Assembly (NCBI RefSeq): GCF_024585165.1
Contig: NZ_CP029008.1
Span: 5,847,501-5,911,500, forward strand
Direction of reading: 5' to 3'
Length of the DNA: 64,000 nucleotides
Source: Bradyrhizobium sp. WBOS07
GTDB taxonomy: Bacteria; Pseudomonadota; Alphaproteobacteria; Rhizobiales; Xanthobacteraceae
The translations under genes were made by a program, and so were the position numbers. Positions 1-64,000 of the stretch are shown piece by piece. Positions within the stretch are counted from its first letter, which is position 1. Every line of letters starts with the position of its first letter. The notes beneath the pieces were generated by a model. It was not told where the DNA came from. It worked only from the letters and a program-made list of their open reading frames with translations, and ran no database searches.

Positions 1-102
1 CAGGCGCGCCTGCGCGGCGAGCCGCAGCCGGACTGGATGATCCGCTGCCTCAACCGCGCGTGGATCGGACGGCCGCAGATGGATGCGCGCGGCAAGGGGT
101 GA
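1..102 (+). CDS. C-terminal end of an unidentified protein (partial)
   Basis: The frame beginning at base 1 is open for 33 codons and ends in TGA at 100-102. The visible residues (including PDWMIRCLNRAW) match no family I recognise. Codon use is strongly GC at third positions, as in the neighbours, so it is probably a real gene tail. It is convergent with the glycogen synthase, with a dispersed repeat between them. Confidence 0.5.
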   Translation, partial: QARLRGEPQPDWMIRCLNRAWIGRPQMDARGKG

Positions 103-111
103 GGGCACGAT

Positions 112-242
112 CTCTCGTGTCCCGGACAAGCCACAACGCGCAAAGCGCGTTGCGGCGCAGAGCCGGGACCCAGAGGCCGCGAACTGCGACGCGCGATGGG
201 CCCGTGCTCAGCAGAGACGCCACGCTGCGTCCGGGGCACGAG
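112..242. repeat. Dispersed intergenic palindromic repeat, copy 1 of 3
   Basis: The block opens with CTCGTGTCCCGGAC, has AGCCGGGACCCAGAG in the middle and closes with GCTGCGTCCGGGGCACGAG, so its ends are inverted copies of each other. The same cores recur at 42978-43116 and 51267-51407. It lies in a gap between convergent genes. I recognise this kind of repeat from Bradyrhizobium intergenic regions; no coding capacity is seen. Confidence 0.75.
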
Positions 243-290
243 GGGGCGAGGCGCTCGCAATGACTGAGATTGAGGGAGCGCCGAAGCGCC

Positions 291-1706
291 TCACACCGAC
301 GCCAGCTTGCGGTACAGCGCGCTGTAGCTGCCGGCCGAGATGCTCCAGGAGAACGATCGGCCCATGGCGCTGCGGCGCATGGTGTCGAGCTGGTCCTGCG
401 CCATGAAGGCCGAGAAGGCCCGGCGGACGCCGCCGAGGAAGGAATCGCGCGAGGGTTTCGAGAACAGAAATCCGGTCTCGCCGTCGGTGATGGTCTCGGC
501 GAGCCCGCCGATCTGGTGTCCGATCGGCAGCGAGCCGAAGCGCTGGGCGTACATCTGGCTGAGGCCGCACGGCTCGAAGCGCGACGGCATCAGGGTGAAA
601 TCGCTGCCGGCGAAGATGCGGCGTGCCTGGGCATCGTTGAAGCCGATCACGACGCCGATGGCGTCGGGGCGGCGGCGATGCGCGTCGATCAAGGCCTGCT
701 CGAGCGCCGGCTCGCCGGAGCCGGTGACCACGATCTGCCCTCCGGCATCCACGATTTCGTCGGCCGCCGACAGCACGAGGTCGATACCCTTCTGGTGCAC
801 GAGGCGCGCGACGATGCCGAACATCGGGCCGCGCGAGACCGCAAGCCCGAACTGCTTGCGGACGTAATCAGCATTGGCCCTCTTGCCGGCCCAGTCGCCG
901 GCGCCGAACTGCTGGGCGAGCTGGGCGCAGGAGCGCGGGTCCCAGCTCTCGTCGATGCCGTTGAGGATGCCAGTGAGCTCGGCGGCGTCCGAGCGCAGCC
1001 GGAGCAGTCCCTCCAGGCCGCAGCCGAACTCGGCCGTGGTGATCTCGCGCGCATAAGTGCCGCTGACGGTGGTGAGGTGCGAGGCGTAGACGAGGCCCGC
1101 CTTGAGGAAGGAGACCTGATCGTAGAACTCGACGCCGTCGATGTGGAAGGAGCTCTCCGGTGCTCCGATCCGCCGCAGCGCGTCCTTCGGGAAAAGACCC
1201 TGATAGGCGAGGTTGTGGATGGTCAGGATCGACGGCAGCTTGGCGCCGTGCCAGGCAAGGTAGGCCGGCACGAGCGAGGCCTGCCAGTCATTGGCATGGA
1301 TCAGGTCTGCTGCCCAATTCTTGTCCAGCTTGCCCATGGCCAGCTCAGCGGCGGCGGAGGCAAATCGGGCGAAGCGGATGTCGTTGTCGGGCCAGTCGCG
1401 CCCGGACTCGTCGCCATAGGGATTGCCGGGCCGGTCGTAGAGTTGCGAGCAGAGCAGCACGTAGACCGGCAGGCCGTCCTTGGTCGCGGCCCGGCCGAGC
1501 GAGCATGCCGGCATTTCCGCGAACGCCGGGCAGCGGCCAACGATCTGAATATGCGTGAGTTGTTCGATGATGTCGCGATAACCGGGCAGCATGACCCGGA
1601 TATCGGCAAAGGAGCGAAGCGCGCGGGGGAGAGCTGCGGACACGGCGCCAAGGCCGCCGACGCGGACGAAGTCGTCCATCTCAGTCGTAACGAACAAGAC
1701 CCTCAA
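291..1706 (-). CDS. glgA: Glycogen synthase (ADP-glucose type, GT5)
   Basis: Transfers glucose from ADP-glucose to alpha-1,4-glucan ends in cytoplasmic glycogen synthesis. The N terminus carries RVGGLG (residues 15-20), the counterpart of the KTGGL ADP-glucose motif. Further on are HANDWQ, the nucleotide-binding half with GIVARLVHQKGID, and PSRFEPCGLSQMYAQ near the C terminus with the catalytic Glu. I chose the TTG at 1706 because it yields the family-like start MRVLFVTTEM and has AGAGGG about 10 nt upstream; an in-frame ATG at 1766 would add 20 residues with no family counterpart. At about 471 aa the length is normal. No other glg gene is adjacent in the window. Confidence 0.88.
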   Translation of the reverse strand: MRVLFVTTEMDDFVRVGGLGAVSAALPRALRSFADIRVMLPGYRDIIEQLTHIQIVGRCPAFAEMPACSLGRAATKDGLPVYVLLCSQLYDRPGNPYGDESGRDWPDNDIRFARFASAAAELAMGKLDKNWAADLIHANDWQASLVPAYLAWHGAKLPSILTIHNLAYQGLFPKDALRRIGAPESSFHIDGVEFYDQVSFLKAGLVYASHLTTVSGTYAREITTAEFGCGLEGLLRLRSDAAELTGILNGIDESWDPRSCAQLAQQFGAGDWAGKRANADYVRKQFGLAVSRGPMFGIVARLVHQKGIDLVLSAADEIVDAGGQIVVTGSGEPALEQALIDAHRRRPDAIGVVIGFNDAQARRIFAGSDFTLMPSRFEPCGLSQMYAQRFGSLPIGHQIGGLAETITDGETGFLFSKPSRDSFLGGVRRAFSAFMAQDQLDTMRRSAMGRSFSWSISAGSYSALYRKLASV

Positions 1707-1888
1707 GAACAGCTGCCCTCTTCCGATCCCGTTTGCTGCTATGCAAGAACGGGTCCAGTTGCCCACGAAATCTCAAAGCCCGCCCACGCGGCACGTCCGT
1801 TCGGTAAAGACTTTCCTACTCAGCCGCCGCCCTCTAGGGTCGCCGCATCAACAAGAGAGAACATTGAAGGTTCCAAGGGGCTCCGGGG

Positions 1889-3085
1889 ATGCAGCTAGCA
1901 GATAAGCATGAGGGGACGACGACAAAGGCCTTCGCCGGCCTCCGCGTCCTGGATTTTTCGACCACCATCGCCGGTCCTCACTGCGCGCGCATGCTTGCCG
2001 ACATGGGCGCCGAGGTCATCAAGATCGAGACCGAGGGCGGCGAGACGATGCGGACCCGGCCGCCGCTGCGCAACGGCTGCAGCACCACGTTCGGCCAGCT
2101 CAATGTCGGCAAGAAGAGCGTGGTGCTCGACCTCAAATCGGAGGACGGCAGGGAGGCGGTCCGCCGGCTGGCCGCGACGTCGGACATCCTGGTCGAGAAC
2201 TTCCGCCCCGGCGTGATGCACCGGCTGCGGCTCGACTACGACAGGCTGCGCGCCGTCAATCCGAGGCTGATCTATTGCTCGATCTCCGGCTACGGCCAGA
2301 GCGGCCCTTCGGCCGAGCTGCCGGCCTATGCGCCGGTAATCCATGCCGCCTCCGGCTACGACATGGCGCATCTGGCCTACCAGCCCGGCCGCAACCGTCC
2401 CGATTATTGCGGCATCTATCATGCCGACGTGGTCACCGGCACCTATGGCTTCGGCGCGATCGCCTCCGCGCTCTATCAGCGGACCGTGACCGGGCTCGGC
2501 CAGCATATCGACGTGTCCATGCTGGAATCGATGCTGTCGCTGACGCTGACCGAGCTGCAGAGCGCGCAATTTGCCGTGAAGCCGCCGCCGCGCCCGATGT
2601 TCGGACCGACCGAGACGGCAAACGGCTACGTCATGATCACGGTGGCCAGCGAGAAGACGTTCCAGGGATTGATGGCCGTGATCGGCCACGGCGAATGGAT
2701 CACCGACCCGCGCTTCTCGACCTATGCCCCGCGTCGCGAGAATTGGGCCGAGGTGATGGACGGGGTCGAGGCCTGGTCGCGGCAGCTCACGACCGATGCG
2801 TGTCTCGCCGCGCTCGGCGCGGCCGGCGTGCCGGCTTCGGCCTATCGCACCGTGGCCGAGGCGCTGGCCGATCCGCAGCTCGCGCACCGGCAGGCACTCA
2901 CGTCCGTGCAGGACGAGGGCGGCTCCTTCAAAGTGCTCAACCTGCCGTTCCGGATGTCGGGCGCCGACACCGCGCCCGCCACGACGATGGCCGGGCTCGG
3001 CGAGCATACCGATGCGCTGCGCGAGGAGATTGGCCTCGCCGATGATGCGCCAATTCCGACAGGCAAAACAGCCGCGACACGCTGA
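1889..3085 (+). CDS. CaiB/BaiF family (class III) CoA-transferase
   Basis: Moves CoA between carboxylic acids through a covalent aspartyl-CoA intermediate. The N-terminal LRVLDFSTTIAGPHCARMLADMG and GAEVIKIE segments are the family signature. The likely catalytic Asp is D180, in HADVVTG. At 398 aa it is full length. The ATG at 1889 follows GGGG-containing sequence; a later start near FAGLRVLDF is possible. It is the first gene of a same-strand run leading into a peptide-type ABC importer 130 bp downstream, so it may activate an imported acid. The substrate cannot be read from sequence. Confidence 0.88.
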   Translation: MQLADKHEGTTTKAFAGLRVLDFSTTIAGPHCARMLADMGAEVIKIETEGGETMRTRPPLRNGCSTTFGQLNVGKKSVVLDLKSEDGREAVRRLAATSDILVENFRPGVMHRLRLDYDRLRAVNPRLIYCSISGYGQSGPSAELPAYAPVIHAASGYDMAHLAYQPGRNRPDYCGIYHADVVTGTYGFGAIASALYQRTVTGLGQHIDVSMLESMLSLTLTELQSAQFAVKPPPRPMFGPTETANGYVMITVASEKTFQGLMAVIGHGEWITDPRFSTYAPRRENWAEVMDGVEAWSRQLTTDACLAALGAAGVPASAYRTVAEALADPQLAHRQALTSVQDEGGSFKVLNLPFRMSGADTAPATTMAGLGEHTDALREEIGLADDAPIPTGKTAATR

Positions 3086-3215
3086 GCAACGTTGCGCCGC
3101 ACTGCGGCGTGTGATCTCGCACGCGTTCCTCTTGCGGTGGCGCGCTTTTGCCGCCACTCTCGCCTCCAGTCATTCAGCGATCCGAAACATCGGACGAGGG
3201 ATCCGGGGAGGAACC

Positions 3216-4760
3216 ATGACGAAGATTGCTGCTGCGGCGCGCAAGCACGCGCCGATATTCCTTGTTGCGGCATTTGCCCTCCTTCCACTGACTGGGCCTG
3301 CGCAGGCGCAGAAGTCCGGCGGCAGCATCACCGTCGGCCAGGAACTGGAGATTGCAGGCTTCGATCCCCTCAAGGTCGGCGTCTACGACACCTCGACCTT
3401 CACCGCTGCCGCCGCCATCTTCGACACGCTCACAACGCTGGACGAGAAGGGGCAGGCCGCGCCGAAGCTCGCGGTGTCCTGGACGCATTCCGACGACTAC
3501 ATGACGTGGACCTTCAAGCTGCGCGAGGGCGTGAAATTCCACGACGGCACGCCGTTCAATGCGCAGGCCTTCAAGGAGAATTTCGACCGGCAGAAGGATC
3601 CCGCCAACAAGTGCCGCTGCGCCTTCTACATCACCAACATCAAGGAAGTGCTGGCGCCGGACGAATACACCCTGGTCTACAAGCTCACCGACCCTTCCGT
3701 GAATCTGCCGGCGGTGATCACGATTCAGAGCCAGAACAACGTGGTGCATTCGCCGACGGCGTGGAAGACCAAGGGGGACGACTACAATCGCAATCCCGTC
3801 GGCACCGGTCCCTACATCCTGAAGTCATGGACCGCCGGCGACCGCATGGTGCTGGAGAAGAATCCAAACTACTGGGACAAGGGCCGGCCCTATCTCGACC
3901 GCATCATCCTGAAGCCGCTGCCCGACGCGCAGTCGCGCTTCGCCTCGCTGCAATCGGGCGAGGCCGACATCATCTGGGACGACGAGAACGACGCCGACAA
4001 CATCATGAAGGCGCAGAAGGATTCCAAGCTCACGGTGCACACCTACAAGGGCTCGGGCGCGGCGGTCTACGCCTTCAACACCAAGGTCGCGCCGTTCGAC
4101 GATGTCCGCGTGCGTCAGGCGCTGGTGATGGCGATCGACCGCCCGAAAATGTCACAGGCGATCACCAACGGTCTGAGCCGGCCCGCGAGCAATCCTTACG
4201 GTGACGGCTCCTGGGTGAAATGCAAGGACGACGGCGCGCTGCCGTTCGACGTCGAGAAGGCCAAGGCGCTGATCAAGGATTACGGCAAGCCGGTCGAGTT
4301 CAAGATGCTGGTGACCGCAACGCCGCGCGGCCGCATGGTCGGGCAGGTGCTGCAGCAGTTCTGGAAGCGCGTCGGCGCCAACATGGAGATCGAGCAGGTC
4401 GACCAGGCCACCATTCCCTCGCGCGCCTTCACCCGCCAGTTCCAGATGACGCCGTGGCGCATCGTCGATCTCGCCGATCCCGATCCGCAGATGTACGCGA
4501 ATTTCCGCAGCGGCAGCCCGCTGGCGCTCGCCGGATACTCAAACCCCGAGCTCGACAAGCTGCTGGACCATGCGCGCGTCACGGCCGACCTCGGCCAGCG
4601 CAGCGAGGATTACTGCGCCATCAGCCGCCTGATCAACAAGGAGGCGATCTGGTTCTGGACCTTCCAGAACACCTATTACGCGCTGTCGAGCGCCAAGCTG
4701 AAGGGCTTCCCGAAGATGTACAACGGCGTGATCGACGTCTCGAGGACCTGGCTGGAATGA
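3216..4760 (+). CDS. ABC transporter substrate-binding protein, family 5 (peptide/nickel type)
   Basis: Periplasmic solute receptor of the Dpp/Opp importer encoded by the next four genes. The ATG at 3216 is preceded by GGGGAGGA, and the first about 30 residues form a Sec signal peptide ending AQA-QK. The mature part has the SBP_bac_5 pattern: FDPLKVG, a WTFKLREGVKFHDGTPF block, GTGPYILKSW, and VRQALVMAIDR. Length is 514 aa, usual for the family. Such receptors bind peptides, opines, sugar acids or nickel; the ligand is unknown here. The catabolic neighbours (CoA-transferase, dehydrogenases) argue for a carbon source rather than a metal. Confidence 0.92.
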   Translation: MTKIAAAARKHAPIFLVAAFALLPLTGPAQAQKSGGSITVGQELEIAGFDPLKVGVYDTSTFTAAAAIFDTLTTLDEKGQAAPKLAVSWTHSDDYMTWTFKLREGVKFHDGTPFNAQAFKENFDRQKDPANKCRCAFYITNIKEVLAPDEYTLVYKLTDPSVNLPAVITIQSQNNVVHSPTAWKTKGDDYNRNPVGTGPYILKSWTAGDRMVLEKNPNYWDKGRPYLDRIILKPLPDAQSRFASLQSGEADIIWDDENDADNIMKAQKDSKLTVHTYKGSGAAVYAFNTKVAPFDDVRVRQALVMAIDRPKMSQAITNGLSRPASNPYGDGSWVKCKDDGALPFDVEKAKALIKDYGKPVEFKMLVTATPRGRMVGQVLQQFWKRVGANMEIEQVDQATIPSRAFTRQFQMTPWRIVDLADPDPQMYANFRSGSPLALAGYSNPELDKLLDHARVTADLGQRSEDYCAISRLINKEAIWFWTFQNTYYALSSAKLKGFPKMYNGVIDVSRTWLE

Positions 4761-4767
4761 TGGCGCG

Positions 4768-5718
4768 ATGCTGAACTTCGTCGTTCGGCGGCTGCTCGCC
4801 ATGCTGCCGGTGCTGCTCGCCGTCTCGCTGCTGACGTTCCTGATCGCCTCGCTACTGCCGGGCGATCTCGCTCTCGTCATCCTCGGCGATCAGGCGACGC
4901 CGGAGAACGTGGCGGCGCTGCGCCGCGACATGGGGCTCGACCAGCCGCTGTGGTGGCGCTATCTCAGCTGGCTCGGCCAGGTCCTGCAGGGCGATCTCGG
5001 CCGCTCGTTCCGCACCGGGCAGACGGTGTTGCAGGCGGTCGCCGAGCGCATTCCGGTCTCGCTGCAATTGATGCTGATGGCCGAGTTCATCGGGCTCCTG
5101 ATCGGCGTTCCCGTCGCGATCGCCTGTGCCGCGCGCGCCGGCGGCGCGTTCGACCGCTTCATGACCGGCAGCGCGTTCGCGATGCTGTCGATGCCGTCCT
5201 TCCTGGTGGCGATCCTGCTGATCTACCTGTTCGCGGTCGAGCTGCACTGGCTGCCGGCGACCGGCTATGTGCCGTTCACCGAAGCGCCGCTCGGCAATCT
5301 GCGCTTCTTCGTGCTGCCGGCGCTGACGCTCGCGCTCGCCGAATGGCCTGGAATCATGCGGGTGCTGCGTTCCGACATGATCGCGACCCTGCAGGAGGAC
5401 TATATCGCGCTCGCCAAGGCAAAAGGCCTCAAGCCGGCGCGCATCCTGTTCGTGCATGCGCTGAAGCCGTCGTCGCTGACCCTGGTGACGGTGACCGGCA
5501 TCAATATCGGCCGTCTGCTCGGCGGCACGCTGATCGTGGAATCGATCTTCGCGCTGCCCGGCATCGGCCGCCTCCTGGTCGGGGCGATCTATACCCGCGA
5601 CCTCGTCATCCTCCAGGGCGTGGTGCTGCTGGTCGCCTGCGGCTTCGTCATCGTGAATTTCATCGTCGACATGCTCTACGCCGTGCTCGATCCCAGGATC
5701 CGCCATGGCCACGCTTGA
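4768..5718 (+). CDS. ABC transporter permease, DppB/OppB type
   Basis: First inner-membrane permease of the importer. Residues 9-29 form the N-terminal transmembrane segment typical of DppB, followed by a periplasmic loop and five more helices. The EAA loop reads about YIALAKAKGLKPARILFVHALK. At 316 aa it has family length. It begins 7 bp after the receptor gene stops and its 3' end overlaps the next permease by 14 bp, so the two are co-translated. Confidence 0.93.
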   Translation: MLNFVVRRLLAMLPVLLAVSLLTFLIASLLPGDLALVILGDQATPENVAALRRDMGLDQPLWWRYLSWLGQVLQGDLGRSFRTGQTVLQAVAERIPVSLQLMLMAEFIGLLIGVPVAIACAARAGGAFDRFMTGSAFAMLSMPSFLVAILLIYLFAVELHWLPATGYVPFTEAPLGNLRFFVLPALTLALAEWPGIMRVLRSDMIATLQEDYIALAKAKGLKPARILFVHALKPSSLTLVTVTGINIGRLLGGTLIVESIFALPGIGRLLVGAIYTRDLVILQGVVLLVACGFVIVNFIVDMLYAVLDPRIRHGHA

Positions 5719-6577
5719 GCTCTCGCTGCAGGACGAGGCGGCGCCCGTGCCGGTTGGCCGCAAGCGCAAGCTCGGCCTGCTGTTCTGGATCGCGAGCAGC
5801 TGGCTTGCGATCATCCTCGCGCTCGCGATCCTCGCGCCGGTGCTGCCGCTGCAGAATCCCGTCGACATGGACATGCTGGAGCGCCGCGCCGCGTTCTCTT
5901 CCGAGCACTGGCTGGGGACCGACGGGCTCGGCCGCGACGAGCTCGCCCGCCTGATCTTCGGCGCGCGAACCTCGCTGACGGTCGGGCTGATCGCACCGAT
6001 GATCGGTCTCACCATCGGCGGGGCGCTCGGCCTGCTCGCCGGCTATTTCCGCGGCCGGTTCGAGATCATCGTGGTCGGCAGCATGGACGTGCTGCTGGCC
6101 TTTCCGCCGCTGATTTTCGCACTTGCCGTGACCGCCTATCTCGGCCAGTCCGTCCCCAACCTCACCGTGATCCTCGGCGTGCTCGGCATTCCCGCCTTCA
6201 TGCGCGTGGCGCGGGCGGCGACGCTGACGCTGGCGCGGCGGGAATTCGTGATCGCGGCAGAGGCGCTCGGCGCCAGCCATGCGCGCATCCTGCTGCGTGA
6301 GCTGTTGCCGAACGTGATCCTGCCGCTGCTCGCCTTCTTCCTGCTCGGCGTCGCCGTCACCATCGTGGTCGAGGGGGCGCTGTCCTTCCTCGGCCTCGGC
6401 GTGCCGCCGCCGATGGCGAGCTGGGGCAGCATGATCGGGGAGGGGCGCGACAGCCTCGACGTCGCGCCGCGGCTGGCCTTCCTGCCGGCGGCCGGACTCT
6501 TCGTGACCGTGCTGGCCTTCAATCTGGTCGGCGATACCTTGCGGGCGCTGACCGATCCGCGCCAGGGTGCGCTGTGA
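5705..6577 (+). CDS. ABC transporter permease, DppC/OppC type
   Basis: Second inner-membrane permease. An N-terminal helix (about residues 27-47) is followed by a periplasmic segment with EHWLGTDGLGRDELARLIFGARTSL, the hallmark of DppC proteins. The EAA loop is near EFVIAAEALGASHARILLRELLPN. It is 290 aa. It overlaps the upstream permease by 14 bp and the downstream ATPase by 4 bp (GTGA), a tight operon arrangement. Confidence 0.93.
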   Translation: MATLELSLQDEAAPVPVGRKRKLGLLFWIASSWLAIILALAILAPVLPLQNPVDMDMLERRAAFSSEHWLGTDGLGRDELARLIFGARTSLTVGLIAPMIGLTIGGALGLLAGYFRGRFEIIVVGSMDVLLAFPPLIFALAVTAYLGQSVPNLTVILGVLGIPAFMRVARAATLTLARREFVIAAEALGASHARILLRELLPNVILPLLAFFLLGVAVTIVVEGALSFLGLGVPPPMASWGSMIGEGRDSLDVAPRLAFLPAAGLFVTVLAFNLVGDTLRALTDPRQGAL

Positions 6578-7566
6578 GCGCCCCGCTATTGACCATCGCG
6601 GATGTCACGGTCGAGCTGCCGACGCCGCGCGGCAATTTGCGCGCGGTGGATCGTGTCGATCTGTCGCTGCAGGCGGGTCGCACGCTCGGCATCGTCGGCG
6701 AATCCGGCTGCGGCAAGACCATGCTGTCGCGCGCGGTGCTTCAGCTGCTGCCGAAGAAAGCAAAGCTCACGGGCCGCGTGATGTTCGACGGCCAGGATCT
6801 GGTGCGGCTCGCGCCGGAAAGCCTGCGGCGCCTGCGCGGCCGCGATCTCGCGGTCGTGTTCCAGGATCCCATGACCTCGCTCAATCCGGTGCTCACGATC
6901 GGCACGCAGTTGATGGAGACGATCCAGGAGCATCTCGAACTCGATGCGCCGGCGGCGAAGGCGCGCAGCATCGAGCTCTTGGCCGCCGTCGGCATTCCCG
7001 CGCCGGAGCAGCGGCTCGCGCAATATCCGCATCAATGTTCCGGCGGCATGCGCCAGCGCATCGCGATCGCGATCGCGCTATCCTGCGAGCCGAAGCTCTT
7101 GATCGCGGACGAGCCGACGACCGCGCTCGACGTCACCATCCAGGCGCAGATCCTCGATCTGCTCGCGCGCGAACAGCGCCGCCGTCACATGGCGATGATC
7201 ATCATCACCCACGATCTCGGCGTCGTCGCCGGCCGTGCCGACGAGGTCGCGGTGATGTATGCGGGCAGGGTGGTGGAGCGCGCGCCGACCTCGGCGTTGT
7301 TCAAGCGCATGCACATGCCCTACACCGAGGCGTTGCTGGCAGCGATTCCCAAGCTGGATGCCGCGCCGCATACGCCGCTGCCGGCCATCTCCGGCCGTCC
7401 GCCCGATCCGACGCGGCCGCTGCGTGGCTGCTCCTTCGCGCCGCGCTGCCGTTATGCCACCGGCCGCTGTCGTGAGGCCAAGCCGGCGCTGGCAAGCGCC
7501 GAAATGCCTGATCATCTCTATGCGTGCTTCCACCCGATCCAGATGGCGGAAGGAGTTGGCGCATGA
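6574..7566 (+). CDS. ABC transporter ATP-binding protein, DppD type
   Basis: Cytoplasmic ATPase powering the importer. Walker A is GESGCGKT (about residues 44-51). The Q-loop lies in [12 protein letters not shown], the signature is CSGGMRQR, Walker B is [12 protein letters not shown] and the H-loop is IITHDLG. The C terminus has the oligopeptide-transporter extension with CSFAPRC and a later Cys, which in this family can hold an iron-sulfur cluster. The start is a GTG overlapping the permease stop; the stop overlaps the next ATPase start by 4 bp. Confidence 0.94.
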
Positions 7567-8534
7567 TGCAGCTTGCCATGCGCGCCGAGCCGCTTCTGAA
7601 CGTCGACAATCTCGTCGTCGAATATGGCCTCGGCAACAAGACCGTGCATGCCGTCTCCGGCGTCAGTTTTCAGGTCGCGCGCGGCGAGACGCTGGGGCTG
7701 GTCGGCGAATCCGGCTGCGGCAAGTCGACGCTGGGGCGCGCGGTGCTGCAATTGCGCCGCGCCAGATCCGGCCGCGTGCTGTTCGACGGCGAGGACCTCA
7801 CCGCGATGGAGGGCGAGGCGCTGCGCAGGATGCGCCGCCGAGTGCAGCTGATCTTCCAGGACCCGATCGCCTCGCTCAACCCGCGCCGCCGGATCGGCGA
7901 CATCGTGGCCGAGCCGCTGATCATCGCCGGCGTCAAGGATGCGGCCGAGCGCAAGCGGCTCGTCCATGAGGTGCTATCGGCGGTCGGGCTTGACCCTGAC
8001 CTCGTCGCAGGGCGCCTGCCGCACGAGTTCTCCGGCGGCCAGTGCCAGCGCATCTGCATCGCGCGGTCACTCGTGCTCAATCCCGAGTTCATCGTCTGCG
8101 ACGAGCCGGTCTCGGCGCTCGACGTCTCGATCCGCGCGCAGATCCTCAACCTGCTGGAGGAGATGAAGGCGCGCTTCGGCCTGACGCTGCTGTTCATCGC
8201 GCATGATCTTGCTGTGGTCAAAGCGGTCAGCGACCGCGTCGCGGTGATGTATCTCGGCCGGCTTTGCGAGGTCGGCCCTGCCGAGCAATTGTTCGCGTGG
8301 CCGGCGCATCCCTATACGGAGCTGTTGCTGCAGGCGATCCCGGTGCCCGATCCGGACGTTCGTCCCGCCGAGAGCATCGCGGGCGGCGAGCCGCCATCGC
8401 CGATTGCGCCGCCGTCCGGGTGCCGCTTCCGCACGCGCTGCCCGCGGGCCGATCAGCGATGCAGCGCGGAGATACCGGAGTTGCGTGAAGTCGCACCCGG
8501 CCAGTTCGCGGCTTGCCATCATCCGCTGGCCTGA
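7563..8534 (+). CDS. ABC transporter ATP-binding protein, DppF type
   Basis: Second ATPase of the importer. Walker A is GESGCGKST, the Q-loop is in LIFQDPIASLNPRRR, the signature is FSGGQCQR, Walker B is FIVCDEPVSALD and the H-loop is FIAHDLAVV. The C-terminal extension has GCRFRTRCPRADQRC. I place the start at the ATG at 7563, preceded by GGAG, overlapping the upstream stop as ATGA; this gives 323 aa. Last gene of the transporter operon; the alcohol dehydrogenase follows after 75 bp. Confidence 0.93.
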   Translation: MMQLAMRAEPLLNVDNLVVEYGLGNKTVHAVSGVSFQVARGETLGLVGESGCGKSTLGRAVLQLRRARSGRVLFDGEDLTAMEGEALRRMRRRVQLIFQDPIASLNPRRRIGDIVAEPLIIAGVKDAAERKRLVHEVLSAVGLDPDLVAGRLPHEFSGGQCQRICIARSLVLNPEFIVCDEPVSALDVSIRAQILNLLEEMKARFGLTLLFIAHDLAVVKAVSDRVAVMYLGRLCEVGPAEQLFAWPAHPYTELLLQAIPVPDPDVRPAESIAGGEPPSPIAPPSGCRFRTRCPRADQRCSAEIPELREVAPGQFAACHHPLA

Positions 8535-8609
8535 ACTAAGACCGGTTTGTCTCGCCTTGCCGGCCATGGCATGGTGGCGCGGTGACAAGAAGCATGCGGG
8601 AGGACGCCG

Positions 8610-9677
8610 ATGAAGAGTTTCAAGGTTGCCGATTTCAAGGCACCGCTGCAGGAGTTCGACGAAGCGACGCCGCAGCCGTCGGGCACGCAGGTGCTGATCA
8701 AGGTGAAGGCCGCCGGCGTCTGCCACAGCGATCTCCACATCTGGGAAGGCGGTTACGATCTCGGCCACGGCCGCAAGCCGCTGTCGCTGAAGGACCGCGG
8801 CATCAGCCTGCCGCTGACCATGGGCCATGAGACCGTCGGCGAAATCCTGGCGTTCGGCCCCGACGTGAAGCCGACCGACCAGGGCGAGCTGAAGATCGGC
8901 GACGTCGGGCTGGTCTATCCCTGGATCGGCTGCGGCAAGTGCGCCACCTGCCTTGCCGGTGACGAGAACATGTGCCTGACGCCGCGCTCACTCGGCGTCT
9001 ATTGCGACGGCGGCTATTCCGATCACATGCTGGTGCCGCATCCGCGCTATCTGCTCAATCTGCGAGGGCTCGATCCGGCGACGACCGCGCCCTACGCCTG
9101 CTCGGGTGTCACCACCTACAGCGCGCTGAAGAAGGTCGAGCAGCATTTCGACACGCCGATCGTGATGTTCGGCGCGGGCGGTCTTGGCTTGATGGCGCTG
9201 TCGCTGTTGAAGGCGATGGGCGGCAAGGGCGCGATCATGGTCGATATCGACGCCAGGAAGCGCGAGGCGGCGGAGAAGGCCGGCGCGCTCGCCACTGTCG
9301 ATCCCAAGGCACCGGATGCGCTGGAGCAGCTTGCCAGGAAGGCGGGCGGGCCGATCCGCGCCGTGATCGACCTCGTCGGCAACGCTGCGACGACGCAGCT
9401 CGGTTTCGATTGCCTCACCAAGGGCGGCAAGCTCGTCATCGTCGGCCTGTTCGGCGGCGGCGCGACCTGGGCGCTGCCGCTGATTCCGATCAAGGCGATC
9501 ACGATCCAGGGCAGCTATGTCGGCAACTTGCGCGAAACGCAGGAGCTGCTTGACCTCGTTCGCACCAAGAAGGTGCCGCCGATCCCGGTCACGACGGCCC
9601 CGCTCGCCAAGGCCAACGACGCGCTGCTGCAATTGCAGCAGGGCGCGGTGGTCGGGCGCACGGTGCTGACGCCGTAA
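8610..9677 (+). CDS. Zinc-binding alcohol dehydrogenase (MDR family)
   Basis: NAD(P)-dependent oxidation of an alcohol. The catalytic zinc ligands are in AGVCHSDLH and the MGHETVGE block. A complete structural zinc set is present in GCGKCATCLAGDENMC. The Rossmann motif is GAGGLGLMAL. It is 355 aa. The ATG at 8610 follows GGAGGACGCCG. The family includes aryl- and primary-alcohol dehydrogenases; the substrate is not evident. Its position just after the ABC importer and before another dehydrogenase suggests one catabolic route, which is inference. Confidence 0.9.
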   Translation: MKSFKVADFKAPLQEFDEATPQPSGTQVLIKVKAAGVCHSDLHIWEGGYDLGHGRKPLSLKDRGISLPLTMGHETVGEILAFGPDVKPTDQGELKIGDVGLVYPWIGCGKCATCLAGDENMCLTPRSLGVYCDGGYSDHMLVPHPRYLLNLRGLDPATTAPYACSGVTTYSALKKVEQHFDTPIVMFGAGGLGLMALSLLKAMGGKGAIMVDIDARKREAAEKAGALATVDPKAPDALEQLARKAGGPIRAVIDLVGNAATTQLGFDCLTKGGKLVIVGLFGGGATWALPLIPIKAITIQGSYVGNLRETQELLDLVRTKKVPPIPVTTAPLAKANDALLQLQQGAVVGRTVLTP

Positions 9678-9693
9678 CGAGTGATGTTTGTTT

Positions 9694-9786
9694 CTCGTCA
9701 TGGCCGGGCTTGTCCCGGCCATCCACGCCTTCCCATGGAAACGGCATCAAGACGTGGATGCCCGGGTCAAGCCCGGGCATGACGAC
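9694..9786. repeat. Inverted-repeat intergenic element (CGTCATGGCCGGG type)
   Basis: Left arm CGTCATGGCCGGGCTTGTC and right arm GGTCAAGCCCGGGCATGACG face each other; inside them CATCCACG and CGTGGATG pair again. The whole can fold into one long cruciform or hairpin. It lies between two plus-strand genes. It resembles short palindromic elements scattered through Bradyrhizobium and Rhodopseudomonas genomes. Confidence 0.8.
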
Positions 9787-9803
9787 GGAGAAAGTAGAAG
9801 CCT

Positions 9804-10883
9804 ATGTCCGCAAATAACGCCTTCCACATTGCCGTGCTCGCCGGGGACGGCATCGGTCCCGAAGTCATGGCGCCCGCACTCGAGGTGCTGCGCAAGGTCG
9901 GCGAGAAATCGGGCCTCGGCTTCCGTTTCACCGAGGCACCGGCAGGGGCGAACAATTATCTGGCGACCGGCAAGTCGATGCCGGATTCGACGATCAAGCT
10001 GTGCGAGGAGGCGGATGCGATCCTGCTCGGGGCCTGTGGCCTGCCGTCGGTGCGCTACCCCGACAACACCGAGATCGCGCCGCAGATCGAGCTGCGTTTC
10101 ATCTTCGATCTCTATGCCGGCGTGCGGCCCGCGCGCCTCATTCCCGGCGTGCCGAGCCCGATCGTCGGTGCCGACCAGCGCGGCATCGATCTCGTCGTGA
10201 TCCGCGAATCCACGGAAGGGCTGTTCGCTTCGATGGGCAAGGGCGTCGTCACCCACGAGGACGCGCGCGAGACCATGGTGATCACGCGCCGGACCTCCGA
10301 GCGCCTGTTCGAGTTTTCGTTTCGCCTGGCCGAGCGGCGCAAGGCGCGCGGCAAGCCGGGGATGCTCGCTTGCGTCGACAAGGCGAACGTGTTCAAGGCG
10401 TTTGCATTCTTCCGTGGCATCTTCGATGAGATCGCGAAGAAGCATCCTGACGTGAAGACCGACCGGCTCTATGTCGATGCCTGCTCGGCGATGCTGGTGA
10501 AGCGCCCCTGGGATTTCGACGTGATGGTGATGGAGAACATGTTCGGCGACATCGTCTCCGACATCACCGCGAGCCTGATCGGGGGCCTCGGCATGGCGCC
10601 ATCGGCCGACATTGGCGACAAATACGCGGTGTTCCAGCCCTGTCATGGCACCGCGCCCGATATCATGGGGCAGGGCAAGGCCAATCCCACCGGCATGATC
10701 CTGTCGGCGGCGATGATGCTGGACTGGCTCGCCGACAAGCACGGCGTCGACAGCGCCGCGGAAGCGGGCGAGACGATCGAGCGGGCGGTGGATCAGGTCT
10801 ATGCCGGCGGCGTCAAGCCGATGGAGTTTGGCGGCAGCAACGGCACGGCCGACATCACCAAGGCGGTGCTGGCAGCGCTGTAA
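9804..10883 (+). CDS. Isocitrate/isopropylmalate dehydrogenase family protein
   Basis: Metal- and NAD(P)-dependent oxidative decarboxylase of a 2-hydroxy acid. It has GDGIGPEV at the N terminus, RESTEGLF in the substrate region, the cofactor and metal residues around VMENMFGDIVSD, and PCHGTAPDIMGQGKANP near the C terminus. It is 359 aa. The family includes LeuB, tartrate dehydrogenase and homoisocitrate dehydrogenase. The absence of leuCD neighbours and the company of a CoA-transferase and an importer favour a catabolic member over the biosynthetic LeuB. A perfect palindrome follows its stop codon. Confidence 0.85.
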   Translation: MSANNAFHIAVLAGDGIGPEVMAPALEVLRKVGEKSGLGFRFTEAPAGANNYLATGKSMPDSTIKLCEEADAILLGACGLPSVRYPDNTEIAPQIELRFIFDLYAGVRPARLIPGVPSPIVGADQRGIDLVVIRESTEGLFASMGKGVVTHEDARETMVITRRTSERLFEFSFRLAERRKARGKPGMLACVDKANVFKAFAFFRGIFDEIAKKHPDVKTDRLYVDACSAMLVKRPWDFDVMVMENMFGDIVSDITASLIGGLGMAPSADIGDKYAVFQPCHGTAPDIMGQGKANPTGMILSAAMMLDWLADKHGVDSAAEAGETIERAVDQVYAGGVKPMEFGGSNGTADITKAVLAAL

Positions 10884-10891
10884 TTAAAGAA

Positions 10892-10911
10892 AAGGGGCCC
10901 GCGGGCCCCTT
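10892..10911. terminator. Bidirectional Rho-independent terminator
   Basis: A perfect 20-bp palindrome, AAGGGGCCCGCGGGCCCCTT, sits in the 31 bp between two converging genes, with A residues on the left and T on the right. It can terminate transcription from both sides. Confidence 0.8.
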
Positions 10912-10914
10912 GGT

Positions 10915-11199
10915 TCACCAGCGGCGCCAGTGATGGTGGTGATGACGCCAGCCCCACGGACGCGGGCCGTAGAAGCGCGGGCCGCCGTAATAGCCGTAGG
11001 CGCGGTAGTAGTTCGGGCGCCACCAGCAGCGGCCCCAGGGATTACAGACCCAACGCACCTGATCGACGTCGGCGGCCGGGCCTTTTGCAATCTGGTTCGC
11101 CTGCGGAATGCCGTTCGGCATGGCCGCGAGGGCCGGTCCCGAAGCGAGCGCCACACCGCCGATGGCAGCCAGACCGAGCACAGCGAGTTTGAATGTCAT
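10915..11199 (-). CDS. Small exported protein rich in Tyr, Trp, Gly and His
   Basis: 94 aa. Residues 1-26 are a signal peptide (hydrophobic LAVLGLAAIGGVALASGPALA, cleavage at ALA-AM). The mature part contains VCNPWGRCWWRP, a repetitive YYRAYGYYGGPRFYGPRPWG stretch and five consecutive His near the end. The ATG at 11199 is chosen because GGGAGG lies at the right distance; a longer frame begins at 11262 but without a signal peptide start. Such proteins are common in Bradyrhizobium and have no assigned function; the two Cys and the His cluster could bind metal. Convergent with the dehydrogenase. Confidence 0.75.
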   Translation of the reverse strand: MTFKLAVLGLAAIGGVALASGPALAAMPNGIPQANQIAKGPAADVDQVRWVCNPWGRCWWRPNYYRAYGYYGGPRFYGPRPWGWRHHHHHWRRW

Positions 11200-11301
11200 C
11201 GCAACCTCCCTCATTGGTGGCGGGAGAACTATCGCGCGATCACCTGGTTGCTGCCGCAGCAAGCTGCACGAGGAATTTAATCTTCCTGAATGGAGGTTCA
11301 G

Positions 11302-12117
11302 CTACCTGCCCTGGAACCGCGGTTTGCGTTTCTCCATGAAGGCCTGCCGGCCCTCGCGGAAATCCGCGCTGTCCATGCAGGCATGGCCGATCGCCTTGAT
11401 GGCGTCCATGTCGCGCTGGCTTTCGTCCTTCAGCACCTGCGCGATCGTGATCTTCGCGGCCTTGATCGCGAGCGGAGCGTTCTCGGAGATGGCATGCGCG
11501 ATCGCCATCGTCTCACCCCACAGCTCATCGATCGGGAACAGGCGCTCGACGAGGCCGATACGCAGCGCCTCCGCGGACTCGATGCGCATGCCCGTGTACA
11601 TCAGCAGCCGGGCCCAGGACGGGCCAACCAGCGATACCAGATGCTTCAGGCCGTCATAACCATAGGCGATGCCGAGCCGAGCCGCGGGAATGCCGAACTG
11701 GCTGCCATGTGCGGCGAGGCGGATATCGGCGAGCATCGCGACCTGCATGCCGCCGCCGAGACAGAAGCCCTCGATGCAGGCGATCGTCGGCTTGGGAAAG
11801 TCGGGGAGCAACGCGCGCTGGGCCGCGCTGCGCTTGGCGTATTGCTCGGACGCCGCCGCATTATGGCGGGTCTTCTCGAACTGGCTGATGTCGGCGCCGG
11901 AGACGAAGGCCTTGCCGCCGGCGCCGCGCAGGATCACAACGCGCACCGTCTCGTCGTCGCGCAAGGCCGTCAGTGCCTCGCCAAATCCCTCCCACATCTC
12001 CAGCGACATCGCGTTGCGCTTGTCGGGATTGTTGAAGGTGATCACGCCGATGCCGTCAATGACGCGCTTGAGGATCTTGCCGTCGGCGTAGGATTTCTCA
12101 TCGGAGGTATCGGGCAT
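11302..12117 (-). CDS. Enoyl-CoA hydratase/isomerase family protein
   Basis: Crotonase-fold enzyme acting on an acyl-CoA thioester. The oxyanion-hole segments are GKAFVSGADISQFE and CIEGFCLGGGMQVAMLADIRLA. The start is uncertain: ATG at 12117 (MPDTSDEKS) and ATG at 12135 are both in frame and neither has a strong ribosome site. From 12117 the protein is 271 aa. The second catalytic Glu of hydratases is not clear in the FGIPAARLGIAYG region, so isomerase or hydrolase activity is possible. It stands alone. Confidence 0.85.
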   Translation of the reverse strand: MPDTSDEKSYADGKILKRVIDGIGVITFNNPDKRNAMSLEMWEGFGEALTALRDDETVRVVILRGAGGKAFVSGADISQFEKTRHNAAASEQYAKRSAAQRALLPDFPKPTIACIEGFCLGGGMQVAMLADIRLAAHGSQFGIPAARLGIAYGYDGLKHLVSLVGPSWARLLMYTGMRIESAEALRIGLVERLFPIDELWGETMAIAHAISENAPLAIKAAKITIAQVLKDESQRDMDAIKAIGHACMDSADFREGRQAFMEKRKPRFQGR

Positions 12118-12275
12118 CGCGCGCTCGCTTGTCATTGACAAGATGCAATGTGCTGCGAGGGCATCGCCGCGGTCAACGGCAACCGGCGAGGCAGCTTGCA
12201 TCCGCCTGTGCCGCCATTGCATGGCGGCGGTGCCGCTGCGCCGGCAAGACAGGACGAACGACACGGAATCTGGCA

Positions 12276-12301
12276 ACAAAAAGGGGCGGTCAGACCGCCC
12301 C
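12276..12301 (-). terminator. Rho-independent terminator of the LysR-XRE operon
   Basis: On the minus strand a 9-bp stem (GGGGCGGTC/GACCGCCCC with one base between) is followed directly by TTTTT. It lies downstream of the XRE gene stop at 12440, in its direction of transcription, and before the enoyl-CoA hydratase gene. Confidence 0.85.
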
Positions 12302-12370
12302 GGAAGCGAAGGCCGCGCGCGGAAAGCGCGCGGGCCAAGACGGACGCAACGACATGCGATCCGGGTCCCG

Positions 12371-12407
12371 TTCAATCCGGCCGCGTCCCGTGACGCGGCG
12401 GATTGAA
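12371..12407. other. Long intergenic stem-loop
   Basis: Arms 12371-12379 and 12399-12407 (9 bp) continue into arms 12381-12387 and 12392-12398 (7 bp), with one bulged G and a CCGT loop. The total is 16 paired bases. It sits between the XRE stop and the terminator, so it is probably the 3' untranslated end of that mRNA. Confidence 0.7.
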
Positions 12408-12439
12408 GATCGGCCGTAGAGGCAGATCGTCGGCCGATC

Positions 12440-12832
12440 TCAGCTTTCGTTCGCTGCGATCGATTCCATCAGCGAGACCAGCTGACGCTGCACCGTCTGG
12501 TCCTTGATCTTGCTGTAGGCGCGCAGCAGGCGCAGGCTGAAGGCCGAATCGAGGAAGAGCAGGCTCTCGACTTCGCGCGCCTTGTTGTCGCCGTCGTAGA
12601 AGAAGGTCACCGGCACGTCGAGCGCGGAGGCGATCTGCTGAAGGCGAGCTGCGCCCACGCGATTGACGCCCTTCTCGTACTTCTGGACCTGCTGGAAGCT
12701 AACGCCGAGCTTCTCGCCGAGCTCGGCCTGCGAGATCTTCATCTCGACGCGCCGCAGGCGGATCCGCTTGCCAAGCTCGATGTCCGGCTTGCCGGCACTA
12801 CGCTGCTTCATTCTCTTTGCCGCTGCTTTCAT
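12440..12832 (-). CDS. XRE-family helix-turn-helix regulator (rhizobial PraR-like)
   Basis: 130 aa DNA-binding protein. After a basic N terminus the HTH_3 domain runs from about residue 17 to 72: LGKRIRLRRVEMKISQAELGEKLGVSFQQVQKYEKGVNRV. The C-terminal half is helical and ends LVSLMESIAANES. Alphaproteobacterial proteins of this size include PraR/PhrR, which repress adhesion and quorum-sensing genes in Rhizobium. The ATG at 12832 is chosen because AAAGGTGAG precedes it by 8 nt; that site overlaps the TGA of the upstream LysR gene, which implies translational coupling. A GTG at 12844 is the alternative. Confidence 0.88.
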   Translation of the reverse strand: MKAAAKRMKQRSAGKPDIELGKRIRLRRVEMKISQAELGEKLGVSFQQVQKYEKGVNRVGAARLQQIASALDVPVTFFYDGDNKAREVESLLFLDSAFSLRLLRAYSKIKDQTVQRQLVSLMESIAANES

Positions 12833-12840
12833 CTTCGTTC

Positions 12841-13890
12841 TCACCTTTGTTCTTCGGTTGAAAATCCCCCGAAGAGCTGGGTCAGGGGTTCGCCCATGTA
12901 CGAGTCCTTGAATTCATGCGGGTGCACGAACTCTTCCTTAAACCACGGGAAACGAGCTGGACTGAACGCTTCGATCAGCCAGTCGATCATGTGCCGCACG
13001 CGCGGAATACGGCCGCTACCGGGATGGTAGGACAGCCAGATATCCAGCGGTCGGTTCAGCTCGACCTCCAGTGGAATCAATTTCCCGCCAAGCGCAATGG
13101 CGTAGCTGGGGAAGACGCCGATGCCGGCGCCATTCGCGACCGCCCAATAGTTGGCGCTCGAGACATTGGTCTTCATGACCAGAAGGTCCCGTTCCGAAAC
13201 GCCCGGGAAGAAGCTTTCGAAGGATTCCTTGGCGGCGAGCTGGTCGGCGAATTGCAGCACCAGGCGATGCTTGATCAATTCCGCCGCCGAACGCGGCGCG
13301 CCGTGTTTTTCGATGTATTTCTCGGAGGCCCAGAACATCAGGTGCATGCGGCCGAGCCGCACCAGCTTGATGTCGAGGGCCGAGGGACGGGACAGATGGA
13401 TGGCGACGTCGGCCTCGTGGCGCGAGACATCGGCCGAGCGCATCGCGCAATGCAGGTCGACCAGGATCTTGGGATAGGCCTGCTGGAATTCGACCAGGCG
13501 CGGCGCAAGCCAGAACGTGCCGAGCCCCTCGGTGACGGCGACCCGGACCTCGCCGGACAGCGCGTTGGCCATCGAATCGCTGGCCCGCAGCACGTCGAAG
13601 GTGGCAGCTTCCATGCGCTCGACGGCGGACACCACCAGCGCGCCTTCATCGGTCAGATGGGTGCCGTGGACGTCGCGGGTGAACAGCGTGGTGCCGGTCT
13701 GGCGTTCGAAATCGTCGATCCGCCGGCGCACCGCGTTGATCGACAGCGACAGGCGTTCGGCCGCCGACCGGAAACTTCCGCATCGGACGACTTCGAGAAA
13801 TATGCGGGCCGCATCCCAATCCGAGAGGCCGCTGAGATTTGTCTTTGGGCGTTCCGCCAGAGGAACGCCCCTTTCCGCCAAGGAGTGCAT
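12841..13890 (-). CDS. LysR-family transcriptional regulator
   Basis: 349 aa. The N-terminal winged helix (about residues 25-85, AARIFLEVVRCGSFRSAAERLSLSINAVRRRIDDFERQTG) is followed by a substrate-binding domain (LSGEVRVAVTEGLGTFWLAPRLVEF onwards). The C terminus, about 50 residues past the usual end, is unusually long and rich in Phe, Glu and Trp. It is first in an operon with the XRE regulator. No divergent target gene is adjacent: the upstream side is a 480-bp gap. A ligand cannot be inferred. Confidence 0.88.
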   Translation of the reverse strand: MHSLAERGVPLAERPKTNLSGLSDWDAARIFLEVVRCGSFRSAAERLSLSINAVRRRIDDFERQTGTTLFTRDVHGTHLTDEGALVVSAVERMEAATFDVLRASDSMANALSGEVRVAVTEGLGTFWLAPRLVEFQQAYPKILVDLHCAMRSADVSRHEADVAIHLSRPSALDIKLVRLGRMHLMFWASEKYIEKHGAPRSAAELIKHRLVLQFADQLAAKESFESFFPGVSERDLLVMKTNVSSANYWAVANGAGIGVFPSYAIALGGKLIPLEVELNRPLDIWLSYHPGSGRIPRVRHMIDWLIEAFSPARFPWFKEEFVHPHEFKDSYMGEPLTQLFGGFSTEEQR

Positions 13891-14376
13891 ACAAGTCCCT
13901 TCGGACGGCTAAACTGGCAGAATCTGGCGCAAACCACAACCACTGCGGGTTGGGGGATGATGAGTTTTGAACTGTCATCCTTACCATCTAGGGTGAGTGG
14001 TATTTAGGTGCTGGCATGGGCTGGGAATCGGGTGAATTTGTCGCCTGTACGAGGGGTGTGGCGTGGGTTCCGTTGCGAGCCGTGAAATGGCTGCGGGATT
14101 GCAGGCGCTGTCCGCGATGACCGTCTTTGTGCGCAAGCCTGCGCCGTCTCGGTCGATGGATCAATTGCAGCACGCCAAGCATTTCCTTCTCAATCGCTTC
14201 GAACGGCGCGAACAGCGCGGCGCGGCCACGTTGGCCGGAATCGCAGTTCCACGGCGGAAACCAACTGAAATCAGGTTCAGAGGGGCAGCGGCCTCATGCT
14301 ATCCTGGGTACTCCAGGGGCGCCGAGGGGATCGTCACAATCACGTCTCGCAGGCCGAATTAACGGAAAGAACGCCG
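13891..14376. other. Intergenic region without a convincing gene
   Basis: 486 bp between the LysR start and the next small gene. A plus-strand frame (14063-14362) is open but begins with GTG without a ribosome site and has no recognisable domain. I see no RNA gene. The left end must contain the LysR-XRE promoter. Confidence 0.5.
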
Positions 14377-14643
14377 GTGTCGCATTCAGACGAACAATTG
14401 CAGTCGGTGCTAGAAACACTCGAGGGATGCCGCAAGGTTCTCAATGCGTGCAACAGCCGGGAATCGGCCGATCTGCTCTCCATCGTCATCCTCGACGTCA
14501 GGATGAAGCTCAAAGGAATAGACAGTGCCGATCTCAAGGCATTGTGCGATGAAATGCTGCGGAGCGCTGCGAGCGCGCCGCCGACCCCTTCCAAGCAGAC
14601 GCAGGACCAGCCCCGGCGTCCGCTGCTCCGCGTGGTGAAGTAG
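14377..14643 (+). CDS. Small conserved-looking hypothetical protein
   Basis: 88 aa from the GTG at 14377, which has GGAAAG about 9 nt upstream; an ATG at 14296 would add an unlikely 27 residues. The first 65 residues are helical and leucine-rich with two Cys (ETLEGCRKVLNAC) and a third near LKALCDEML. The tail is rich in Pro, Ser and Gln. I do not recognise a family. It is plus-strand with a CcdA-like gene 200 bp further on. Confidence 0.55.
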   Translation: MSHSDEQLQSVLETLEGCRKVLNACNSRESADLLSIVILDVRMKLKGIDSADLKALCDEMLRSAASAPPTPSKQTQDQPRRPLLRVVK

Positions 14644-14847
14644 CCGCGCCGCCGAACCTCGCTTTTTGGCGAGGTTTGTGCGCGTCTCGATGCCGCACCT
14701 GTGATCGCAGACGGCATCGGGCGGAGCCCTGGTTTCGTGCGCCTCTGTTGCGCATTCTCCGGCATCGGCTACACCAGAGCCGGTTCGCTCCGGCCGGGCG
14801 CATTTCCCGCGCGCCGTACCGGTACCTGAGATGGCTCAGACGGCATC

Positions 14848-15579
14848 ATGCAAAATGTTTCGATCCCGGCGGCTTTGATTGCCGGCCTCGTCAGCTTCCT
14901 TTCGCCTTGCGTCCTGCCGCTGGTCCCGCCCTATCTGGTCTACCTCACGGGCGCCACGATCGAGCATGTCGAGAGCGACGAGCCGGCGGAGGCCTCCAAG
15001 CGCGCCATCCTGTTGTCGGCGCTGCTGTTCGTGCTGGGATTCTCCACGGTATTCGTCGCGCTCGGCGCCAGCGCCTCGCTGATCGGCGGGCTGATCCGGG
15101 CCTGGTCGGCAGAGCTTTCGATCCTCGCCGGCATCGTCATCATCGTCATGGGCCTGCACTTCCTCGGGCTGACGCGCATCGGCCTGCTGATGCGCGAGGG
15201 ACGGCTGCCGATCCCGAAGCCGGTCGGCCTCTGGGGCGCCTATATCATGGGCCTCGCCTTCGCCTTCGGCTGGACGCCCTGTATCGGCCCGATCCTCGCC
15301 GCGATCCTGTCGATCGCCGCGGCTGAAACCACGGTGATGAAGGGCGCGGGTCTGCTCGCGGTCTATTCCGCGGGCCTCGGTATTCCGTTCCTGATCGCCG
15401 CCCTGATGATCGAGCAGTTCTCGGCACTGTTCGCGCGCATGAAGGGCCACCTCGTCAATGTCGAACGCGCCATGGGCGTCCTAATGGTGATCACCGGCAT
15501 CGGCTTTCTCACTGGCGCGGTCTCGAATGTGAGCATCTGGCTGCTGGAGACCTTTCCAGCGCTGCAGACGATCGGCTAG
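14848..15579 (+). CDS. ccdA: CcdA/DsbD-family thiol-disulfide membrane transporter
   Basis: 243 aa with six predicted transmembrane segments. The family's paired cysteines are present in helices 1 and 4: FLSPCVLPLVPPY (about residue 22) and FGWTPCIGPILA (about residue 148). CcdA passes reducing equivalents from thioredoxin to periplasmic thiol proteins, chiefly for cytochrome c maturation. No partner thioredoxin-like protein or ccm gene is next to it, so its client is unknown. Confidence 0.88.
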   Translation: MQNVSIPAALIAGLVSFLSPCVLPLVPPYLVYLTGATIEHVESDEPAEASKRAILLSALLFVLGFSTVFVALGASASLIGGLIRAWSAELSILAGIVIIVMGLHFLGLTRIGLLMREGRLPIPKPVGLWGAYIMGLAFAFGWTPCIGPILAAILSIAAAETTVMKGAGLLAVYSAGLGIPFLIAALMIEQFSALFARMKGHLVNVERAMGVLMVITGIGFLTGAVSNVSIWLLETFPALQTIG

Positions 15580-15596
15580 CTGCCTCACGGGAACCG

Positions 15597-15616
15597 GGTT
15601 TTCACGGACGAAAACC
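15597..15616. terminator. Possible terminator-like stem-loop after ccdA
   Basis: GGTTTTC pairs with GAAAACC around a six-base loop, 18 bp after the ccdA stop. There is no U run, so the terminator role is uncertain. Confidence 0.4.
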
Positions 15617-15721
15617 GCAAGGAACCGTTGAGAACCGTCAGGCATGCTACCTGAGAGCAGGTCTCCAACCTTTCCGATCCCGAGGCGTTGGAGCACGGAC
15701 AATTGCATGATGGGAGATCTC

Positions 15722-15994
15722 GTGACCAAGACAGTGCGCCTAGAGCCCTTGTCGGGCAACGTGGCCCTGGTGGCCTGGCAATTCGTCGGACAGCCCTTGC
15801 AGGAGTGGCCGAGCTGGGTTCAGTCGAGTTGCTCGCTTCAGAAGGATGCCGAGGGAAAATTCGAGCTTCGGCACGAGCGGCGTAACGGCACCCAGATCGT
15901 CTATCTCGGCGAGTGGCTGGTGCGAGATCTCGATGGCGGCGTCGATTTCTACACCGACGCCGAGATCTGGTCGCGGTTCGCTGCGAAACGCTGA
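15722..15994 (+). CDS. Small hypothetical protein
   Basis: 90 aa from the GTG at 15722, which has GGGAG nine bases upstream; ATG codons at 15707 and 15710 are in frame but poorly placed. It is a compact sequence with many Trp (VAWQFVGQPLQEWPSWVQ, IWSRF). No signal peptide or transmembrane segment is visible. I do not recognise a family. Confidence 0.55.
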   Translation: MTKTVRLEPLSGNVALVAWQFVGQPLQEWPSWVQSSCSLQKDAEGKFELRHERRNGTQIVYLGEWLVRDLDGGVDFYTDAEIWSRFAAKR

Positions 15995-16250
15995 AGCGCG
16001 ACGCGATCGCCGCGGATCGTGCGTCGCGCCTTAGTCTTTCTTGCTTGAGCTCCGAGCGGTCAAAAGCCCGTGTCGTCCGTGGGGCAAAAAGCCTCGCCGG
16101 TAGGACACACCTACATATGCAATCTGTGGTAATATCTCATTTTACTGCACCCTGAGGGGCAATTTTCAAAGACCTATACTGAAACGGGAATTTCAGCCAA
16201 TCGACACTTCGTCGCCCCTCTCCCTACAGCATTTTAAGCAGGAGCAAGCG
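15995..16250. other. AT-richer upstream region of the haem peroxidase gene
   Basis: About 255 bp with no coding signal. From roughly 16110 onward it is clearly richer in A and T than its surroundings (ATATGCAATCTGTGGTAATATC), as expected for a promoter. I could not identify a specific sigma-factor or operator consensus. Confidence 0.4.
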
Positions 16251-17798
16251 ATGGGAACCGACGTCAACGTTCATCCCGGTCATGGCAAGGCCGGACGTCA
16301 GCCGACGCGACAATTTCTCGATACGCTTTCCGGACACGAGGATCCGGGCATGTTTGGGCGGATGTTTCCGACCCTGGAGCCGCTGGCTGTCGACGACGGC
16401 CCGCTGCACGAACTCGCCGATGCAATGAAGGACCCCAATCCCGGCGATCCCGCAGGAAACAATGCCAACGTACCCGCCGGCTTCACCTATCTCGGCCAAT
16501 TCGTCGACCACGACATCACGCTCGACTTGACCTCCTTTGGCGAGAAGGAAGCCGATCCGATGGCGGTGACGAATTTTCGCACGCCCGCCCTCGATCTCGA
16601 CAGCATCTATGGTCTTGGTCCGGACGGAAGCCGCCATCTGTATGCGCGCAATTCGGCGAGCGACAGCGGCAAGACTCCGGGTCCCAAGCTCCTGATCGGC
16701 AAGACCGTCAACGTCGATGACATCACCGGGGACCATCGCAACGACCTGCCGCGCAATCCGGAGGGGTTTGCGCTGATCGGCGATCACCGCAACGACGAGA
16801 ACCTGCTCGTCGCGCAAACCCATCTTGCGATGCTGAAGTTTCACAACAAGGTCTGCGATCAGCTCGCGGCGTCCGGCAAGCCGGCGGGCGAGATCTTCGA
16901 GGAAGCGCGCCGCATCGTGACCTGGCACTACCAATGGATGGTCCTGCACGATTTCGTGGAACGGCTCACCGAGAAGGGCATCGTCGCAAAGATCCTCGAG
17001 CAGGGTCGGCGCTTCTATCGCTTCAAGAAGATTCCCTACATGCCTGTCGAGTTCTCAGGGGCGGTCTATCGTCTCGGTCATAGCATGGTTCGCCAAGTCT
17101 ATAGCCACAACAGGATCTTCACGCCCGGCCCGGGCGGTATTCCTGCAACTCTCGATTTGCTGTTCAGGTTCACCGGTCTTTCGGGAGGAATCATCGGCGA
17201 CCTGGCGCCGAACCCGATAACGCCGCCGCTCCCGCTTCCGGTGCTTTCAAGTAACTGGATCATCGACTGGCGGCGCTACTTCCAAGTGCTGCCGAACAAT
17301 CCTGCGGGCGTGGCGCTCAATCCGTCGCGCAAGATCGATCCTTTCATCGTGCCGCAGCTCCACACCTTGCCGGGCGACGGCGGCAGCCTGCCGTTCCGCA
17401 ATCTCAAACGCGGCGTGTTGCTGGGATTGCCGTCCGGGCAGGACGTCGCCAAGGCCATGAAGATCAAGAATCCTCTGACCCCGGACGAAATCTCCAAGGG
17501 GACTGACGGTGCCGTGGCGAAGAAGCATGGTCTGCACCAGCACACCCCGCTTTGGTACTACATCCTCAAGGAGGCGGAGCAGCGGGGCGGCGGCGAAAGG
17601 CTCGGACCGGTCGGCGCGACGCTGCTCGCCGAGGTCTTCGTCGGCCTCGTCCATGGTGATCACCAGTCGTACCTGTGGCTCAAGGGCAAAAGCTGGAAGC
17701 CGACGCTTCCATCGCAAGTGCCGGGGGAGTTCACGATGGCCGACCTGCTGCGTTTCGTCGGCGATATCAGCCCGATCGATGGCATCTCGACCGTCTAA
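16251..17798 (+). CDS. Animal-type haem peroxidase (peroxidase-cyclooxygenase superfamily)
   Basis: 515 aa. The distal motif FVDHDITLD places the distal His at H87 and the haem-linking Asp at D88. The proximal motif VYRLGHSMVRQVY places the axial His at H277, and an Arg-rich catalytic region lies between. These are the hallmarks of the myeloperoxidase/COX superfamily rather than of bacterial catalase-peroxidases. There is no signal peptide or membrane anchor, so it looks cytoplasmic or is exported by another route. The ATG at 16251 follows AGGAG. It stands alone and converges on an ABC operon. Bacterial members oxidise halides, phenols or fatty acids; the substrate is unknown here. Confidence 0.9.
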   Translation: MGTDVNVHPGHGKAGRQPTRQFLDTLSGHEDPGMFGRMFPTLEPLAVDDGPLHELADAMKDPNPGDPAGNNANVPAGFTYLGQFVDHDITLDLTSFGEKEADPMAVTNFRTPALDLDSIYGLGPDGSRHLYARNSASDSGKTPGPKLLIGKTVNVDDITGDHRNDLPRNPEGFALIGDHRNDENLLVAQTHLAMLKFHNKVCDQLAASGKPAGEIFEEARRIVTWHYQWMVLHDFVERLTEKGIVAKILEQGRRFYRFKKIPYMPVEFSGAVYRLGHSMVRQVYSHNRIFTPGPGGIPATLDLLFRFTGLSGGIIGDLAPNPITPPLPLPVLSSNWIIDWRRYFQVLPNNPAGVALNPSRKIDPFIVPQLHTLPGDGGSLPFRNLKRGVLLGLPSGQDVAKAMKIKNPLTPDEISKGTDGAVAKKHGLHQHTPLWYYILKEAEQRGGGERLGPVGATLLAEVFVGLVHGDHQSYLWLKGKSWKPTLPSQVPGEFTMADLLRFVGDISPIDGISTV

Positions 17799-17819
17799 AG
17801 CGCGATAAGACTTGGCCGA

Positions 17820-17842
17820 ACCGGCGCGCATAGCGCGCCGGT
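17820..17842. terminator. Bidirectional stem-loop between convergent genes
   Basis: A 10-bp perfect stem (ACCGGCGCGC/GCGCGCCGGT) with loop ATA lies in the 54 bp between the haem peroxidase stop and the ABC receptor stop. It has no long U run but is very stable. Confidence 0.65.
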
Positions 17843-17852
17843 CCGGACGTGC

Positions 17853-18908
17853 TCACGGCTTGAACACGTAGCCCTGCGTGATCGCCGCCGTCGCCGGAAT
17901 CGGCGGCAGGTCGGCGAACAGCTCGGGACGATCCTTCATGACCTTGAGAATGTGCTTCGGCTCGATATGCGCATTGACGTCGAAGGTCGATTTGAGGATG
18001 CCGAGACGGGCGAGCCGGTCCTCGGCGCTCCACAGCGCGCGGTAATTGTTGGCCGACAGCCGGCGGTCCGCCTGCTGGATGTTGAACTGCATCGCGGTCT
18101 CGGCGACCTCCTGCTTCAGTCCCGGTATCCAGCGCGTGGCAACTTGCGCCGCCAGCTTCGGGTTCTTGCGCATCCATTGGTCGGCCTCGGAGACGGCCGC
18201 GAGGAATTTCTCGATGGTCTCGCCATTGGCCTGCACCCATGGGCGAAGCGCCACATTGAAGCCGATATAGGAGATCACGTCGCCGCCCCTGATGATCTCG
18301 ACCGCGCCCGGCACGTCCTTGCCGGCAACGATCGGCCAGGGGTCCCAGCCCGAGAACGCATCGATGCCCTTGGCGAGCAGGGCGACGGTCATGTCCGGCG
18401 GCGGCGTGTTGACCAGCGTGACATCATCGGGCTTCAGCCCGGCCTTCTCCAGCGTCGCCAGGATGTAGAGATGGTTGATCGTGCCGAACGATGCCGCGAT
18501 TTTCTTGCCCTTCAGCGTCGACAGGTCGCCCTTGACGATGCCCGAACCTTCGCGCGCGATGATCGCCATGGTCGCGTCGGACCCGGCCTTGGTGGCGTTG
18601 CCGCTGTAATTGCCGAGCGCGACGAGGTCCATGCCGCGCAGCACGGCGCCGATCATGGGCACGCCGACCTGCACGATTTCGCTCTCGCCCGCCTGCAGCG
18701 CGTTCAGCGCGTCGACGCCGGTGGCGTAGGGGCGCGCGATCGTGACGTCGAGCCCGTACTTCTCGAAGAAGCCGCGCTCGAGTGCGATCGGCAGGCCGAT
18801 CTGGTCGATGCCGGTGACCATGCCGGCCTTCAGTTTCGTCAAGGTCTGGGCGCTCGCCGGTACCATGCCGGCGAGAAGTGCTAGTCCAAGCAACACGAGT
18901 CGTTTCAT
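17853..18908 (-). CDS. ABC transporter substrate-binding protein (SsuA/NrtA/TauA type)
   Basis: 351 aa periplasmic receptor. A Sec signal peptide covers residues 1-20 (cleavage ASA-Q). The fold signature is VTGIDQIGLPIALERGFFEKYGLDVTIARPYATGVDALNALQAGESEIVQVG, then GKKIAASFGTINHLY and GIDAFSGWDPWP. Members bind sulfonates, nitrate, pyrimidines or aromatic acids; the ligand pocket cannot be assigned. Last gene of a five-gene minus-strand operon that starts at 21621. Confidence 0.9.
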   Translation of the reverse strand: MKRLVLLGLALLAGMVPASAQTLTKLKAGMVTGIDQIGLPIALERGFFEKYGLDVTIARPYATGVDALNALQAGESEIVQVGVPMIGAVLRGMDLVALGNYSGNATKAGSDATMAIIAREGSGIVKGDLSTLKGKKIAASFGTINHLYILATLEKAGLKPDDVTLVNTPPPDMTVALLAKGIDAFSGWDPWPIVAGKDVPGAVEIIRGGDVISYIGFNVALRPWVQANGETIEKFLAAVSEADQWMRKNPKLAAQVATRWIPGLKQEVAETAMQFNIQQADRRLSANNYRALWSAEDRLARLGILKSTFDVNAHIEPKHILKVMKDRPELFADLPPIPATAAITQGYVFKP

Positions 18909-18912
18909 AGTC

Positions 18913-19245
18913 TCAGCCTCCCTCTTTTATCGGCCCCACCGCCGTCACCCAGTAGGGCCGGGCGACGGCGTTGAGGTCCGTTCTTTTGACGCCACGCAAT
19001 TCGATCGAATGCTCGTCCGTGCCCGACACGCGTCCGTATTGCTGGAACGCGAGCACATGGAAGCGCTCCGGCGTGAACGGCAGCTCGATCTGGACATTCA
19101 CTTTTTCCGACGTGCCTTTCAGCTCCGGCGCGATCTTGCCCGGGGCTGCGATCGTCAGCCAGAGCTGAAACAGCGCCCAGGCCGCGACGGCGCCGAGCAC
19201 GACGCGTGCCTTGGTCGAGCGCAAGACGTCGGAGGTGATGCTCAT
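18913..19245 (-). CDS. Hypothetical membrane-anchored protein within an ABC operon
   Basis: 110 aa. One transmembrane segment at about residues 15-34 (VVLGAVAAWALFQLWLTIAA) is followed by a soluble, probably periplasmic domain (VNVQIELPFTPERFHVLAFQQYGRVSG). I do not recognise a family. Its start overlaps the ATPase stop by 4 bp and its stop lies 4 bp before the receptor start, so it belongs to the transporter operon and may assist it. Confidence 0.72.
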   Translation of the reverse strand: MSITSDVLRSTKARVVLGAVAAWALFQLWLTIAAPGKIAPELKGTSEKVNVQIELPFTPERFHVLAFQQYGRVSGTDEHSIELRGVKRTDLNAVARPYWVTAVGPIKEGG

Positions 19246-20000
19246 GCCGCGCGCACCATCTGCAGCACCCGCGTGGACAGCTGCTTGAACCGGTCGTCCT
19301 TGACGAGGTCGTCCCAGACGCGGGGACGAGGAAGGTCGACCGCGATCTGGTCGAGCACGCGTCCCTTCGACAGCACGACCACGCGGTTGGCGAGAAACAC
19401 CGCTTCGGCCACGTCATGGGTGATGAAGATCACCGTCGGCTTGCGTTCCTGCCAGATGCGGGTCAGCTCCTCCTGGAGCGTCATGCGCGTCTGCGCGTCG
19501 ACGCTGGCGAACGGCTCGTCCATAAGCAGGACGTCGGGGTTGTTGGCGAGGGCGCGCACCACGCCGACGCGCTGCTGCATGCCGCCGGAGAGCTCGTTGG
19601 GATAGCGGTGCGCGGCGTGCGATAGCCCGGCCAGCGCGAGATATTCGCGCGCGATGCGGTCGCGCTCGGCCTTCGGCACGCCACGCATCTTCGGGCCGAA
19701 GCCGACATTGTCGAGCACCGTCTTCCAGGGAAACAGCGCGAACGACTGGAACACGACACCGCGCTCGGGACCGGGCCCGTGCACCGGCTTGCCGTCGAGC
19801 AGGATGTCGCCCTTCGAGTAGGGAATGAAGCCGGCGATCATGTTCAGGATCGTCGTCTTGCCGCAGCCGGAGGGGCCGACCACCGAGATGAACTCGCCGG
19901 GCTCGACGTCGAGCGAGACGTCGTGGACGGCGGTGACGTGTGCGCCCGCATAGGGGTCGAAATAGGTCTTGCCGAGATTGCGCAGCGAGAGCGTCTTCAT
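19242..20000 (-). CDS. ABC transporter ATP-binding protein (SsuB/NrtD/TauB type)
   Basis: 252 aa cytoplasmic ATPase. Walker A is GPSGCGKTT, the Q-loop VFQSFALFPW, the signature LSGGMQQR, Walker B VLLMDEPFASVD and the H-loop FITHDVAEA. The ATG at 20000 overlaps the upstream permease stop by 4 bp. A longer open frame upstream is a shadow of the permease genes. Confidence 0.93.
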   Translation of the reverse strand: MKTLSLRNLGKTYFDPYAGAHVTAVHDVSLDVEPGEFISVVGPSGCGKTTILNMIAGFIPYSKGDILLDGKPVHGPGPERGVVFQSFALFPWKTVLDNVGFGPKMRGVPKAERDRIAREYLALAGLSHAAHRYPNELSGGMQQRVGVVRALANNPDVLLMDEPFASVDAQTRMTLQEELTRIWQERKPTVIFITHDVAEAVFLANRVVVLSKGRVLDQIAVDLPRPRVWDDLVKDDRFKQLSTRVLQMVRAA

Positions 20001-20803
20001 GATGTCACCAATCCCCAACGCTGGCCGGTCGCGCGCTCGAGCGGCGCGAGGATCCAGGCGTCCACGATGTACCAGAGCAATCCGAGAATGATCATGCCGA
20101 GGATGATCTCGACGGTGGAGCCGGCGCGGCGGGCGTCGAACATCATGAAGCCGATGCCGGAGGTGCCGACGATCATCTCGACGGCGATCAGCGCGCGCCA
20201 GCCATAGCCGAGCCCGTTGCGAAGTCCGGTGATGATGTTCGGCAGCGCGCCCGGCAGCGTCACCTCCCACAGCACGCGCGCGCGCGAAGCCCCGAGGCTC
20301 AAGGCGGCGCGCGCGAGGTCCCGCGGCACGGATTCGACGCCGAGCACGGTGTTGAGCACGACCGGGAACAACACGGTGTAGACGATGACGAAGGTCATCG
20401 TCGTCAATCCGAAGCCGAACCAGATCAGGAGGATCGGCAGCCAGGCGATGTCGCCGATGGCCTGGAAGAACAGCAGCACCGGCCAGCAGATGCGGTGCGC
20501 CCAGCGGCTGGTGCCGATCAGGATGCCCAGGGGAATGCCGAGCGCCATGCCGGCAGCGGCACCGGTCGCGAGCCGGATCAGGCTGTCCTGGAGATAGTCG
20601 GGCAGGATGCCCTTGTAGGTCAGCGTGACGAACGCGCGCACGACGTCGGCCGGGCCCGGGAAGAACGCACGCGGAAACAGTCCGGCCTCGCTCACCGCGG
20701 TCCACAGCGCCAGCACCGGGATGAACGGTATGATCGCGGCGAGCCCCGGCCAGCGCTGGGTCAGACGGGTATAGCCGGCCCAGATTTGCAGCATCAGATT
20801 CAT
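19997..20803 (-). CDS. ABC transporter permease (SsuC/NrtB type), second of two
   Basis: 268 aa, about six transmembrane segments. The EAA-like loop is RDLARAALSLGASRARVLWEVTLPGALPNIITGLRNGLGYGWRALI. It is clearly paralogous to the preceding permease. Two different permeases in one operon imply a heterodimeric channel, less common than the usual homodimer in this subfamily. It overlaps neighbours by 4 bp on both sides. Confidence 0.92.
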   Translation of the reverse strand: MNLMLQIWAGYTRLTQRWPGLAAIIPFIPVLALWTAVSEAGLFPRAFFPGPADVVRAFVTLTYKGILPDYLQDSLIRLATGAAAGMALGIPLGILIGTSRWAHRICWPVLLFFQAIGDIAWLPILLIWFGFGLTTMTFVIVYTVLFPVVLNTVLGVESVPRDLARAALSLGASRARVLWEVTLPGALPNIITGLRNGLGYGWRALIAVEMIVGTSGIGFMMFDARRAGSTVEIILGMIILGLLWYIVDAWILAPLERATGQRWGLVTS

Positions 20804-21621
20804 GCGCGCCTCACCATGCCCCAGCGCTCGATGGTCGCGCGTTCGAGCGGGACCAGCAGCAGGCGATCGATCAGAAGCCAGAGAACGCCGATCACGATCA
20901 TGCCGAACACGATCACCTCGGTGCGGTAGAAGTCGCGTGCGACGAACAGCATGTAGCCGAGCCCGACATTGGTCGCGATCATCTCGGCAGCGATCAGCCC
21001 GCGCCAGGCGAAGCCAAGGCCCGTCCGGATGCCGGTGACGATGTTGGGGAGCGCGCCCGGCAGCAGCACCTCGGTCAGCAGCGCCCAGCGGCCGGCGCCG
21101 AGCGAGGCGGCAGCGTTGCGCAGCGTGTGCGGAATGGTCCTGACGCCGAGCAGGGTGTTGTAGGCGACGACAAAGAACACGGCATTGAAGATCACGAACA
21201 CGATCGCGCCGAAACCGTAGCCGAACCACAGCGTCGCGATCGGAATCCAGGCGATGCCGGCGAGCACCGAGAAGAAGCGGAACAGCGGCGTGAGAAAGGC
21301 TGCAACCGTCGGGCTGACCCCCATGGCGATGCCGAGCGGCACGGCGGTGGCAATGCCGATCAGCGTGCCCAGGGCGACGCGCAGGAGGCTTGCGCCGACA
21401 TGGGCGAGCAACGTGCCGTCGCGGATCGAATCCAGCGCAGCGGTGCCGACCGCACCGACGGAGGGAAACACGCGCGGATTGACGTTGAAGAGCGGGACGA
21501 CGGCGGCCCAGATCGCGACCAGGGCCAGCAGCGGCGCGACGAACATCGCGATTCCCGCCAGCGAATTGACGCTGCGGATCAGCCGCGACGATCGACCTTT
21601 CAGACTGCCCGTCACCTGCAT
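20800..21621 (-). CDS. ABC transporter permease (SsuC/NrtB type), first of two
   Basis: 273 aa with about six transmembrane segments; the EAA-like loop includes NAAASLGAGRWALLTEVLLPGALPNIVTGIRTGLGFAWRGLIAAEM. First gene of the operon permease-permease-ATPase-small protein-receptor. The operon promoter must lie in the 120 bp up to the GntR gene stop or further upstream. Confidence 0.92.
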   Translation of the reverse strand: MQVTGSLKGRSSRLIRSVNSLAGIAMFVAPLLALVAIWAAVVPLFNVNPRVFPSVGAVGTAALDSIRDGTLLAHVGASLLRVALGTLIGIATAVPLGIAMGVSPTVAAFLTPLFRFFSVLAGIAWIPIATLWFGYGFGAIVFVIFNAVFFVVAYNTLLGVRTIPHTLRNAAASLGAGRWALLTEVLLPGALPNIVTGIRTGLGFAWRGLIAAEMIATNVGLGYMLFVARDFYRTEVIVFGMIVIGVLWLLIDRLLLVPLERATIERWGMVRRA

Positions 21622-21742
21622 CTGGCCTCCCTCGCGTTCAGCAATGCCTGTGCCGGCATTTCGCGCTGATCATTCCCGACATCGTAACCCGGTCCTGCAA
21701 CAGATCCCAGGCGGAGCAAGGATGTGGCCTGAGCCCTCCCTG

Positions 21743-22606
21743 TCACGGGTCATGGCGTCTTCTCTTGGGCTTGAGGGGCGACGTCCTGGTCACGCGCACG
21801 TCCGATCCGCCCGCTCTACGTGTCGCTGCAGCGATGACTGTCTTGCGGTTCGACAGCTTCAATCGGGTGTAGCCCAGCAGCCGCTCCATCGCGGCGCGCG
21901 CCTTCTCCGGGTTGCCGCTCTCGATGGCCCGCGCCGCCGCCGCGTGGTTCGGCAGATTGTCCTTGAACCAGCCGCCGGGGCCCCCGACGGCGACGGTGAA
22001 TACGGTGCTCAGAATGGTATCGATCGCGCCGCGAAAGCCCTGAAGCACCGGATTGTGGGTCGCGTCCAGGATGGCAAGATGGAAAGCCTTGTCGGCTGCG
22101 AGAGCGCTGGCCTGGTCTCTTGCCGTCTGCATCGCAGCCAGGGCCGTGTCGATCCGCCAGCGGTCGTTCCTGGTGGCACGTTCGGCGGCGAGCGCCGCGG
22201 CGGCCGGCTCGATGATCGAGCGTACCTCCTGGATTGCCAGCAGTAGGTCGCGATCCGGCTCGTCCTGGCCGACGAGCCAGCTCAGCACGTCGCGGTCGAG
22301 CAGGCTCCATTCGTGGCGCGGCAGCACGTGCGTGCCGTGGCGCGGCCGCACGCTGACGAGACCCTTCGCGGCAAGCGTCTTGATGGCCTCGCGCACCACG
22401 CCGCGTCCGACGCCGAACCTGGTTTCGAGCTCAGGCTCGGGCGGCAGAGTCGTCCCCACGGGAATGAGATCCTGGGCGATCTCGCGGCCGAGCGTCGTCA
22501 GCACGGCACGAATGCGGCCGGGCTTGATCGGCTTGTCGACGGGGCTCGGGCGCGCTCTTGCCACTCGTATGTTTCTCCCGCCCCGGCCGGTCCCAGCCGG
22601 TTTCAT
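21743..22606 (-). CDS. FadR/GntR-family transcriptional regulator (FCD domain)
   Basis: 287 aa. The N-terminal winged helix (about residues 30-100) has TLPPEPELETRFGVGRGVVREAIKTLAAKGLVSVRPRHGTHV. The C-terminal all-helical FCD domain has the metal-binding pattern, with FHLAILDATHNPVLQ and NHAAAARAIESGNPEKARAAM. FadR-type regulators typically sense sugar acids or organic acids and repress transporter and catabolic genes. A 31-bp palindrome lies 32 bp upstream of its start and 410 bp upstream of the divergent TRAP operon, suggesting autoregulation and control of uptake. Confidence 0.88.
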   Translation of the reverse strand: MKPAGTGRGGRNIRVARARPSPVDKPIKPGRIRAVLTTLGREIAQDLIPVGTTLPPEPELETRFGVGRGVVREAIKTLAAKGLVSVRPRHGTHVLPRHEWSLLDRDVLSWLVGQDEPDRDLLLAIQEVRSIIEPAAAALAAERATRNDRWRIDTALAAMQTARDQASALAADKAFHLAILDATHNPVLQGFRGAIDTILSTVFTVAVGGPGGWFKDNLPNHAAAARAIESGNPEKARAAMERLLGYTRLKLSNRKTVIAAATRRAGGSDVRVTRTSPLKPKRRRHDP

Positions 22607-22637
22607 TTATTTTTGGCTGCCACGCCCGGCAGCGGCA

Positions 22638-22668
22638 CAATCATCCGATGTTTAACATCGGATGATTG
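22638..22668. promoter_or_regulatory. 31-bp perfect palindrome, probable GntR operator
   Basis: Two 15-base arms (CAATCATCCGATGTT and its exact complement) flank a single central T. It lies between the divergent GntR gene and TRAP operon. Its size, symmetry and AT-rich centre fit a FadR-subfamily operator better than a terminator, because no gene ends here. Confidence 0.7.
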
Positions 22669-22719
22669 GGCGAAGGCAAGCTGAATTGTCGCAGGGATCG
22701 CTGTGTTGCGCTGCGATAT

Positions 22720-22956
22720 GCAAGGGGGCGACGTCCAGCGTGCAGATGAGCGGTGGCAGATGTCGTTGTCCGTCGTCGCCGTTGAAAACAGTTGGCGGCC
22801 GGATCTATCGGCCAGCAGCAGGATGCTGGCGTCCCCGCGGGGCTGCGCCACTGCACAAACGTCACGGGCCAGAGATGAAAGCTGCAGTGCAATAGACGGC
22901 GTGTCGGCCGTTCCTGCGTCGAACTGTATCAGCGGCAGGCTTGTCAGCGCCCGGCC
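22720..22956 (-). pseudogene. Possible remnant of a sensor kinase extracellular domain
   Basis: In one minus-strand frame the peptide has SIALQLSSLARDV followed by ASILLLADRSGRQLFST. This resembles the ALQ..SLA and LVDRSGQQLLNT pattern in the periplasmic sensing domain of rhizobial histidine kinases. The similarity stops on both sides and no transmembrane or kinase part is present. It may be a decayed fragment or coincidence. Confidence 0.25.
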
Positions 22957-23077
22957 GGGCATCCGAATTGGGCTTCCGTGCCGCGATGGATTTTCATACC
23001 CTCTCTGCAGGCAAGCCGCATACCGGCTGCACTCACGGCCCGGCGACAGGGTCGGAGCATCAAAGGGAGGGGAGACG

Positions 23078-24076
23078 ATGAAGCGACGATCATTTCTCGC
23101 TGGTATCGGCGCGACCACTGCGGCGGCTACGATCGGCATGCCGTCGATCCTGCGGGCCCAAGCGCCGGTCACGCTGAACGGGGCGGTCCAGTTCAACGAC
23201 GACCATGCCTTCAACCGGGCTCTGCTCCGGTTCGAGGAGCTGGTGAAGAAGTATTACGGCAAGCCCGTCAATTTCACCCTGCACAGGAACTCTTCGCTCG
23301 GCCTCGAGAAGCAGTATTTCGAGTACATGTCGCAAGGTAAGGCGGTCGATTACGGCATCGTCTCGCCGGCGCACATGTCCACCTTCGCCAAAGCGGCCCC
23401 GTTCATCGACGCGCCTTTCGTGTTCAAGGGCATCGAGCACATGAACAAGGTGGTCGAGGCCAACATCCTGGCGCCGGTCGCCGACGAGGTTGCTGCCAAG
23501 GCCGAGGTCGTTCTCATCGGTTACGCCGGCGGCGGCATCCGCAACATCTTCGCCAACAAGCCGCTCAAGAACCTGGCCGATCTCAAGGGGCTCAAGGTTC
23601 GCGTGCAGGGTGCGCCGATCTGGTCAAAGACCTTCGCGGCGGTCGGCATGAGCCCGACCGTGATTGCCTATAACGAGGTCTACAACGCGATCCAGAACGG
23701 TGTGATCTCGGCCGGCGAGAACGAGGCGGCCGGCGTCGAGGCGATGAAATTCTACGAAGTCGCGCCGCATCTCAACCTGACCCAGCACGCGGTGTCGATC
23801 CGGCCGATCTGCTTCTCGGTGAAGACGCTGAAGACCTTGCCGAAGGATCTGCAGGACGCGATCATGAAGGCCGGCAAGGAGGCCGGCGATTACGGGCGTA
23901 AGCTCGAGTCGAGCGAGGAGGTCGTCAAGCTCGACACGCTCGAAAAGGCCGGCAAGCTCAAGCGCGTCCCCTTCGAGGAGCGGGACGCCATGAAGAAGCT
24001 CGCCGATCCCGTGATGGCTACCTACGCCAAGGAGATCGGCGCGGAAGGCATTTTCGAGAAGATCAACGCCGTCTGA
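23078..24076 (+). CDS. dctP: TRAP transporter substrate-binding protein DctP
   Basis: 332 aa periplasmic receptor. The N terminus MKRRSFLAGIGATTAAATIG with cleavage near LRA-QA is a twin-arginine-like signal. The mature DctP fold shows the ligand-gating region GLKVRVQGAPIWSKTFAAVGMSPTVIAYNEVYNAIQNGVISAGENE, with the conserved Arg (K-V-R) that holds the substrate carboxylate. Family ligands are C4-dicarboxylates and sugar acids. The ATG at 23078 follows AGGGAGGGGA. First gene of dctP-dctQ-dctM; a stable stem-loop follows its stop. Confidence 0.92.
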   Translation: MKRRSFLAGIGATTAAATIGMPSILRAQAPVTLNGAVQFNDDHAFNRALLRFEELVKKYYGKPVNFTLHRNSSLGLEKQYFEYMSQGKAVDYGIVSPAHMSTFAKAAPFIDAPFVFKGIEHMNKVVEANILAPVADEVAAKAEVVLIGYAGGGIRNIFANKPLKNLADLKGLKVRVQGAPIWSKTFAAVGMSPTVIAYNEVYNAIQNGVISAGENEAAGVEAMKFYEVAPHLNLTQHAVSIRPICFSVKTLKTLPKDLQDAIMKAGKEAGDYGRKLESSEEVVKLDTLEKAGKLKRVPFEERDAMKKLADPVMATYAKEIGAEGIFEKINAV

Positions 24077-24102
24077 CAGCCTTGCGTCCGCCGAGAGCAT
24101 AT

Positions 24103-24128
24103 CCGGGCAGGCCCCGCTTCCTGCCCGG
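24103..24128 (+). other. Intercistronic stem-loop between dctP and dctQ
   Basis: CCGGGCAGG pairs with CCTGCCCGG around an 8-base loop. It follows the receptor gene and precedes the membrane subunits. Such structures often leave more receptor mRNA than permease mRNA; no U run is present. Confidence 0.6.
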
Positions 24129-24160
24129 AGTTGGCGGATGTTTTGCCGCTGGGAGTTCCA

Positions 24161-24676
24161 ATGACTGAAATGCCCGTCCCGTCCACACCGTCGCTGTGGC
24201 GCCGCATCACGGCGGCTTATGCCAAGTTGCTGGAATTCCTGCTGGCCGCCTGCGTCGGCATTCTTGTCATTCCGGTCACGCTGCAGATCATCTCACGCTA
24301 CACACCGTTCATTCCGTCCTACATCTGGACGGAGGAAATGGCGCGTTTCATGTTCATCTGGACGATCATGATCGGTGCCATGGTCGGCGTGCGCGAAGCG
24401 CAGCATTTCGAGGTCGACGTGTGGCCCGACCTGTCGCGGCGGTCGGAAGCCGTAGTGCGAATTCTGGCGCGTCTCGGCATATTGGCGCTGGCACTGGTGT
24501 TCGTAACGGCTGGCCTCGAGTTCACCCGCTTTGCCTGGAACAGAACGTCGGAGCTGGCCGATTTGCCGCTTTGGCTGATCCACGTCGCCTGGCCGGCTGC
24601 CGGGGTCACATGGATCGTGTTCGCGGGCGAGCAGATCCTTGATGAAGTGCGCGTTGTGGTTGGGGCAAGGCAATGA
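24161..24676 (+). CDS. dctQ: TRAP transporter small membrane subunit DctQ
   Basis: 171 aa with four transmembrane segments. The conserved WTEEMARFMFIWTIMIGAMVGVREAQHFEVDVW block marks the DctQ family. I chose the ATG at 24161 (GGGAG 5 bases upstream); a TTG at 24131 would lengthen it by ten residues. Overlaps dctM by 4 bp. Confidence 0.9.
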   Translation: MTEMPVPSTPSLWRRITAAYAKLLEFLLAACVGILVIPVTLQIISRYTPFIPSYIWTEEMARFMFIWTIMIGAMVGVREAQHFEVDVWPDLSRRSEAVVRILARLGILALALVFVTAGLEFTRFAWNRTSELADLPLWLIHVAWPAAGVTWIVFAGEQILDEVRVVVGARQ

Positions 24677-25992
24677 GCGGCAATGTACTCTCCGCCGGAC
24701 AGGCCGCGATGGTGCTGTTCGGGGTCTTCGTCGGCCTGCTCATCGTGCGCGTGCCGGTCGCCTTCGCGCTCGGTCTTGCCTGCGTGCCGATCCTGCTGAT
24801 CGAGCCGCGCCTGTCGCTGATGATGCTGGCGCAGGAAACCTTCAATGCCTACAATTCATTCATCCTGCTGGCGGTGCCGTTCTTCCTGCTGACGGCCAAC
24901 CTGATGAGCATCGGCGGCATCACTGACCGCCTGGTGGCGCTGTCGCGCTCGATGGTCGGGCACTGGCCGGGATCGCTGGCGCAGATCAACGTCGTGCTGT
25001 CGGTGTTCTTTGCCGGCATTTCGGGCTCCTCGACGGCCGATGCGGCGAGCCAATCTAAGATCTTCATCGATGCCCAGACCAAGGAAGGCTACGACCTGTC
25101 GTTCTCCATCGCGATCACCGCGGTGTCCGCAGTGCTTGCAGTCGTCATCCCGCCGTCGATCCTGATGATCGTCTGGGGTGGGCTGATCTCGACCTCGATT
25201 GCGGCGATGTATCTGGCCGGCATCGTGCCCGGCCTGCTGATCGCGGGCGCGCAGATGGCGACGGTGCACGTCTATGCGGTGCGCCGCGGCTACCCGACCT
25301 ATCCGAAGTCGACCTGGGTCGAGATGCGATGTGCGATCTGGCGGTCGATACCGGCCATGATGACGCCGTTCATCATCGTCGGCGGCATCCTGCTCGGCTG
25401 GTTCACCGCGACCGAGTCGGCCTGTGTCGCCGTGCTCTATTCCGTGGTGCTCTCGGCGTTCTTCTACCGGGAGACGGGTATCCGCGAATTGTACAAGGCC
25501 TTGCTCGATACCGGGCGCCTCGCCGGCGTGGCGCTGTTTTGCGTCGGTACCGCGAGTGCGTTCGGCTGGCTGCTCGCCTATTACAAGATTCCGCAGGAGC
25601 TGCTGGCCAACGTCTCGACGTGGGGCATGGGCGCAGTTGCGGCCGGTTTCTTCATCTCCTTCTGCTTCCTGGTGGTGGGCTGCTTCCTCGACGCCATCCC
25701 GGCCATCATCATCGTCGGCACCGTGCTGGAGCCGCTCGCCAAATCGGTCGATCTTCATCCGGTGCAGTTCGCGATCATTTCCATCGTGTCGCTGGCCTTC
25801 GGCCTGGTGACGCCGCCTTATGGCCTGTGCCTGATGATCGCCTGTTCGATCGCGGGCGTCCGGCTGCGCTATGCGCTGAAGGACACGGTGATCATGCTGA
25901 TCCCGATGCTGCTGGTGCTGGCGGCCGTCATCGTCTGGCCGAGCGTGTCGCTGTTCCTGCCGCGTCTGATCGTGCCGGAGATGCTGAAATGA
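24673..25992 (+). CDS. dctM: TRAP transporter large membrane subunit DctM
   Basis: 439 aa, about twelve transmembrane segments: the ion-coupled transport subunit. Typical segments are FFAGISGSSTADAASQSKIFI, VVIPPSILMIVWGG, and LVTPPYGLCLMIACSIAG near the C terminus. The start is an ATG overlapping the dctQ stop. A serine hydrolase gene converges 35 bp after its stop. Confidence 0.93.
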   Translation: MSGNVLSAGQAAMVLFGVFVGLLIVRVPVAFALGLACVPILLIEPRLSLMMLAQETFNAYNSFILLAVPFFLLTANLMSIGGITDRLVALSRSMVGHWPGSLAQINVVLSVFFAGISGSSTADAASQSKIFIDAQTKEGYDLSFSIAITAVSAVLAVVIPPSILMIVWGGLISTSIAAMYLAGIVPGLLIAGAQMATVHVYAVRRGYPTYPKSTWVEMRCAIWRSIPAMMTPFIIVGGILLGWFTATESACVAVLYSVVLSAFFYRETGIRELYKALLDTGRLAGVALFCVGTASAFGWLLAYYKIPQELLANVSTWGMGAVAAGFFISFCFLVVGCFLDAIPAIIIVGTVLEPLAKSVDLHPVQFAIISIVSLAFGLVTPPYGLCLMIACSIAGVRLRYALKDTVIMLIPMLLVLAAVIVWPSVSLFLPRLIVPEMLK

Positions 25993-26027
25993 ACGCGACC
26001 CCGCGGCCGGCGGCTCCGTTCGGCTGG

Positions 26028-27302
26028 CTACAGGTTGCTCTCGGTGATCGCCGCGTACACCATGCTACGCAGCTCGCGGCGGATCGGATACGCGCTCGAC
26101 GGCAGCACCTGCGTCATGAAGATCGTAATCAGCTCTTCAGCCGGATCGATCCAGAACGAGGTGGTAGCCGCGCCGCCCCAATTGTATTCGCCGGGGCTGC
26201 CGGCGATCAGCGTCTCGGCCGGGCGCATGGTGACGGCGAAGCCGAGGCCGAAGCCGATGCCGTTATAGGTGGCCTCGGAGAACAGCGAGCGCGACATTTC
26301 GGGCAGGAAACGGCCGCCCGGAATGTGGTTGGTGGTCATCAGCGCCAGCGTCTTGGGGCCGATCAGCCTGACGCCGCCGAGTTCGCCACCGTTGAGCAGG
26401 GCGCGGCAGAAGGTGAGGTAGTCGGCGACCGTCGAGCACAGCCCGCCGCCGCCGGAGACGAAGGAGGGCGGAGACAGGAACGAGCTCGTCGCCGGATCGT
26501 CCTGCAGCGTCAAACCTTCGCGGCGCTGGCCGGCATGGAAGGTCATGCCGCCACCGGGATCGGCCGAGTAGCAGGCGGCGAAACGATGCGCCTTCGAGGC
26601 CGGCACGTGGAAATCGGTATCTGTCATGCCGAGCGGATCGAGGATGCGTGATTTAAGGAATTGCTCGAAAGGCACCCCGGAGATCTTGCCGACGAGATAG
26701 CCGAGCACGTCGGTCGAGACTGAATAATTCCAGGCGTCCCCCGGCGAGAACTCCAGCGGGATCTTGGCCAGACCCTCGATCATGGTCTGAAGCGTGCCTG
26801 ATTTCTCGACCTCGCCGATCTTTTCACTGCGATAGGCGGCATCGACATTGGAGCGCTGTTGGAAACCGTAGGTGAGGCCGGAGGTGTGGCGCAGCAGGTC
26901 GACGATCAGCATCGGCCGGGACGGCGGCCGGGTCAGGAAGGCCGGATAGGTGCCGGCGACGAAGACGCCGAGATCCTTCCATTCCGGAATGTACTTGGCG
27001 ACGGGCTCGTCGATCGCGACGAGGCCTTGCTCGACCAGCATCATGAAGGCGACGCTGGTGAGTGGCTTGGTCATGGAATAGATGCGGTAAATGGTGTCGT
27101 CCTTGACCGGCAGCTTGCGCTCGACATCGGCAAGGCCCTGGACCGAGCTGTGCGCGACCTTGCCGCGGCGATAGACCAGAAGATGCGTGCCCGGAAAGCG
27201 GCCGGCATCGATGTATCGGCTCTTCATATGCGCATCGACGCGGTCGAGGGCGGCCTTGGACATGCCGACGGATTCGGGCGAGGCGGGGGTGGGCGCGAGC
27301 AT
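26028..27302 (-). CDS. Serine hydrolase, class C beta-lactamase family (EstB-like esterase)
   Basis: 424 aa. The SxxK catalytic motif is YSMTKP, with nucleophile S76 and K79. A Tyr in WNYSVSTDVLG fits the second motif. GGG/GGAAT near the C terminus substitutes for the KTG box. There is no signal peptide. Together with the size, this points to a cytoplasmic esterase or transesterase rather than an antibiotic-degrading enzyme. Divergent from the intradiol dioxygenase gene. Confidence 0.87.
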   Translation of the reverse strand: MLAPTPASPESVGMSKAALDRVDAHMKSRYIDAGRFPGTHLLVYRRGKVAHSSVQGLADVERKLPVKDDTIYRIYSMTKPLTSVAFMMLVEQGLVAIDEPVAKYIPEWKDLGVFVAGTYPAFLTRPPSRPMLIVDLLRHTSGLTYGFQQRSNVDAAYRSEKIGEVEKSGTLQTMIEGLAKIPLEFSPGDAWNYSVSTDVLGYLVGKISGVPFEQFLKSRILDPLGMTDTDFHVPASKAHRFAACYSADPGGGMTFHAGQRREGLTLQDDPATSSFLSPPSFVSGGGGLCSTVADYLTFCRALLNGGELGGVRLIGPKTLALMTTNHIPGGRFLPEMSRSLFSEATYNGIGFGLGFAVTMRPAETLIAGSPGEYNWGGAATTSFWIDPAEELITIFMTQVLPSSAYPIRRELRSMVYAAITESNL

Positions 27303-27464
27303 CAGTTTCCTCCGGGCAGTTCTGTGGTTCGTTGATAGCGAAATGACGGCCTCATTCCAAGCCGCTCGCGCTTAACGCAGGGGGCCCGGCTGGTGTAAGC
27401 TGTCCCCTGGAACGCCTCCAGGCGGCCCCCGGGGGCGAACGAGAAAAACACAGGGCAAACCATC

Positions 27465-28382
27465 ATGACCCAGTTCAACGAGACCGATCTTACCGAAGCC
27501 GTCGTCAAGAGCTTCGACAGCACCCCCAATCCCCGCGCGAAATTCCTGCTCCAGGAATTGGTGAAGTCGCTGCACGATTACGTGAGCAAGACCGGTCTCA
27601 CCTTCGAGGAGTGGGACTACGCCATCGATTTCCTGACCCGCACCGGCCAGAAATGCACCGATACGCGCCAGGAGTTCATCCTCCTGTCCGACGTGCTCGG
27701 CGTGTCCATGCTGGTCGACGCGGTCAACCATCGCGACCGCGAGGGCGCGACCCAGACCACCGTACTGGGCCCGTTCTATGTCGGCGAGCACAAGGTGACC
27801 GCGCACGGCACCGACATCTCGCCGCACAACCAGACCGGCGAGAAGATGTTCGTGCAGAGCCGCGTCACGGATCTGAAGGGCAAGCCGCTCGCGGGTGTCC
27901 CCGTCGACGTCTGGCATGCCGATGACGACGGCTTCTACGATTCACAGAAGCCGAACTACGACGAGGTCGGCGCCTCGGCGCGGGCGCGCTTCATCACCGA
28001 CGATGACGGCCGTTTCTTCTTCCGCACCATCCTGCCGTGCAGCTACCCGATTCCGACCGACGGCCCGGTGGGCGAGATGATCGTGCAGACGGGCCGCCAT
28101 CCGATGCGGCCAGCGCATGTGCACTTCCTGGTCAATGCCAAGGGCTATGAGCCGCTGATCACCCACGTCTTCATGGATGGCGACAAATATCTGGATTCCG
28201 ACGTGGTGTTCGGCGTCAAGGACGACCTCATCGCCAAGGTCGAGCCGCGCACCGAGCCCACGATGCCCGACGGCACCAAGGCAAGCGGGCAGTGGCACCT
28301 GATGACTTACGAGTTCCACCTCAAGCCCGGCGGCGGCGTGGCACCGAAGCCGCTGGGGGTGAAGGCGGGGGAGCCGGCGTGA
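27465..28382 (+). CDS. Intradiol ring-cleavage dioxygenase (hydroxyquinol/catechol 1,2-dioxygenase type)
   Basis: 305 aa. It opens an aromatic diol between the hydroxyls using non-haem Fe(III). The four iron ligands are visible: Tyr in DDDGFYD, Tyr in PCSYPIPTDGP, and two His in RPAHVHF. The N-terminal helical dimerisation domain (residues 1-100) places it with catechol and hydroxyquinol dioxygenases rather than protocatechuate enzymes. No maleylacetate reductase or muconate enzyme is adjacent, so the pathway is incomplete here. The ATG at 27465 starts MTQFNETDLTEAVV. Confidence 0.9.
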   Translation: MTQFNETDLTEAVVKSFDSTPNPRAKFLLQELVKSLHDYVSKTGLTFEEWDYAIDFLTRTGQKCTDTRQEFILLSDVLGVSMLVDAVNHRDREGATQTTVLGPFYVGEHKVTAHGTDISPHNQTGEKMFVQSRVTDLKGKPLAGVPVDVWHADDDGFYDSQKPNYDEVGASARARFITDDDGRFFFRTILPCSYPIPTDGPVGEMIVQTGRHPMRPAHVHFLVNAKGYEPLITHVFMDGDKYLDSDVVFGVKDDLIAKVEPRTEPTMPDGTKASGQWHLMTYEFHLKPGGGVAPKPLGVKAGEPA

Positions 28383-28403
28383 GGGCGGTTTCGAGAGCCA
28401 GGA

Positions 28404-29327
28404 TTACCAGCTGATGTAAGCGGCCAGCTCGTCCGGCGTTCCCTTCGGAAAGGCGTCCTTGAGATGATCGAGGAAGGCGGAGACGCGTGCGCTGAGCAAT
28501 CGCCGCGAGGGATAAAGCGTCCATAGGGCGATGTCTGATCCATCGACATCTGCCCAGCGGACCAGCGTGCCGGCGGCAAGATCGTGACTGACGAGCGACA
28601 GCGGCAGCCTTGCCGCGCCGATGCCGGCTCTCACGGCATCGCGAACCATCATCAGGGATGACAGCCTAAGCACGGGATCGACCGCGATGCGCGATGGGCC
28701 GCTTGGCCGCCTGATGTCCCAAACCGCAGCCTCGTCATCGCCGCGCACGACGGCCGGAACGGCGAGCTTTGCCTTCGGGCGTTTCAAGGCGGGGCTCGCC
28801 ACGACCAGCATCCGGTCGCGCAGGAAGATGCGGCCGACCAGGCTTTCATCCGGATCGGGATTGACCCGGATCACGAGATCGAAGCCTTCCTCGATCATGT
28901 CGACGTGGCGATCATCGGTCGTGACCTCGAGCCGAACCTGCGGATGCCGAGAGGCGAAGCTGGCCGCAAGACGGCCCATCGCGGTTTGCGAGAAGAGCAG
29001 GGGCGCGCTGATCCGCAATCTGCCCTTTGGCTTGTCCGCGCCGGAGGCGATCGCGGCCGCCGTCTCGTCGAGCTCGGTGAGCAGTGCGCCTGTCCGCTCG
29101 TACAGCGCGCGTCCTTCCTGGGTAAGCTTGAGCGTGCGCCCGCCGCGCTCGAACAGACGCAAATCGAGGCTGCTCTCGAGTTCGGACACGCGGCGGGACA
29201 ACGTCGCTTTCGGACGTCCCGCGGCGCGGGCGGCCTTTCCGAACCCTCCGTGGCGGGCGACGAGATTGAAGTCGGCAAGCGCGAGCAAATCCATCTGTTC
29301 CACCAGTGAGACGGTCTGTCCAAACAT
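28404..29327 (-). CDS. LysR-family transcriptional regulator
   Basis: 307 aa. The N-terminal helix-turn-helix (LALADFNLVARHGGFGKAARAAGRPKATLSRRVSELE) belongs to the CrgA-like LysR group, and the ligand domain follows. It is divergent from the NAD(P)-binding protein gene with only 67 bp between starts, the classic arrangement of a LysR regulator and its target. A repeated decamer, TGTCCAAACA, lies at 29317-29326 and 29367-29376. Confidence 0.9.
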   Translation of the reverse strand: MFGQTVSLVEQMDLLALADFNLVARHGGFGKAARAAGRPKATLSRRVSELESSLDLRLFERGGRTLKLTQEGRALYERTGALLTELDETAAAIASGADKPKGRLRISAPLLFSQTAMGRLAASFASRHPQVRLEVTTDDRHVDMIEEGFDLVIRVNPDPDESLVGRIFLRDRMLVVASPALKRPKAKLAVPAVVRGDDEAAVWDIRRPSGPSRIAVDPVLRLSSLMMVRDAVRAGIGAARLPLSLVSHDLAAGTLVRWADVDGSDIALWTLYPSRRLLSARVSAFLDHLKDAFPKGTPDELAAYISW

Positions 29328-29376
29328 AACGTCTTTCGGCTCGCATGTGGATCACTAATTTCCGGGTGTCCAAACA
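29317..29376. promoter_or_regulatory. Duplicated decamer in a LysR/target intergenic region
   Basis: TGTCCAAACA occurs at 29317-29326, overlapping the LysR start codon, and again at 29367-29376, 19 bp before the target gene. The second copy lies in the imperfect inverted repeat GGTGTCCAAACACC. Two direct copies 50 bp apart in a short divergent promoter region are good candidates for the regulator's sites. Confidence 0.5.
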
Positions 29377-29394
29377 CCAGACCGGAGTGATCCC

Positions 29395-30264
29395 ATGACT
29401 ATCCTCGTTACCGGTGCAACCGGCACCATCGGCCGCCAGGTCGTCGACCAGCTCGTCAGGCGAGGCGCCGATGTGCGTGCATTGGTCCGAAATCCTGCGA
29501 AGGCCAACTTCCCGGCGAGCGTCGCCGTCGCCCAGGGCGATCTGCTGGACGTCGATTCCCTGCGCAGCGCGTTGTCCGGGGTTTCGACGCTGTTTCTGCT
29601 CAACGCCGTGGTACCCGACGAATTCACCCAGGCGCTGACGACGCTCAATCTTGCGCGAGAAGCCGGCATCGAGCGGTTCGTCTATCTTTCGGTCATTCAT
29701 AGCGACCGCTACGTGAACGTGCCGCACTTCGCCGGCAAGTTCGGCGTCGAACGCATGATCGAGCAGATGGGGTTCCAGGCGACCATCCTGCGCCCCGCCT
29801 ATTTCATGAACAACGAGATCATGATCAAGGATGTGGTGACCGCGCACAGCGTCTATCCCATGCCAATAGGCAGCAAGGGACTGGCGATGATCGACGCGCG
29901 CGACATCGGCGAGATCGCGGCAATCGAGCTGATCCGCCGCGAGACGTCCGGTGCTCCGCTTCCGCTCGAACGCATCAATCTTGTTGGCCCTGAAACCCTC
30001 ACTGGCGCGAAGGCCGCCGCGATCTGGTCGGAGGTGCTCGGCCGCCGGGTCGTCTATGGCGGCGACGACACCGCTGGATTCGAGAAGAGCCTTCGGCAGT
30101 TCATGCCTGCCTGGATGGCTTTCGACATGCGGGTGATGAGCGAGCGCTTTCTCACGGAAGGAATGATCCCTGAAACCGGCGACGTCGAGCGGCTGACCGA
30201 CATGCTGGGCCGTCCCTTGCGATCCTATCGTGACCTCGTCGCCGAGATCACGGCACCCGTCTGA
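29395..30264 (+). CDS. NmrA-like NAD(P)-binding oxidoreductase
   Basis: 289 aa atypical short-chain dehydrogenase. The N terminus ILVTGATGTIGRQVVDQLVRRGADVRALVRNP carries the GxxGxxG dinucleotide motif. It lacks a clear YxxxK catalytic pair, like NmrA and quinone-reductase QOR2 relatives. It is probably controlled by the divergent LysR gene. The substrate is unknown. Confidence 0.87.
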   Translation: MTILVTGATGTIGRQVVDQLVRRGADVRALVRNPAKANFPASVAVAQGDLLDVDSLRSALSGVSTLFLLNAVVPDEFTQALTTLNLAREAGIERFVYLSVIHSDRYVNVPHFAGKFGVERMIEQMGFQATILRPAYFMNNEIMIKDVVTAHSVYPMPIGSKGLAMIDARDIGEIAAIELIRRETSGAPLPLERINLVGPETLTGAKAAAIWSEVLGRRVVYGGDDTAGFEKSLRQFMPAWMAFDMRVMSERFLTEGMIPETGDVERLTDMLGRPLRSYRDLVAEITAPV

Positions 30265-30287
30265 GGGCTTCTTGAACCGGGGGGCCC

Positions 30288-30324
30288 TGCATCGCTCGCC
30301 TCCGATCATGTGGCGAGCGATGCA
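30288..30324. terminator. Bidirectional terminator stem-loop
   Basis: A perfect 13-bp stem (TGCATCGCTCGCC and its complement) with an 11-base loop fills most of the 66 bp between the convergent NmrA-like and kinase genes. Confidence 0.75.
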
Positions 30325-30330
30325 ACCTGA

Positions 30331-32067
30331 TCAGCGCGCGTGCAGCAGCGCCAGCAGCACGACGACGGTGCAGGCGAGCGCCGCCGTGGTCAGCTTCCAG
30401 AACATCAGGGGGCTGCGCTCCAACAGCGGCGTGATGCGGGTGTCGAGATAGGCCGGGTTGGGGGTGCGAAGCTCGAAGACGAATTCCGAGATATCCTCGT
30501 GCCGCTTGTAGGGATCGGGATGGAGCGCGCGCCGGAGCGCGCCATCAATCCATGCGGGTACATTGCGGTCATCGTCGGCCGGGCGGTATTTGAGCTTTCG
30601 CACGTCCGCCTTGCGGCGGATCCTTGCGACCTGGGTGCCGTAAGGCAGCTTTCCCGTCAGCATCTGGTAGCAGAGCACGGCCAGCGAAAACATGTCGGAG
30701 CGTGGTGATCCTCCCTGCCCAAGGAAATACTCCGGCGCCGTGTACTGGACCGTGCCCAGGATTTCGTCGGCCTCGTCAGGGGGCGCGGCCTCGGCGACGC
30801 CGGCGACCCTGACCGATCCGAAGTCGATGATCTTTGCGGTGCCGGTCTTGTCGATCAGGATGTTGTCGGGCCTGAGGTCCTGATGCAGCATCTCCATGCG
30901 ATGGAAGGCGCGCAGGCCCGCGGCGATCTGCTCGATGATGCCGCGCACGGTTTCGAGATCGGGCCGCGGATTGTCGGTCATCCACTGCTTCAATGTCTGC
31001 CCCTCGACGAACTCCGTGGCGACGTAGAGATAGCCGCGCCGCCGCGACTGCGACAGCGGCTTGAGCACATGCGGGCTGTCGATGCGGCGCGCGATCCACT
31101 CCTCCATCAGGAAGCGCTTGAGATAGGCGGCGTTGTCGCGCAGGTCGATCGACGGCAGCTTGAGCGCAACCGGCTGCTCGGTCTCGGTGTCGACGGCGAG
31201 ATAGATATGGCTGCGGCTGCTGCCGTGGATCTCGCGGACGATCCGGTAGCCGTCGAAGATCGCGCGCGGCTCCGGTAGCGAAGGCAGCGGCAATTCCGAG
31301 CTCTGATTGAAGATGCCGGCCGGCTCGCGCTGCGACACCGCATCGATGCGCAGGATCTGGACGGTGATGTTGTCGTCGCTGCCGCGCCGGTAGGCTTCCT
31401 CAACGATGGCCTTCGCGGCCCCGTCGAGCTCGGCTGCATGCTCGTTCAGCACGCTGGTGATGAAACGCGCGTCGACGAATTCGTAAGCGCCGTCGGTTGC
31501 CAGCAGAAAGATGTCGCCGGCCTCGACCTCGAACGCCTGATAGTCGATCTCGAGCTGCGGATTGATGCCGAGCGCGCGGCCAAGATAGGTCTGCTCGGAC
31601 GACACGATGATGCGGTGATCGTCGGTCAGCTGCTCGAGCGTCTTGCCGGCGAGGCGGTAGACGCGGCAGTCGCCGACATGGAAGATGTGCGCGGTGGTCG
31701 CCTTGATGACCATGGCGCTGAGGGTGCAGACATATCCCTTGTCGCGGTCATAGGCGTATTGGCTCTTGCGCGTCTGCGCGTGCAGCCAGGAATTGGTCGC
31801 GTCCAGCACGCGGCGGGCGGAGGTCTTCACCGTCCAGGATTCCGACGTGCAGTAATAGTCCATCAGGAAGCTCTTGACCGCCGACTCGCTGGCGATCTGG
31901 CTCACCGCGCTGGAGGAGATGCCGTCGGCGAGAACCGCCGCGATGCCCTTCAGGCTGAGCAGCGGCTCTTCCGGAATCAGGACGCCGTGGAAATCCTGGT
32001 TGACGGGCTTGCGGCCCTTGTCGGAGTGCTGGCCGACCGAAATCCGGAGTCCGCGGGTCATCGTCAT
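30331..32067 (-). CDS. Bifunctional PP2C phosphatase / Ser-Thr protein kinase, membrane anchored
   Basis: 578 aa fusion. Residues about 8-245 are a PP2C phosphatase with the metal-binding Asp motifs NQD, LADG, GDCR, ATDG and DDN. Residues about 272-545 are a Hanks-type kinase: the invariant Lys is K303 in PVALKLP, the catalytic loop is HQDLRPDN (D397), D415 begins DFG, and APEYF follows. In the catalytic loop the usual HRD is HQD. A single transmembrane helix (about 552-574) ends the protein. It lies 60 bp downstream of the nitrite channel gene on the same strand, so the two probably share an RpoN/NtrC promoter. Its targets are unknown; nitrate or nitrite transporters are obvious candidates. 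GTG at 32070 is an alternative start. Confidence 0.92.
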   Translation of the reverse strand: MTMTRGLRISVGQHSDKGRKPVNQDFHGVLIPEEPLLSLKGIAAVLADGISSSAVSQIASESAVKSFLMDYYCTSESWTVKTSARRVLDATNSWLHAQTRKSQYAYDRDKGYVCTLSAMVIKATTAHIFHVGDCRVYRLAGKTLEQLTDDHRIIVSSEQTYLGRALGINPQLEIDYQAFEVEAGDIFLLATDGAYEFVDARFITSVLNEHAAELDGAAKAIVEEAYRRGSDDNITVQILRIDAVSQREPAGIFNQSSELPLPSLPEPRAIFDGYRIVREIHGSSRSHIYLAVDTETEQPVALKLPSIDLRDNAAYLKRFLMEEWIARRIDSPHVLKPLSQSRRRGYLYVATEFVEGQTLKQWMTDNPRPDLETVRGIIEQIAAGLRAFHRMEMLHQDLRPDNILIDKTGTAKIIDFGSVRVAGVAEAAPPDEADEILGTVQYTAPEYFLGQGGSPRSDMFSLAVLCYQMLTGKLPYGTQVARIRRKADVRKLKYRPADDDRNVPAWIDGALRRALHPDPYKRHEDISEFVFELRTPNPAYLDTRITPLLERSPLMFWKLTTAALACTVVVLLALLHAR

Positions 32068-32127
32068 CACCGGGGGAGGGGAACCTCACCCTGCTCGGGC
32101 GCGGCTCCCCTGTCGAGACGGATTCGA

Positions 32128-32967
32128 TCAGGCGGCAACGCGGGGCTTCGCCGCCTTGTCGACCTGACGCTTCGGCAGGGTCATGACGTGCGTGGCATAG
32201 AGGGTCATGCCGGTGAAGGCGAGGCCGCCGACGAGGTTGCCGAGCACGGTCGGGATCTCGTTCCAGATCAGATAATCCATGATCGAGAACTTGGCGCCGA
32301 GCAGCAGCCCGGACGGGAACAGGAACATGTTCACGACGGAATGCTCGAACACCATGTAGAAGAACACCAGGATCGGCATCCACATCGCGATGACCTTGCC
32401 GGGCACCGAGGTCGAGATCATGGCGCCGACGACGCCGGTCGAGACCATCCAGTTGCAGAGCATGCCGCGCAGGAACAGCGTCGCCATGCCCGCCGCGCCG
32501 TGCGCGGCATAGCCGAGCGTCCGGCCCTCGCCGATGTTGCCGATGGCCGCACCGACCTTGTCGGGCGCTTGGGTGAACCCGAACGTCGTGACGAAGGCCA
32601 TCATGAAGGCCACGGTGAACGCGCCGGCGAAGTTGCCGACGAAGACCAGACCCCAATTGCGCAGCACGCCATTGAGCGTGACACCGGGACGCTTGTCGAT
32701 CAGGGCGAGGGGCGAGAGCACGAACACGCCGGTGAGGAGATCGAAGCCCAGCAGGTAGAGCATGACGAAGCCGACCGGAAACAGCAGCGCGCCGACCAGC
32801 GGCTGGCCGGTGTTGACGGTGATCGTGACGGCGAACCATGCCGCCAATGCCAGGATGGCGCCGGCCATATAGGCGCGGATGATGGTATCCCGGGTGGACA
32901 TGAAGATCTTGGACTCGCCGGCATCCACCATCTTGGTGACGAATTCCGAAGGCGCGAGATACGACAT
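32128..32967 (-). CDS. Formate/nitrite transporter family channel (FocA/NirC)
   Basis: 279 aa, six transmembrane segments. Conserved family segments include VFVGNFAGAFTVAFMM, RGMLCNWMVSTGVV, and FYMVFEHSVVNMFLFP with the central-pore His. In this context, next to nitrate uptake and reduction genes, it most likely moves nitrite. The ATG at 32967 follows AAAGGA. It is divergent from nrtA across 676 bp and probably transcribed from the minus-strand RpoN-like promoter at 33205-33220, giving a leader of about 230 nt. Confidence 0.92.
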   Translation of the reverse strand: MSYLAPSEFVTKMVDAGESKIFMSTRDTIIRAYMAGAILALAAWFAVTITVNTGQPLVGALLFPVGFVMLYLLGFDLLTGVFVLSPLALIDKRPGVTLNGVLRNWGLVFVGNFAGAFTVAFMMAFVTTFGFTQAPDKVGAAIGNIGEGRTLGYAAHGAAGMATLFLRGMLCNWMVSTGVVGAMISTSVPGKVIAMWMPILVFFYMVFEHSVVNMFLFPSGLLLGAKFSIMDYLIWNEIPTVLGNLVGGLAFTGMTLYATHVMTLPKRQVDKAAKPRVAA

Positions 32968-33003
32968 TCAATGGTTCCTTTGCTTCGTAAGTGAGATCGA
33001 CGC

Positions 33004-33020
33004 GCGCTCTGCGAGAGCGC
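33004..33020 (-). other. Stem-loop in the leader of the FocA/NirC gene
   Basis: GCGCTCT pairs with AGAGCGC around a 3-base loop, 37 bp upstream of the start codon. It could be a terminator or a translation-affecting structure in the predicted leader RNA. Confidence 0.45.
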
Positions 33021-33143
33021 GGCTGAACGTCCTGAGTCGTGCGGGCGGCTGGCCGCGCACGGGCTATGGAAAGTTTGGAAGCCATGGGAATCGCGTCACG
33101 AGGATTGCGCCGGCGAGGGCCGCGAAGCAGGTGAGCTTCCGGA

Positions 33144-33193
33144 TGCAGCCGCCAGAGGCTGCAACAATGCGGCAAGCCGCAGTCTTCGTTGAC
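33144..33193 (-). promoter_or_regulatory. Cluster of three hairpins at the 5' end of the predicted FocA/NirC leader
   Basis: Read on the minus strand from 33193: GTC-AACGAA-GAC (33182-33193), TGCGG-CTTG-CCGCA (33168-33181), and TGCAGCC-TCTGGC-GGCTGCA (33144-33163, 7 bp). The first and third have six-base loops. The first loop has A at position 1 and G at 4, as ANTAR proteins require, but its stem is only 3 bp. The set starts where the RpoN-type promoter would begin transcription. Confidence 0.4.
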
Positions 33194-33204
33194 GCCTAGG
33201 GAGA

Positions 33205-33220
33205 TGCAAGTTGTGTGCCG
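33205..33220 (-). promoter_or_regulatory. Sigma-54-type promoter for the FocA/NirC - kinase operon
   Basis: On the minus strand the sequence is CGGCAC-ACAAC-TTGCA, with GG and GC exactly 10 bases apart as the RpoN consensus TGGCAC-N5-TTGCA demands. Only the first base differs. It is 238 bp upstream of the start codon. The centre of the NtrC-like tandem sites lies 111 bp upstream. Confidence 0.72.
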
Positions 33221-33314
33221 TCTGGGCGCGCTGGAAAGACGTAGCAATATCAGGACGATGTGTCGTTGCGGCCGTGAGCCTTGGCGCTACCCTTGGCCTC
33301 TTGCATAAACTTCT

Positions 33315-33347
33315 GCACAAGGTTTGTGCGTCGCACAAGAATCAAGC
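33315..33347. promoter_or_regulatory. Tandem NtrC-like sites shared by divergent nitrate promoters
   Basis: GCAC-AAGGTTT-GTGC (33315-33329) is a full match to the NtrC pattern GCAC-N7-GTGC. After a 3-bp spacer comes a second, weaker site, GCAC-AAGAATC-AAGC (33333-33347). The centre, 33331, is 111 bp from the first base of the -24 element on each side. Tandem NtrC dimer sites at this distance are typical enhancers. Confidence 0.78.
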
Positions 33348-33441
33348 AGTCCGCAAATTTCACAAGCGGAACCGGCCTGCGGCAGGCTGGCGCAGGATGA
33401 ACAACATACTGATTTTTCGATACTTTTCGTAATGTCGGCCT

Positions 33442-33457
33442 TGGCACGAAGCTTGAA
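33442..33457 (+). promoter_or_regulatory. Sigma-54-type promoter for nrtABC
   Basis: TGGCAC-GAAGC-TTGAA. The -24 half is perfect; the -12 half has TTGAA where the consensus has TTGCA. The same variant is found before narK, and both lie 111 bp from a tandem NtrC-like site. Confidence 0.7.
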
Positions 33458-33554
33458 TGGTTCCAGCCGACGCCATTGAAGCCGTCCCGCGAGACTTCTC
33501 ATCCGATTTGCCGACGCCACCAAGGCGGGGGTCTCCCCCGTCGCGCGTTCGCAT

Positions 33555-33570
33555 GCGCCAAAGATGGCGC
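33555..33570 (+). promoter_or_regulatory. Hexaloop hairpin in the nrtA leader, candidate NasT site
   Basis: GCGCC pairs with GGCGC around the six-base loop AAAGAT, which has A at position 1 and G at 4, the signature of ANTAR-protein RNA targets. Just upstream, CGCC-ACCAA-GGCG and a GGGGG/CCCCC stem can also form. The start codon is 74 bp downstream. Confidence 0.5.
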
Positions 33571-33643
33571 CGCCGGACGGACGGGCTGCTCGTGTGCACA
33601 GACGCCACTCAATTCTGCAACGATGCAAAGGACGACACTGCCT

Positions 33644-34963
33644 ATGACCAAGCGCACCCGCCGGCCCGCGAATACGGGCCTCAGCCGCCGTCAATTGTTG
33701 AAAGCCACCGGCTCAACCGCCGCACTTCTCGCCGCAGCAAAGCTGAACTTCCCCGCCGGTGCCTTCGCGCAGGACGCAGGCCCCGAGGTCAAGGGCGCCA
33801 AGCTCGGCTTCATCGCACTCTCCGATGCCGGACCGCTCTTCGTCGCCAAGGACAAGGGCCTGTTCGCCAAGTACGGCATGCCCGACACCGACGTGCAGAA
33901 GCAGGCCTCATGGGGCACCACGCGCGACAATCTCGTGCTGGGCTCCGAAGGCAACGGCATCGACGGCGCGCATATCCTCACGCCGATGCCGTACCTGATC
34001 TCGGCCGGCAAGGTGACGCAGAACAACCAGCCGACGCCGATGTACATTCTTGCGCGGCTCAATCTCGACAGCCAGTGCATCTCGGTCGCCAATGAATATG
34101 CCGACCTCAAGCTCGGCGTCGACGCCTCGCCCTTCAAGGCGGCGCTGGAGAAGAAGAAGGCCTCCGGCAAGGCGGTGAAAGCCGCGATGACCTTCCCCGG
34201 CGGCACGCACGATCTCTGGATCCGCTACTGGCTCGCAGCCGGCGGCATCGATCCCGACAAGGACATCGAGACCATCGTGGTGCCGCCGCCGCAAATGGTG
34301 GCCAACATGAAGGTCGGCACCATGGATTGCTTCTGCGTCGGCGAGCCGTGGAACCTGCAGCTGATCCATCAGAAGATCGGCTACACCGCGGTCAACACCG
34401 GCGAGCTCTGGAACAAGCATCCGGAAAAATCCTTCGGCATGCGCGCCGCCTTCGTCGACAAGTACCCCAAGGCCGCCAAGGCGCTGCTGATGGCGGTGAT
34501 GGAAGCCCAGCAATGGGCTGACAAGGCCGAGAACAAGGCGGAGCTTGCCGCCATCATGGGCAAGCGGCAGTGGATGAACTGCCCGGTCGAGGACGTGCTC
34601 GACCGCAGTGCGGGCAAGTTCGACTACGGCATCCCCGGCAAGGTGGTCGAGAACTCACCGCACATCATGAAGTACTGGCGTGATCATGCCTCCTATCCCT
34701 TCCAGAGCCACGATCTCTGGTTCCTCACCGAGGACATCCGCTGGGGCAAGTACGAGGCTGGCTTCGACACCAAGGCGCTGATCGCCAAGGTCAATCGCGA
34801 GGACATGTGGCGCGATGCGGCCAAGGCGCTCGGCGTCGCGACCTCCGACATTCCGGCTTCGACCTCGCGCGGCAAGGAGACCTTCTTCGACGGCAAGGTG
34901 TTCGATCCGGAAAATCCGGCTGCCTATCTGAAGTCGCTCGCGATCAAGCGCGTCGAAGTCTGA
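33644..34963 (+). CDS. nrtA: Nitrate ABC transporter substrate-binding protein
   Basis: 439 aa. The N terminus has a twin-arginine signal (LSRRQLLKATGSTAALLAAAKL, cleavage near FAQ-DA), as in other NrtA proteins. The mature part contains KLGFIALSDAGPLFVAKDKGLFAKYGM, FPGGTHDLWIRYWLAAGGIDPDKDI and FCVGEPWN, the nitrate/bicarbonate-receptor pattern. I chose the ATG at 33644 with AAGGA upstream; an ATG at 33623 lacks a ribosome site. First gene of nrtABC, a B. diazoefficiens locus known for high-affinity nitrate uptake. Confidence 0.93.
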   Translation: MTKRTRRPANTGLSRRQLLKATGSTAALLAAAKLNFPAGAFAQDAGPEVKGAKLGFIALSDAGPLFVAKDKGLFAKYGMPDTDVQKQASWGTTRDNLVLGSEGNGIDGAHILTPMPYLISAGKVTQNNQPTPMYILARLNLDSQCISVANEYADLKLGVDASPFKAALEKKKASGKAVKAAMTFPGGTHDLWIRYWLAAGGIDPDKDIETIVVPPPQMVANMKVGTMDCFCVGEPWNLQLIHQKIGYTAVNTGELWNKHPEKSFGMRAAFVDKYPKAAKALLMAVMEAQQWADKAENKAELAAIMGKRQWMNCPVEDVLDRSAGKFDYGIPGKVVENSPHIMKYWRDHASYPFQSHDLWFLTEDIRWGKYEAGFDTKALIAKVNREDMWRDAAKALGVATSDIPASTSRGKETFFDGKVFDPENPAAYLKSLAIKRVEV

Positions 34964-34972
34964 TGGAGCCCT

Positions 34973-34995
34973 GCGGCCGCCCGCGGGGCGGCCGC
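34973..34995 (+). other. Intercistronic stem-loop between nrtA and nrtB
   Basis: A 10-bp stem (GCGGCCGCCC/GGGCGGCCGC) with loop GCG starts 9 bp after the nrtA stop. No U run follows. It likely protects or partly terminates the receptor transcript, giving more receptor than permease. Confidence 0.65.
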
Positions 34996-35026
34996 ATCGT
35001 CCCTGCCAAGCCGGAGAGAGATAGCG

Positions 35027-35923
35027 ATGAACATGCCTGCTACGAAGATCGAGCTTGAGACCGCGACGCCTGCGGCAGCCGCTGCACCGGTCGTCGCGAT
35101 GACGCCGAAGCGGCCGCCGCGCACTGAAGCCTACGCGCGGATGGCACGGGAGACCGCCGTGCGCGTGATCCCGCCGCTGGTCGTGATTGCGCTGCTGACG
35201 CTGGTCTGGGAGCTGATCTGCCGCCGCGCCGGCTCGGCGCTGCCGCCGCCGTCGAGAGTGTTCAAGGACACAAAGGAGCTGATCCTCGATCCGTTCTTCG
35301 ACCATGGCGGCATCGACAAGGGCCTGTTCTGGCATCTGTCCGCCAGCCTCCAGCGCGTCGCCTTCGGCTATTCGCTCTCGGCCATCGCCGGCATCGCGCT
35401 CGGCGTGCTGGTCGGCCAGTCGGTCTGGGCGATGCGCGGGCTGGATCCGCTGTTTCAGGTGCTGCGCACGATTCCGCCGCTGGCCTGGCTGCCGCTGTCG
35501 CTCGCCGCGTTCCGCGACGGTCAGCCCTCGGCGATTTTCGTCATCTTCATCACCTCGATCTGGCCGATCATCATCAACACGGCGGTCGGCATCCGCAACA
35601 TCCCGCAGGACTATCGCAACGTCGCGGCGGTGGTGCAGCTCAATCCGCTCGAATTCTTCTCCAAGATCATGATCCCGGCGGCGGCGCCTTACATCTTCAC
35701 CGGCCTGCGCATCGGCATCGGCCTGTCGTGGCTTGCGATCGTGGCGGCGGAGATGCTGATCGGCGGCGTCGGCATCGGCTTCTTCATCTGGGACGCCTGG
35801 AACTCCTCGCACATCAGCGAGATCATCCTGGCACTGTTCTATGTCGGCATCATCGGCTTCGTGCTGGACCGCCTGATCGCGGGTCTCGGCAAGGTCGTCA
35901 CCCGCGGCACCGCGCAGAACTGA
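35027..35923 (+). CDS. nrtB: Nitrate ABC transporter permease
   Basis: 298 aa. A long hydrophilic N terminus (about 45 residues, Ala/Pro/Thr-rich) precedes about six transmembrane segments. The EAA-like loop is in NVAAVVQLNPLEFFSKIMIPAAAPYIFTGLRIGIGLSWLAIVAAEM. The context between nrtA and the ATPase gene identifies it. The ATG at 35027 follows GGAGAGAGATAGCG. Confidence 0.93.
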   Translation: MNMPATKIELETATPAAAAAPVVAMTPKRPPRTEAYARMARETAVRVIPPLVVIALLTLVWELICRRAGSALPPPSRVFKDTKELILDPFFDHGGIDKGLFWHLSASLQRVAFGYSLSAIAGIALGVLVGQSVWAMRGLDPLFQVLRTIPPLAWLPLSLAAFRDGQPSAIFVIFITSIWPIIINTAVGIRNIPQDYRNVAAVVQLNPLEFFSKIMIPAAAPYIFTGLRIGIGLSWLAIVAAEMLIGGVGIGFFIWDAWNSSHISEIILALFYVGIIGFVLDRLIAGLGKVVTRGTAQN

Positions 35924-35935
35924 GAGGAGGGGCAC

Positions 35936-36730
35936 ATGACCGCCTATCTGAAGCTCGACCACATCGACAAGGTCTTTACCCGCGGCGCCGCCACCACGGA
36001 GGTCTTGAAGGACATCAACCTCACGATCGAGAAGGGCGAATACGTCTCGATCATCGGCCATTCCGGCTGCGGCAAGTCGACCCTGCTCAACATCATCGCA
36101 GGGCTGACCGGCGCCACCACGGGTGGCGTGCTGCTGGAGAATCGCGAGGTCAACTCGCCCGGGCCCGACCGCGCCGTGGTGTTCCAGAACCACAGCCTGT
36201 TGCCGTGGCTCACCGTCTACGAGAACGTCAGGCTCGGCGTCGACAAGGTCTTCGCCAGGACCAAGTCCCGCGCCGAGCGCGACGCATGGGTGATGCACAA
36301 TCTCAACCTGGTGCAGATGGCCCACGCCCGCGACAAGCGCCCGTCCGAGATCTCCGGCGGCATGAAGCAGCGCGTCGGCATCGCCCGGGCACTGGCGATG
36401 GAGCCGAAAGTGCTGCTGCTGGATGAGCCGTTCGGCGCGCTCGATGCGCTGACCCGCGCGCATCTGCAGGACTCCGTGATGGCGCTGCATCAGAAGCTCG
36501 GCAACACCATCCTGATGATCACGCACGACGTCGACGAGGCCGTGCTTCTGTCCGACCGCATCGTGATGATGACGAACGGGCCGAGCGCGCGCATCGGTGA
36601 GGTGCTGGACGTGCCGCTAGCGCGACCTCGCAAGCGGCTCGAGCTGGCCACCAACGCGACCTATTTGAAGTGCCGCCAGCGCGTGCTCGAATTCCTCTAC
36701 GAGCGTCATCGCTTCGTCGAGGCCGCGTAA
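35936..36730 (+). CDS. nrtC: Nitrate ABC transporter ATP-binding protein
   Basis: 264 aa ATPase. Walker A is GHSGCGKST, the Q-loop VVFQNHSLLPW, the signature ISGGMKQR, Walker B VLLLDEPFGALD and the H-loop MITHDVDEA. Unlike cyanobacterial NrtC it has no C-terminal receptor-like domain, so it resembles NrtD in structure; the rhizobial locus still calls it NrtC. It starts 12 bp after nrtB. Confidence 0.93.
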   Translation: MTAYLKLDHIDKVFTRGAATTEVLKDINLTIEKGEYVSIIGHSGCGKSTLLNIIAGLTGATTGGVLLENREVNSPGPDRAVVFQNHSLLPWLTVYENVRLGVDKVFARTKSRAERDAWVMHNLNLVQMAHARDKRPSEISGGMKQRVGIARALAMEPKVLLLDEPFGALDALTRAHLQDSVMALHQKLGNTILMITHDVDEAVLLSDRIVMMTNGPSARIGEVLDVPLARPRKRLELATNATYLKCRQRVLEFLYERHRFVEAA

Positions 36731-36771
36731 ACCAGTTACCGCGAGCGGCGCGCCCAATTAATCGACATCAA

Positions 36772-36804
36772 GCTCAATCCTTGTGCGCCGCACAGGGATT
36801 GAGC
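36772..36804. promoter_or_regulatory. Tandem NtrC-like sites upstream of narK (33-bp palindrome)
   Basis: GCTC-AATCCTT-GTGC (36772-36786), spacer GCC, GCAC-AGGGATT-GAGC (36790-36804). Each half differs from GCAC-N7-GTGC at one base, and together they form an almost perfect palindrome. The centre, 36788, is 111 bp from the narK -24 element at 36899. The same DNA could also end the nrtABC transcript, since it follows the nrtC stop by 41 bp. Confidence 0.7.
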
Positions 36805-36898
36805 GAATCGCAAATTTACCGTGCGAACAAGCCCTGCGAAAAATTCGGGCATCGCGAATAACGTTCTGAAATCCCTGTCTTTCCCGCGTGCGCGCAAC

Positions 36899-36914
36899 TG
36901 GCACGGAAATTGAA
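36899..36914 (+). promoter_or_regulatory. Sigma-54-type promoter for narK-bjgb-flp-nasC
   Basis: TGGCAC-GGAAA-TTGAA, with a perfect -24 element and the same TTGAA variant of the -12 element as the nrtA promoter. The start codon of narK is 149 bp downstream, leaving a leader of about 138 nt. Confidence 0.7.
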
Positions 36915-36992
36915 ATGTATTTGCGCGACGCCAACGACGACGTCCCTCAACATCATCAATCAGCATCGTGAACTCGCCACCGGGGTGAAGCC

Positions 36993-37038
36993 TCGGAGCG
37001 CGCCTCCGTGGCCGGAGGCTGAGCCTGCAACGACGCAG
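36993..37038 (+). promoter_or_regulatory. Mutually exclusive hairpins in the narK leader
   Basis: CGGAG-CGCGC-CTCCG (36994-37008) competes with the stronger GCCTCCG-TGGC-CGGAGGC (37002-37019). Directly after comes CTGC-AACGAC-GCAG (37025-37038), whose hexaloop has A at position 1 and G at 4. Competing stems plus an ANTAR-type loop look like an antitermination switch. NasT control of narK is established for B. diazoefficiens; this exact structure is my inference. Confidence 0.5.
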
Positions 37039-37062
37039 CGGTGAGACTGGAAGGGATACTCA

Positions 37063-38442
37063 ATGACGAAGAATCCAACCTGGATTTCAGATTGGCGCCC
37101 CGAAGACGAGGCGTTCTGGAATGCGACCGGCAAGACCATCGCGCGACGCAACCTGATCTGGTCGATCGTGGCCGAGCATATCGGCTTCTCGGTCTGGCTG
37201 ATCTGGAGCATCGTCACCACCAAGCTGCCGCAGGCCGGCTTCCACTACACCACCGACCAGCTGTTCCAGCTCGTCGCGGTGCCGGGCCTGATCGGCGCCT
37301 TCATGCGCTTTCCCTATACATTCGCAGTGACGACGTTCGGCGGCCGCAACTGGACCATCTTCAGTGCGGCGATCCTGTTCATTCCGACCTTGTCGCTTGC
37401 CTACTTCGTCAGCCAGCCCGACACGCCGTTCTGGCTGATGCTGCTGGTGGCCTCGACCGCGGGTCTGGGTGGCGGCAATTTCGCCTCCAGCATGACCAAC
37501 ATCTCCTTCTTCTTCCCCGACCGGATGAAGGGGTGGGCGCTCGGCCTGAATGCGGCCGGCGGCAATATCGGCGTCTCCAGCGTGCAGCTCCTGACACCGA
37601 TCCTGATGACGCTGGCCGTCTTCAACCTGTATCAGGCGACGCCCGTCGACGGCATATTCCTCCAGAATGCCGGCCTGATGTGGGTGCTGCCGATCGCCAT
37701 CGCAGTGCTCGGCGCGGTGTTCTTCATGAACAACCTCACCACCGCGAAATCGTCGGTGAAGAACCAGCTCGCGATCGTAAAACGCAAGCACACCTGGATC
37801 ATGGCGTACCTCTATATCGGCACGTTCGGCTCCTTCATCGGCTATTCCGCGGCATTTCCGCTGCTGATCAAGACGCAATTCCCGGCCATCTCGATCTCGA
37901 TCGCGTTTCTGGGGCCCCTGGTCGGCTCGCTGTCGCGTCCCTTCGGCGGTTGGCTCGCCGACAAGGTCGGGGGCTCCATCATCACCTTCTGGAACTTCAT
38001 CCTGATGGCGGCGGCCACCGTCGGCGTGCTCTACTTCGTCGGACAGAAGGATTTCATCGGCTTCCTGTCGATGTTCCTGATCCTGTTCGTGACGACGGGC
38101 ATCGGCAACGGCTCGACCTACCGCATGATCCCTTCGATCTTCCGCGAGCAGAACCTGTTCAAGGTGCGCGGCAAGGGCGACGCGGAGCGCGCGGCCGCCA
38201 TGAAGACGGCGAGCATCGAAAGCGGCGCGGCGGTCGGCTTCATCGGCGCGGTCGGTGCGGTCGGCGGCTACCTGATCCCCAGCGGCTTCGGCAAGTCGAT
38301 CGCCTTGACCGGCGGGCCGCAGCTCGCGCTCGCGATCTATCTGGCCTTCTACGCCTCCTGCCTCGCTCTGACCTGGTGGTTCTACCTGCGTCGCAGCCCG
38401 CAAAGCGAAGGCGCGCCAAGCCTCGCTGAGGCTCGCGTGTAG
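37063..38442 (+). CDS. narK: Nitrate/nitrite antiporter, MFS family (NarK/NasA type)
   Basis: 459 aa, twelve transmembrane segments. The nitrate-signature segments are visible: ASTAGLGGGNFASSMTNISFFFP (NS1) and GIGNGSTYRMIPSIF (NS2), and an Arg lies in FMRFPYTF as in E. coli NarK/NarU. B. diazoefficiens NarK acts in nitrite export and nitrate assimilation. It starts with ATG at 37063 after GGAAGGG. First gene of narK-bjgb-flp-nasC. Confidence 0.94.
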   Translation: MTKNPTWISDWRPEDEAFWNATGKTIARRNLIWSIVAEHIGFSVWLIWSIVTTKLPQAGFHYTTDQLFQLVAVPGLIGAFMRFPYTFAVTTFGGRNWTIFSAAILFIPTLSLAYFVSQPDTPFWLMLLVASTAGLGGGNFASSMTNISFFFPDRMKGWALGLNAAGGNIGVSSVQLLTPILMTLAVFNLYQATPVDGIFLQNAGLMWVLPIAIAVLGAVFFMNNLTTAKSSVKNQLAIVKRKHTWIMAYLYIGTFGSFIGYSAAFPLLIKTQFPAISISIAFLGPLVGSLSRPFGGWLADKVGGSIITFWNFILMAAATVGVLYFVGQKDFIGFLSMFLILFVTTGIGNGSTYRMIPSIFREQNLFKVRGKGDAERAAAMKTASIESGAAVGFIGAVGAVGGYLIPSGFGKSIALTGGPQLALAIYLAFYASCLALTWWFYLRRSPQSEGAPSLAEARV

Positions 38443-38460
38443 CACTTGGTACGAATCTCG

Positions 38461-38484
38461 CTTCTCCCCGTACGCGGGGAGAAG
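38461..38484. repeat. Intercistronic palindrome between narK and bjgb
   Basis: A 10-bp stem (CTTCTCCCCG/CGGGGAGAAG) with loop TACG lies 18 bp after the narK stop, inside the operon. It resembles short palindromic repeats I know from Bradyrhizobium intergenic DNA and may modulate the downstream genes. Confidence 0.6.
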
Positions 38485-38564
38485 TCCCTCTGATGACGTT
38501 TGATCCATGAACTTCTTCCGCAATGGCGCGGACGAAGGCAGACCGAAGCAGACAGGAGAATATC

Positions 38565-38993
38565 ATGACGCCAGAACAGATCACTCTCATTCAGCAGAGC
38601 TTCTCCAAGGTCGCTCCGATCTCGGAGCAGGCCGCGGTGCTGTTCTACGATCGTCTGTTCGAGGTGGCGCCGTCCGTGCGCGCGATGTTTCCCGAGGACA
38701 TGACCGAGCAGCGCAAGAAGCTGATGGGCATGCTCGCCGCCGTCGTCGGCGGCCTGTCGAATCTGGACTCGATTCTTCCCGCGGCCTCCGCGCTCGCCAA
38801 GCGCCACGTCGCCTACGGCGCGGCGCCCGAGCACTATCCGGTGGTCGGCGCGACGCTGCTGTGGACCCTGGAGAAGGGCCTTGGCGAAGCCTGGACGCCC
38901 GAGCTGGCAAAGGCCTGGACCGACGCCTACGGCGTGCTGTCCGGCTACATGATGTCCGAGGCCTACGGCGCACAGCCGCAGGCCGCCGAATAG
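38565..38993 (+). CDS. bjgb: Single-domain haemoglobin
   Basis: 142 aa globin. The proximal haem ligand is H81 in AKRHVAYG, and F42 (MFPED) is the conserved CD1 phenylalanine. It lacks the FAD/NAD reductase domain of flavohaemoglobins. In B. diazoefficiens the homologue Bjgb detoxifies nitric oxide made during nitrate assimilation. The ATG at 38565 follows AGGAGAA; an upstream frame is open but without a ribosome site. The flp flavoprotein begins 10 bp after its stop and may reduce it. Confidence 0.93.
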   Translation: MTPEQITLIQQSFSKVAPISEQAAVLFYDRLFEVAPSVRAMFPEDMTEQRKKLMGMLAAVVGGLSNLDSILPAASALAKRHVAYGAAPEHYPVVGATLLWTLEKGLGEAWTPELAKAWTDAYGVLSGYMMSEAYGAQPQAAE

Positions 38994-39003
38994 GAGATGT
39001 CTC

Positions 39004-40221
39004 GTGAGTGAACCGCTGGTCATCGTCGGTAACGGTATGGCGGCCGCGCGTCTGGTCGACGAGCTCGCCAAGACCGCGCTCGGCCGCTACGCGGTCGCCG
39101 TGATCGGCGAGGAGCCGCGGCTCGCTTACAATCGCGTGCTGCTCTCATCCGTGCTGGCCGGCGAGACCGGTTCGCACGAGATCGAGCTGCGGCCGGCGGA
39201 CTGGTGGCGCCATCGCGGCGTCACCGTGCGCTACGGCTATCGCGTCACCGAAATCGATGTCGGCCGCCGCGAGCTCAAGATCGAGGGCGAGGAGAGCATG
39301 GAATATTCCAAGCTCGTGCTCGCCACGGGATCGACGCCGCTGCGGCTCAATTTGCCGGGCGCCGACCTCGCCGGCGTGCACACCTTTCGCGACACCCGCG
39401 ACGTCGACCTCTTGCTGACGCTGGCCGCGGCCAGGAAGCGCGTCGTCGTCGTCGGCGGCGGCCTGCTCGGACTTGAAGCAGCCTACGGCCTCGCCAAGGC
39501 GGGGGCGCCGGTGACGCTGCTGCATCTGATGGACCGTTTGATGGAGCGCCAGCTCGACGGGCCGGCTGCCGATCTGCTCAAGACGCTGGTCGAGCGCAAG
39601 GGCATCCGCGTCCTGCTCAACGCCTCGACCGTCCGCATCCATGGCGATGGACATGTCGAGGCCGTCGAGCTTGCCGATGGCAGCCGTATCGAGGCCGACG
39701 CCGTGATCTTCGCTGCCGGTATCAGGCCGAACGTCGCGCTGGCGAAAGAGGCGGGCATAGCCGTCAATCGCGGCGTGGTCGTCAACGACGTCATGCAGAC
39801 GTCCTCGTCCGACATTTTCGCGCTCGGCGAGTGTGCCGAGCATCGCGGCACTTGCTACGGCCTGGTCGAGCCCGCCTACGAGCAGGCGCGGGTGCTGGCG
39901 CGGCACCTGGCCGGCCGGCCTGCCGCCTATCAGGGCAGCGTGGTCTCGACCAATCTGAAGGTGTCCGGCGTCAGCGTGTTCTCCGCCGGCGACTTCATGG
40001 GCGGGGAGGGCAGCGAGAGCCTGGTGCTGACCGACCGCAGGCGCGGCACCTACAAGAAGCTGGTGATCGCGGACGGCCGGCTCACCGGTGCGGTGCTGAT
40101 CGGCGATAACGCCGATGCGCTCTGGTATCTCGAGCTGATCCGCAATGGCGACAAGGTGGCGGCGATCCGCACCGACATGATGTTCGGCCGCGCGCCCGCG
40201 CGTCCTCCCAGGGCGGCGTGA
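39004..40221 (+). CDS. flp: FAD-dependent NAD(P)H oxidoreductase of the nitrate locus
   Basis: 405 aa. The N-terminal FAD motif is LVIVGNGMAAARLVDEL, the NAD(P)H motif is VVVVGGGLLGLEAAYGLA, and FALGECAEHRGTCYGLVEPAYEQ near the C-terminal half contacts FAD. It matches the flavoprotein half of NirB but lacks the sirohaem and Fe-S part. In B. diazoefficiens, Flp is proposed to pass electrons to NasC and perhaps Bjgb. Start is GTG at 39004. Confidence 0.92.
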   Translation: MSEPLVIVGNGMAAARLVDELAKTALGRYAVAVIGEEPRLAYNRVLLSSVLAGETGSHEIELRPADWWRHRGVTVRYGYRVTEIDVGRRELKIEGEESMEYSKLVLATGSTPLRLNLPGADLAGVHTFRDTRDVDLLLTLAAARKRVVVVGGGLLGLEAAYGLAKAGAPVTLLHLMDRLMERQLDGPAADLLKTLVERKGIRVLLNASTVRIHGDGHVEAVELADGSRIEADAVIFAAGIRPNVALAKEAGIAVNRGVVVNDVMQTSSSDIFALGECAEHRGTCYGLVEPAYEQARVLARHLAGRPAAYQGSVVSTNLKVSGVSVFSAGDFMGGEGSESLVLTDRRRGTYKKLVIADGRLTGAVLIGDNADALWYLELIRNGDKVAAIRTDMMFGRAPARPPRAA

Positions 40222-40248
40222 CCGGCCGGCTTGACAAGGCAGTTCGAC

Positions 40249-42951
40249 ATGACGGCAATCGATCCCTCGCTCCGCGCCACCAAGACGACCTGTCCCTATT
40301 GCGGCGTCGGTTGCGGCGTACTTGCGACGCCCGACGGCAAGGGTGGCGCGGCGATCGCGGGCGATCTTGATCATCCCGCCAATTTCGGCAGGCTCTGCTC
40401 CAAGGGCTCGGCGCTTGGCGAGACCGTCGGACTGGAAAACCGGCTGCTCTATCCGATGATCCGCTGCAAGGGCGTGCTGGAACGCGTCGCCTGGAGCGAT
40501 GCGCTCGATCACGTCGCCCATCGCATGCAGCACATCGCAGCCCGCGACGGCGCCGACGCGGTCGCGTTCTATCTCTCCGGCCAGCTCCTCACCGAGGACT
40601 ATTACGTCGCCAACAAGCTGATGAAGGGCTTTGTCGGCACGGCCAACGTCGACACGAATTCGCGGCTCTGCATGTCGTCCTCCGTCGCCGGTCATCGCCG
40701 CGCCTTCGGCGCCGACACCGTGCCCGGCTGCTACGAGGATCTCGACCAGGCCGATCTGCTCGTCTTCGTCGGCTCGAATGCGGCCTGGTGCCATCCGGTG
40801 CTGTTCCAGCGCATGCTGAAGAACCGGCACGAGCGGGGCGCACGGATGATCGTGATCGATCCGCGCCGCACCGATACCGCCGATGACGTCGACTTGTTTC
40901 TCGGCCTCAAGCCGGGCACCGACACGGCACTCTTCTCCGGGCTGTTCGTCGATCTCGTCGACAACGGCGCGTTGGACGCCGATTACGTCGCGAACCACAC
41001 GTCGGGCTTCGAGGACGCGCTGGCGCGTGCGCGGAGCATCGCCGGCAGCGTCCGCGCGACGGCGCTCGCCACGGGCCTGTCCGAGCAGGACGTCGCCACC
41101 TTCTTCAGGATGTTTCGCGAGACGCCGCGCGTGGTCACGCTCTATTCGCAAGGAGTCAACCAGTCGGCGCAGGGCACCGACAAGGTCAACGCGATCCTGA
41201 ACTGCCATCTGGCGACGGGGCGGATCGGCAAGCCGGGCGCCTCCCCGTTCTCGCTCACCGGCCAGCCCAATGCGATGGGCGGCCGCGAGGTCGGCGGCCT
41301 CGCCAACATGCTCGCCGCCCATATGGGCTTCACGCCGCCCGACATCGATCGTGTCAGGCGGTTCTGGAAGGCGCCGCGCATCGCCACCCATGAGGGGCTG
41401 AAGGCGGTGCAATTGTTCGAGGCCATCAACCGCGGGGAGGTCAAGGCGCTCTGGGTGATGGGCACCAACCCCGCGGTGTCGCTGCCGGATGCGGACTTCG
41501 TGCGCGAGGCGTTGAAGAAGCTCGAGCTGTTCGTGGTCTCCGAGAACGTGCTGTCCAACGACACCGTCGAGGCCGGTCCGCACGTGCTGCTGCCGGCGCT
41601 GGCCTGGGGCGAGAAGTCGGGCACGGTGACCAATTCCGAACGCCGCATCTCGCGCCAGCGCTCGTTCCTGCCGGCGCCGGGCGAGGCGCGCCCCGATTGG
41701 TGGATCCTGAGCGAGACCGCAAAGCGTCTCGGCTTCGGCGACAGTTTCAACTACAAATCGGCCGCCGAGATCTTCCGCGAGCACGCCGCGCTCTCGGCAT
41801 TCGAGAATGATGGCAGCCGCGATTTCGACATTGGCGCGCTGACCTCGCTGTCCGACGAGGGCTTCGACGCCCTGAAGCCGGTGCAATGGCCGGTGCGCGA
41901 CGGTGGCGCGCCCGGCGAGCGTTTCTTCGCGAGCGGCGGCTTCTTCACCAATGACGGCAGAGGCCGCTTCGTTGCCCCGGAGGTGCCGTTACTGCGCAGC
42001 GAGACCGGTCCCTCGCGCCCCCTCAGGCTCAACACCGGACGCATCCGCGATCAGTGGCACACCATGACGCGCACCGGCCTCAGTCAGCGGCTCGGCGCGC
42101 ATCTGCCCGAGCCGTTCGTCGAGATCCATCCCGATGACGCCAGGAAATACGGCATCGTTCACGACGGCTTTGCCCGCATCACCACCGACTACGGACAGTG
42201 CATCCTGAGGGTGGTCCTCAGCGAACGACAGCAGCGCGGCGCCTTGTTCGTGCCGATCCACTGGAGCGCGATGAATGCTTCGCACGGCCGCGTCGGGGCG
42301 CTGGTGCAGTCGTTCACCGATCCGTTCTCCGGACAGCCGGAATCGAAGGCGACGCCGGCCGCGATCGCGCCGTATGAATTCGTCTTCCGCGGCTTTGCGC
42401 TGTCGCGGCAGCAGCTCGACCTTCCATCAAACGTGTTGTGGACCCGCGTCACGGTCGCCGGTGGCTTCGGTTATCTGTTCGCCGACAACGCGGATCTGTC
42501 GCGCTGGCCGGCTTGGCTCGACGGGGTCGCCGGCGAGGACGTCGCCGAATATCGCGATTTTGGCGGCGGCATCTATCGGGCCGCCTCCTTTGCCGGAGAC
42601 CGCATCGAGGCCTGCCTGTTCGTCGGCCCCGGGCATGACGCCGGCGATTGGGAGGTGGTCAAGACTGCCTTTGCTGCCGATCACGTCAGCGACGAGCAGC
42701 GCCGTATGCTGCTCTCGGGCAAGTCGACGGAGGGGGCGGCCTCGACCGGGCCGATCGTCTGCGCCTGCTTCGGCGTCGGCCGCGGCACCATCTGCGACAC
42801 GATTGCCGCCGGCGCGCGCACGGCGGCCGAGATCGGTGCCGAGCTCAAGGCCGGCACCAATTGCGGCTCCTGCATCCCCGAGTTGAAGCGTCTGATTGCG
42901 GCGACGGATGTGCCGGTGAAAGAAGTCAAGCTCGCCGGCGCGGCGGGTTAG
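40249..42951 (+). CDS. nasC: Assimilatory nitrate reductase catalytic subunit
   Basis: 900 aa cytoplasmic molybdoenzyme. An N-terminal [4Fe-4S] site is formed by C15, C18, C22 and C50 (CPYCGVGC, RLCSKG). The bis-MGD domain has VNQSAQGTDKVNAI, GQPNAMGGREVGGLANMLAAH, MGTNPAVSLPD and, at the end, LNTGRIRDQWHTMTRTG. A BFD-like [2Fe-2S] domain follows at C838, C840, C872 and C875, which receives electrons from the flavoprotein. ATG at 40249 is preferred (AAGG upstream); a TTG at 40231 is also in frame. Last gene of the operon. No nitrite reductase gene is in the window. Confidence 0.95.
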   Translation: MTAIDPSLRATKTTCPYCGVGCGVLATPDGKGGAAIAGDLDHPANFGRLCSKGSALGETVGLENRLLYPMIRCKGVLERVAWSDALDHVAHRMQHIAARDGADAVAFYLSGQLLTEDYYVANKLMKGFVGTANVDTNSRLCMSSSVAGHRRAFGADTVPGCYEDLDQADLLVFVGSNAAWCHPVLFQRMLKNRHERGARMIVIDPRRTDTADDVDLFLGLKPGTDTALFSGLFVDLVDNGALDADYVANHTSGFEDALARARSIAGSVRATALATGLSEQDVATFFRMFRETPRVVTLYSQGVNQSAQGTDKVNAILNCHLATGRIGKPGASPFSLTGQPNAMGGREVGGLANMLAAHMGFTPPDIDRVRRFWKAPRIATHEGLKAVQLFEAINRGEVKALWVMGTNPAVSLPDADFVREALKKLELFVVSENVLSNDTVEAGPHVLLPALAWGEKSGTVTNSERRISRQRSFLPAPGEARPDWWILSETAKRLGFGDSFNYKSAAEIFREHAALSAFENDGSRDFDIGALTSLSDEGFDALKPVQWPVRDGGAPGERFFASGGFFTNDGRGRFVAPEVPLLRSETGPSRPLRLNTGRIRDQWHTMTRTGLSQRLGAHLPEPFVEIHPDDARKYGIVHDGFARITTDYGQCILRVVLSERQQRGALFVPIHWSAMNASHGRVGALVQSFTDPFSGQPESKATPAAIAPYEFVFRGFALSRQQLDLPSNVLWTRVTVAGGFGYLFADNADLSRWPAWLDGVAGEDVAEYRDFGGGIYRAASFAGDRIEACLFVGPGHDAGDWEVVKTAFAADHVSDEQRRMLLSGKSTEGAASTGPIVCACFGVGRGTICDTIAAGARTAAEIGAELKAGTNCGSCIPELKRLIAATDVPVKEVKLAGAAG

Positions 42952-42977
42952 ATCTCTCTTCTCAGGACCAAGAGCCG

Positions 42978-43116
42978 TCTCGTGCCCCGGACCCAGCGCA
43001 GCGTCTCTTCGACGGTGCGCTGCAGAGCCGGGGCCCATGTTGCAGCGAGCGCCTGGCTTTTCTGGGTCCCGGCTCTGCGCAGCAGCGTTTCACGCTGCAG
43101 CGCGTCCGGGACACGG
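42978..43116. repeat. Dispersed intergenic palindromic repeat, copy 2 of 3
   Basis: Contains CTCGTGCCCCGGACCCAGCG, AGAGCCGGGGCCCA, GGGTCCCGGCTCTGCG and CGTCCGGGACACGG. The inner blocks are inverted relative to each other. It fills the gap after nasC; no gene is seen. Confidence 0.75.
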
Positions 43117-43211
43117 GTGTGGCGTGGAAAGTAGGCATGCCGGCCCAATCGACGCGCCTTCGATAGTGCCCTATGCTGCCGCGCGCTCTCCCTCAACAAT
43201 CACAACAACAA

Positions 43212-44117
43212 ATGATGTACCTGGAAACGCCGCCGCGGCTGATCGAAACCACGCTGTTCTCCGCCATGCCTGACAAGTTCCGCCGCAAGGGGGTACGGAG
43301 CGATTGGGCCGATGCCAACCGGCCACATGTGCCGACCGACAGTTTCATCGAAGGGCCATCCTTCGACACGGACGGCAACCTCTACATCGTCGATATTCCC
43401 TTCGGTCGCATCTTTCGCGTCGCGCCCGACGGGGAATGGTCGCTGGTGATCGAGTACGAGGGATGGCCGAACGGGCTGAAGATCGCCGCCGACGGCCGCA
43501 TTCTGGTTGCCGATTACATGCACGGCATCATGGAGCTCGATGCCAGAGCCGGCCGCGTGACGCCCGTCCTGACCGCGCGCAATTCGGAATCGTTTCGCGG
43601 CTGCAACGATCTGCATCTGGCCTCCAACGGCGATATCTTTTTCACCGATCAGGGCCAGACCGGCCTGCATGACCCGAGCGGCCGGGTCTATCGGCTGGCA
43701 TCGAACGGCCGGCTCGATTGCCTGATCGACACCGGCATCAGCCCCAACGGCCTGGTGCTCGATCCGACCGAAACCGTGCTGTTCGTGGCAATGACGCGCG
43801 ACAACGCGGTGTGGCGGCTGCCGTTCATGAAGGACGGCAGCGTGTCCAAGGTCGGCCGCTTCTGCTCGCTGTTCGGCACCAGCGGTCCCGACGGCATGAC
43901 GATGGATGCGAAGGGCCGCTTGTTCGTTGGCCACGCCTCGCTCGGCCACGTTTTCGTGTTCGCCCCCAACGGCGAACTGATCGCGCGGATCAAGTCGTGC
44001 GCGGGGCCGAATTGCACCAACGTCGCGATCGGTGGCGCCGGGAAAGACAGACTCTATATCACGGAGTCGTCGACCGGCAGCATTCTGGTCGCCGACATCA
44101 GCGGATTGAACCCGTGA
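43212..44117 (+). CDS. SMP-30/gluconolactonase family protein
   Basis: 301 aa six-bladed beta-propeller lactonase. The metal ligands fit Glu in FIEGPSFDTDGNLY, Asn in CNDLHLASNGDIFFTD, Asn in GISPNGLVLDPTE and Asp in SGPDGMTMDAKGRL. It hydrolyses a sugar or other lactone. Two adjacent ATGs (43212, 43215) lack a good ribosome site, so the start is approximate. The aldo/keto reductase gene follows after 45 bp on the same strand. Confidence 0.87.
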   Translation: MMYLETPPRLIETTLFSAMPDKFRRKGVRSDWADANRPHVPTDSFIEGPSFDTDGNLYIVDIPFGRIFRVAPDGEWSLVIEYEGWPNGLKIAADGRILVADYMHGIMELDARAGRVTPVLTARNSESFRGCNDLHLASNGDIFFTDQGQTGLHDPSGRVYRLASNGRLDCLIDTGISPNGLVLDPTETVLFVAMTRDNAVWRLPFMKDGSVSKVGRFCSLFGTSGPDGMTMDAKGRLFVGHASLGHVFVFAPNGELIARIKSCAGPNCTNVAIGGAGKDRLYITESSTGSILVADISGLNP

Positions 44118-44162
44118 GCTCGGTAGCGGTTGGCTGAGCTGAAGAACCACAGCGGAGCGAGC

Positions 44163-45002
44163 ATGAACGCAAAACCTTTCGGCCGAACCGGCGCCGACGT
44201 TTCCGTCATCGGGCAGGGCACCTGGTATCTCGACCACGGCGACCGCAAACGCGCGATCGCTGCGCTTCAGCGCGGGCTCGATCTAGGCATGACGCATATC
44301 GACACCGCCGAGATGTATGGCGATGCGGAGCTCGTCATTGCCGATGCCATCGCGGGACGTCGCGACGAGGTGTTCCTGGTCTCCAAGGTGCTGCCGAGCA
44401 ACGCCTCGCGCCGCGGAACCATCACTGCCTGCGAGCGCTCGCTGAAGCGGCTCAAGACCGATCGTCTCGACTGCTACCTCCTGCATTGGCGCGGTTCCTA
44501 TCCGTTGCAGGATACGGTGGCCGCGTTCGAGGAGCTGGTGCAAGCAGGCAAGATCAAGTCCTGGGGCGTTTCCAATTTCGACGCCGACGATCTCGACGAG
44601 ATTCTCGAAGTCTCCGGCAAAGGCCGGATCGCCTGCAATCAGGTGCTCTATCATCTGAAGGAACGCGCCATCGAGCATGCGGTGATCCCCTGGTGCGAGA
44701 CGCACGGCGTCGCGGTGGTCGCCTATTCCCCCTTCGGCCACGATGATTTCCCGGATGCGCGCAGCAAGGGCGGCGCCGTGCTGGCGCGCATCGCAGAGGC
44801 GCGTCGCGCGACGCCGCGTCAGGTCGCGCTGAGCTTCCTCACCCGTGCGACTACGGTGTTCGCGATTCCGAAGGCGTCATCGGCGGAACATGCCGGCGAG
44901 AATGCGGCGGCCGGCGACCTCGTGCTGACGAAGGAGGAGATTGCAGCGCTCGATGCGGCGTTTCCGCGCGGGGCGAAGCCGCGCAGCCTGCCCATGCTGT
45001 AG
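44163..45002 (+). CDS. Aldo/keto reductase
   Basis: 279 aa TIM-barrel NADPH oxidoreductase. The catalytic tetrad is visible as Asp in THIDTAEMYGDAE, Tyr in the same block, Lys in VFLVSKVLP, and His in CYLLHWRG. GVSNFDADDLDEIL and AIPKASSAEHAGEN bind the cofactor. The ATG at 44163 follows GGAG. Together with the preceding lactonase gene it suggests a sugar-modifying pair. Confidence 0.9.
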   Translation: MNAKPFGRTGADVSVIGQGTWYLDHGDRKRAIAALQRGLDLGMTHIDTAEMYGDAELVIADAIAGRRDEVFLVSKVLPSNASRRGTITACERSLKRLKTDRLDCYLLHWRGSYPLQDTVAAFEELVQAGKIKSWGVSNFDADDLDEILEVSGKGRIACNQVLYHLKERAIEHAVIPWCETHGVAVVAYSPFGHDDFPDARSKGGAVLARIAEARRATPRQVALSFLTRATTVFAIPKASSAEHAGENAAAGDLVLTKEEIAALDAAFPRGAKPRSLPML

Positions 45003-45190
45003 TGCACAAACGCTCATTATTAACGGAGCATTGACGCGCGCGGCGGCCCGCGCATATCGGCATCCTGTTTTCGGAAGTTGTGAACACGGCGCATTTGGCG
45101 TTTTTTACAACCGTTCCTCGATTCGCATTTGCCCGGGTTCCTGCCGTGACACCGCCGCCCGCCGCAGCCGCAAGGCTCGACACTATTCCC

Positions 45191-46132
45191 ATGCCCGTGC
45201 CGGAGAAGAAGCAGAAGGCCCGCCGCGCGCCTGCGCGCGTCGATCATCCCTTCAAGGGCATCGCGCTGGTGTTGCTCTCCACGATCTTCCTGGGCTGCTC
45301 CGACGTCACCGCGAAATATCTGTCGACCAGCCTGCCCTCGATCGAGATCACCTGGATTCGCTTCGTCACGTTCGCGCTGCTGTTCACGCCGGTGATGCTG
45401 CCGGGCTCGCCGCTGCATGCGATGCGCACGGAGCGGCTCGGCCTGCAATTGATGCGCGGCGCCGCACTGCTCGGCTCCTCGCTGTTCTTCATCACCGGTC
45501 TTGCATTTCTGCCCATCGCCGAAGCCTCCGCCACCGGCTTCGTCTCGCCGCTGTTCGTCACCGCGCTGTCGATCATTTTCCTCAGCGAGAAGGTCGGCAT
45601 GCGGCGCTGGATCGCGACCGCGATCGGCCTGACGGGCGTTCTGATCATCCTGCGGCCGGGCACCAGCGCGTTTCATGCCGCCGCCTTCTTCCCCATCATC
45701 TCGGCATTCTGCTGGGCCGCCGCGCTGATCCTGACACGGATGATGAGCGGCCGCGAAGCCGTGCTCACCACCATGGCCTATTCCGCGCTGACCGGCGTGG
45801 CGATCCTCAGCGTCATGGTGCCGTTCGTCTGGGTCACGCCGAGCTGGACGGCAATCGGCCTCGGCATCGTGATCGGCGTTGCCTCGACCGTCGGCCAGTG
45901 GATCATCGTGCTGGCCTATCGCTACGGCGATGCCTCGGTGCTGGCGCCGTTCTCCTACACGCAGCTGCTCTGGGTCAGCATTCTGGGCTTCTTCATCTTC
46001 GGCGAGGTCCCTGACGTCTGGACCGTGGTCGGCGCCGCCTTCATCGTCGCGAGCGGCCTCTACATCGCCCATCGCGAGCGGGTCCGGCGAGCCCAGCTGC
46101 TGGTCTTGGAAGAGCGTTCCCCGAACCCCTGA
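45191..46132 (+). CDS. DMT-superfamily (EamA) transporter
   Basis: 313 aa from the ATG at 45191, with ten transmembrane segments in two EamA repeats (about residues 19-150 and 165-300). No substrate motif is known for the family. The start is uncertain: a GTG at 45080 adds 37 hydrophobic or Pro-rich residues, and none of the starts has a clear ribosome site. Confidence 0.85.
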   Translation: MPVPEKKQKARRAPARVDHPFKGIALVLLSTIFLGCSDVTAKYLSTSLPSIEITWIRFVTFALLFTPVMLPGSPLHAMRTERLGLQLMRGAALLGSSLFFITGLAFLPIAEASATGFVSPLFVTALSIIFLSEKVGMRRWIATAIGLTGVLIILRPGTSAFHAAAFFPIISAFCWAAALILTRMMSGREAVLTTMAYSALTGVAILSVMVPFVWVTPSWTAIGLGIVIGVASTVGQWIIVLAYRYGDASVLAPFSYTQLLWVSILGFFIFGEVPDVWTVVGAAFIVASGLYIAHRERVRRAQLLVLEERSPNP

Positions 46133-46193
46133 CGCAAGTTCGCACCTTCCGCTTCGTGCTATCAATGGCGCCAACGAAAACGGGAGGAGCCGG

Positions 46194-47273
46194 ATGCGCG
46201 CGGCGATTTTCAGGAACGGTGAGATTGTCGTTGGGGAGATGGCCGAGCCCAGGCCCGGCGCCGGCCAGGTGCTGGTCAAGACGCTGGCCTGCGGCATCTG
46301 CGGCTCCGACCTGCACGCGCGCCAGCACGCCCATCGCTTGGCGGAGATGGCGCAAAAGACCGGCCGCAAGCCGATGGACCTCTCCCGCGACGTCGTGTTC
46401 GGCCACGAGTTCTGCTGCGAGATCGTGGACTTCGGCCCCGGCACCGCACGCAAGCTCAAGCCTGGCACCCGCGTCTGCTCGCTGCCGGCGCTGCTGACGC
46501 CTGGGGGGATCGAAGGCATCGGCTATTCCAACGACAATATCGGCGGCTATGCCGAGGCGATGCTGCTCAGCGAAGCGCTGCTGCTCGAAGTGCCCAATGG
46601 TCTGGCGCCGGAACATGCCGCGCTGACCGAGCCGCTTGCCGTCGGCGTCCACGCCGTGGCGAAAGCCAATATCCGTGGCGGCGAGGTGCCGCTGGTGATC
46701 GGCTGCGGCCCGGTCGGGCTTGCGGTGATCGCCGCGCTGAAGCTGAGGGGGCTGCATCCCATCGTCGCCGCCGATTATTCGCCGGCGCGGCGCGCGCTCG
46801 CAGCCAGGCTCGGCGCCGATGTCGTCGTCGATCCCAGGGCGTCGCAGCCCTATGCGACCTGGGCCGAGCACGCGCAGATGTCGGACGCGGAGAAGGCGGC
46901 ACGGCCGCCGCTCCAGGCGATGCTGCCGGCGCTGAAGCCCGCGATCATCTTCGAATGTGTCGGCGTGCCCGGCCTGCTCCAGCAGGTGTTCGAGGGCGCG
47001 CCGCGCGATGCCAGGATCGTCGTGGTCGGCGTCTGCATGGAGAGCGACAGAAACGAGCCGATGCTCGGCATCATGAAGGAGCTGAACGTCCAGTACGTGC
47101 TCGGCTACACGCCGGAGGAGTTCGCAAGCTCACTGCGCCTGATCGCCGAAGGGCAGGTCGACGCCGCCGCCATGGTGACGGCCGAGGTCGGCCTCGATGG
47201 CGTCGCCAAGGCGTTCGCCGACCTTGCCAATCCCGAAGCGCACACCAAGATCATCGTGCAGCCGTGGCGGTAG
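46194..47273 (+). CDS. Zinc-binding dehydrogenase (MDR family)
   Basis: 359 aa. The catalytic zinc site is CGICGSDLHARQHAH plus FGHEFCCEIVDFG. The four-Cys structural zinc lobe is missing; that region reads LLTPGGIEGIGYSNDNIGG. The Rossmann motif is IGCGPVGLAVIAALKLRG. Lack of the structural zinc is seen in several polyol and acyl-reductase relatives. The ATG at 46194 follows GGGAGGAG. Its stop is 5 bp from the convergent PPK2 stop. Confidence 0.88.
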   Translation: MRAAIFRNGEIVVGEMAEPRPGAGQVLVKTLACGICGSDLHARQHAHRLAEMAQKTGRKPMDLSRDVVFGHEFCCEIVDFGPGTARKLKPGTRVCSLPALLTPGGIEGIGYSNDNIGGYAEAMLLSEALLLEVPNGLAPEHAALTEPLAVGVHAVAKANIRGGEVPLVIGCGPVGLAVIAALKLRGLHPIVAADYSPARRALAARLGADVVVDPRASQPYATWAEHAQMSDAEKAARPPLQAMLPALKPAIIFECVGVPGLLQQVFEGAPRDARIVVVGVCMESDRNEPMLGIMKELNVQYVLGYTPEEFASSLRLIAEGQVDAAAMVTAEVGLDGVAKAFADLANPEAHTKIIVQPWR

Positions 47274-47278
47274 CGGTC

Positions 47279-48199
47279 TCAATATTTCGCCGGCACATAC
47301 ATCTCCGGCGGGACCGGGCCGCGCTGATAGTCGGGATTGCGCACGCGCGGCGGCAGCGTCACCGGAGCCCGCACGACCTCCTGGTACGGGATCTGAGTCA
47401 ATAGATGTGCGATGCAGTTGAGCCGGGCGCGCTTCTTGTCCACGGCATCGACGATCCACCACGGGCTATCCGGCAGATGCGTGTGCTCCAGCATCGTCTC
47501 CTTCGCCTTGGTGTAAGCCTCCCAGCGACTGCGTGACTCCACGTCCATCGGGCTCAGCTTCCACTGCTTCAGGGGATCCTTGATGCGCATGGTGAAGCGG
47601 AACTGCTGCTCGTCGTCGGTGATCGAGAACCAGTACTTGACCAGGATGATGCCGGAGCGGATCAGCATGCGCTCGAACTCCGGCACTGTCTTGAAGAACT
47701 CCTGATATTCGTCCTCCGAGCAGAAGCCCATCACGCGCTCGACGCCGGCGCGGTTGTACCAGCTACGATCGAACAGCACGATCTCGCCGCCGGCCGGCAG
47801 GTGCGCGACGTAGCGCTGGAAATACCATTGCGTGCGCTCGCGCTCGTTCGGCGCCGGAAGCGCCGCGACGCGGCAGATGCGGGGATTGAGGCGCTGGGTG
47901 ATGCGCTTGATCACGCCGCCCTTGCCGGCGGCATCGCGGCCCTCGAACAGCACCACGACCTTCTTCTTCTCGCTCTGCACCCAGTCCTGGAGCTTGATCA
48001 ACTCGCCCTGGAGGCGAAGCAACTCCCGGAAATAGAGCCTGCGGTCGACCGCCGGTTTCAGCGTTCCGGTCTCGTCGAGGAGCTCGTCGAGACGGGCATC
48101 ATCCAGCTCCATCTCCAGTTCCTCGTCGAGATCGTCGGCCATTTCCTGGATGATGCGGGCGCGCTTGGAGATCTCGGATTTGCGGTCGGCTGCGGTCAT
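47279..48199 (-). CDS. ppk2: Polyphosphate kinase 2
   Basis: 306 aa. Transfers phosphate between polyphosphate and nucleoside di- or monophosphates. Walker A is FEGRDAAGKGG, the lid module carries RERTQWYFQRY, and Walker B lies in VLFDRSWYNRAGVERVMGF. The acidic N-terminal extension (EELEMELDDARLDELLDE) is typical of class I PPK2. The ATG at 48199 follows GAGAGAGG; the frame extends further upstream but not convincingly. Confidence 0.93.
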   Translation of the reverse strand: MTAADRKSEISKRARIIQEMADDLDEELEMELDDARLDELLDETGTLKPAVDRRLYFRELLRLQGELIKLQDWVQSEKKKVVVLFEGRDAAGKGGVIKRITQRLNPRICRVAALPAPNERERTQWYFQRYVAHLPAGGEIVLFDRSWYNRAGVERVMGFCSEDEYQEFFKTVPEFERMLIRSGIILVKYWFSITDDEQQFRFTMRIKDPLKQWKLSPMDVESRSRWEAYTKAKETMLEHTHLPDSPWWIVDAVDKKRARLNCIAHLLTQIPYQEVVRAPVTLPPRVRNPDYQRGPVPPEMYVPAKY

Positions 48200-48290
48200 G
48201 GGCCCCTCTCTCGGCTCGGATACCAGCCACAACGACCATCGGTGGCGTTTGTTGCGACCATGTGACAACGTGCGACCCCGCTGACGCAGC

Positions 48291-48752
48291 TCACACCGGC
48301 AGCGCGATCGAATATTTCACCTGGCTCAGCGCAAAGCTCGACTCGATCGAGGCGATGCCATCGAGCCGGGTCAGCTTGGTCTTGAGGAACGTCTCGTAGG
48401 AGGCGAGGTCGGCGGCCACCACGCGGAGCAGATAGTCGCGGTTGCCGGTCATCAGATAGCACTCCAGGACCTCGTCCCATTTCGAGATCGCGCGGGCGAA
48501 GCGGTTGAGGTCCTCCTCCTTCTGCCGCGCCAGCTTGATCGAGATGAAGACGCTGACGTGCAGGCCGAGCGCCTTCTGGTCCACGGTCGCGACATAGCGC
48601 GAAATGACGCCGCGCTCCTCCAGCAGCTTGACCCGGCGATGGCAGGGCGAGACCGACAGGCCGACCTTGTCGGCGAGCTCCTGCATGGTCATGCGGCTGT
48701 CGGCCTGCAGCAGGGCGAGAATCTTGCGGTCGATGGTGTCGAGGTCTGGCAT
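48291..48752 (-). CDS. Lrp/AsnC-family transcriptional regulator
   Basis: 153 aa. The N-terminal helix-turn-helix (LDTIDRKILALLQADSRMTMQELADKVGLSVSPCHRRVKLLEERGVI) is followed by a RAM ligand-binding domain (LECYLMTGNRDYLLRVVAADLASYETFL). These proteins sense amino acids. It is divergent from the E1-like gene with 132 bp between starts, including a 15-bp near-palindrome at 48784-48798, so it probably controls both. Confidence 0.92.
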   Translation of the reverse strand: MPDLDTIDRKILALLQADSRMTMQELADKVGLSVSPCHRRVKLLEERGVISRYVATVDQKALGLHVSVFISIKLARQKEEDLNRFARAISKWDEVLECYLMTGNRDYLLRVVAADLASYETFLKTKLTRLDGIASIESSFALSQVKYSIALPV

Positions 48753-48783
48753 TGGGATGAAACCTGCATTTCTGGCGGAACTG

Positions 48784-48798
48784 TGGGAAATTATCCCA
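48784..48798. promoter_or_regulatory. Lrp-type operator between the regulator and the E1-like gene
   Basis: TGGGAAATTATCCCA is symmetric apart from its centre and fits the Lrp/AsnC pattern of an AT core flanked by C/G-rich arms. It lies 32 bp upstream of the regulator start. Confidence 0.5.
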
Positions 48799-48884
48799 AT
48801 TTAGTCAGATGTGCCGCAAGAAATTGAGATATTTGGCGACCCCCGCAAGGGTATGATCGGCGGATCAGATTCCGGAGCATCGCC

Positions 48885-51248
48885 ATGCCCGTCGATTCCG
48901 CCCGTCTGGACACATTGACCGCCCTCAGCCGCAAGGCGCTGTGGCTGTCGTCCTGGACCATCCACCATGCCAACCACATCCGCGCCAATGCGGACGGCCT
49001 CAAGGTCGGCGGGCACCAGGCCTCCTCGGCCTCGCTCGCGACCATCATGTCGGCGCTGTACTTCCACGTGCTGCGCCCGGAGGATCGCGTCGCGGTGAAG
49101 CCGCATGCGAGCCCGGTGTTCCACGCCATCCAATATCTGTTCGGCCGGCAGAGCCGCGACAAGCTGGAGAACTTTCGCGGCTTCAAGGGCGCGCAGTCCT
49201 ATCCCTCGCGCACCAAGGACGTCGACGACGTCGATTTCTCCACCGGCTCGGTCGGCCTCGGCGTCGCCCAGACGCTGTTTTCTTCGCTGGTGCAGGACTA
49301 CGTCAAGGCGCATGGCTGGATGAAGGATCGCCGCGAAGGTCGCATGATTGCCCTGGTCGGCGACGCCGAGATGGACGAGGGCAATATCTGGGAGGCGTTG
49401 GCCGAAGGCTGGAAGCACGGCCTGCGCAACACCTGGTGGGTGGTCGACTATAACCGCCAGTCGCTCGATGCCGTCGTGCGCGAGGGGCTGTGGGAAAAGT
49501 TCGAGACTATGTTCCGCAATTTCGGCTGGGACGTGGTGATCGTGAAATACGGCCGCCTGATGCGCGAGGCCTTTGCCGAGCCCGGCGGCGAAGCCTTGAA
49601 GCGCTGGATCGACAATTGCCCGAACGCGCTCTATGCGGCGTTGTGCTTCCAGGGCGGCGCTGCCTTCCGCAAGCATCTGCATGACGAGATCGGCGACCAG
49701 GGCCCGATCACGAAGCTGATCGACAAGCGCAGCGACGACGAACTGCTTGCGCTGATGTCGAATCTCGGCGGCCACGATATGGCGAGCATGCTGGAGGCGT
49801 TCGACTCCATCGACCACGACCGTCCGGTCTGCTTCATCGCCTACACCATCAAGGGCGTCGGCCTGCCGTTCCAGGGCCACAAGGACAACCATGCCGGCCT
49901 GATGACGGTCGCGCAGATGGAAAAATATCGCGACAGCCAGAACATCCGGCCCGGCTATGAATGGGACAAGTTTGAAGGGCTGACGCAGGATGCGGCTGAG
50001 CTGGAAGCTTTCCTCGCGCAGGTGCCGTTCAATCAGGACGGTCGCCGGCTGAATGCGCCGGTCGTCGAGGTGCCGCAGCAGCTTGCCTTCAAGCCGTCGT
50101 CGCAGATGTCGACCCAGCAGGGCTTTGGCCTCGTGCTCAACGAGATCGCGCGCAGCGATAGCGAGCTGGCGAGGCGCATCGTCACGACCTCGCCCGACGT
50201 CACCGTTTCGACCAATCTCGGCCCCTGGGTGAACCGGCGCGGCCTGTTCGCGCGCGCCGAGAAGGTCGACTTATTCCGCAGCGAGAAAATTCCCTCCACC
50301 TACAATTGGGACGCCTCGCCCAAGGGCCAGCATCTGGAGCTCGGCATCGCCGAGATGAACCTTTTCATCATGCTCTCGGCGCTCGGCCTCTCGCACCAGA
50401 TCAACGGCGAGCGGCTCTTGCCGGTCGGCACGCTCTACGATCCCTTCATCGAGCGCGGGCTCGATGCGCTGAACTACGCCTGTTATCAGGATGCCCGCTT
50501 CATGGTGGCGGCGACGCCGTCCGGCATCACGCTCGCGCCCGAGGGCGGCGCACATCAGTCGATCGCGACGCCCTTGATCGGCATGGCGCAGGATGGGCTC
50601 GCCTCGTTCGAGCCGGCCTTCGTCGATGAGCTCGCCGTGATCATGGGGTGGGGTTTCCAGCACATGCAGCGCGAGCCGGGCGAGGGTGGCTCGGTCTATT
50701 TGCGGCTATCGACGCGCAGCATCGAGCAGGCGCAGCGGATCATGACACCGGAGCTGCAGCAGGGCATCACCGACGGTGCGTACTGGCTGCGCAAGCCGGG
50801 CCCGAATGCCGAAGTCGTGATCGCCTATACCGGCGCGGTCGCGCCCGAGGCGATCGAGGCCACCGGTTTCGTCGGCGAGAGCCGCCGCGATGTCGGCCTA
50901 CTCGCGATCACCTCGGCCGACCGTCTGCACGCTGGATGGACCGCGGCGCGGAAATTGCGCCGCGACCGCCGCGGCGTGCAGCATCTCAGTCACATCGAAA
51001 AACTGCTGGCGCCGCTGCCGCGCGACTGCGGCATCGTGACCGTGATCGACGGCCACCCGTCAGCGCTCGGCTGGCTCGGCGGCGTCCGCGGCCATCGCGT
51101 CGAGGCGCTCGGCGTCGAGCAATTCGGCCAGACCGGCAGCATTGCGGACCTCTATCGGCACTACGGCATTGACGCCAACGCAATCATTGATGCGGCCGAA
51201 AGCCTCACCGTGGGCGCACCGGTGCTGCATCGGAAGATGGCGGTGTAG
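48885..51248 (+). CDS. AceE-like thiamine-dependent E1 (pyruvate dehydrogenase/transketolase family)
   Basis: 787 aa single-chain E1 of the homodimeric AceE type. The thiamine-binding motif is VGDAEMDEGNIWEALAEGWKHGLRNTWWVVDYNRQSLD. The N-terminal HASPVFHAIQYLFGRQ and C-terminal AEMNLFIMLSALGLS and TSADRLHAGWTAARKLRRD segments follow AceE order. It is about 100 aa shorter than E. coli AceE. No E2 or E3 gene is adjacent, and rhizobia normally use a two-subunit E1 for pyruvate. The Lrp neighbour suggests an amino-acid-derived 2-oxo acid as substrate, which is inference. Confidence 0.88.
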   Translation: MPVDSARLDTLTALSRKALWLSSWTIHHANHIRANADGLKVGGHQASSASLATIMSALYFHVLRPEDRVAVKPHASPVFHAIQYLFGRQSRDKLENFRGFKGAQSYPSRTKDVDDVDFSTGSVGLGVAQTLFSSLVQDYVKAHGWMKDRREGRMIALVGDAEMDEGNIWEALAEGWKHGLRNTWWVVDYNRQSLDAVVREGLWEKFETMFRNFGWDVVIVKYGRLMREAFAEPGGEALKRWIDNCPNALYAALCFQGGAAFRKHLHDEIGDQGPITKLIDKRSDDELLALMSNLGGHDMASMLEAFDSIDHDRPVCFIAYTIKGVGLPFQGHKDNHAGLMTVAQMEKYRDSQNIRPGYEWDKFEGLTQDAAELEAFLAQVPFNQDGRRLNAPVVEVPQQLAFKPSSQMSTQQGFGLVLNEIARSDSELARRIVTTSPDVTVSTNLGPWVNRRGLFARAEKVDLFRSEKIPSTYNWDASPKGQHLELGIAEMNLFIMLSALGLSHQINGERLLPVGTLYDPFIERGLDALNYACYQDARFMVAATPSGITLAPEGGAHQSIATPLIGMAQDGLASFEPAFVDELAVIMGWGFQHMQREPGEGGSVYLRLSTRSIEQAQRIMTPELQQGITDGAYWLRKPGPNAEVVIAYTGAVAPEAIEATGFVGESRRDVGLLAITSADRLHAGWTAARKLRRDRRGVQHLSHIEKLLAPLPRDCGIVTVIDGHPSALGWLGGVRGHRVEALGVEQFGQTGSIADLYRHYGIDANAIIDAAESLTVGAPVLHRKMAV

Positions 51249-51266
51249 TCGGGGTAACCATGCGCA

Positions 51267-51407
51267 TGGGCCCCGGCTCTGCGGCGCATCACTGAAGAAG
51301 TGCTGCGCTGCGTCCGGGGCACGAGACTGTCTGGACTCGTTACAATCTCGTGTCCCGGACGCGGCGCGACATGAAATGTCGCGACGTCGAGCCGGGACCC
51401 AGAGCCG
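51267..51407. repeat. Dispersed intergenic palindromic repeat, copy 3 of 3
   Basis: Holds GGGCCCCGGCTCTGCGGCGC, CTGCGTCCGGGGCACGAGA, CTCGTGTCCCGGACGCGG and GAGCCGGGACCCAGAG. The halves 51320-51336 and 51347-51363 face each other. It occupies much of the 300-bp gap before the aldehyde dehydrogenase gene. Confidence 0.75.
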
Positions 51408-51548
51408 CTTGCCTCGCTTCAAATCGCGTCCCATATTCCGCGTGTCCGCCGCAACGCTGGCCCGCATATGGCGGGTTCAATTGCCGGCGCTTTCGTGCAA
51501 GGATGCCGGCCGAAACGCCCCCTCCAAGCCCCCAAGAAGAGGTTAACG

Positions 51549-52979
51549 ATGGTCAATCGCATGCAATTCTACATCGACGGCGCCTGGGTCGATCCGGTCG
51601 TCAAGAAGTCCACCGCCGTGGTCAATCCCGCGACGGAAGAGGCGATGTACGAGGTTGCGCTGGGCTCCAAGGCCGACGTGGACAAGGCGGTTGCCGCCGC
51701 CAAGCGCGCCTTCGCGACCTTCTCCCAGACCAGCCGCGATGAGCGCGTCGCGCTGCTCAGCAAGGTCATCGAGGTCTACAAGGGCCGCCTCAAGGAGATC
51801 GGCGCCGCCGTCTCCGACGAGATGGGCGCGCCGTTGCCGATGGCGGAGAAGCTCCAGGCCGGCGCCGGCCTCGGTCATCTCATGACCACGCTCGACGTGC
51901 TCAAGAACTATCATTTCGAGGAGCCGGTCGGCACCGCCATGGTGCTGCGCGAGCCGATCGGCGTGGTCGGCATGATCACGCCCTGGAACTGGCCGCTCAA
52001 TCAGATCGCCTGCAAGGTCGCGCCCGCGCTCGCCGCCGGCTGCACCATGATTTTGAAGCCGTCGGAATTCACCCCGACCTCGGCGCTGATCTTCGCGGAA
52101 ATCCTCCATGAAGCCGGCGTGCCCAAGGGCGTGTTCAACCTCGTCAACGGCCTCGGCCCCGAGGTCGGCGCCGCCATGAGCGAGCATCCTGATATCGACA
52201 TGATCTCCTTCACCGGCTCGACCCGCGCCGGCATCGACGTCGCCAAGCGCGCAGCGCCGACCGTGAAGCGCGTCAGCCAGGAGCTCGGCGGCAAGTCGCC
52301 GAACGTCATCCTCGAAGGCGCCGACCTCACCAAGGCGGTGACCGGCGGCGTGATGCACATGTTCAACAATTCCGGCCAGTCCTGCAACGCGCCCTCGCGC
52401 ATGATCGTGCCGCTGTCCAAGATGAAGGAAGTCGCCGCGATCGCGAAGGCCGTCGCCGACAAGACCAAGGCGGGCGATCCCCGCGCCGAAGGCACCACCA
52501 TCGGCCCGGTGGTCAACCGTGGCCAGTGGGACAAGATCCAGGGCCTGATCAAGAAGGGCATCGATGAGGGCGCAACGCTCGTCGCCGGCGGCCCGGGTCT
52601 GCCCGAAGGCGTCAACAAGGGGTTCTATGTCCGTCCGACCATCTTCGCGGACGTCACGCCCGACATGACGATCGCGCGCGAAGAGATCTTCGGACCGGTG
52701 CTGACCATCATCGGCGCCAAGGACGAAGCCGACGCGGTCAAGATCGCGAACGATACGCCCTATGGCCTTGCCGGCTACGTCTATGGTCCGTCGGTCGAGG
52801 ACGCCAAGCGCGTCGGCCGCCAGATCCGCGCCGGCAACGTCAACCTCCAGGGCGTGCCCAACGACCGCACCGCGCCGTTCGGCGGCTACAAGCAGTCCGG
52901 CAACGGCCGCGAGTGGGGCAAGTTCGGCCTCGAGGATTTCCTCGAAGTGAAGGCTGTCGCCGGCTTCAACGCGGCGTAG
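51549..52979 (+). CDS. Aldehyde dehydrogenase (NAD(P)-dependent)
   Basis: 476 aa. The catalytic Cys is C279 (NNSGQSCNAPSR) and the general-base Glu is E245 (SQELGGKSPN). The cofactor motif is FTGSTRAG, preceded by ITPWNWPLNQIACKVAPALAAGCTMILKPSE. The ATG at 51549 follows AGAGGTTAACG; the frame upstream runs into repeat DNA. It is a general class member, so the aldehyde is not specified. A strong terminator follows. Confidence 0.92.
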   Translation: MVNRMQFYIDGAWVDPVVKKSTAVVNPATEEAMYEVALGSKADVDKAVAAAKRAFATFSQTSRDERVALLSKVIEVYKGRLKEIGAAVSDEMGAPLPMAEKLQAGAGLGHLMTTLDVLKNYHFEEPVGTAMVLREPIGVVGMITPWNWPLNQIACKVAPALAAGCTMILKPSEFTPTSALIFAEILHEAGVPKGVFNLVNGLGPEVGAAMSEHPDIDMISFTGSTRAGIDVAKRAAPTVKRVSQELGGKSPNVILEGADLTKAVTGGVMHMFNNSGQSCNAPSRMIVPLSKMKEVAAIAKAVADKTKAGDPRAEGTTIGPVVNRGQWDKIQGLIKKGIDEGATLVAGGPGLPEGVNKGFYVRPTIFADVTPDMTIAREEIFGPVLTIIGAKDEADAVKIANDTPYGLAGYVYGPSVEDAKRVGRQIRAGNVNLQGVPNDRTAPFGGYKQSGNGREWGKFGLEDFLEVKAVAGFNAA

Positions 52980-53007
52980 TTCATACGGCGCTGGCAGTAC
53001 AGGGGGA

Positions 53008-53037
53008 TGCCGGCTTCCAAAGGAAGCCGGCATTCTT
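53008..53037 (+). terminator. Rho-independent terminator after the aldehyde dehydrogenase gene
   Basis: A 12-bp perfect stem (ATGCCGGCTTCC/GGAAGCCGGCAT) with loop AAA is followed by TCTTT, 28 bp after the stop codon. Confidence 0.85.
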
Positions 53038-53104
53038 TGCTCAGGGACCGGCCGCTTCACTGCGACAACAGCCCGTCAAATCAAGAAAAGCAAAGGGACG
53101 GAAC

Positions 53105-53995
53105 GTGAGAAAATTAATCATCGCATTCGTTGCGCTGCTGCCGCTGTCAGGCGCTGCGCAAGCCCAGACGGTGAAGGATCTGCTCAACACGCTCAGGGCG
53201 AAATGGAACGAACCGACCGAGCCCTTCAAGATCATCGACAACGTCTACTATGTCGGCACCAACGGACTGGCGTCCTACCTGATCACATCGCCCCAGGGGC
53301 ATATTCTGGTCGATACCGTGATGCCGGAATCGACGTCGCAGATCAGGACGAGCATCGAGAAGCTCGGCTTCAAGATCAGCGACATCAAGTATCTCATCAA
53401 TACCCACGCCCATATCGACCACACCGGCGGCTTTGCCGAGTTGAAGCAGGCGAGCGGCGCGCAGATGGTTGCGGGCGAGGCCGATAAGCCCTTGCTCGAA
53501 GGCGGCTATTATCCGGGTGCGCAGGAGGAGAAGGCGCTCGACTTTCCGCCGGTGAAAGTGGACCGAACGGTGCGTGAGGGCGATACCGTCGCTGTCGGCA
53601 GCGTTACGCTAACGGCGCGCGAGACGCCCGGCCATTCGCCGGGCTGCACCAGCTGGGCATTCTCGGTGAAGGATGGCGATGCAACACGCTCGGTGCTGAT
53701 CTTCTGCAGCGGCACGGTCGCGCTGAACAGGCTTGTCGGCAGCCCGACCTATTCCGGCATCGTTGACGACTATCGCAAGACCTTTGCGCGCGCCAAGGAC
53801 ATGAAGGTCGACATCCTGCTGGCTCCTCATCCCGAGATGTATAAGATGGCCGAGAAGCGCGCCAAGCTCGCCGGCGGCGGACCCAATCCGTTCGTCGATC
53901 CCGGCGAGTTCAAGGTCTATGCGGCATCGCTGGAGAAGGCCTTCGAAGAGGCGCTCGTCAAGCAGACCGCAGCGGCTCAGGAGAAGAAAGGGTAG
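53105..53995 (+). CDS. Subclass B3 metallo-beta-lactamase, BJP-1-like
   Basis: 296 aa exported zinc hydrolase. A signal peptide covers residues 1-21 (cleavage AQA-QT). The zinc motif H101-A-H103-I-D105-H106 lies in NTHAHIDHTGG; a third His is in ETPGHSPGCTSW and a fourth in LLAPHPEMY. The arrangement without a Cys ligand is subclass B3. From memory it closely resembles BJP-1 of Bradyrhizobium (EPF..IDN.YYVGT, GEADKPLLEGGYYPG, SGTVALNRLVG, GIVDDYR). The GTG at 53105 is used because AAGGGA lies just upstream. It is chromosomal and alone in its transcription unit. Confidence 0.92.
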   Translation: MRKLIIAFVALLPLSGAAQAQTVKDLLNTLRAKWNEPTEPFKIIDNVYYVGTNGLASYLITSPQGHILVDTVMPESTSQIRTSIEKLGFKISDIKYLINTHAHIDHTGGFAELKQASGAQMVAGEADKPLLEGGYYPGAQEEKALDFPPVKVDRTVREGDTVAVGSVTLTARETPGHSPGCTSWAFSVKDGDATRSVLIFCSGTVALNRLVGSPTYSGIVDDYRKTFARAKDMKVDILLAPHPEMYKMAEKRAKLAGGGPNPFVDPGEFKVYAASLEKAFEEALVKQTAAAQEKKG

Positions 53996-54025
53996 GGGCG
54001 GTTGGTCGTGGGCGCGCTGTGGAGC

Positions 54026-55003
54026 CTATCCTCCCACAGCTCCCTGCGTGTTCACGTACAGCGCGTAGATCGACTGGCTCGCCGCCATGAACAGGCGGTT
54101 GCGCTTGAGGCCGCCGAAGCAGACGTTGGCGCAGCGTTCGGGCAGTGCGATGCGGCCGATCATGACGCCGTCGGGCGCGAACACCACGACGCCGTCGAGC
54201 TCGGGATCGCCCATGCCCCAGCCGCACCAGAGGTTGCCGTCGATGTCGCAGCGCATGCCGTCGGGCGTGCCCGGCCCGGCGTCGATATGGACGCGCTTGT
54301 TCGAGATCGTCGTGCCGTCGGCCGACACGTCATAGGCGAGGATCTTGCGGTTCGGCACGCCGCGCGATTCCACCACGTAGAGGATCGTCTCGTCCGGCGA
54401 GAAGCACAGCCCGTTCGGCCCGAGCACGCCCTCGGCGACGATGGTCGCCTTGCCGGTCGCGGGATCGAGCCGGTAGACGTTCGGCTCGATCTCGGGCTCG
54501 GCCTTGTAGCCCTCGTAATTGCCGAGCAGGCCGAAGGTCGGATCGGTGAACCAGATCGAACCATCCGATTTGACGACGACATCGTTCGGCGAGTTCAGCC
54601 GCTTGCCGTTGAATTGATCCATCAGCACCGTGATGCTGCCGTCATATTCGGTGCGGGTCACGCGGCGCCCGCCATGCTCGCAGGTGACGAGCCGGCCCTG
54701 GCGATCGCGCGTGTTGCCGTTGGCGAAATTGGACGGTTTGCGGAACACGCTGACGGCGCCGGTCTCCTCCTCCCATTTGATGATGTGCTGGTTCGGGATG
54801 TCGCTGCAGAGGAGATAGCGCCCGTCACCAAACCACACCGGTCCTTCGGCCCAGCGCAGGCCGGTCGTGAGCCGCTCCACCGCCGACAGTTTCAGCCAGT
54901 ATTTTTCGAAGCGGGGATCGAGCGCGTGGATGGCCGGATCGGGATAGTAGCTCGCCGGCCGCCAGCCCGGCCGTTCCTGGGTGTGGGACGATGCCTCATT
55001 CAT
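54026..55003 (-). CDS. SMP-30/gluconolactonase family protein (probable aldonolactonase)
   Basis: 325 aa beta-propeller. Metal ligands fit Glu in GLRWAEGPVWFGDGRYL, Asn in RLNSPNDVVVKSDGSIWFTDP, Asn in GPNGLCFSPDE, and Asp in GTPDGMRCDIDGNLWCGW. There is no signal peptide. It is divergent from a uronate-dehydrogenase-like gene, 88 bp apart. Uronate dehydrogenase makes aldarolactones, which a lactonase opens, so the pair forms a plausible two-step route. Confidence 0.88.
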   Translation of the reverse strand: MNEASSHTQERPGWRPASYYPDPAIHALDPRFEKYWLKLSAVERLTTGLRWAEGPVWFGDGRYLLCSDIPNQHIIKWEEETGAVSVFRKPSNFANGNTRDRQGRLVTCEHGGRRVTRTEYDGSITVLMDQFNGKRLNSPNDVVVKSDGSIWFTDPTFGLLGNYEGYKAEPEIEPNVYRLDPATGKATIVAEGVLGPNGLCFSPDETILYVVESRGVPNRKILAYDVSADGTTISNKRVHIDAGPGTPDGMRCDIDGNLWCGWGMGDPELDGVVVFAPDGVMIGRIALPERCANVCFGGLKRNRLFMAASQSIYALYVNTQGAVGG

Positions 55004-55091
55004 GTCGGTTCTCTCGTTTCGTTCCCTCTGGACAATCCTGCTATCATTGGAGACACCTGACCGCAATTCGGACACCACAGGCGAGGAAGAC

Positions 55092-55916
55092 ATGCCGCGT
55101 ATTTTGATGACGGGAGCTGCAGGCGGAATCGGCACCAGCCTGCGAAAACTGCTGCCGCCGATCTATCCGGATCTGCTGCTCTCCGACATCAAGCCGCCCG
55201 CGGATCTCGGTGCGAACGAGAAGTTCAAGGCGGCGGACCTTGCCGATCTCGCGCAATGCGAGGCGATCTGCGAGGGCGTCGACGGTATCCTCCATTTCGG
55301 CGGCCATTCGGTCGAAGGCAGCTGGGAGCAGATCCTCCAGGCCAACATCATCGGCGGCTACAATTTGTTCGAGGCGGCTTACCGCAAGGGCGTCAAGCGC
55401 GTGGTGTTCGCCTCGTCGAACCACGCCGTCGGCTTCTATCCGCGCCACCACAGGATCGGCACCGACGTCACTGCGCGGCCCGATAGCCGCTACGGCGTCA
55501 GCAAGGTGTTCGGCGAGGCCTTCGGCGCGCTCTATGCCGACAAGCACGGGATGAAGGTGACGTGCCTGCGCATCGGCAATTTTGGCGACATGCCGCTCGA
55601 CCAGCGCCGGCTCTCGATCTGGCTCAAGCCCGACGACCTCGTGCAGCTCTGCCGCATCGGGCTCGAGCATCCCGACATCCATTTCGAAATCTTCTACGGC
55701 GCTTCTTTCAACGAGCGCGCCTGGTGGGACAACCACCGCGCCTACGAATTCGGCTATCGCCCCACCGGACGCGCCGAGGATTTCCGCGAGCACGCCATGG
55801 CCGAGCAGGCCAAGCTCAAGCCGGATCCGGTCGGCGATTACTTCCAGGGCGGCACGTTCTGCAGCATGGAGTTCGACGCCGACCCGGGCAGGATCATTGA
55901 TTGGATGAAACGGTAG
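55092..55916 (+). CDS. NAD-dependent epimerase/dehydratase family protein, uronate-dehydrogenase-like
   Basis: 274 aa. The NAD motif is TGAAGGIGTSL. The segment FASSNHAVGFYPR and the YGVSK catalytic Tyr-Lys pair match the uronate dehydrogenase Udh of Agrobacterium in order and spacing; GGTFCSMEFDADPGRI ends it similarly. Udh oxidises glucuronate or galacturonate at C1 to the lactone. The ATG at 55092 follows GAGGAAG. Substrate is inferred, not shown. Confidence 0.82.
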   Translation: MPRILMTGAAGGIGTSLRKLLPPIYPDLLLSDIKPPADLGANEKFKAADLADLAQCEAICEGVDGILHFGGHSVEGSWEQILQANIIGGYNLFEAAYRKGVKRVVFASSNHAVGFYPRHHRIGTDVTARPDSRYGVSKVFGEAFGALYADKHGMKVTCLRIGNFGDMPLDQRRLSIWLKPDDLVQLCRIGLEHPDIHFEIFYGASFNERAWWDNHRAYEFGYRPTGRAEDFREHAMAEQAKLKPDPVGDYFQGGTFCSMEFDADPGRIIDWMKR

Positions 55917-55936
55917 AGAAGCGCGCTCGACATGGT

Positions 55937-55970
55937 TTTGAGCGGCCGAAGCCTTGCTCGGCCGCTCAAA
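55937..55970. terminator. Bidirectional terminator stem-loop
   Basis: A 13-bp stem (TTTGAGCGGCCGA/TCGGCCGCTCAAA) with an 8-base loop lies in the 72 bp between the convergent uronate-dehydrogenase-like and methyltransferase genes. T and A tracts flank it. Confidence 0.8.
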
Positions 55971-55988
55971 CCCCATGCTCGCGCCGGA

Positions 55989-56762
55989 TCAGAACAGGCC
56001 CGGAATCAACATCGCGACCTTCTCCCTGTAGTGCCGGTACTGATCTCCGAACAGGGTGACCAGGTCGCGCTCCTCCAACCAGATGCCGACGAAGATGTAG
56101 ACCGTCGTCACCGTCGCGAACAGCAGGTGGCCGAGTGTCATGGTGGGTGTCGACCAGAACGCGATGATGAAGCCGAGATAGATGGGATGCCGGATCAGGC
56201 GATAGAGGCCCGGCGTCTTGAACTTCATTGGCTCGGCGAGCCGACCTGCAAAGTGGCTGACGACTTGGGTCAGTCCGAACAGTTCGAAATGGCTGATCAG
56301 GAACGTGCTGTACAGTACGATGAGCCAGCCGGCGAAGCTGCCAGCGACAGCGGCGTATACGGCAATCGGCGTCTCGAATGCCCAAACGATGGACGTGATC
56401 GGCCGCCACTGCCAGAACAGCAGGATCAGGCTCAGGCTTGCCAGCAGCACGTAGGTGCTGCGTTCGAGCGCGGGTGAAGCAAACGCGGCGAACAACTTCT
56501 TGAAGCCATGGCGAGCCATGCCGCTGTGTTGGACGGCAAACAGGGACATCAGCGCGAGGTTGATCAAGAGGGCCTGTGCGGTCGAGCCGGCCACACCGCT
56601 GTCGATCGTCTTTGGCACGATGAGCTGCGAAATGAAGCCGACCGCGTAGAGAAAAGTCCCGAAGAAGATGAGATACGCGAGGACGCCGTAGCCGAGCACG
56701 AAGCTTCGTGCCGCGAGCGAACTTGCCGATTGAGCGGGTCCGTTATGCATGGTGATGGACAT
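55989..56762 (-). CDS. mddA: Probable methanethiol S-methyltransferase (MddA-like membrane enzyme)
   Basis: 257 aa integral membrane protein with about five to six transmembrane segments. The motif LMSLFAVQHSGMARHGFKKLF and ERSTYVLLASLSLILLFWQWRP, followed by STFLISHFELFGLTQV and the SAM-binding end YRLIRHPIYLGFIIAFWSTPTMTLGHLLF, match the MddA family. MddA makes dimethyl sulfide from methanethiol; homologues are described in Bradyrhizobium. General isoprenylcysteine methyltransferase relatives are the alternative. Last gene of a minus-strand group that begins at 57701. Confidence 0.82.
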   Translation of the reverse strand: MSITMHNGPAQSASSLAARSFVLGYGVLAYLIFFGTFLYAVGFISQLIVPKTIDSGVAGSTAQALLINLALMSLFAVQHSGMARHGFKKLFAAFASPALERSTYVLLASLSLILLFWQWRPITSIVWAFETPIAVYAAVAGSFAGWLIVLYSTFLISHFELFGLTQVVSHFAGRLAEPMKFKTPGLYRLIRHPIYLGFIIAFWSTPTMTLGHLLFATVTTVYIFVGIWLEERDLVTLFGDQYRHYREKVAMLIPGLF

Positions 56763-56829
56763 GATGGAGTTTCCAGTTTCGCGGAGGGGATGGAATGGCT
56801 GATTTAGGGGCGTGCCACTGTTGCCTTCA

Positions 56830-57084
56830 TCACATTGCAAAGGGGGGCGGGAGCGTCGGAGCCTTGCATCTGCCGAGGCGTTTCTGGACCGTTGCGCCGC
56901 TCGCGCCTTCTGCATGAGGATCGTCGAACGTCGTTGCGGCCGAAGCCAGAACAATCGACAGCGTGACGGCCCCGAACGTCACGATCGCCAACGCGGCGGT
57001 TCTGGTTTTGAAGTTTCCCTGTTTGAGATGCCTGAATTTGCAGGACTTGGCTTCAGGAGCGTCGGATTGGAGGAAAGATTTCAT
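56830..57084 (-). CDS. Small hypothetical membrane protein
   Basis: 84 aa. A single transmembrane segment or signal anchor lies at about residues 29-50 (TAALAIVTFGAVTLSIVLASAA); the N terminus is basic with one Cys. The start is supported by AAGGAAG eight bases upstream. I do not recognise a family. It lies between the other genes of the mddA group. Confidence 0.6.
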   Translation of the reverse strand: MKSFLQSDAPEAKSCKFRHLKQGNFKTRTAALAIVTFGAVTLSIVLASAATTFDDPHAEGASGATVQKRLGRCKAPTLPPPFAM

Positions 57085-57157
57085 GACTACTTCCTTGAAT
57101 TGAAACTGTTGCTGGGACTCGCAGATCCCTTGATGGTGAAGCGCGTCTCGACCCGTT

Positions 57158-57343
57158 CTATCGCTTGAGTTCGGGGCGTGGCCCGAATCGGCAACCCTTC
57201 GCGAACTGCATTGCGGCCTTCTCGCGGTTCGCCAGCATGCTGGCGACAGACTGATTGATCAGTCGACGCAGCCGCAGCAGGATGCCGGCGAGATATCGCT
57301 GCGAAGGGCTCAGTGCGGGCGGCGCCTGAGACTGAATGGACAT
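57158..57343 (-). CDS. Small hypothetical basic protein
   Basis: 61 aa, basic, with RYLAGILLRLRRLINQSVASMLANREKAAMQF as a long amphipathic helix. The start is supported by AAAGGAA. The family is unknown to me. It is in the same orientation as the DUF4242 gene upstream and the small membrane protein downstream. Confidence 0.55.
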   Translation of the reverse strand: MSIQSQAPPALSPSQRYLAGILLRLRRLINQSVASMLANREKAAMQFAKGCRFGPRPELKR

Positions 57344-57395
57344 TTCCTTTCCTTTCACGGAATCGAGTACGATGACGGCGCCCGCCGCTGATCCG

Positions 57396-57701
57396 CTATT
57401 CGGCAGCTGCTGTCTGCGGTGTGGGGTCGTTGCGGACGACCACCGTCGTGGCGACCTTGTAGAATTCCTCGCCCGGCATGCCGACGCGCCGTGCATGCTC
57501 GCGGATCGACTCCCCATCGGTGGCTTCATAGATGCAGAAGGTACCGATGCGGCCGTCGGCCTCATGGACCACATAGCTGCGAATCCAGCGAACGCGGTCG
57601 GACATCTGCTCGTTGCCGATCCGCGCGGACTTCGCGCCCGCGGCTTCCAGTTCGCTCAGATTTGCCCAGGCGCTTGGGCGGCGAATGACATAGAGTTCCA
57701 T
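57396..57701 (-). CDS. DUF4242 family small protein
   Basis: 101 aa. MELYVIRRPSAWANLSELEAAGAKSARIG and WIRSYVVHEADGRIGTFCIYEATDGESIREHARRVGMP match DUF4242 (SCO4226-like, ferredoxin-like fold), some members of which bind nickel. The ATG at 57701 follows AGGAGACG. First gene of the minus-strand group ending with the MddA-like gene, and divergent from a winged-helix regulator that may control it. Confidence 0.8.
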   Translation of the reverse strand: MELYVIRRPSAWANLSELEAAGAKSARIGNEQMSDRVRWIRSYVVHEADGRIGTFCIYEATDGESIREHARRVGMPGEEFYKVATTVVVRNDPTPQTAAAE

Positions 57702-57856
57702 AAGACGTCTCCTCGGGGTTGATGCTGCCGGTCGGTTGGTCGTGACCGATGGCCGTGAGGAGCTATAGGCGCCGCCGGCGCTGATCGTCCTTACCGGCGC
57801 CTGATCATTGCCTGATCCTTGTCTGAACCTTTTCCGTCTCTCCCAGACACACCGAT

Positions 57857-59650
57857 ATGACCCTCAGGTTTGGACCCTTCGAGCTCGACGAAGCGGGCCG
57901 CGCGCTTCTTCACGCGCAGCGGGAAGTCGCGTTACAGCCCCGCGTGTTCGATCTGCTGGTCTACCTGACGCGTAACCGGGACCGAGTCGTCACCAAGGAA
58001 GAGCTGCTCGATACCCTCTGGCCTGACGTAACGGTCACCGACAATTCCCTGCAACGGGCAGTAAGCATGCTGCGTGGCGTGCTCCGCAAAGGTGGGATGG
58101 ATAGCGTCATCCGGAACATGCCGGGCAGGGGATATCGTTTCTGCATCGAGGGCGTATCGCAGCTGCAGGTTGCTGCTCCCGGGACGATCGAAGAGCAAGC
58201 CCCGGACCTGCGGGTGCAAGCACAGCGCGCCGTTGCCGCGCAGGCCTGGGACAAAGCCGCAGCGCTGTTCGAGGCGGCCGATACCGTCCAACCGCTCGAG
58301 GGCACCGACTTGCGCCAATGGGCGCTGGCCTTGCAGTGCACCGGCAGGGCCGATGCGGCTCTGCCTCTCTTGGCCCGTGCAGTTGCCGTCCACGCAAGGG
58401 CCGGGAACGTGCCGCTCGCCGTCACCGACGCCGTCACACTCTCCGGTTTGCATTTCGAGCGCGGCCAGGCGGCGATTGCCAAGGGCTGGCTGGCCCAAGC
58501 GGAGGATTGGGCCTGCGAGATCGAGGATCCCGCCACGACTGCGTTAATTCTCTGGATGAAGTCGAAGGTCGCCGCGTTCGACGGCGAGCCTGAACAGGCG
58601 CTTTCACTTGCCGACATCGCCTACAGCACGGTCCGCCACAAGGACGCTGTTGGCATCGAGGCGCTGAGTCTTGCTTATCGCGGGTTCTACCGGCTGTGTC
58701 TGGGCGATACACGCGCAGGACTGGCGGACCAGGACCTCGCCGCTGCGATGGCGCTCTCCAGCGGCGATATCGATCCCATTGTCGGAGGCATCCTCTACTG
58801 CAACATCCTGTGGGCGGCGCGGATGTTCGGAGATTGGGCGAGGGCCGACCAGTGGACGCTGGGCTATCAGAAATACTGCACCGAGAGCGGGATGGAATTG
58901 ACCGGTTCCTGCCAGCTTCATCGGTCCGAGGTTCTCGGCGTCAGGGGCTCGCTCGGCGAAGCCTTGTCCCGCATTCAGGACTCGCTGGCACGGCTCACCG
59001 GCGATGCACCTTGGGCGATCGGCGACGCCAACCGCGTGCTTGGCGACGTTCACGCGGCGATCGGTAACGACGACGACGCGCTCGAAGCCTATGAGAAGGC
59101 TTACGCGCGCGGCTGGTGCCCGGAACCGGGCCGCGCCATGCTGCTGCTGGAACGTGGCGAGGCTGAAGCCGCCTACGCCAGCCTCGAACGTAGTTTGATC
59201 GGAAAGACCTGGTGGACCCTGCAACGGCGAGGAATTCTGTTCGCGCACCTGGCGCTTGCCGCCGCGCACACGGGCCGTCGTGAGCAGGCATTGGAGCTGA
59301 TCGAGGAACTCTCCGGAAGTCCCGACCGGTGGCCGATGCCGTCGATCCGGGCATTGACGAACGAGGCGCAATCGGTCCTCGCCCATGCGCGCGACGATTA
59401 CGACTCTGCGCTGCGGCATCTTCATCTGGCCCGGCAGCTATGGTCGAGTATCGACGGGCGAGTGCAGGCCGTCAGGCTGAGGCTCCGCATCGCGAAGCTG
59501 CAATTGGCGCATGATGACGTTCGAGGCGCTTCGGCGGAAATTCACGCAGCTCAGCTCCTGGCCAGCGAACTCGGCTCGCGGAAATACGGGGCCGAATGCG
59601 CGGCTTTGCGGCGCGAGGCTGATATCCGAACGAGCGGACGCGCTGCCTAG
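57857..59650 (+). CDS. Winged-helix regulator with TPR-rich C-terminal region (CadC/OmpR-type DNA binding)
   Basis: 597 aa. Residues 1-95 form an OmpR/PhoB-type winged helix: RVFDLLVYLTRNRDRVVTKEELLDTLWPDVTVTDNSLQRAVSMLRGVLRKGG and GRGYRFC. The remaining 450 residues are helical repeats of TPR character, with no transmembrane segment or receiver domain. The arrangement resembles adenylate-cyclase-less relatives of the CyaA/TPR regulators. Divergent from the DUF4242-mddA group across 155 bp. Confidence 0.85.
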   Translation: MTLRFGPFELDEAGRALLHAQREVALQPRVFDLLVYLTRNRDRVVTKEELLDTLWPDVTVTDNSLQRAVSMLRGVLRKGGMDSVIRNMPGRGYRFCIEGVSQLQVAAPGTIEEQAPDLRVQAQRAVAAQAWDKAAALFEAADTVQPLEGTDLRQWALALQCTGRADAALPLLARAVAVHARAGNVPLAVTDAVTLSGLHFERGQAAIAKGWLAQAEDWACEIEDPATTALILWMKSKVAAFDGEPEQALSLADIAYSTVRHKDAVGIEALSLAYRGFYRLCLGDTRAGLADQDLAAAMALSSGDIDPIVGGILYCNILWAARMFGDWARADQWTLGYQKYCTESGMELTGSCQLHRSEVLGVRGSLGEALSRIQDSLARLTGDAPWAIGDANRVLGDVHAAIGNDDDALEAYEKAYARGWCPEPGRAMLLLERGEAEAAYASLERSLIGKTWWTLQRRGILFAHLALAAAHTGRREQALELIEELSGSPDRWPMPSIRALTNEAQSVLAHARDDYDSALRHLHLARQLWSSIDGRVQAVRLRLRIAKLQLAHDDVRGASAEIHAAQLLASELGSRKYGAECAALRREADIRTSGRAA

Positions 59651-59681
59651 CGACCGTCCACGCCGTTCGCGCAGCCCGACA

Positions 59682-60659
59682 TCAGAAATGCAGGTTGATC
59701 CTCAGCAACGCCTGGTGCCGTTCGAACTGCTCCAGGTTGAGGCTGCGGTTGTCGCCGATCGCCTTGCCTGCAACTTGCATCTGCCATGTCCCGGAGATGC
59801 CGACTTCCTTCGAGATGCTGTAGGAGAAGGTCGGGCCGGCGAACACGGCATCGCCGAGGAAACGGTCGAGTCCGCCGCCGTCATAGGCCCGCGCGTAGCG
59901 TACGCCGAGGCCGAACACGAGTTCGGGCTGTACCGCGTACGAGATCGCCGCCTGGAGCTGCATCTCGGAATCGTGTCGCCAGAGATTGGTCGAGATCTCG
60001 CGGGTTCCGCCGGTCCCGTACCAGACGTTGAAGGCCGCAAACAGCCTGTCCTTGACCAGCTCGCGATCGAACAGCGCGGCAAACTCCGCGCCATATTGTG
60101 CGATATGCATGCCGCTGCCGTCGTCGATCCGGCTCCAGCCGGGCTGCGCGTGGAGGGTCAGCCCGAACGGCGCGACGGTGCGGTCGAGCAGCTTGTAGCG
60201 CAGCTCGAGCGCTCCACCGCTGAAAGCGATGTCCCGATGATCGGCAAGTCCCGGCACGCCCTTGATGTGCTGCCCGCTCAGCGAAAATCCGGGTGCGATC
60301 CGGAAGTTATCCGACACCGTGTATTTGACCTGATTGAGATTGGCCCAGGCTGCGTAAGTGCCTGAACGTTTTCCGAACGCGCCGACATTCTCGAACTCGA
60401 TCTCGATATCGCCGGTCTTGCCGATATCGGAGCCCATGCTGAAGCCGAAAATGTGCTCGGTGTCGATCTCCGCGTGGGCCGACGGCAACCCGCCCGCCAG
60501 CTTGTTGGCGCCGAGGCCAGGGGAGGGAGCTGCATAGGCGAGGCCACCTGGACCGTCGTCGGCAGAGGCGGAAACGCAACTCGCCAGCTGACCGGCGACG
60601 ACAATTGCGGCCGCCATTGCAACCCTGAAGCTCGATCTTCCCAGCACGACATCCACCAA
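59682..60659 (-). CDS. Outer-membrane beta-barrel protein of unknown function
   Basis: 325 aa. An N-terminal signal peptide ends near CVSASA-DD. The rest is alternating amphipathic strands (IEIEFENVGAFGKRSGTYAAWANLNQVKYTV, LEFRYKLL-type) and finishes with LLRINLHF, a C-terminal aromatic typical of outer-membrane barrels. I do not recognise the family. The start is unsure: TTG 60659, GTG 60656, GTG 60647 and ATG 60617 are all in frame. Iron-box-like palindromes lie upstream. Confidence 0.72.
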   Translation of the reverse strand: MVDVVLGRSSFRVAMAAAIVVAGQLASCVSASADDGPGGLAYAAPSPGLGANKLAGGLPSAHAEIDTEHIFGFSMGSDIGKTGDIEIEFENVGAFGKRSGTYAAWANLNQVKYTVSDNFRIAPGFSLSGQHIKGVPGLADHRDIAFSGGALELRYKLLDRTVAPFGLTLHAQPGWSRIDDGSGMHIAQYGAEFAALFDRELVKDRLFAAFNVWYGTGGTREISTNLWRHDSEMQLQAAISYAVQPELVFGLGVRYARAYDGGGLDRFLGDAVFAGPTFSYSISKEVGISGTWQMQVAGKAIGDNRSLNLEQFERHQALLRINLHF

Positions 60660-60719
60660 CCCACGCGAACCAAGGGGACCGATCGACGCAAGGAGCTTGG
60701 TTCACGCGAAGCGCCTGCG

Positions 60720-60738
60720 ATTGCAAGTCATTCGCAAT
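60720..60738. promoter_or_regulatory. Fur/iron-box-like palindrome 1
   Basis: ATTGCAAGTCATTCGCAAT is an inverted repeat (ATTGC.../...GCAAT) similar to iron-regulator boxes upstream of TonB-type receptor genes. It is 61 bp upstream of the outer-membrane gene start. Confidence 0.45.
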
Positions 60739-60772
60739 AAAGATTCCACAGAATGGCCGGGCGCGCAACTAC

Positions 60773-60792
60773 TTGCTAATCATTCTTAGTTG
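60773..60792. promoter_or_regulatory. Fur/iron-box-like palindrome 2
   Basis: TTGCTAATCATTCTTAGTTG contains CTAA-TCATTC-TTAG, a second inverted repeat with the same CATTC core, 35 bp beyond the first. Two such sites in one intergenic region strengthen the case for an iron-type regulator. Confidence 0.4.
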
Positions 60793-61011
60793 CGTTCAAT
60801 TCACTTCGATTGGGGCGCGGGGCGGGTGTAAATCCACGCCGGGAGAGGCTGAAAGCGGGAGATTCCGTGCGCGTTCGGGCGCCGCCAAATGCGGCAGGGC
60901 CGTCCGATGCTCAGAAGCGCCCGGAAACCAAACGTCAGGCCTGCAACTCGCGTTATTGACAATCAGGGGGCCGGCCTTACCACCACGACAAAAGCTGAAG
61001 GGAGCGACCTG
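60793..61011. other. Remaining upstream region of the IlvD/Edd gene
   Basis: Non-coding. A GC-rich plus-strand frame is open from 60889 into the dehydratase but has no ribosome site and no family-like residues. No clear promoter consensus is seen. Confidence 0.4.
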
Positions 61012-62724
61012 ATGACGAGTGGCTTGCGCAAGGGTCTGACGAGCTACGGCGATGCCGGCTTCTCGCTGTTCCTGCGCAAGGCGTTCATCAAGGCGATGGG
61101 CTATTCCGACGACGCGCTGGAGCGCCCGATCGTCGGCATCACCAACACCTATAGCGACTACAATCCCTGCCACGGCAACGTTCCGCAGATCATCGAAGCC
61201 GCCAAGCGCGGTGTGATGCTGTCCGGTGCGATGCCGTTCGTGTTTCCGACGATCTCGATCGCCGAGAGCTTTGCGCATCCGACCTCGATGTATCTGCGCA
61301 ACCTGATGGCAATGGATACCGAGGAGATGATCCGCGCCCAGCCGATGGATGCGGTGATCGTGATCGGCGGCTGCGACAAGACGCTGCCGGCGCAGGTGAT
61401 GGCGGCGATCAGCGCCGACCTGCCGACCGTGGTGATTCCGGTCGGCCCCATGGTGGTCGGCCATCACAAGGGCGAGGTGCTGGGCGCCTGCACCGATTGC
61501 CGCCGTCTCTGGGCGAAATATCGCGCCGGCGAGATGGACGATTCCGAGATCGAGGCGGTGAACGGGCGTCTGGCGCCGTCGATCGGCACCTGCATGGTGA
61601 TGGGCACGGCCTCCACCATGGCCTCCATGATCGAAGCCATGGGCCTGTCGCTGCCGATGAGCGCGACAATTCCGGCGCCGCATGCCGAGCGCTTCCGTCT
61701 CGCCGAGGCGAGCGGGCGGGTTGCCGCCGAGATGGCCAAGACGAAGGGGCCGAAGCCGAGCGAGCTGCTGACGCCGGCCTCGTTCAGGAATGCGCAGGTG
61801 GTGCTTCAGGCGATCGGCGGCTCGACCAACGGCCTGATCCATCTGACCGCGATGGCGCATCGCTCGCCGCACCGGCTCGATCTCGAGGTCTTCGACCGGA
61901 TCGGACGCGAGGTGCCGGTGCTCGTCGATCTCAAGCCGTCCGGCGAGCACTATATGGAGCATTTCCATCACGCCGGCGGCGTGCCGAAGCTGCTGGCGCA
62001 GCTCGGCGACCTCGTCGATCTCGATGCCAGGACGATCTCCGGCCAGACGCTGCGCGATGTCGTGGCGAATGCCGAGGACGTGCCCGGGCAGGACGCGATC
62101 CGTTCGCGCGACAATCCGATCAAGAAGGAGGGCGGCCTCGCCGTGCTGCACGGCAACCTCGCGCCGCGCGGCGCGGTCATCAAGCAATCGGCGGCGAGCC
62201 CGAAGCTGCTCAAGCATACCGGGCGCGCGGTGGTGTTCGAATCCGTCGAGGACATGACCTTGCGGGTCGACGATCCCGATCTCGATGTCACCGCCGATGA
62301 CGTGCTGGTGCTGCGCAATGCCGGCCCGAAGGGTGCGCCGGGCATGCCCGAGGCCGGCTATCTGCCGATCCCGAAGAAGCTCGCGCGCGGCGGCACCAAG
62401 GATATGGTGCGCATCTCGGATGCGCGCATGAGCGGCACTGCGTTCGGCACCATCGTTCTGCACATCACCCCGGAATCCGCCGTGGGCGGGCCGCTCGCCC
62501 TGGTGCAGAACGGCGACATGATCAGCCTGGACGTCGCCAGGCGCAGCATCGAGCTTCTGGTCGATGCGGCCGAGCTCGAGCGCCGCCGCGCCGCCCTGAA
62601 GCCGATTGCTGCGCCGGAGGAAGCACGCCGCGGCTACGCCTGGCTGTTCAACGAGACCATCATGCAGGCCGACGAGGGCTGCGATTTCGACTTCATGCAG
62701 AGGACTGGCCCCGTGAAGGGTTGA
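61012..62724 (+). CDS. IlvD/Edd-family dehydratase
   Basis: 570 aa Fe-S dehydratase of dihydroxy or sugar acids. The three cluster cysteines are C53 (NPCHGN), C121 (GGCDKT) and C194 (GTCMVMGTASTMASM), with the Lys after C121 as expected for a [2Fe-2S] enzyme. Residues such as GACTDCRRLW are typical of the pentonate/hexonate dehydratase branch rather than biosynthetic IlvD. The ATG at 61012 follows GGGAG. It is alone apart from a convergent enoyl-CoA hydratase 12 bp away, so the sugar acid is not identified. Confidence 0.88.
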   Translation: MTSGLRKGLTSYGDAGFSLFLRKAFIKAMGYSDDALERPIVGITNTYSDYNPCHGNVPQIIEAAKRGVMLSGAMPFVFPTISIAESFAHPTSMYLRNLMAMDTEEMIRAQPMDAVIVIGGCDKTLPAQVMAAISADLPTVVIPVGPMVVGHHKGEVLGACTDCRRLWAKYRAGEMDDSEIEAVNGRLAPSIGTCMVMGTASTMASMIEAMGLSLPMSATIPAPHAERFRLAEASGRVAAEMAKTKGPKPSELLTPASFRNAQVVLQAIGGSTNGLIHLTAMAHRSPHRLDLEVFDRIGREVPVLVDLKPSGEHYMEHFHHAGGVPKLLAQLGDLVDLDARTISGQTLRDVVANAEDVPGQDAIRSRDNPIKKEGGLAVLHGNLAPRGAVIKQSAASPKLLKHTGRAVVFESVEDMTLRVDDPDLDVTADDVLVLRNAGPKGAPGMPEAGYLPIPKKLARGGTKDMVRISDARMSGTAFGTIVLHITPESAVGGPLALVQNGDMISLDVARRSIELLVDAAELERRRAALKPIAAPEEARRGYAWLFNETIMQADEGCDFDFMQRTGPVKG

Positions 62725-62736
62725 GCGAGCGCGGCG

Positions 62737-63531
62737 CTACTTGCCCTTGCTGGTGAACTTCTTCACGGCGGTGCGGAAGTCCTCGGTGTTCATCGCCATG
62801 ATGATCTTGTGCTCCTCGGCATCGAGCTGCTGCTTCACCGGCGTGGTCGCGGCCTGATAGACCAGCTGCTTGGTGCCTGATATCGCAGCCGGCGGGTTCT
62901 GCGCCAGACGCTCGGCGAGCTGTCGCGTCGCCGCCTTCAGCTCCGCGGCGGCGACGACCTTGGCGACCAGGCCCCATTCATGGGCCTGCTGCGCGGTGAA
63001 ATTGTCCTCGGAGAGGAAGATCTGCAGCGCGCGGCGCGAGCCGACCGTGCCGACGATGCCGACCGTGGAGCCGCCGTCCGGCGACACGCCGATCTTGGCA
63101 TAGGCCGGCGTGAACTTGGCGTCATCGGCGGCGATGCAGAGATCGGTGACGAAGGCGAGGCCCATGCCGGCACCGGCGGCCGAGCCGTGCACGCTCGACA
63201 GCGAGATCTTCGGCATGCGCCTTATGATCTCGATGAAGGCATGATAGTGCTTCAGGAGCTCGCCGACGACCGGCGTCACGGTGCCGGCCTCGGCGGCCGC
63301 CCCGATCGTCTGCAGATCGCCGCCGGCCGAGAAGGCGCGGCCTTCGCCTTCGATCACCAAGACCTTGATGGCGTCGTCGCCCTCGATATAGGCCGCGAGC
63401 TGCTCGAGCTTCTGCGCAATCGCGAGGTTGATCGAGTTGTATGCGGCAGGGCGGTTGAGCGTGATGGTCGCGATCGGGCCGTCGACCTTGAGCAGGGCAG
63501 GATCGTCGGGCTTTGAAACGGGAGCTGGCAT
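62737..63531 (-). CDS. Enoyl-CoA hydratase/isomerase family protein
   Basis: 264 aa. Oxyanion-hole segments are GRAFSAGGDLQTI and SVHGSAAGAGMGLAFVTDLCIAADDAKFTPAYAKIGVSPDGGST. The Asp in SPDGGS takes the position of the isomerase or hydratase acid residue, as in PaaG-like isomerases. The ATG at 63531 follows GGGGAT; an ATG at 63549 is in frame without a ribosome site. Confidence 0.88.
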   Translation of the reverse strand: MPAPVSKPDDPALLKVDGPIATITLNRPAAYNSINLAIAQKLEQLAAYIEGDDAIKVLVIEGEGRAFSAGGDLQTIGAAAEAGTVTPVVGELLKHYHAFIEIIRRMPKISLSSVHGSAAGAGMGLAFVTDLCIAADDAKFTPAYAKIGVSPDGGSTVGIVGTVGSRRALQIFLSEDNFTAQQAHEWGLVAKVVAAAELKAATRQLAERLAQNPPAAISGTKQLVYQAATTPVKQQLDAEEHKIIMAMNTEDFRTAVKKFTSKGK

Positions 63532-63755
63532 TCTTGAAATCCCCGGCATGAGGTAATTGCTGCAACTAAATCGCAGAAGCCGAGGGGTGACAATCCCCGC
63601 CTGCTGCTCTTGCACTGGGCCAAACGATAGGCTCAAATGGGCAGCCTTTTCCAAGGGACGGACACGAGCGCCGGCTCCTCGTAAGGTCAGCAACCAGAAT
63701 CAGCGAGAGGAGATGGCATGGGTCGCGCTCGTGTCTTCGGGAAATGGGCTGTCCA

Positions 63756-64000
63756 ATGAGCGACGGTCCGGTGATCATCGTTGGTGCCGGCCATGGCGGC
63801 TACCAGGTCGCGGCATCGCTGCGCCAGGCCGGCTTTTCCGGCCGCGTCTGCCTGATCAACGACGAGGCGCATCTGCCCTATCAGCGACCGCCGCTGTCAA
63901 AGGCTTACATCAAGGGCTCGGCCGGTCCCGAGAGCCTGATGTTCCGCCCCGAAAAGTTCTACCACGACCAGAACATCGAGCTGATCGCCGGCCGCGCGGC
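63756..64000 (+). CDS. FAD-dependent pyridine nucleotide-disulfide oxidoreductase (ferredoxin reductase type), partial
   Basis: The first 81 residues are visible and the gene runs off the window. The FAD-binding motif is VIIVGAGHGGYQVAASLRQAGFSG, followed by LINDEAHLPYQRPPLSK, characteristic of rhodocoxin and putidaredoxin reductases that serve [2Fe-2S] ferredoxins and cytochrome P450s. The ATG at 63756 starts MSDGPVIIVG. It is divergent from the enoyl-CoA hydratase gene with 224 bp between starts. Confidence 0.85.
   Translation, partial: MSDGPVIIVGAGHGGYQVAASLRQAGFSGRVCLINDEAHLPYQRPPLSKAYIKGSAGPESLMFRPEKFYHDQNIELIAGRA

Follow-up and report, generated by a model that had tools for sequence, protein, structure and literature searches.

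The NtrC enhancer of E. coli glnAp2 consists of two dimer sites of the GCAC-N7-GTGC type, about 32 bp apart, which lie upstream of a single -24/-12 promoter, reach it by looping and tolerate large changes in distance. Bacterial enhancers are usually called forgiving about distance. Also in E. coli, one intergenic set of activator sites serves two divergent sigma-54 promoters at hyc/hyp (with FhlA) and at zraP/zraSR (with ZraR); we know of no report of equal, conserved distances at either locus. The locus described here belongs to a Bradyrhizobium genome of 6.73 Mb in one contig and lies in a stretch of 64,000 nucleotides (the window); its nearest NrtA relatives are also from Bradyrhizobium. 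It resembles glnAp2 in having two GCAC-N7-GTGC-type sites upstream of a -24/-12 promoter, but differs in that the sites are 18 bp apart within a dyad, two promoters are present and most loci of one group keep the distance to within about 1 bp. The divergent layout is that of hyc/hyp and zraP/zraSR, although the activators differ.

A site of the same TGCACAA-N3-TTGTGC type is found at rhizobial dusB-ntrBC in Bradyrhizobium. That site lies within a sigma-70-like promoter and is repressing in S. meliloti according to the accessible part of PMC10746234, whereas here it stands 111 bp upstream of sigma-54 boxes. The gene order is identical to that of nrtABC (blr2803-05) and narK-bjgb-flp-nasC (blr2806-09) in B. 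diazoefficiens USDA 110, which supports the gene names used here, although a shared enhancer or its spacing is not described in the accessible part of PMC4724949. An earlier description of the shared enhancer was not found in the literature searched, a scope outside which most subscription papers lie.

In our best explanation, to which we give roughly three chances in four, positions 33205-33457 would form a shared, dyad-symmetric sigma-54 enhancer, activated by NtrC, that switches on nrtABC and the operon of an FNT family channel and a phosphatase/kinase together. The motifs, the distances, the conservation of spacing, the rarity and the match to the ntrBC site are read from sequence; we infer NtrC occupancy, simultaneous activation, looping and a further NasT step. 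New here are two distances that stay constant to the base pair although the spacers have diverged, the return of the same distance at narK and the re-pairing of FNT with different partners.

The dyad and its sigma-54 boxes

The features of the locus are given by their position in the window.

30331..32070, minus strand: fused PP2C-type phosphatase/Ser-Thr protein kinase gene, next after the FNT gene (PP2C and kinase models below curated cut-offs)
32128..32967, minus strand: FNT family channel gene (best match TIGR00790, E=1e-37, below curated cut-off)
33182..33193, minus strand: hexaloop hairpin GTC-AACGAA-GAC at the start of the predicted FNT transcript, 3 firm pairs, candidate target of NasT
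33205..33220, minus strand: predicted sigma-54 -24/-12 promoter of the FNT-kinase operon, CGGCACACAACTTGCA, 9/11, predicted +1 near 33195
33314..33348: putative shared enhancer, dyad with two NtrC-type sites, TGCACAAGGTTTGTGCGTCGCACAAGAATCAAGCA, centre 33331
33442..33457, plus strand: predicted sigma-54 -24/-12 promoter of nrtABC, TGGCACGAAGCTTGAA, 10/11, predicted +1 near 33467
33469..33486, plus strand: hairpin GACGCC-ATTGAA-GCCGTC with A..G.. hexaloop at the start of the predicted nrtA transcript, candidate target of NasT (ANTAR)
33644..34963, plus strand: nrtA, nitrate-binding protein of an ABC transporter (named by its position before nrtB/nrtC; NCBIfam gives only one SsuA-like match, below cut-off)
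35027..36730, plus strand: nrtB (35027-35923) and nrtC (35936-36730), TIGR01183 and TIGR01184 above curated cut-offs
36771..36805: the element again, upstream of narK, as a 35-bp near-perfect palindrome AGCTCAATCCTTGTGCG-C-CGCACAGGGATTGAGCG, centre 36788
36899..36914, plus strand: predicted sigma-54 promoter of narK-bjgb-flp-nasC, TGGCACGGAAATTGAA, 10/11, predicted +1 near 36925
36927..36944, plus strand: hairpin of the same kind at the start of the predicted narK transcript
37063..42951, plus strand: narK (37063-38442), single-domain haemoglobin (38523-38993), flp (39004-40221) and nasC (40231-42951), NCBIfam matches below curated cut-offs

Site 1 of the enhancer (GCACAAGGTTTGTGC, 33315-33329) agrees with GCAC-N7-GTGC at 8/8 positions and site 2 (GCACAAGAATCAAGC, 33333-33347) at 6/8, with AAGC instead of GTGC. 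The half-sites are GCAC (33315-33318), GTGC (33326-33329), GCAC (33333-33336) and the degenerate AAGC (33344-33347), which together make up a dyad of about 35 bp. An inner palindrome, TTGTGCG-T-CGCACAA (33324-33338), shares the centre of the site pair at 33331, and the sites lie within the range, roughly 80-150 bp upstream of a -24/-12 element, by which an NtrC enhancer is recognized. The sequence-only reading had described this element as a tandem NtrC-like enhancer; two NtrC-type sites are indeed present, but it is better termed a dyad holding two sites than a simple tandem pair.

The sigma-54 core (GG-N10-GC in TGGCACG-N4-TTGC) was found on both sides in the boxes scoring 9/11 and 10/11, the -12 element having GC at FNT and GA at nrtA and narK (TTGA, not TTGC). 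The first base of each -24 element (33442 on the plus strand, 33220 on the minus strand) lies 111 bp from the centre at 33331, and the equidistance reported in the sequence-only reading is thereby confirmed, with every coordinate verified. Another sigma-54-like box, CGGCACAGGCATTGC, is present on the minus strand at 21641-21655 of the window. Closely after the nrtA enhancer, CGCAAATTT occurs at 33352-33360 and again after the narK enhancer at 36809-36817, a mirror copy being absent from the FNT side of the enhancer; it may be an additional binding or bending site.

The narK copy has no divergent partner in the window, yet its -24 element also lies 111 bp from its enhancer centre. Among named relatives with readable upstream sequence, the narK distance is 111 bp in 25 of 29 and 112 bp in 4 of 29, and GTGC-N3-GCAC is kept in 28 of 29. 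Since narK uses 111 bp without a divergent partner, the symmetry between nrtA and FNT need not imply a midpoint rule.

The weight of the evidence rests on the combination of motifs and not on single motifs. The sigma-54 pattern YGGCAYRNNNNTTGM has 4 matches in the window against 0.68 expected, a number reached by one of 100 shuffles, and three of the four are part of the nrtA/FNT/narK system. For GTGCNNNGCAC there are 3 matches against 2.2 expected and for GCACNNNNNNNGTGC 4 against 2.2; these NtrC-type motifs, GTGC-N3-GCAC and GCAC-N7-GTGC, are about as frequent in the window as in shuffles and are not rare when taken alone. A combined pattern (the dyad core with a sigma-54 box 98-128 bp from the dyad centre) occurs exactly three times in the 6.7 Mb genome, at FNT, nrtA and narK, with matches of identical length that place the -24 element 111 bp from the centre each time, and a reversed control pattern does not occur in the genome. 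Across the genus the combined pattern is present in 231 of 265 genomes, part of these matches being due to chance as judged by the look of the sequence, and the control appears once each in 6 of 265.

Elements of similar appearance were seen elsewhere. A sequence that begins with GTGC-N3-GCACAATGGATA recurs in three genomes (G009:C24:237157-237297, G050:C2:312057-312196 and G061:C93:64404-64543), and a sigma-54-like box stands some 121 bp away from its centre. In the genome of the window, two palindromes of the TTGTGC/GCACAA type lie 30 bp apart (L169:1471-1515; G000 C1:2775223-2775267) between genes read from their translations as phasin and D-Ala-D-Ala carboxypeptidase, and no sigma-54 box of at least 9/11 was found within 300 bp. 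This similar dyad may be used by another regulator.

Conservation of the two distances and the partners of FNT

NrtA loci were drawn from named genomes as the best 80 of 583 confirmed loci, 26 of which have FNT opposite, and in all 26 of these named loci the PP2C/kinase gene lies beside FNT. FNT was sampled across the genus in 265 genomes and matched in 242 of them. From these, 48 distinct divergent intergenic regions (the window's own included) were aligned, and 100 further stretches brought the set to 132 distinct FNT-upstream regions. Boxes were picked by their score within a range of 50-230 bp and not by distance.

In the 48 aligned regions, whose total lengths range from 662 to 693, both distances are 110-112 bp. 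The inner half-sites GTGC and GCAC are unchanged in all of them, as are TGGCA and TTGAA of the nrtA promoter and CGGCA and TTGC of the FNT promoter (48/48 each). The outer half-sites vary more: the left one is GCAC in 27 regions and GCAT in 17, and the right one keeps GC in all 48 but reads GTGC, which makes a perfect second GCAC-N7-GTGC site, in only 8. In the wider set, 118 of 132 FNT-upstream regions carry a dyad flanked on each side by a sigma-54 box scoring 9/11 or more and were counted as shared divergent enhancers, two have one box of only 8/11, and in 12 the dyad is absent.

Conservation of the spacing in relatives had been set beforehand as a test that could refute the sequence-only reading, and the distances passed it. 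Among 89 distinct loci with an nrtA orthologue opposite FNT and a recognizable dyad, both distances are 109-112 bp in 84; they do not differ at all in 52 loci, differ by no more than 1 bp in 78 and by no more than 2 bp in 84. Five loci depart from the 109-112 range (FNT/nrtA side): 134/112, 133/112, 134/113, 100/111 and 111/105. Over all 89 loci the standard deviation of the distance is 4.35 on the FNT side, owing to the three loci at 133-134 and the one at 100, and 0.75 on the nrtA side. The spacers were compared in the 85 loci with both distances at 105-114 bp, which excludes four of the five exceptions. Between enhancer and -24 element, the FNT-side spacers are 50% identical and the nrtA-side spacers 59%, their lengths having standard deviations of 0.57 and 0.73, while the leaders show identities of 83% and 88% with standard deviations of 4.97 and 1.81. 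A length that stays fixed despite low spacer identity points to selection on distance, and the spacing is probably under such selection; the loci are related, so that they do not count as independent trials.

A helical-phase rule was considered as well. The FNT side showed some periodicity (Rayleigh p below 0.005 to 0.03 for periods of 10.4-11.0, over distinct values and uncorrected for relatedness), and no clear periodicity was seen elsewhere (p 0.07 to 0.34). Such a rule is not claimed.

The equal distances are confined to part of the genus. Of the 54 named NrtA loci without FNT opposite (from the same best 80 of 583), 50 had enough upstream sequence; 33 have their best site pair at 110-115 bp, 8 at 125 and one at 137, and no convincing pair was found in 8, which include three labelled Rhodopseudomonas. 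Eight NrtA paralogues (35-44% identity) opposite FNT have distances of 106-176 on the FNT side and of 112-113, in one case 184, on the other side. In 23 further loci the partner was not recognized as NrtA; 17 of these show 139-144/135-136, and a NarK N-terminus could be read downstream in 16 of the 23. In some Bradyrhizobium, narK instead of nrtA is thus divergent to FNT across a common dyad, clearly so at L126 (763-1569), with 141/136 bp. Enhancers can thus be shared at unequal distances (e.g. 134/112, 141/136, 175/112), and the FNT side measures 123-176 in 30 of the 31 loci whose partner is other than an nrtA orthologue. In these arrangements, FNT is paired variously with nrtA, an NrtA paralogue or narK, in each pairing across a shared dyad. 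A contig labelled Streptomyces sp. AcH 505 (L080) encodes an NrtA 84% identical to that of the window with a TGGCACGGAGTTTGAA box upstream; it is probably an alphaproteobacterial contaminant of the Streptomyces record.

Leaders, published expression and the likely activator

Targets of ANTAR proteins follow the rule of A at position 1 and G at position 4 of a hexaloop. Each of 120 loci has a hairpin of this kind near both predicted starts, A1 and G4 having been imposed by the search, and the stems on the nrtA and FNT sides showed no covariation. Similar hairpins are found at nirA further down the leader, and NasT-type hairpins in the narK leader are also predicted in the accessible part of PMC6759348. 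The whole leaders have no unusual stability as RNA structures (z -0.35 for nrtA, -1.52 for FNT), and Rfam gave no match within the window. In local alignments, the likeness of the nrtA and narK leaders exceeds all 200 mononucleotide shuffles, and the FNT leader resembles neither of the two. Control of nrtA and FNT by NasT is put forward as a suggestion only.

In USDA 110, as far as the accessible part of PMC4724949 goes, nrtABC and narK are expressed from separate promoters and narK-lacZ needs NasT during aerobic growth on nitrate; during denitrifying growth, narK rises without NasT (PMC6759348, accessible part). By a term search, neither nrtA nor blr2803 is named in the main text of the paper on USDA 110 start sites (PMC4842269). 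For strain DOA9, the part of PMC13207237 that is accessible reports that expression of nrtA, nrtB and fnt falls in rpoN mutants under nitrogen-fixing conditions, and this published decrease of nrtA and fnt supports the RpoN function that the sequence-only reading had expected on both sides. The same part prints different sigma-54 sites, at -103 (nrtA) and -74 (fnt). At the DOA9 locus (L031; 4799, 4578), the printed sites begin 117 and 88 bp before the start codons used here, inside the predicted leaders, and the conserved boxes start 202 and 262 bp before these codons.

The genome encodes eight strong matches to sigma-54 activators among the 12 matches listed. One of them, at L309, is NtrC (TIGR01818, 747.5 bits, cut-off 558.6); its translation contains GAFTGA, and upstream of it lie open reading frames with translations that read as dusB and ntrB. 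An exact TGCACAA-N3-TTGTGC occurs twice in this genome, in the shared enhancer and in front of dusB-ntrBC, and five places elsewhere match with one mismatch. An NtrC-type motif is present at the ntrBC operon itself, where it takes up the whole 17-bp interval from TTGACT to AAGATA. Matches to the site came from 116 of 117 genomes, and in a sample of 50 loci (the 30 best and 20 distant ones, the window's own genome included) it holds the same position in all 50, with an exact GCAC-N7-GTGC in 39, GCCC in 10 and GCAT in one. In the accessible part of PMC10746234, gel shifts show binding of S. meliloti NtrC to PdusB, and NtrC autorepresses dusBntrBC; the accessible part of PMC10274813 reports ChIP peaks of Caulobacter NtrC, which is without GAFTGA, at the narK promoter and at nasT. 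These likenesses in sequence make NtrC the likely activator of the enhancer.

We also considered whether the same dyad is present at the classical targets of NtrC in this genome; this idea fails at glnK, the glutamine synthetase genes and nirA. The first glnK has a 10/11 sigma-54 box just upstream and no NtrC site of at least 7/8 within 300 bp, and three other boxes in the glnK region (8/11, 8/11 and 10/11) have only single 7/8 sites. No combination of dyad or site with a box was listed at glnB/glnA, and two other loci with a glutamine synthetase domain have boxes without the element. The nirA box has a different arrangement, with a 7/8 site at 82 bp. Besides these targets, several observations weigh against the preferred explanation: the 6/8 match of the second site, TTGA as the -12 of nrtA and narK, the dyad core at another locus that has no sigma-54 box, the five of 89 loci off the common distances, the 12 of 132 regions that lack a dyad, and the missing GAFTGA in the Caulobacter NtrC that serves as a parallel. 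According to a 2017 report, expression of narK and nirA in B. diazoefficiens reportedly requires NtrC and RpoN.

Several other readings of the element can be weighed against a shared NtrC enhancer. The shared sigma-54 enhancer might be bound by another activator of this class, such as NtrX or the NtrC-like regulator at L311. With eight strong sigma-54 activators encoded, weak outer half-sites and no such element at glnK and the glutamine synthetase genes, this has something in its favour, but we consider it unlikely in view of the near-identical 16-mer before dusB-ntrBC, the GCAC core typical of NtrC sites and the Caulobacter NtrC peaks at narK (PMC10274813, accessible part). Much less probable is a dyad that works as the operator of a repressor or of an activator independent of sigma-54: in all three cases in the window the dyad stands 111 bp upstream of a sigma-54 box, which is far for a classical operator, even if a similar dyad at another locus has no sigma-54 box and the dusB-ntrBC site lies inside a sigma-70-like spacer. 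An element that serves nrtA alone, with the minus-strand box and its spacing being incidental, would fit the lower score of that box here (9/11, first base C). Its core is, however, invariant in the 48 aligned regions, fnt is rpoN-dependent in DOA9 (PMC13207237, accessible part), and FNT retains a dyad with a sigma-54 box of 9-11/11 next to it where narK or an NrtA paralogue stands opposite, so that we give this reading very little credence.

Under the preferred reading of a shared NtrC enhancer, two active NtrC dimers would occupy the two sites around the common centre when nitrogen is short. The NtrC oligomer would then contact sigma-54 polymerase at either promoter, 111 bp away in each case, by looping in either direction, and nitrate import through nrtABC and the FNT channel/kinase operon would come on together. 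Downstream, NasT may add nitrate-dependent antitermination through the conserved 5' hairpins. The earlier claim of one NtrC enhancer for both sides is upheld for a conserved NtrC-type element between two conserved boxes, while binding by NtrC itself is something we infer.

What the equal distances may mean

The sequence-only reading had taken the exact symmetry as a sign of sharing. The symmetry is real, but it is not evidence of sharing as such, as narK and 25 of its 29 relatives also stand at 111 bp, and it is confined to part of the genus. It rather looks as if each promoter has one preferred distance than as if a midpoint rule applied. We somewhat favour the view, compatible with a shared NtrC enhancer, that about 111 bp is a preferred distance to which each promoter is adjusted independently and that the position of the enhancer does not fix the ratio of the two operons. 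The same 111 bp at narK, the 33 of 50 nrtA loci without FNT opposite at 110-115 bp and the loci that share an enhancer at unequal distances all agree with independent tuning. What it leaves unexplained is the FNT side, which measures 109-112 bp in the 84 loci and 123-176 bp in 30 of 31 loci with other partners. Alternatively, the equidistance could be a device by which a dyad-symmetric NtrC assembly offers the same geometry to two competing promoters and so sets how much nitrate import there is relative to nitrite transport and kinase signalling. Selection would then hold both loops near 111 bp, other spacings would stand for other ratios, and FNT would have been re-paired with the shared enhancer kept. 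On the whole, we regard this device as a doubtful proposal.

Whichever applies, the enhancer-promoter distance has been kept to about 1 bp on both sides across dozens of genomes in which the intervening DNA has lost 40-50% of its identity, and the importance of loop length in vivo thereby becomes directly testable in Bradyrhizobium. The locus further provides concrete predicted promoter positions for nrtA and fnt, unlike those printed for DOA9, and would bring an unstudied phosphatase/kinase, together with a channel of the nitrite type, under nitrogen control.
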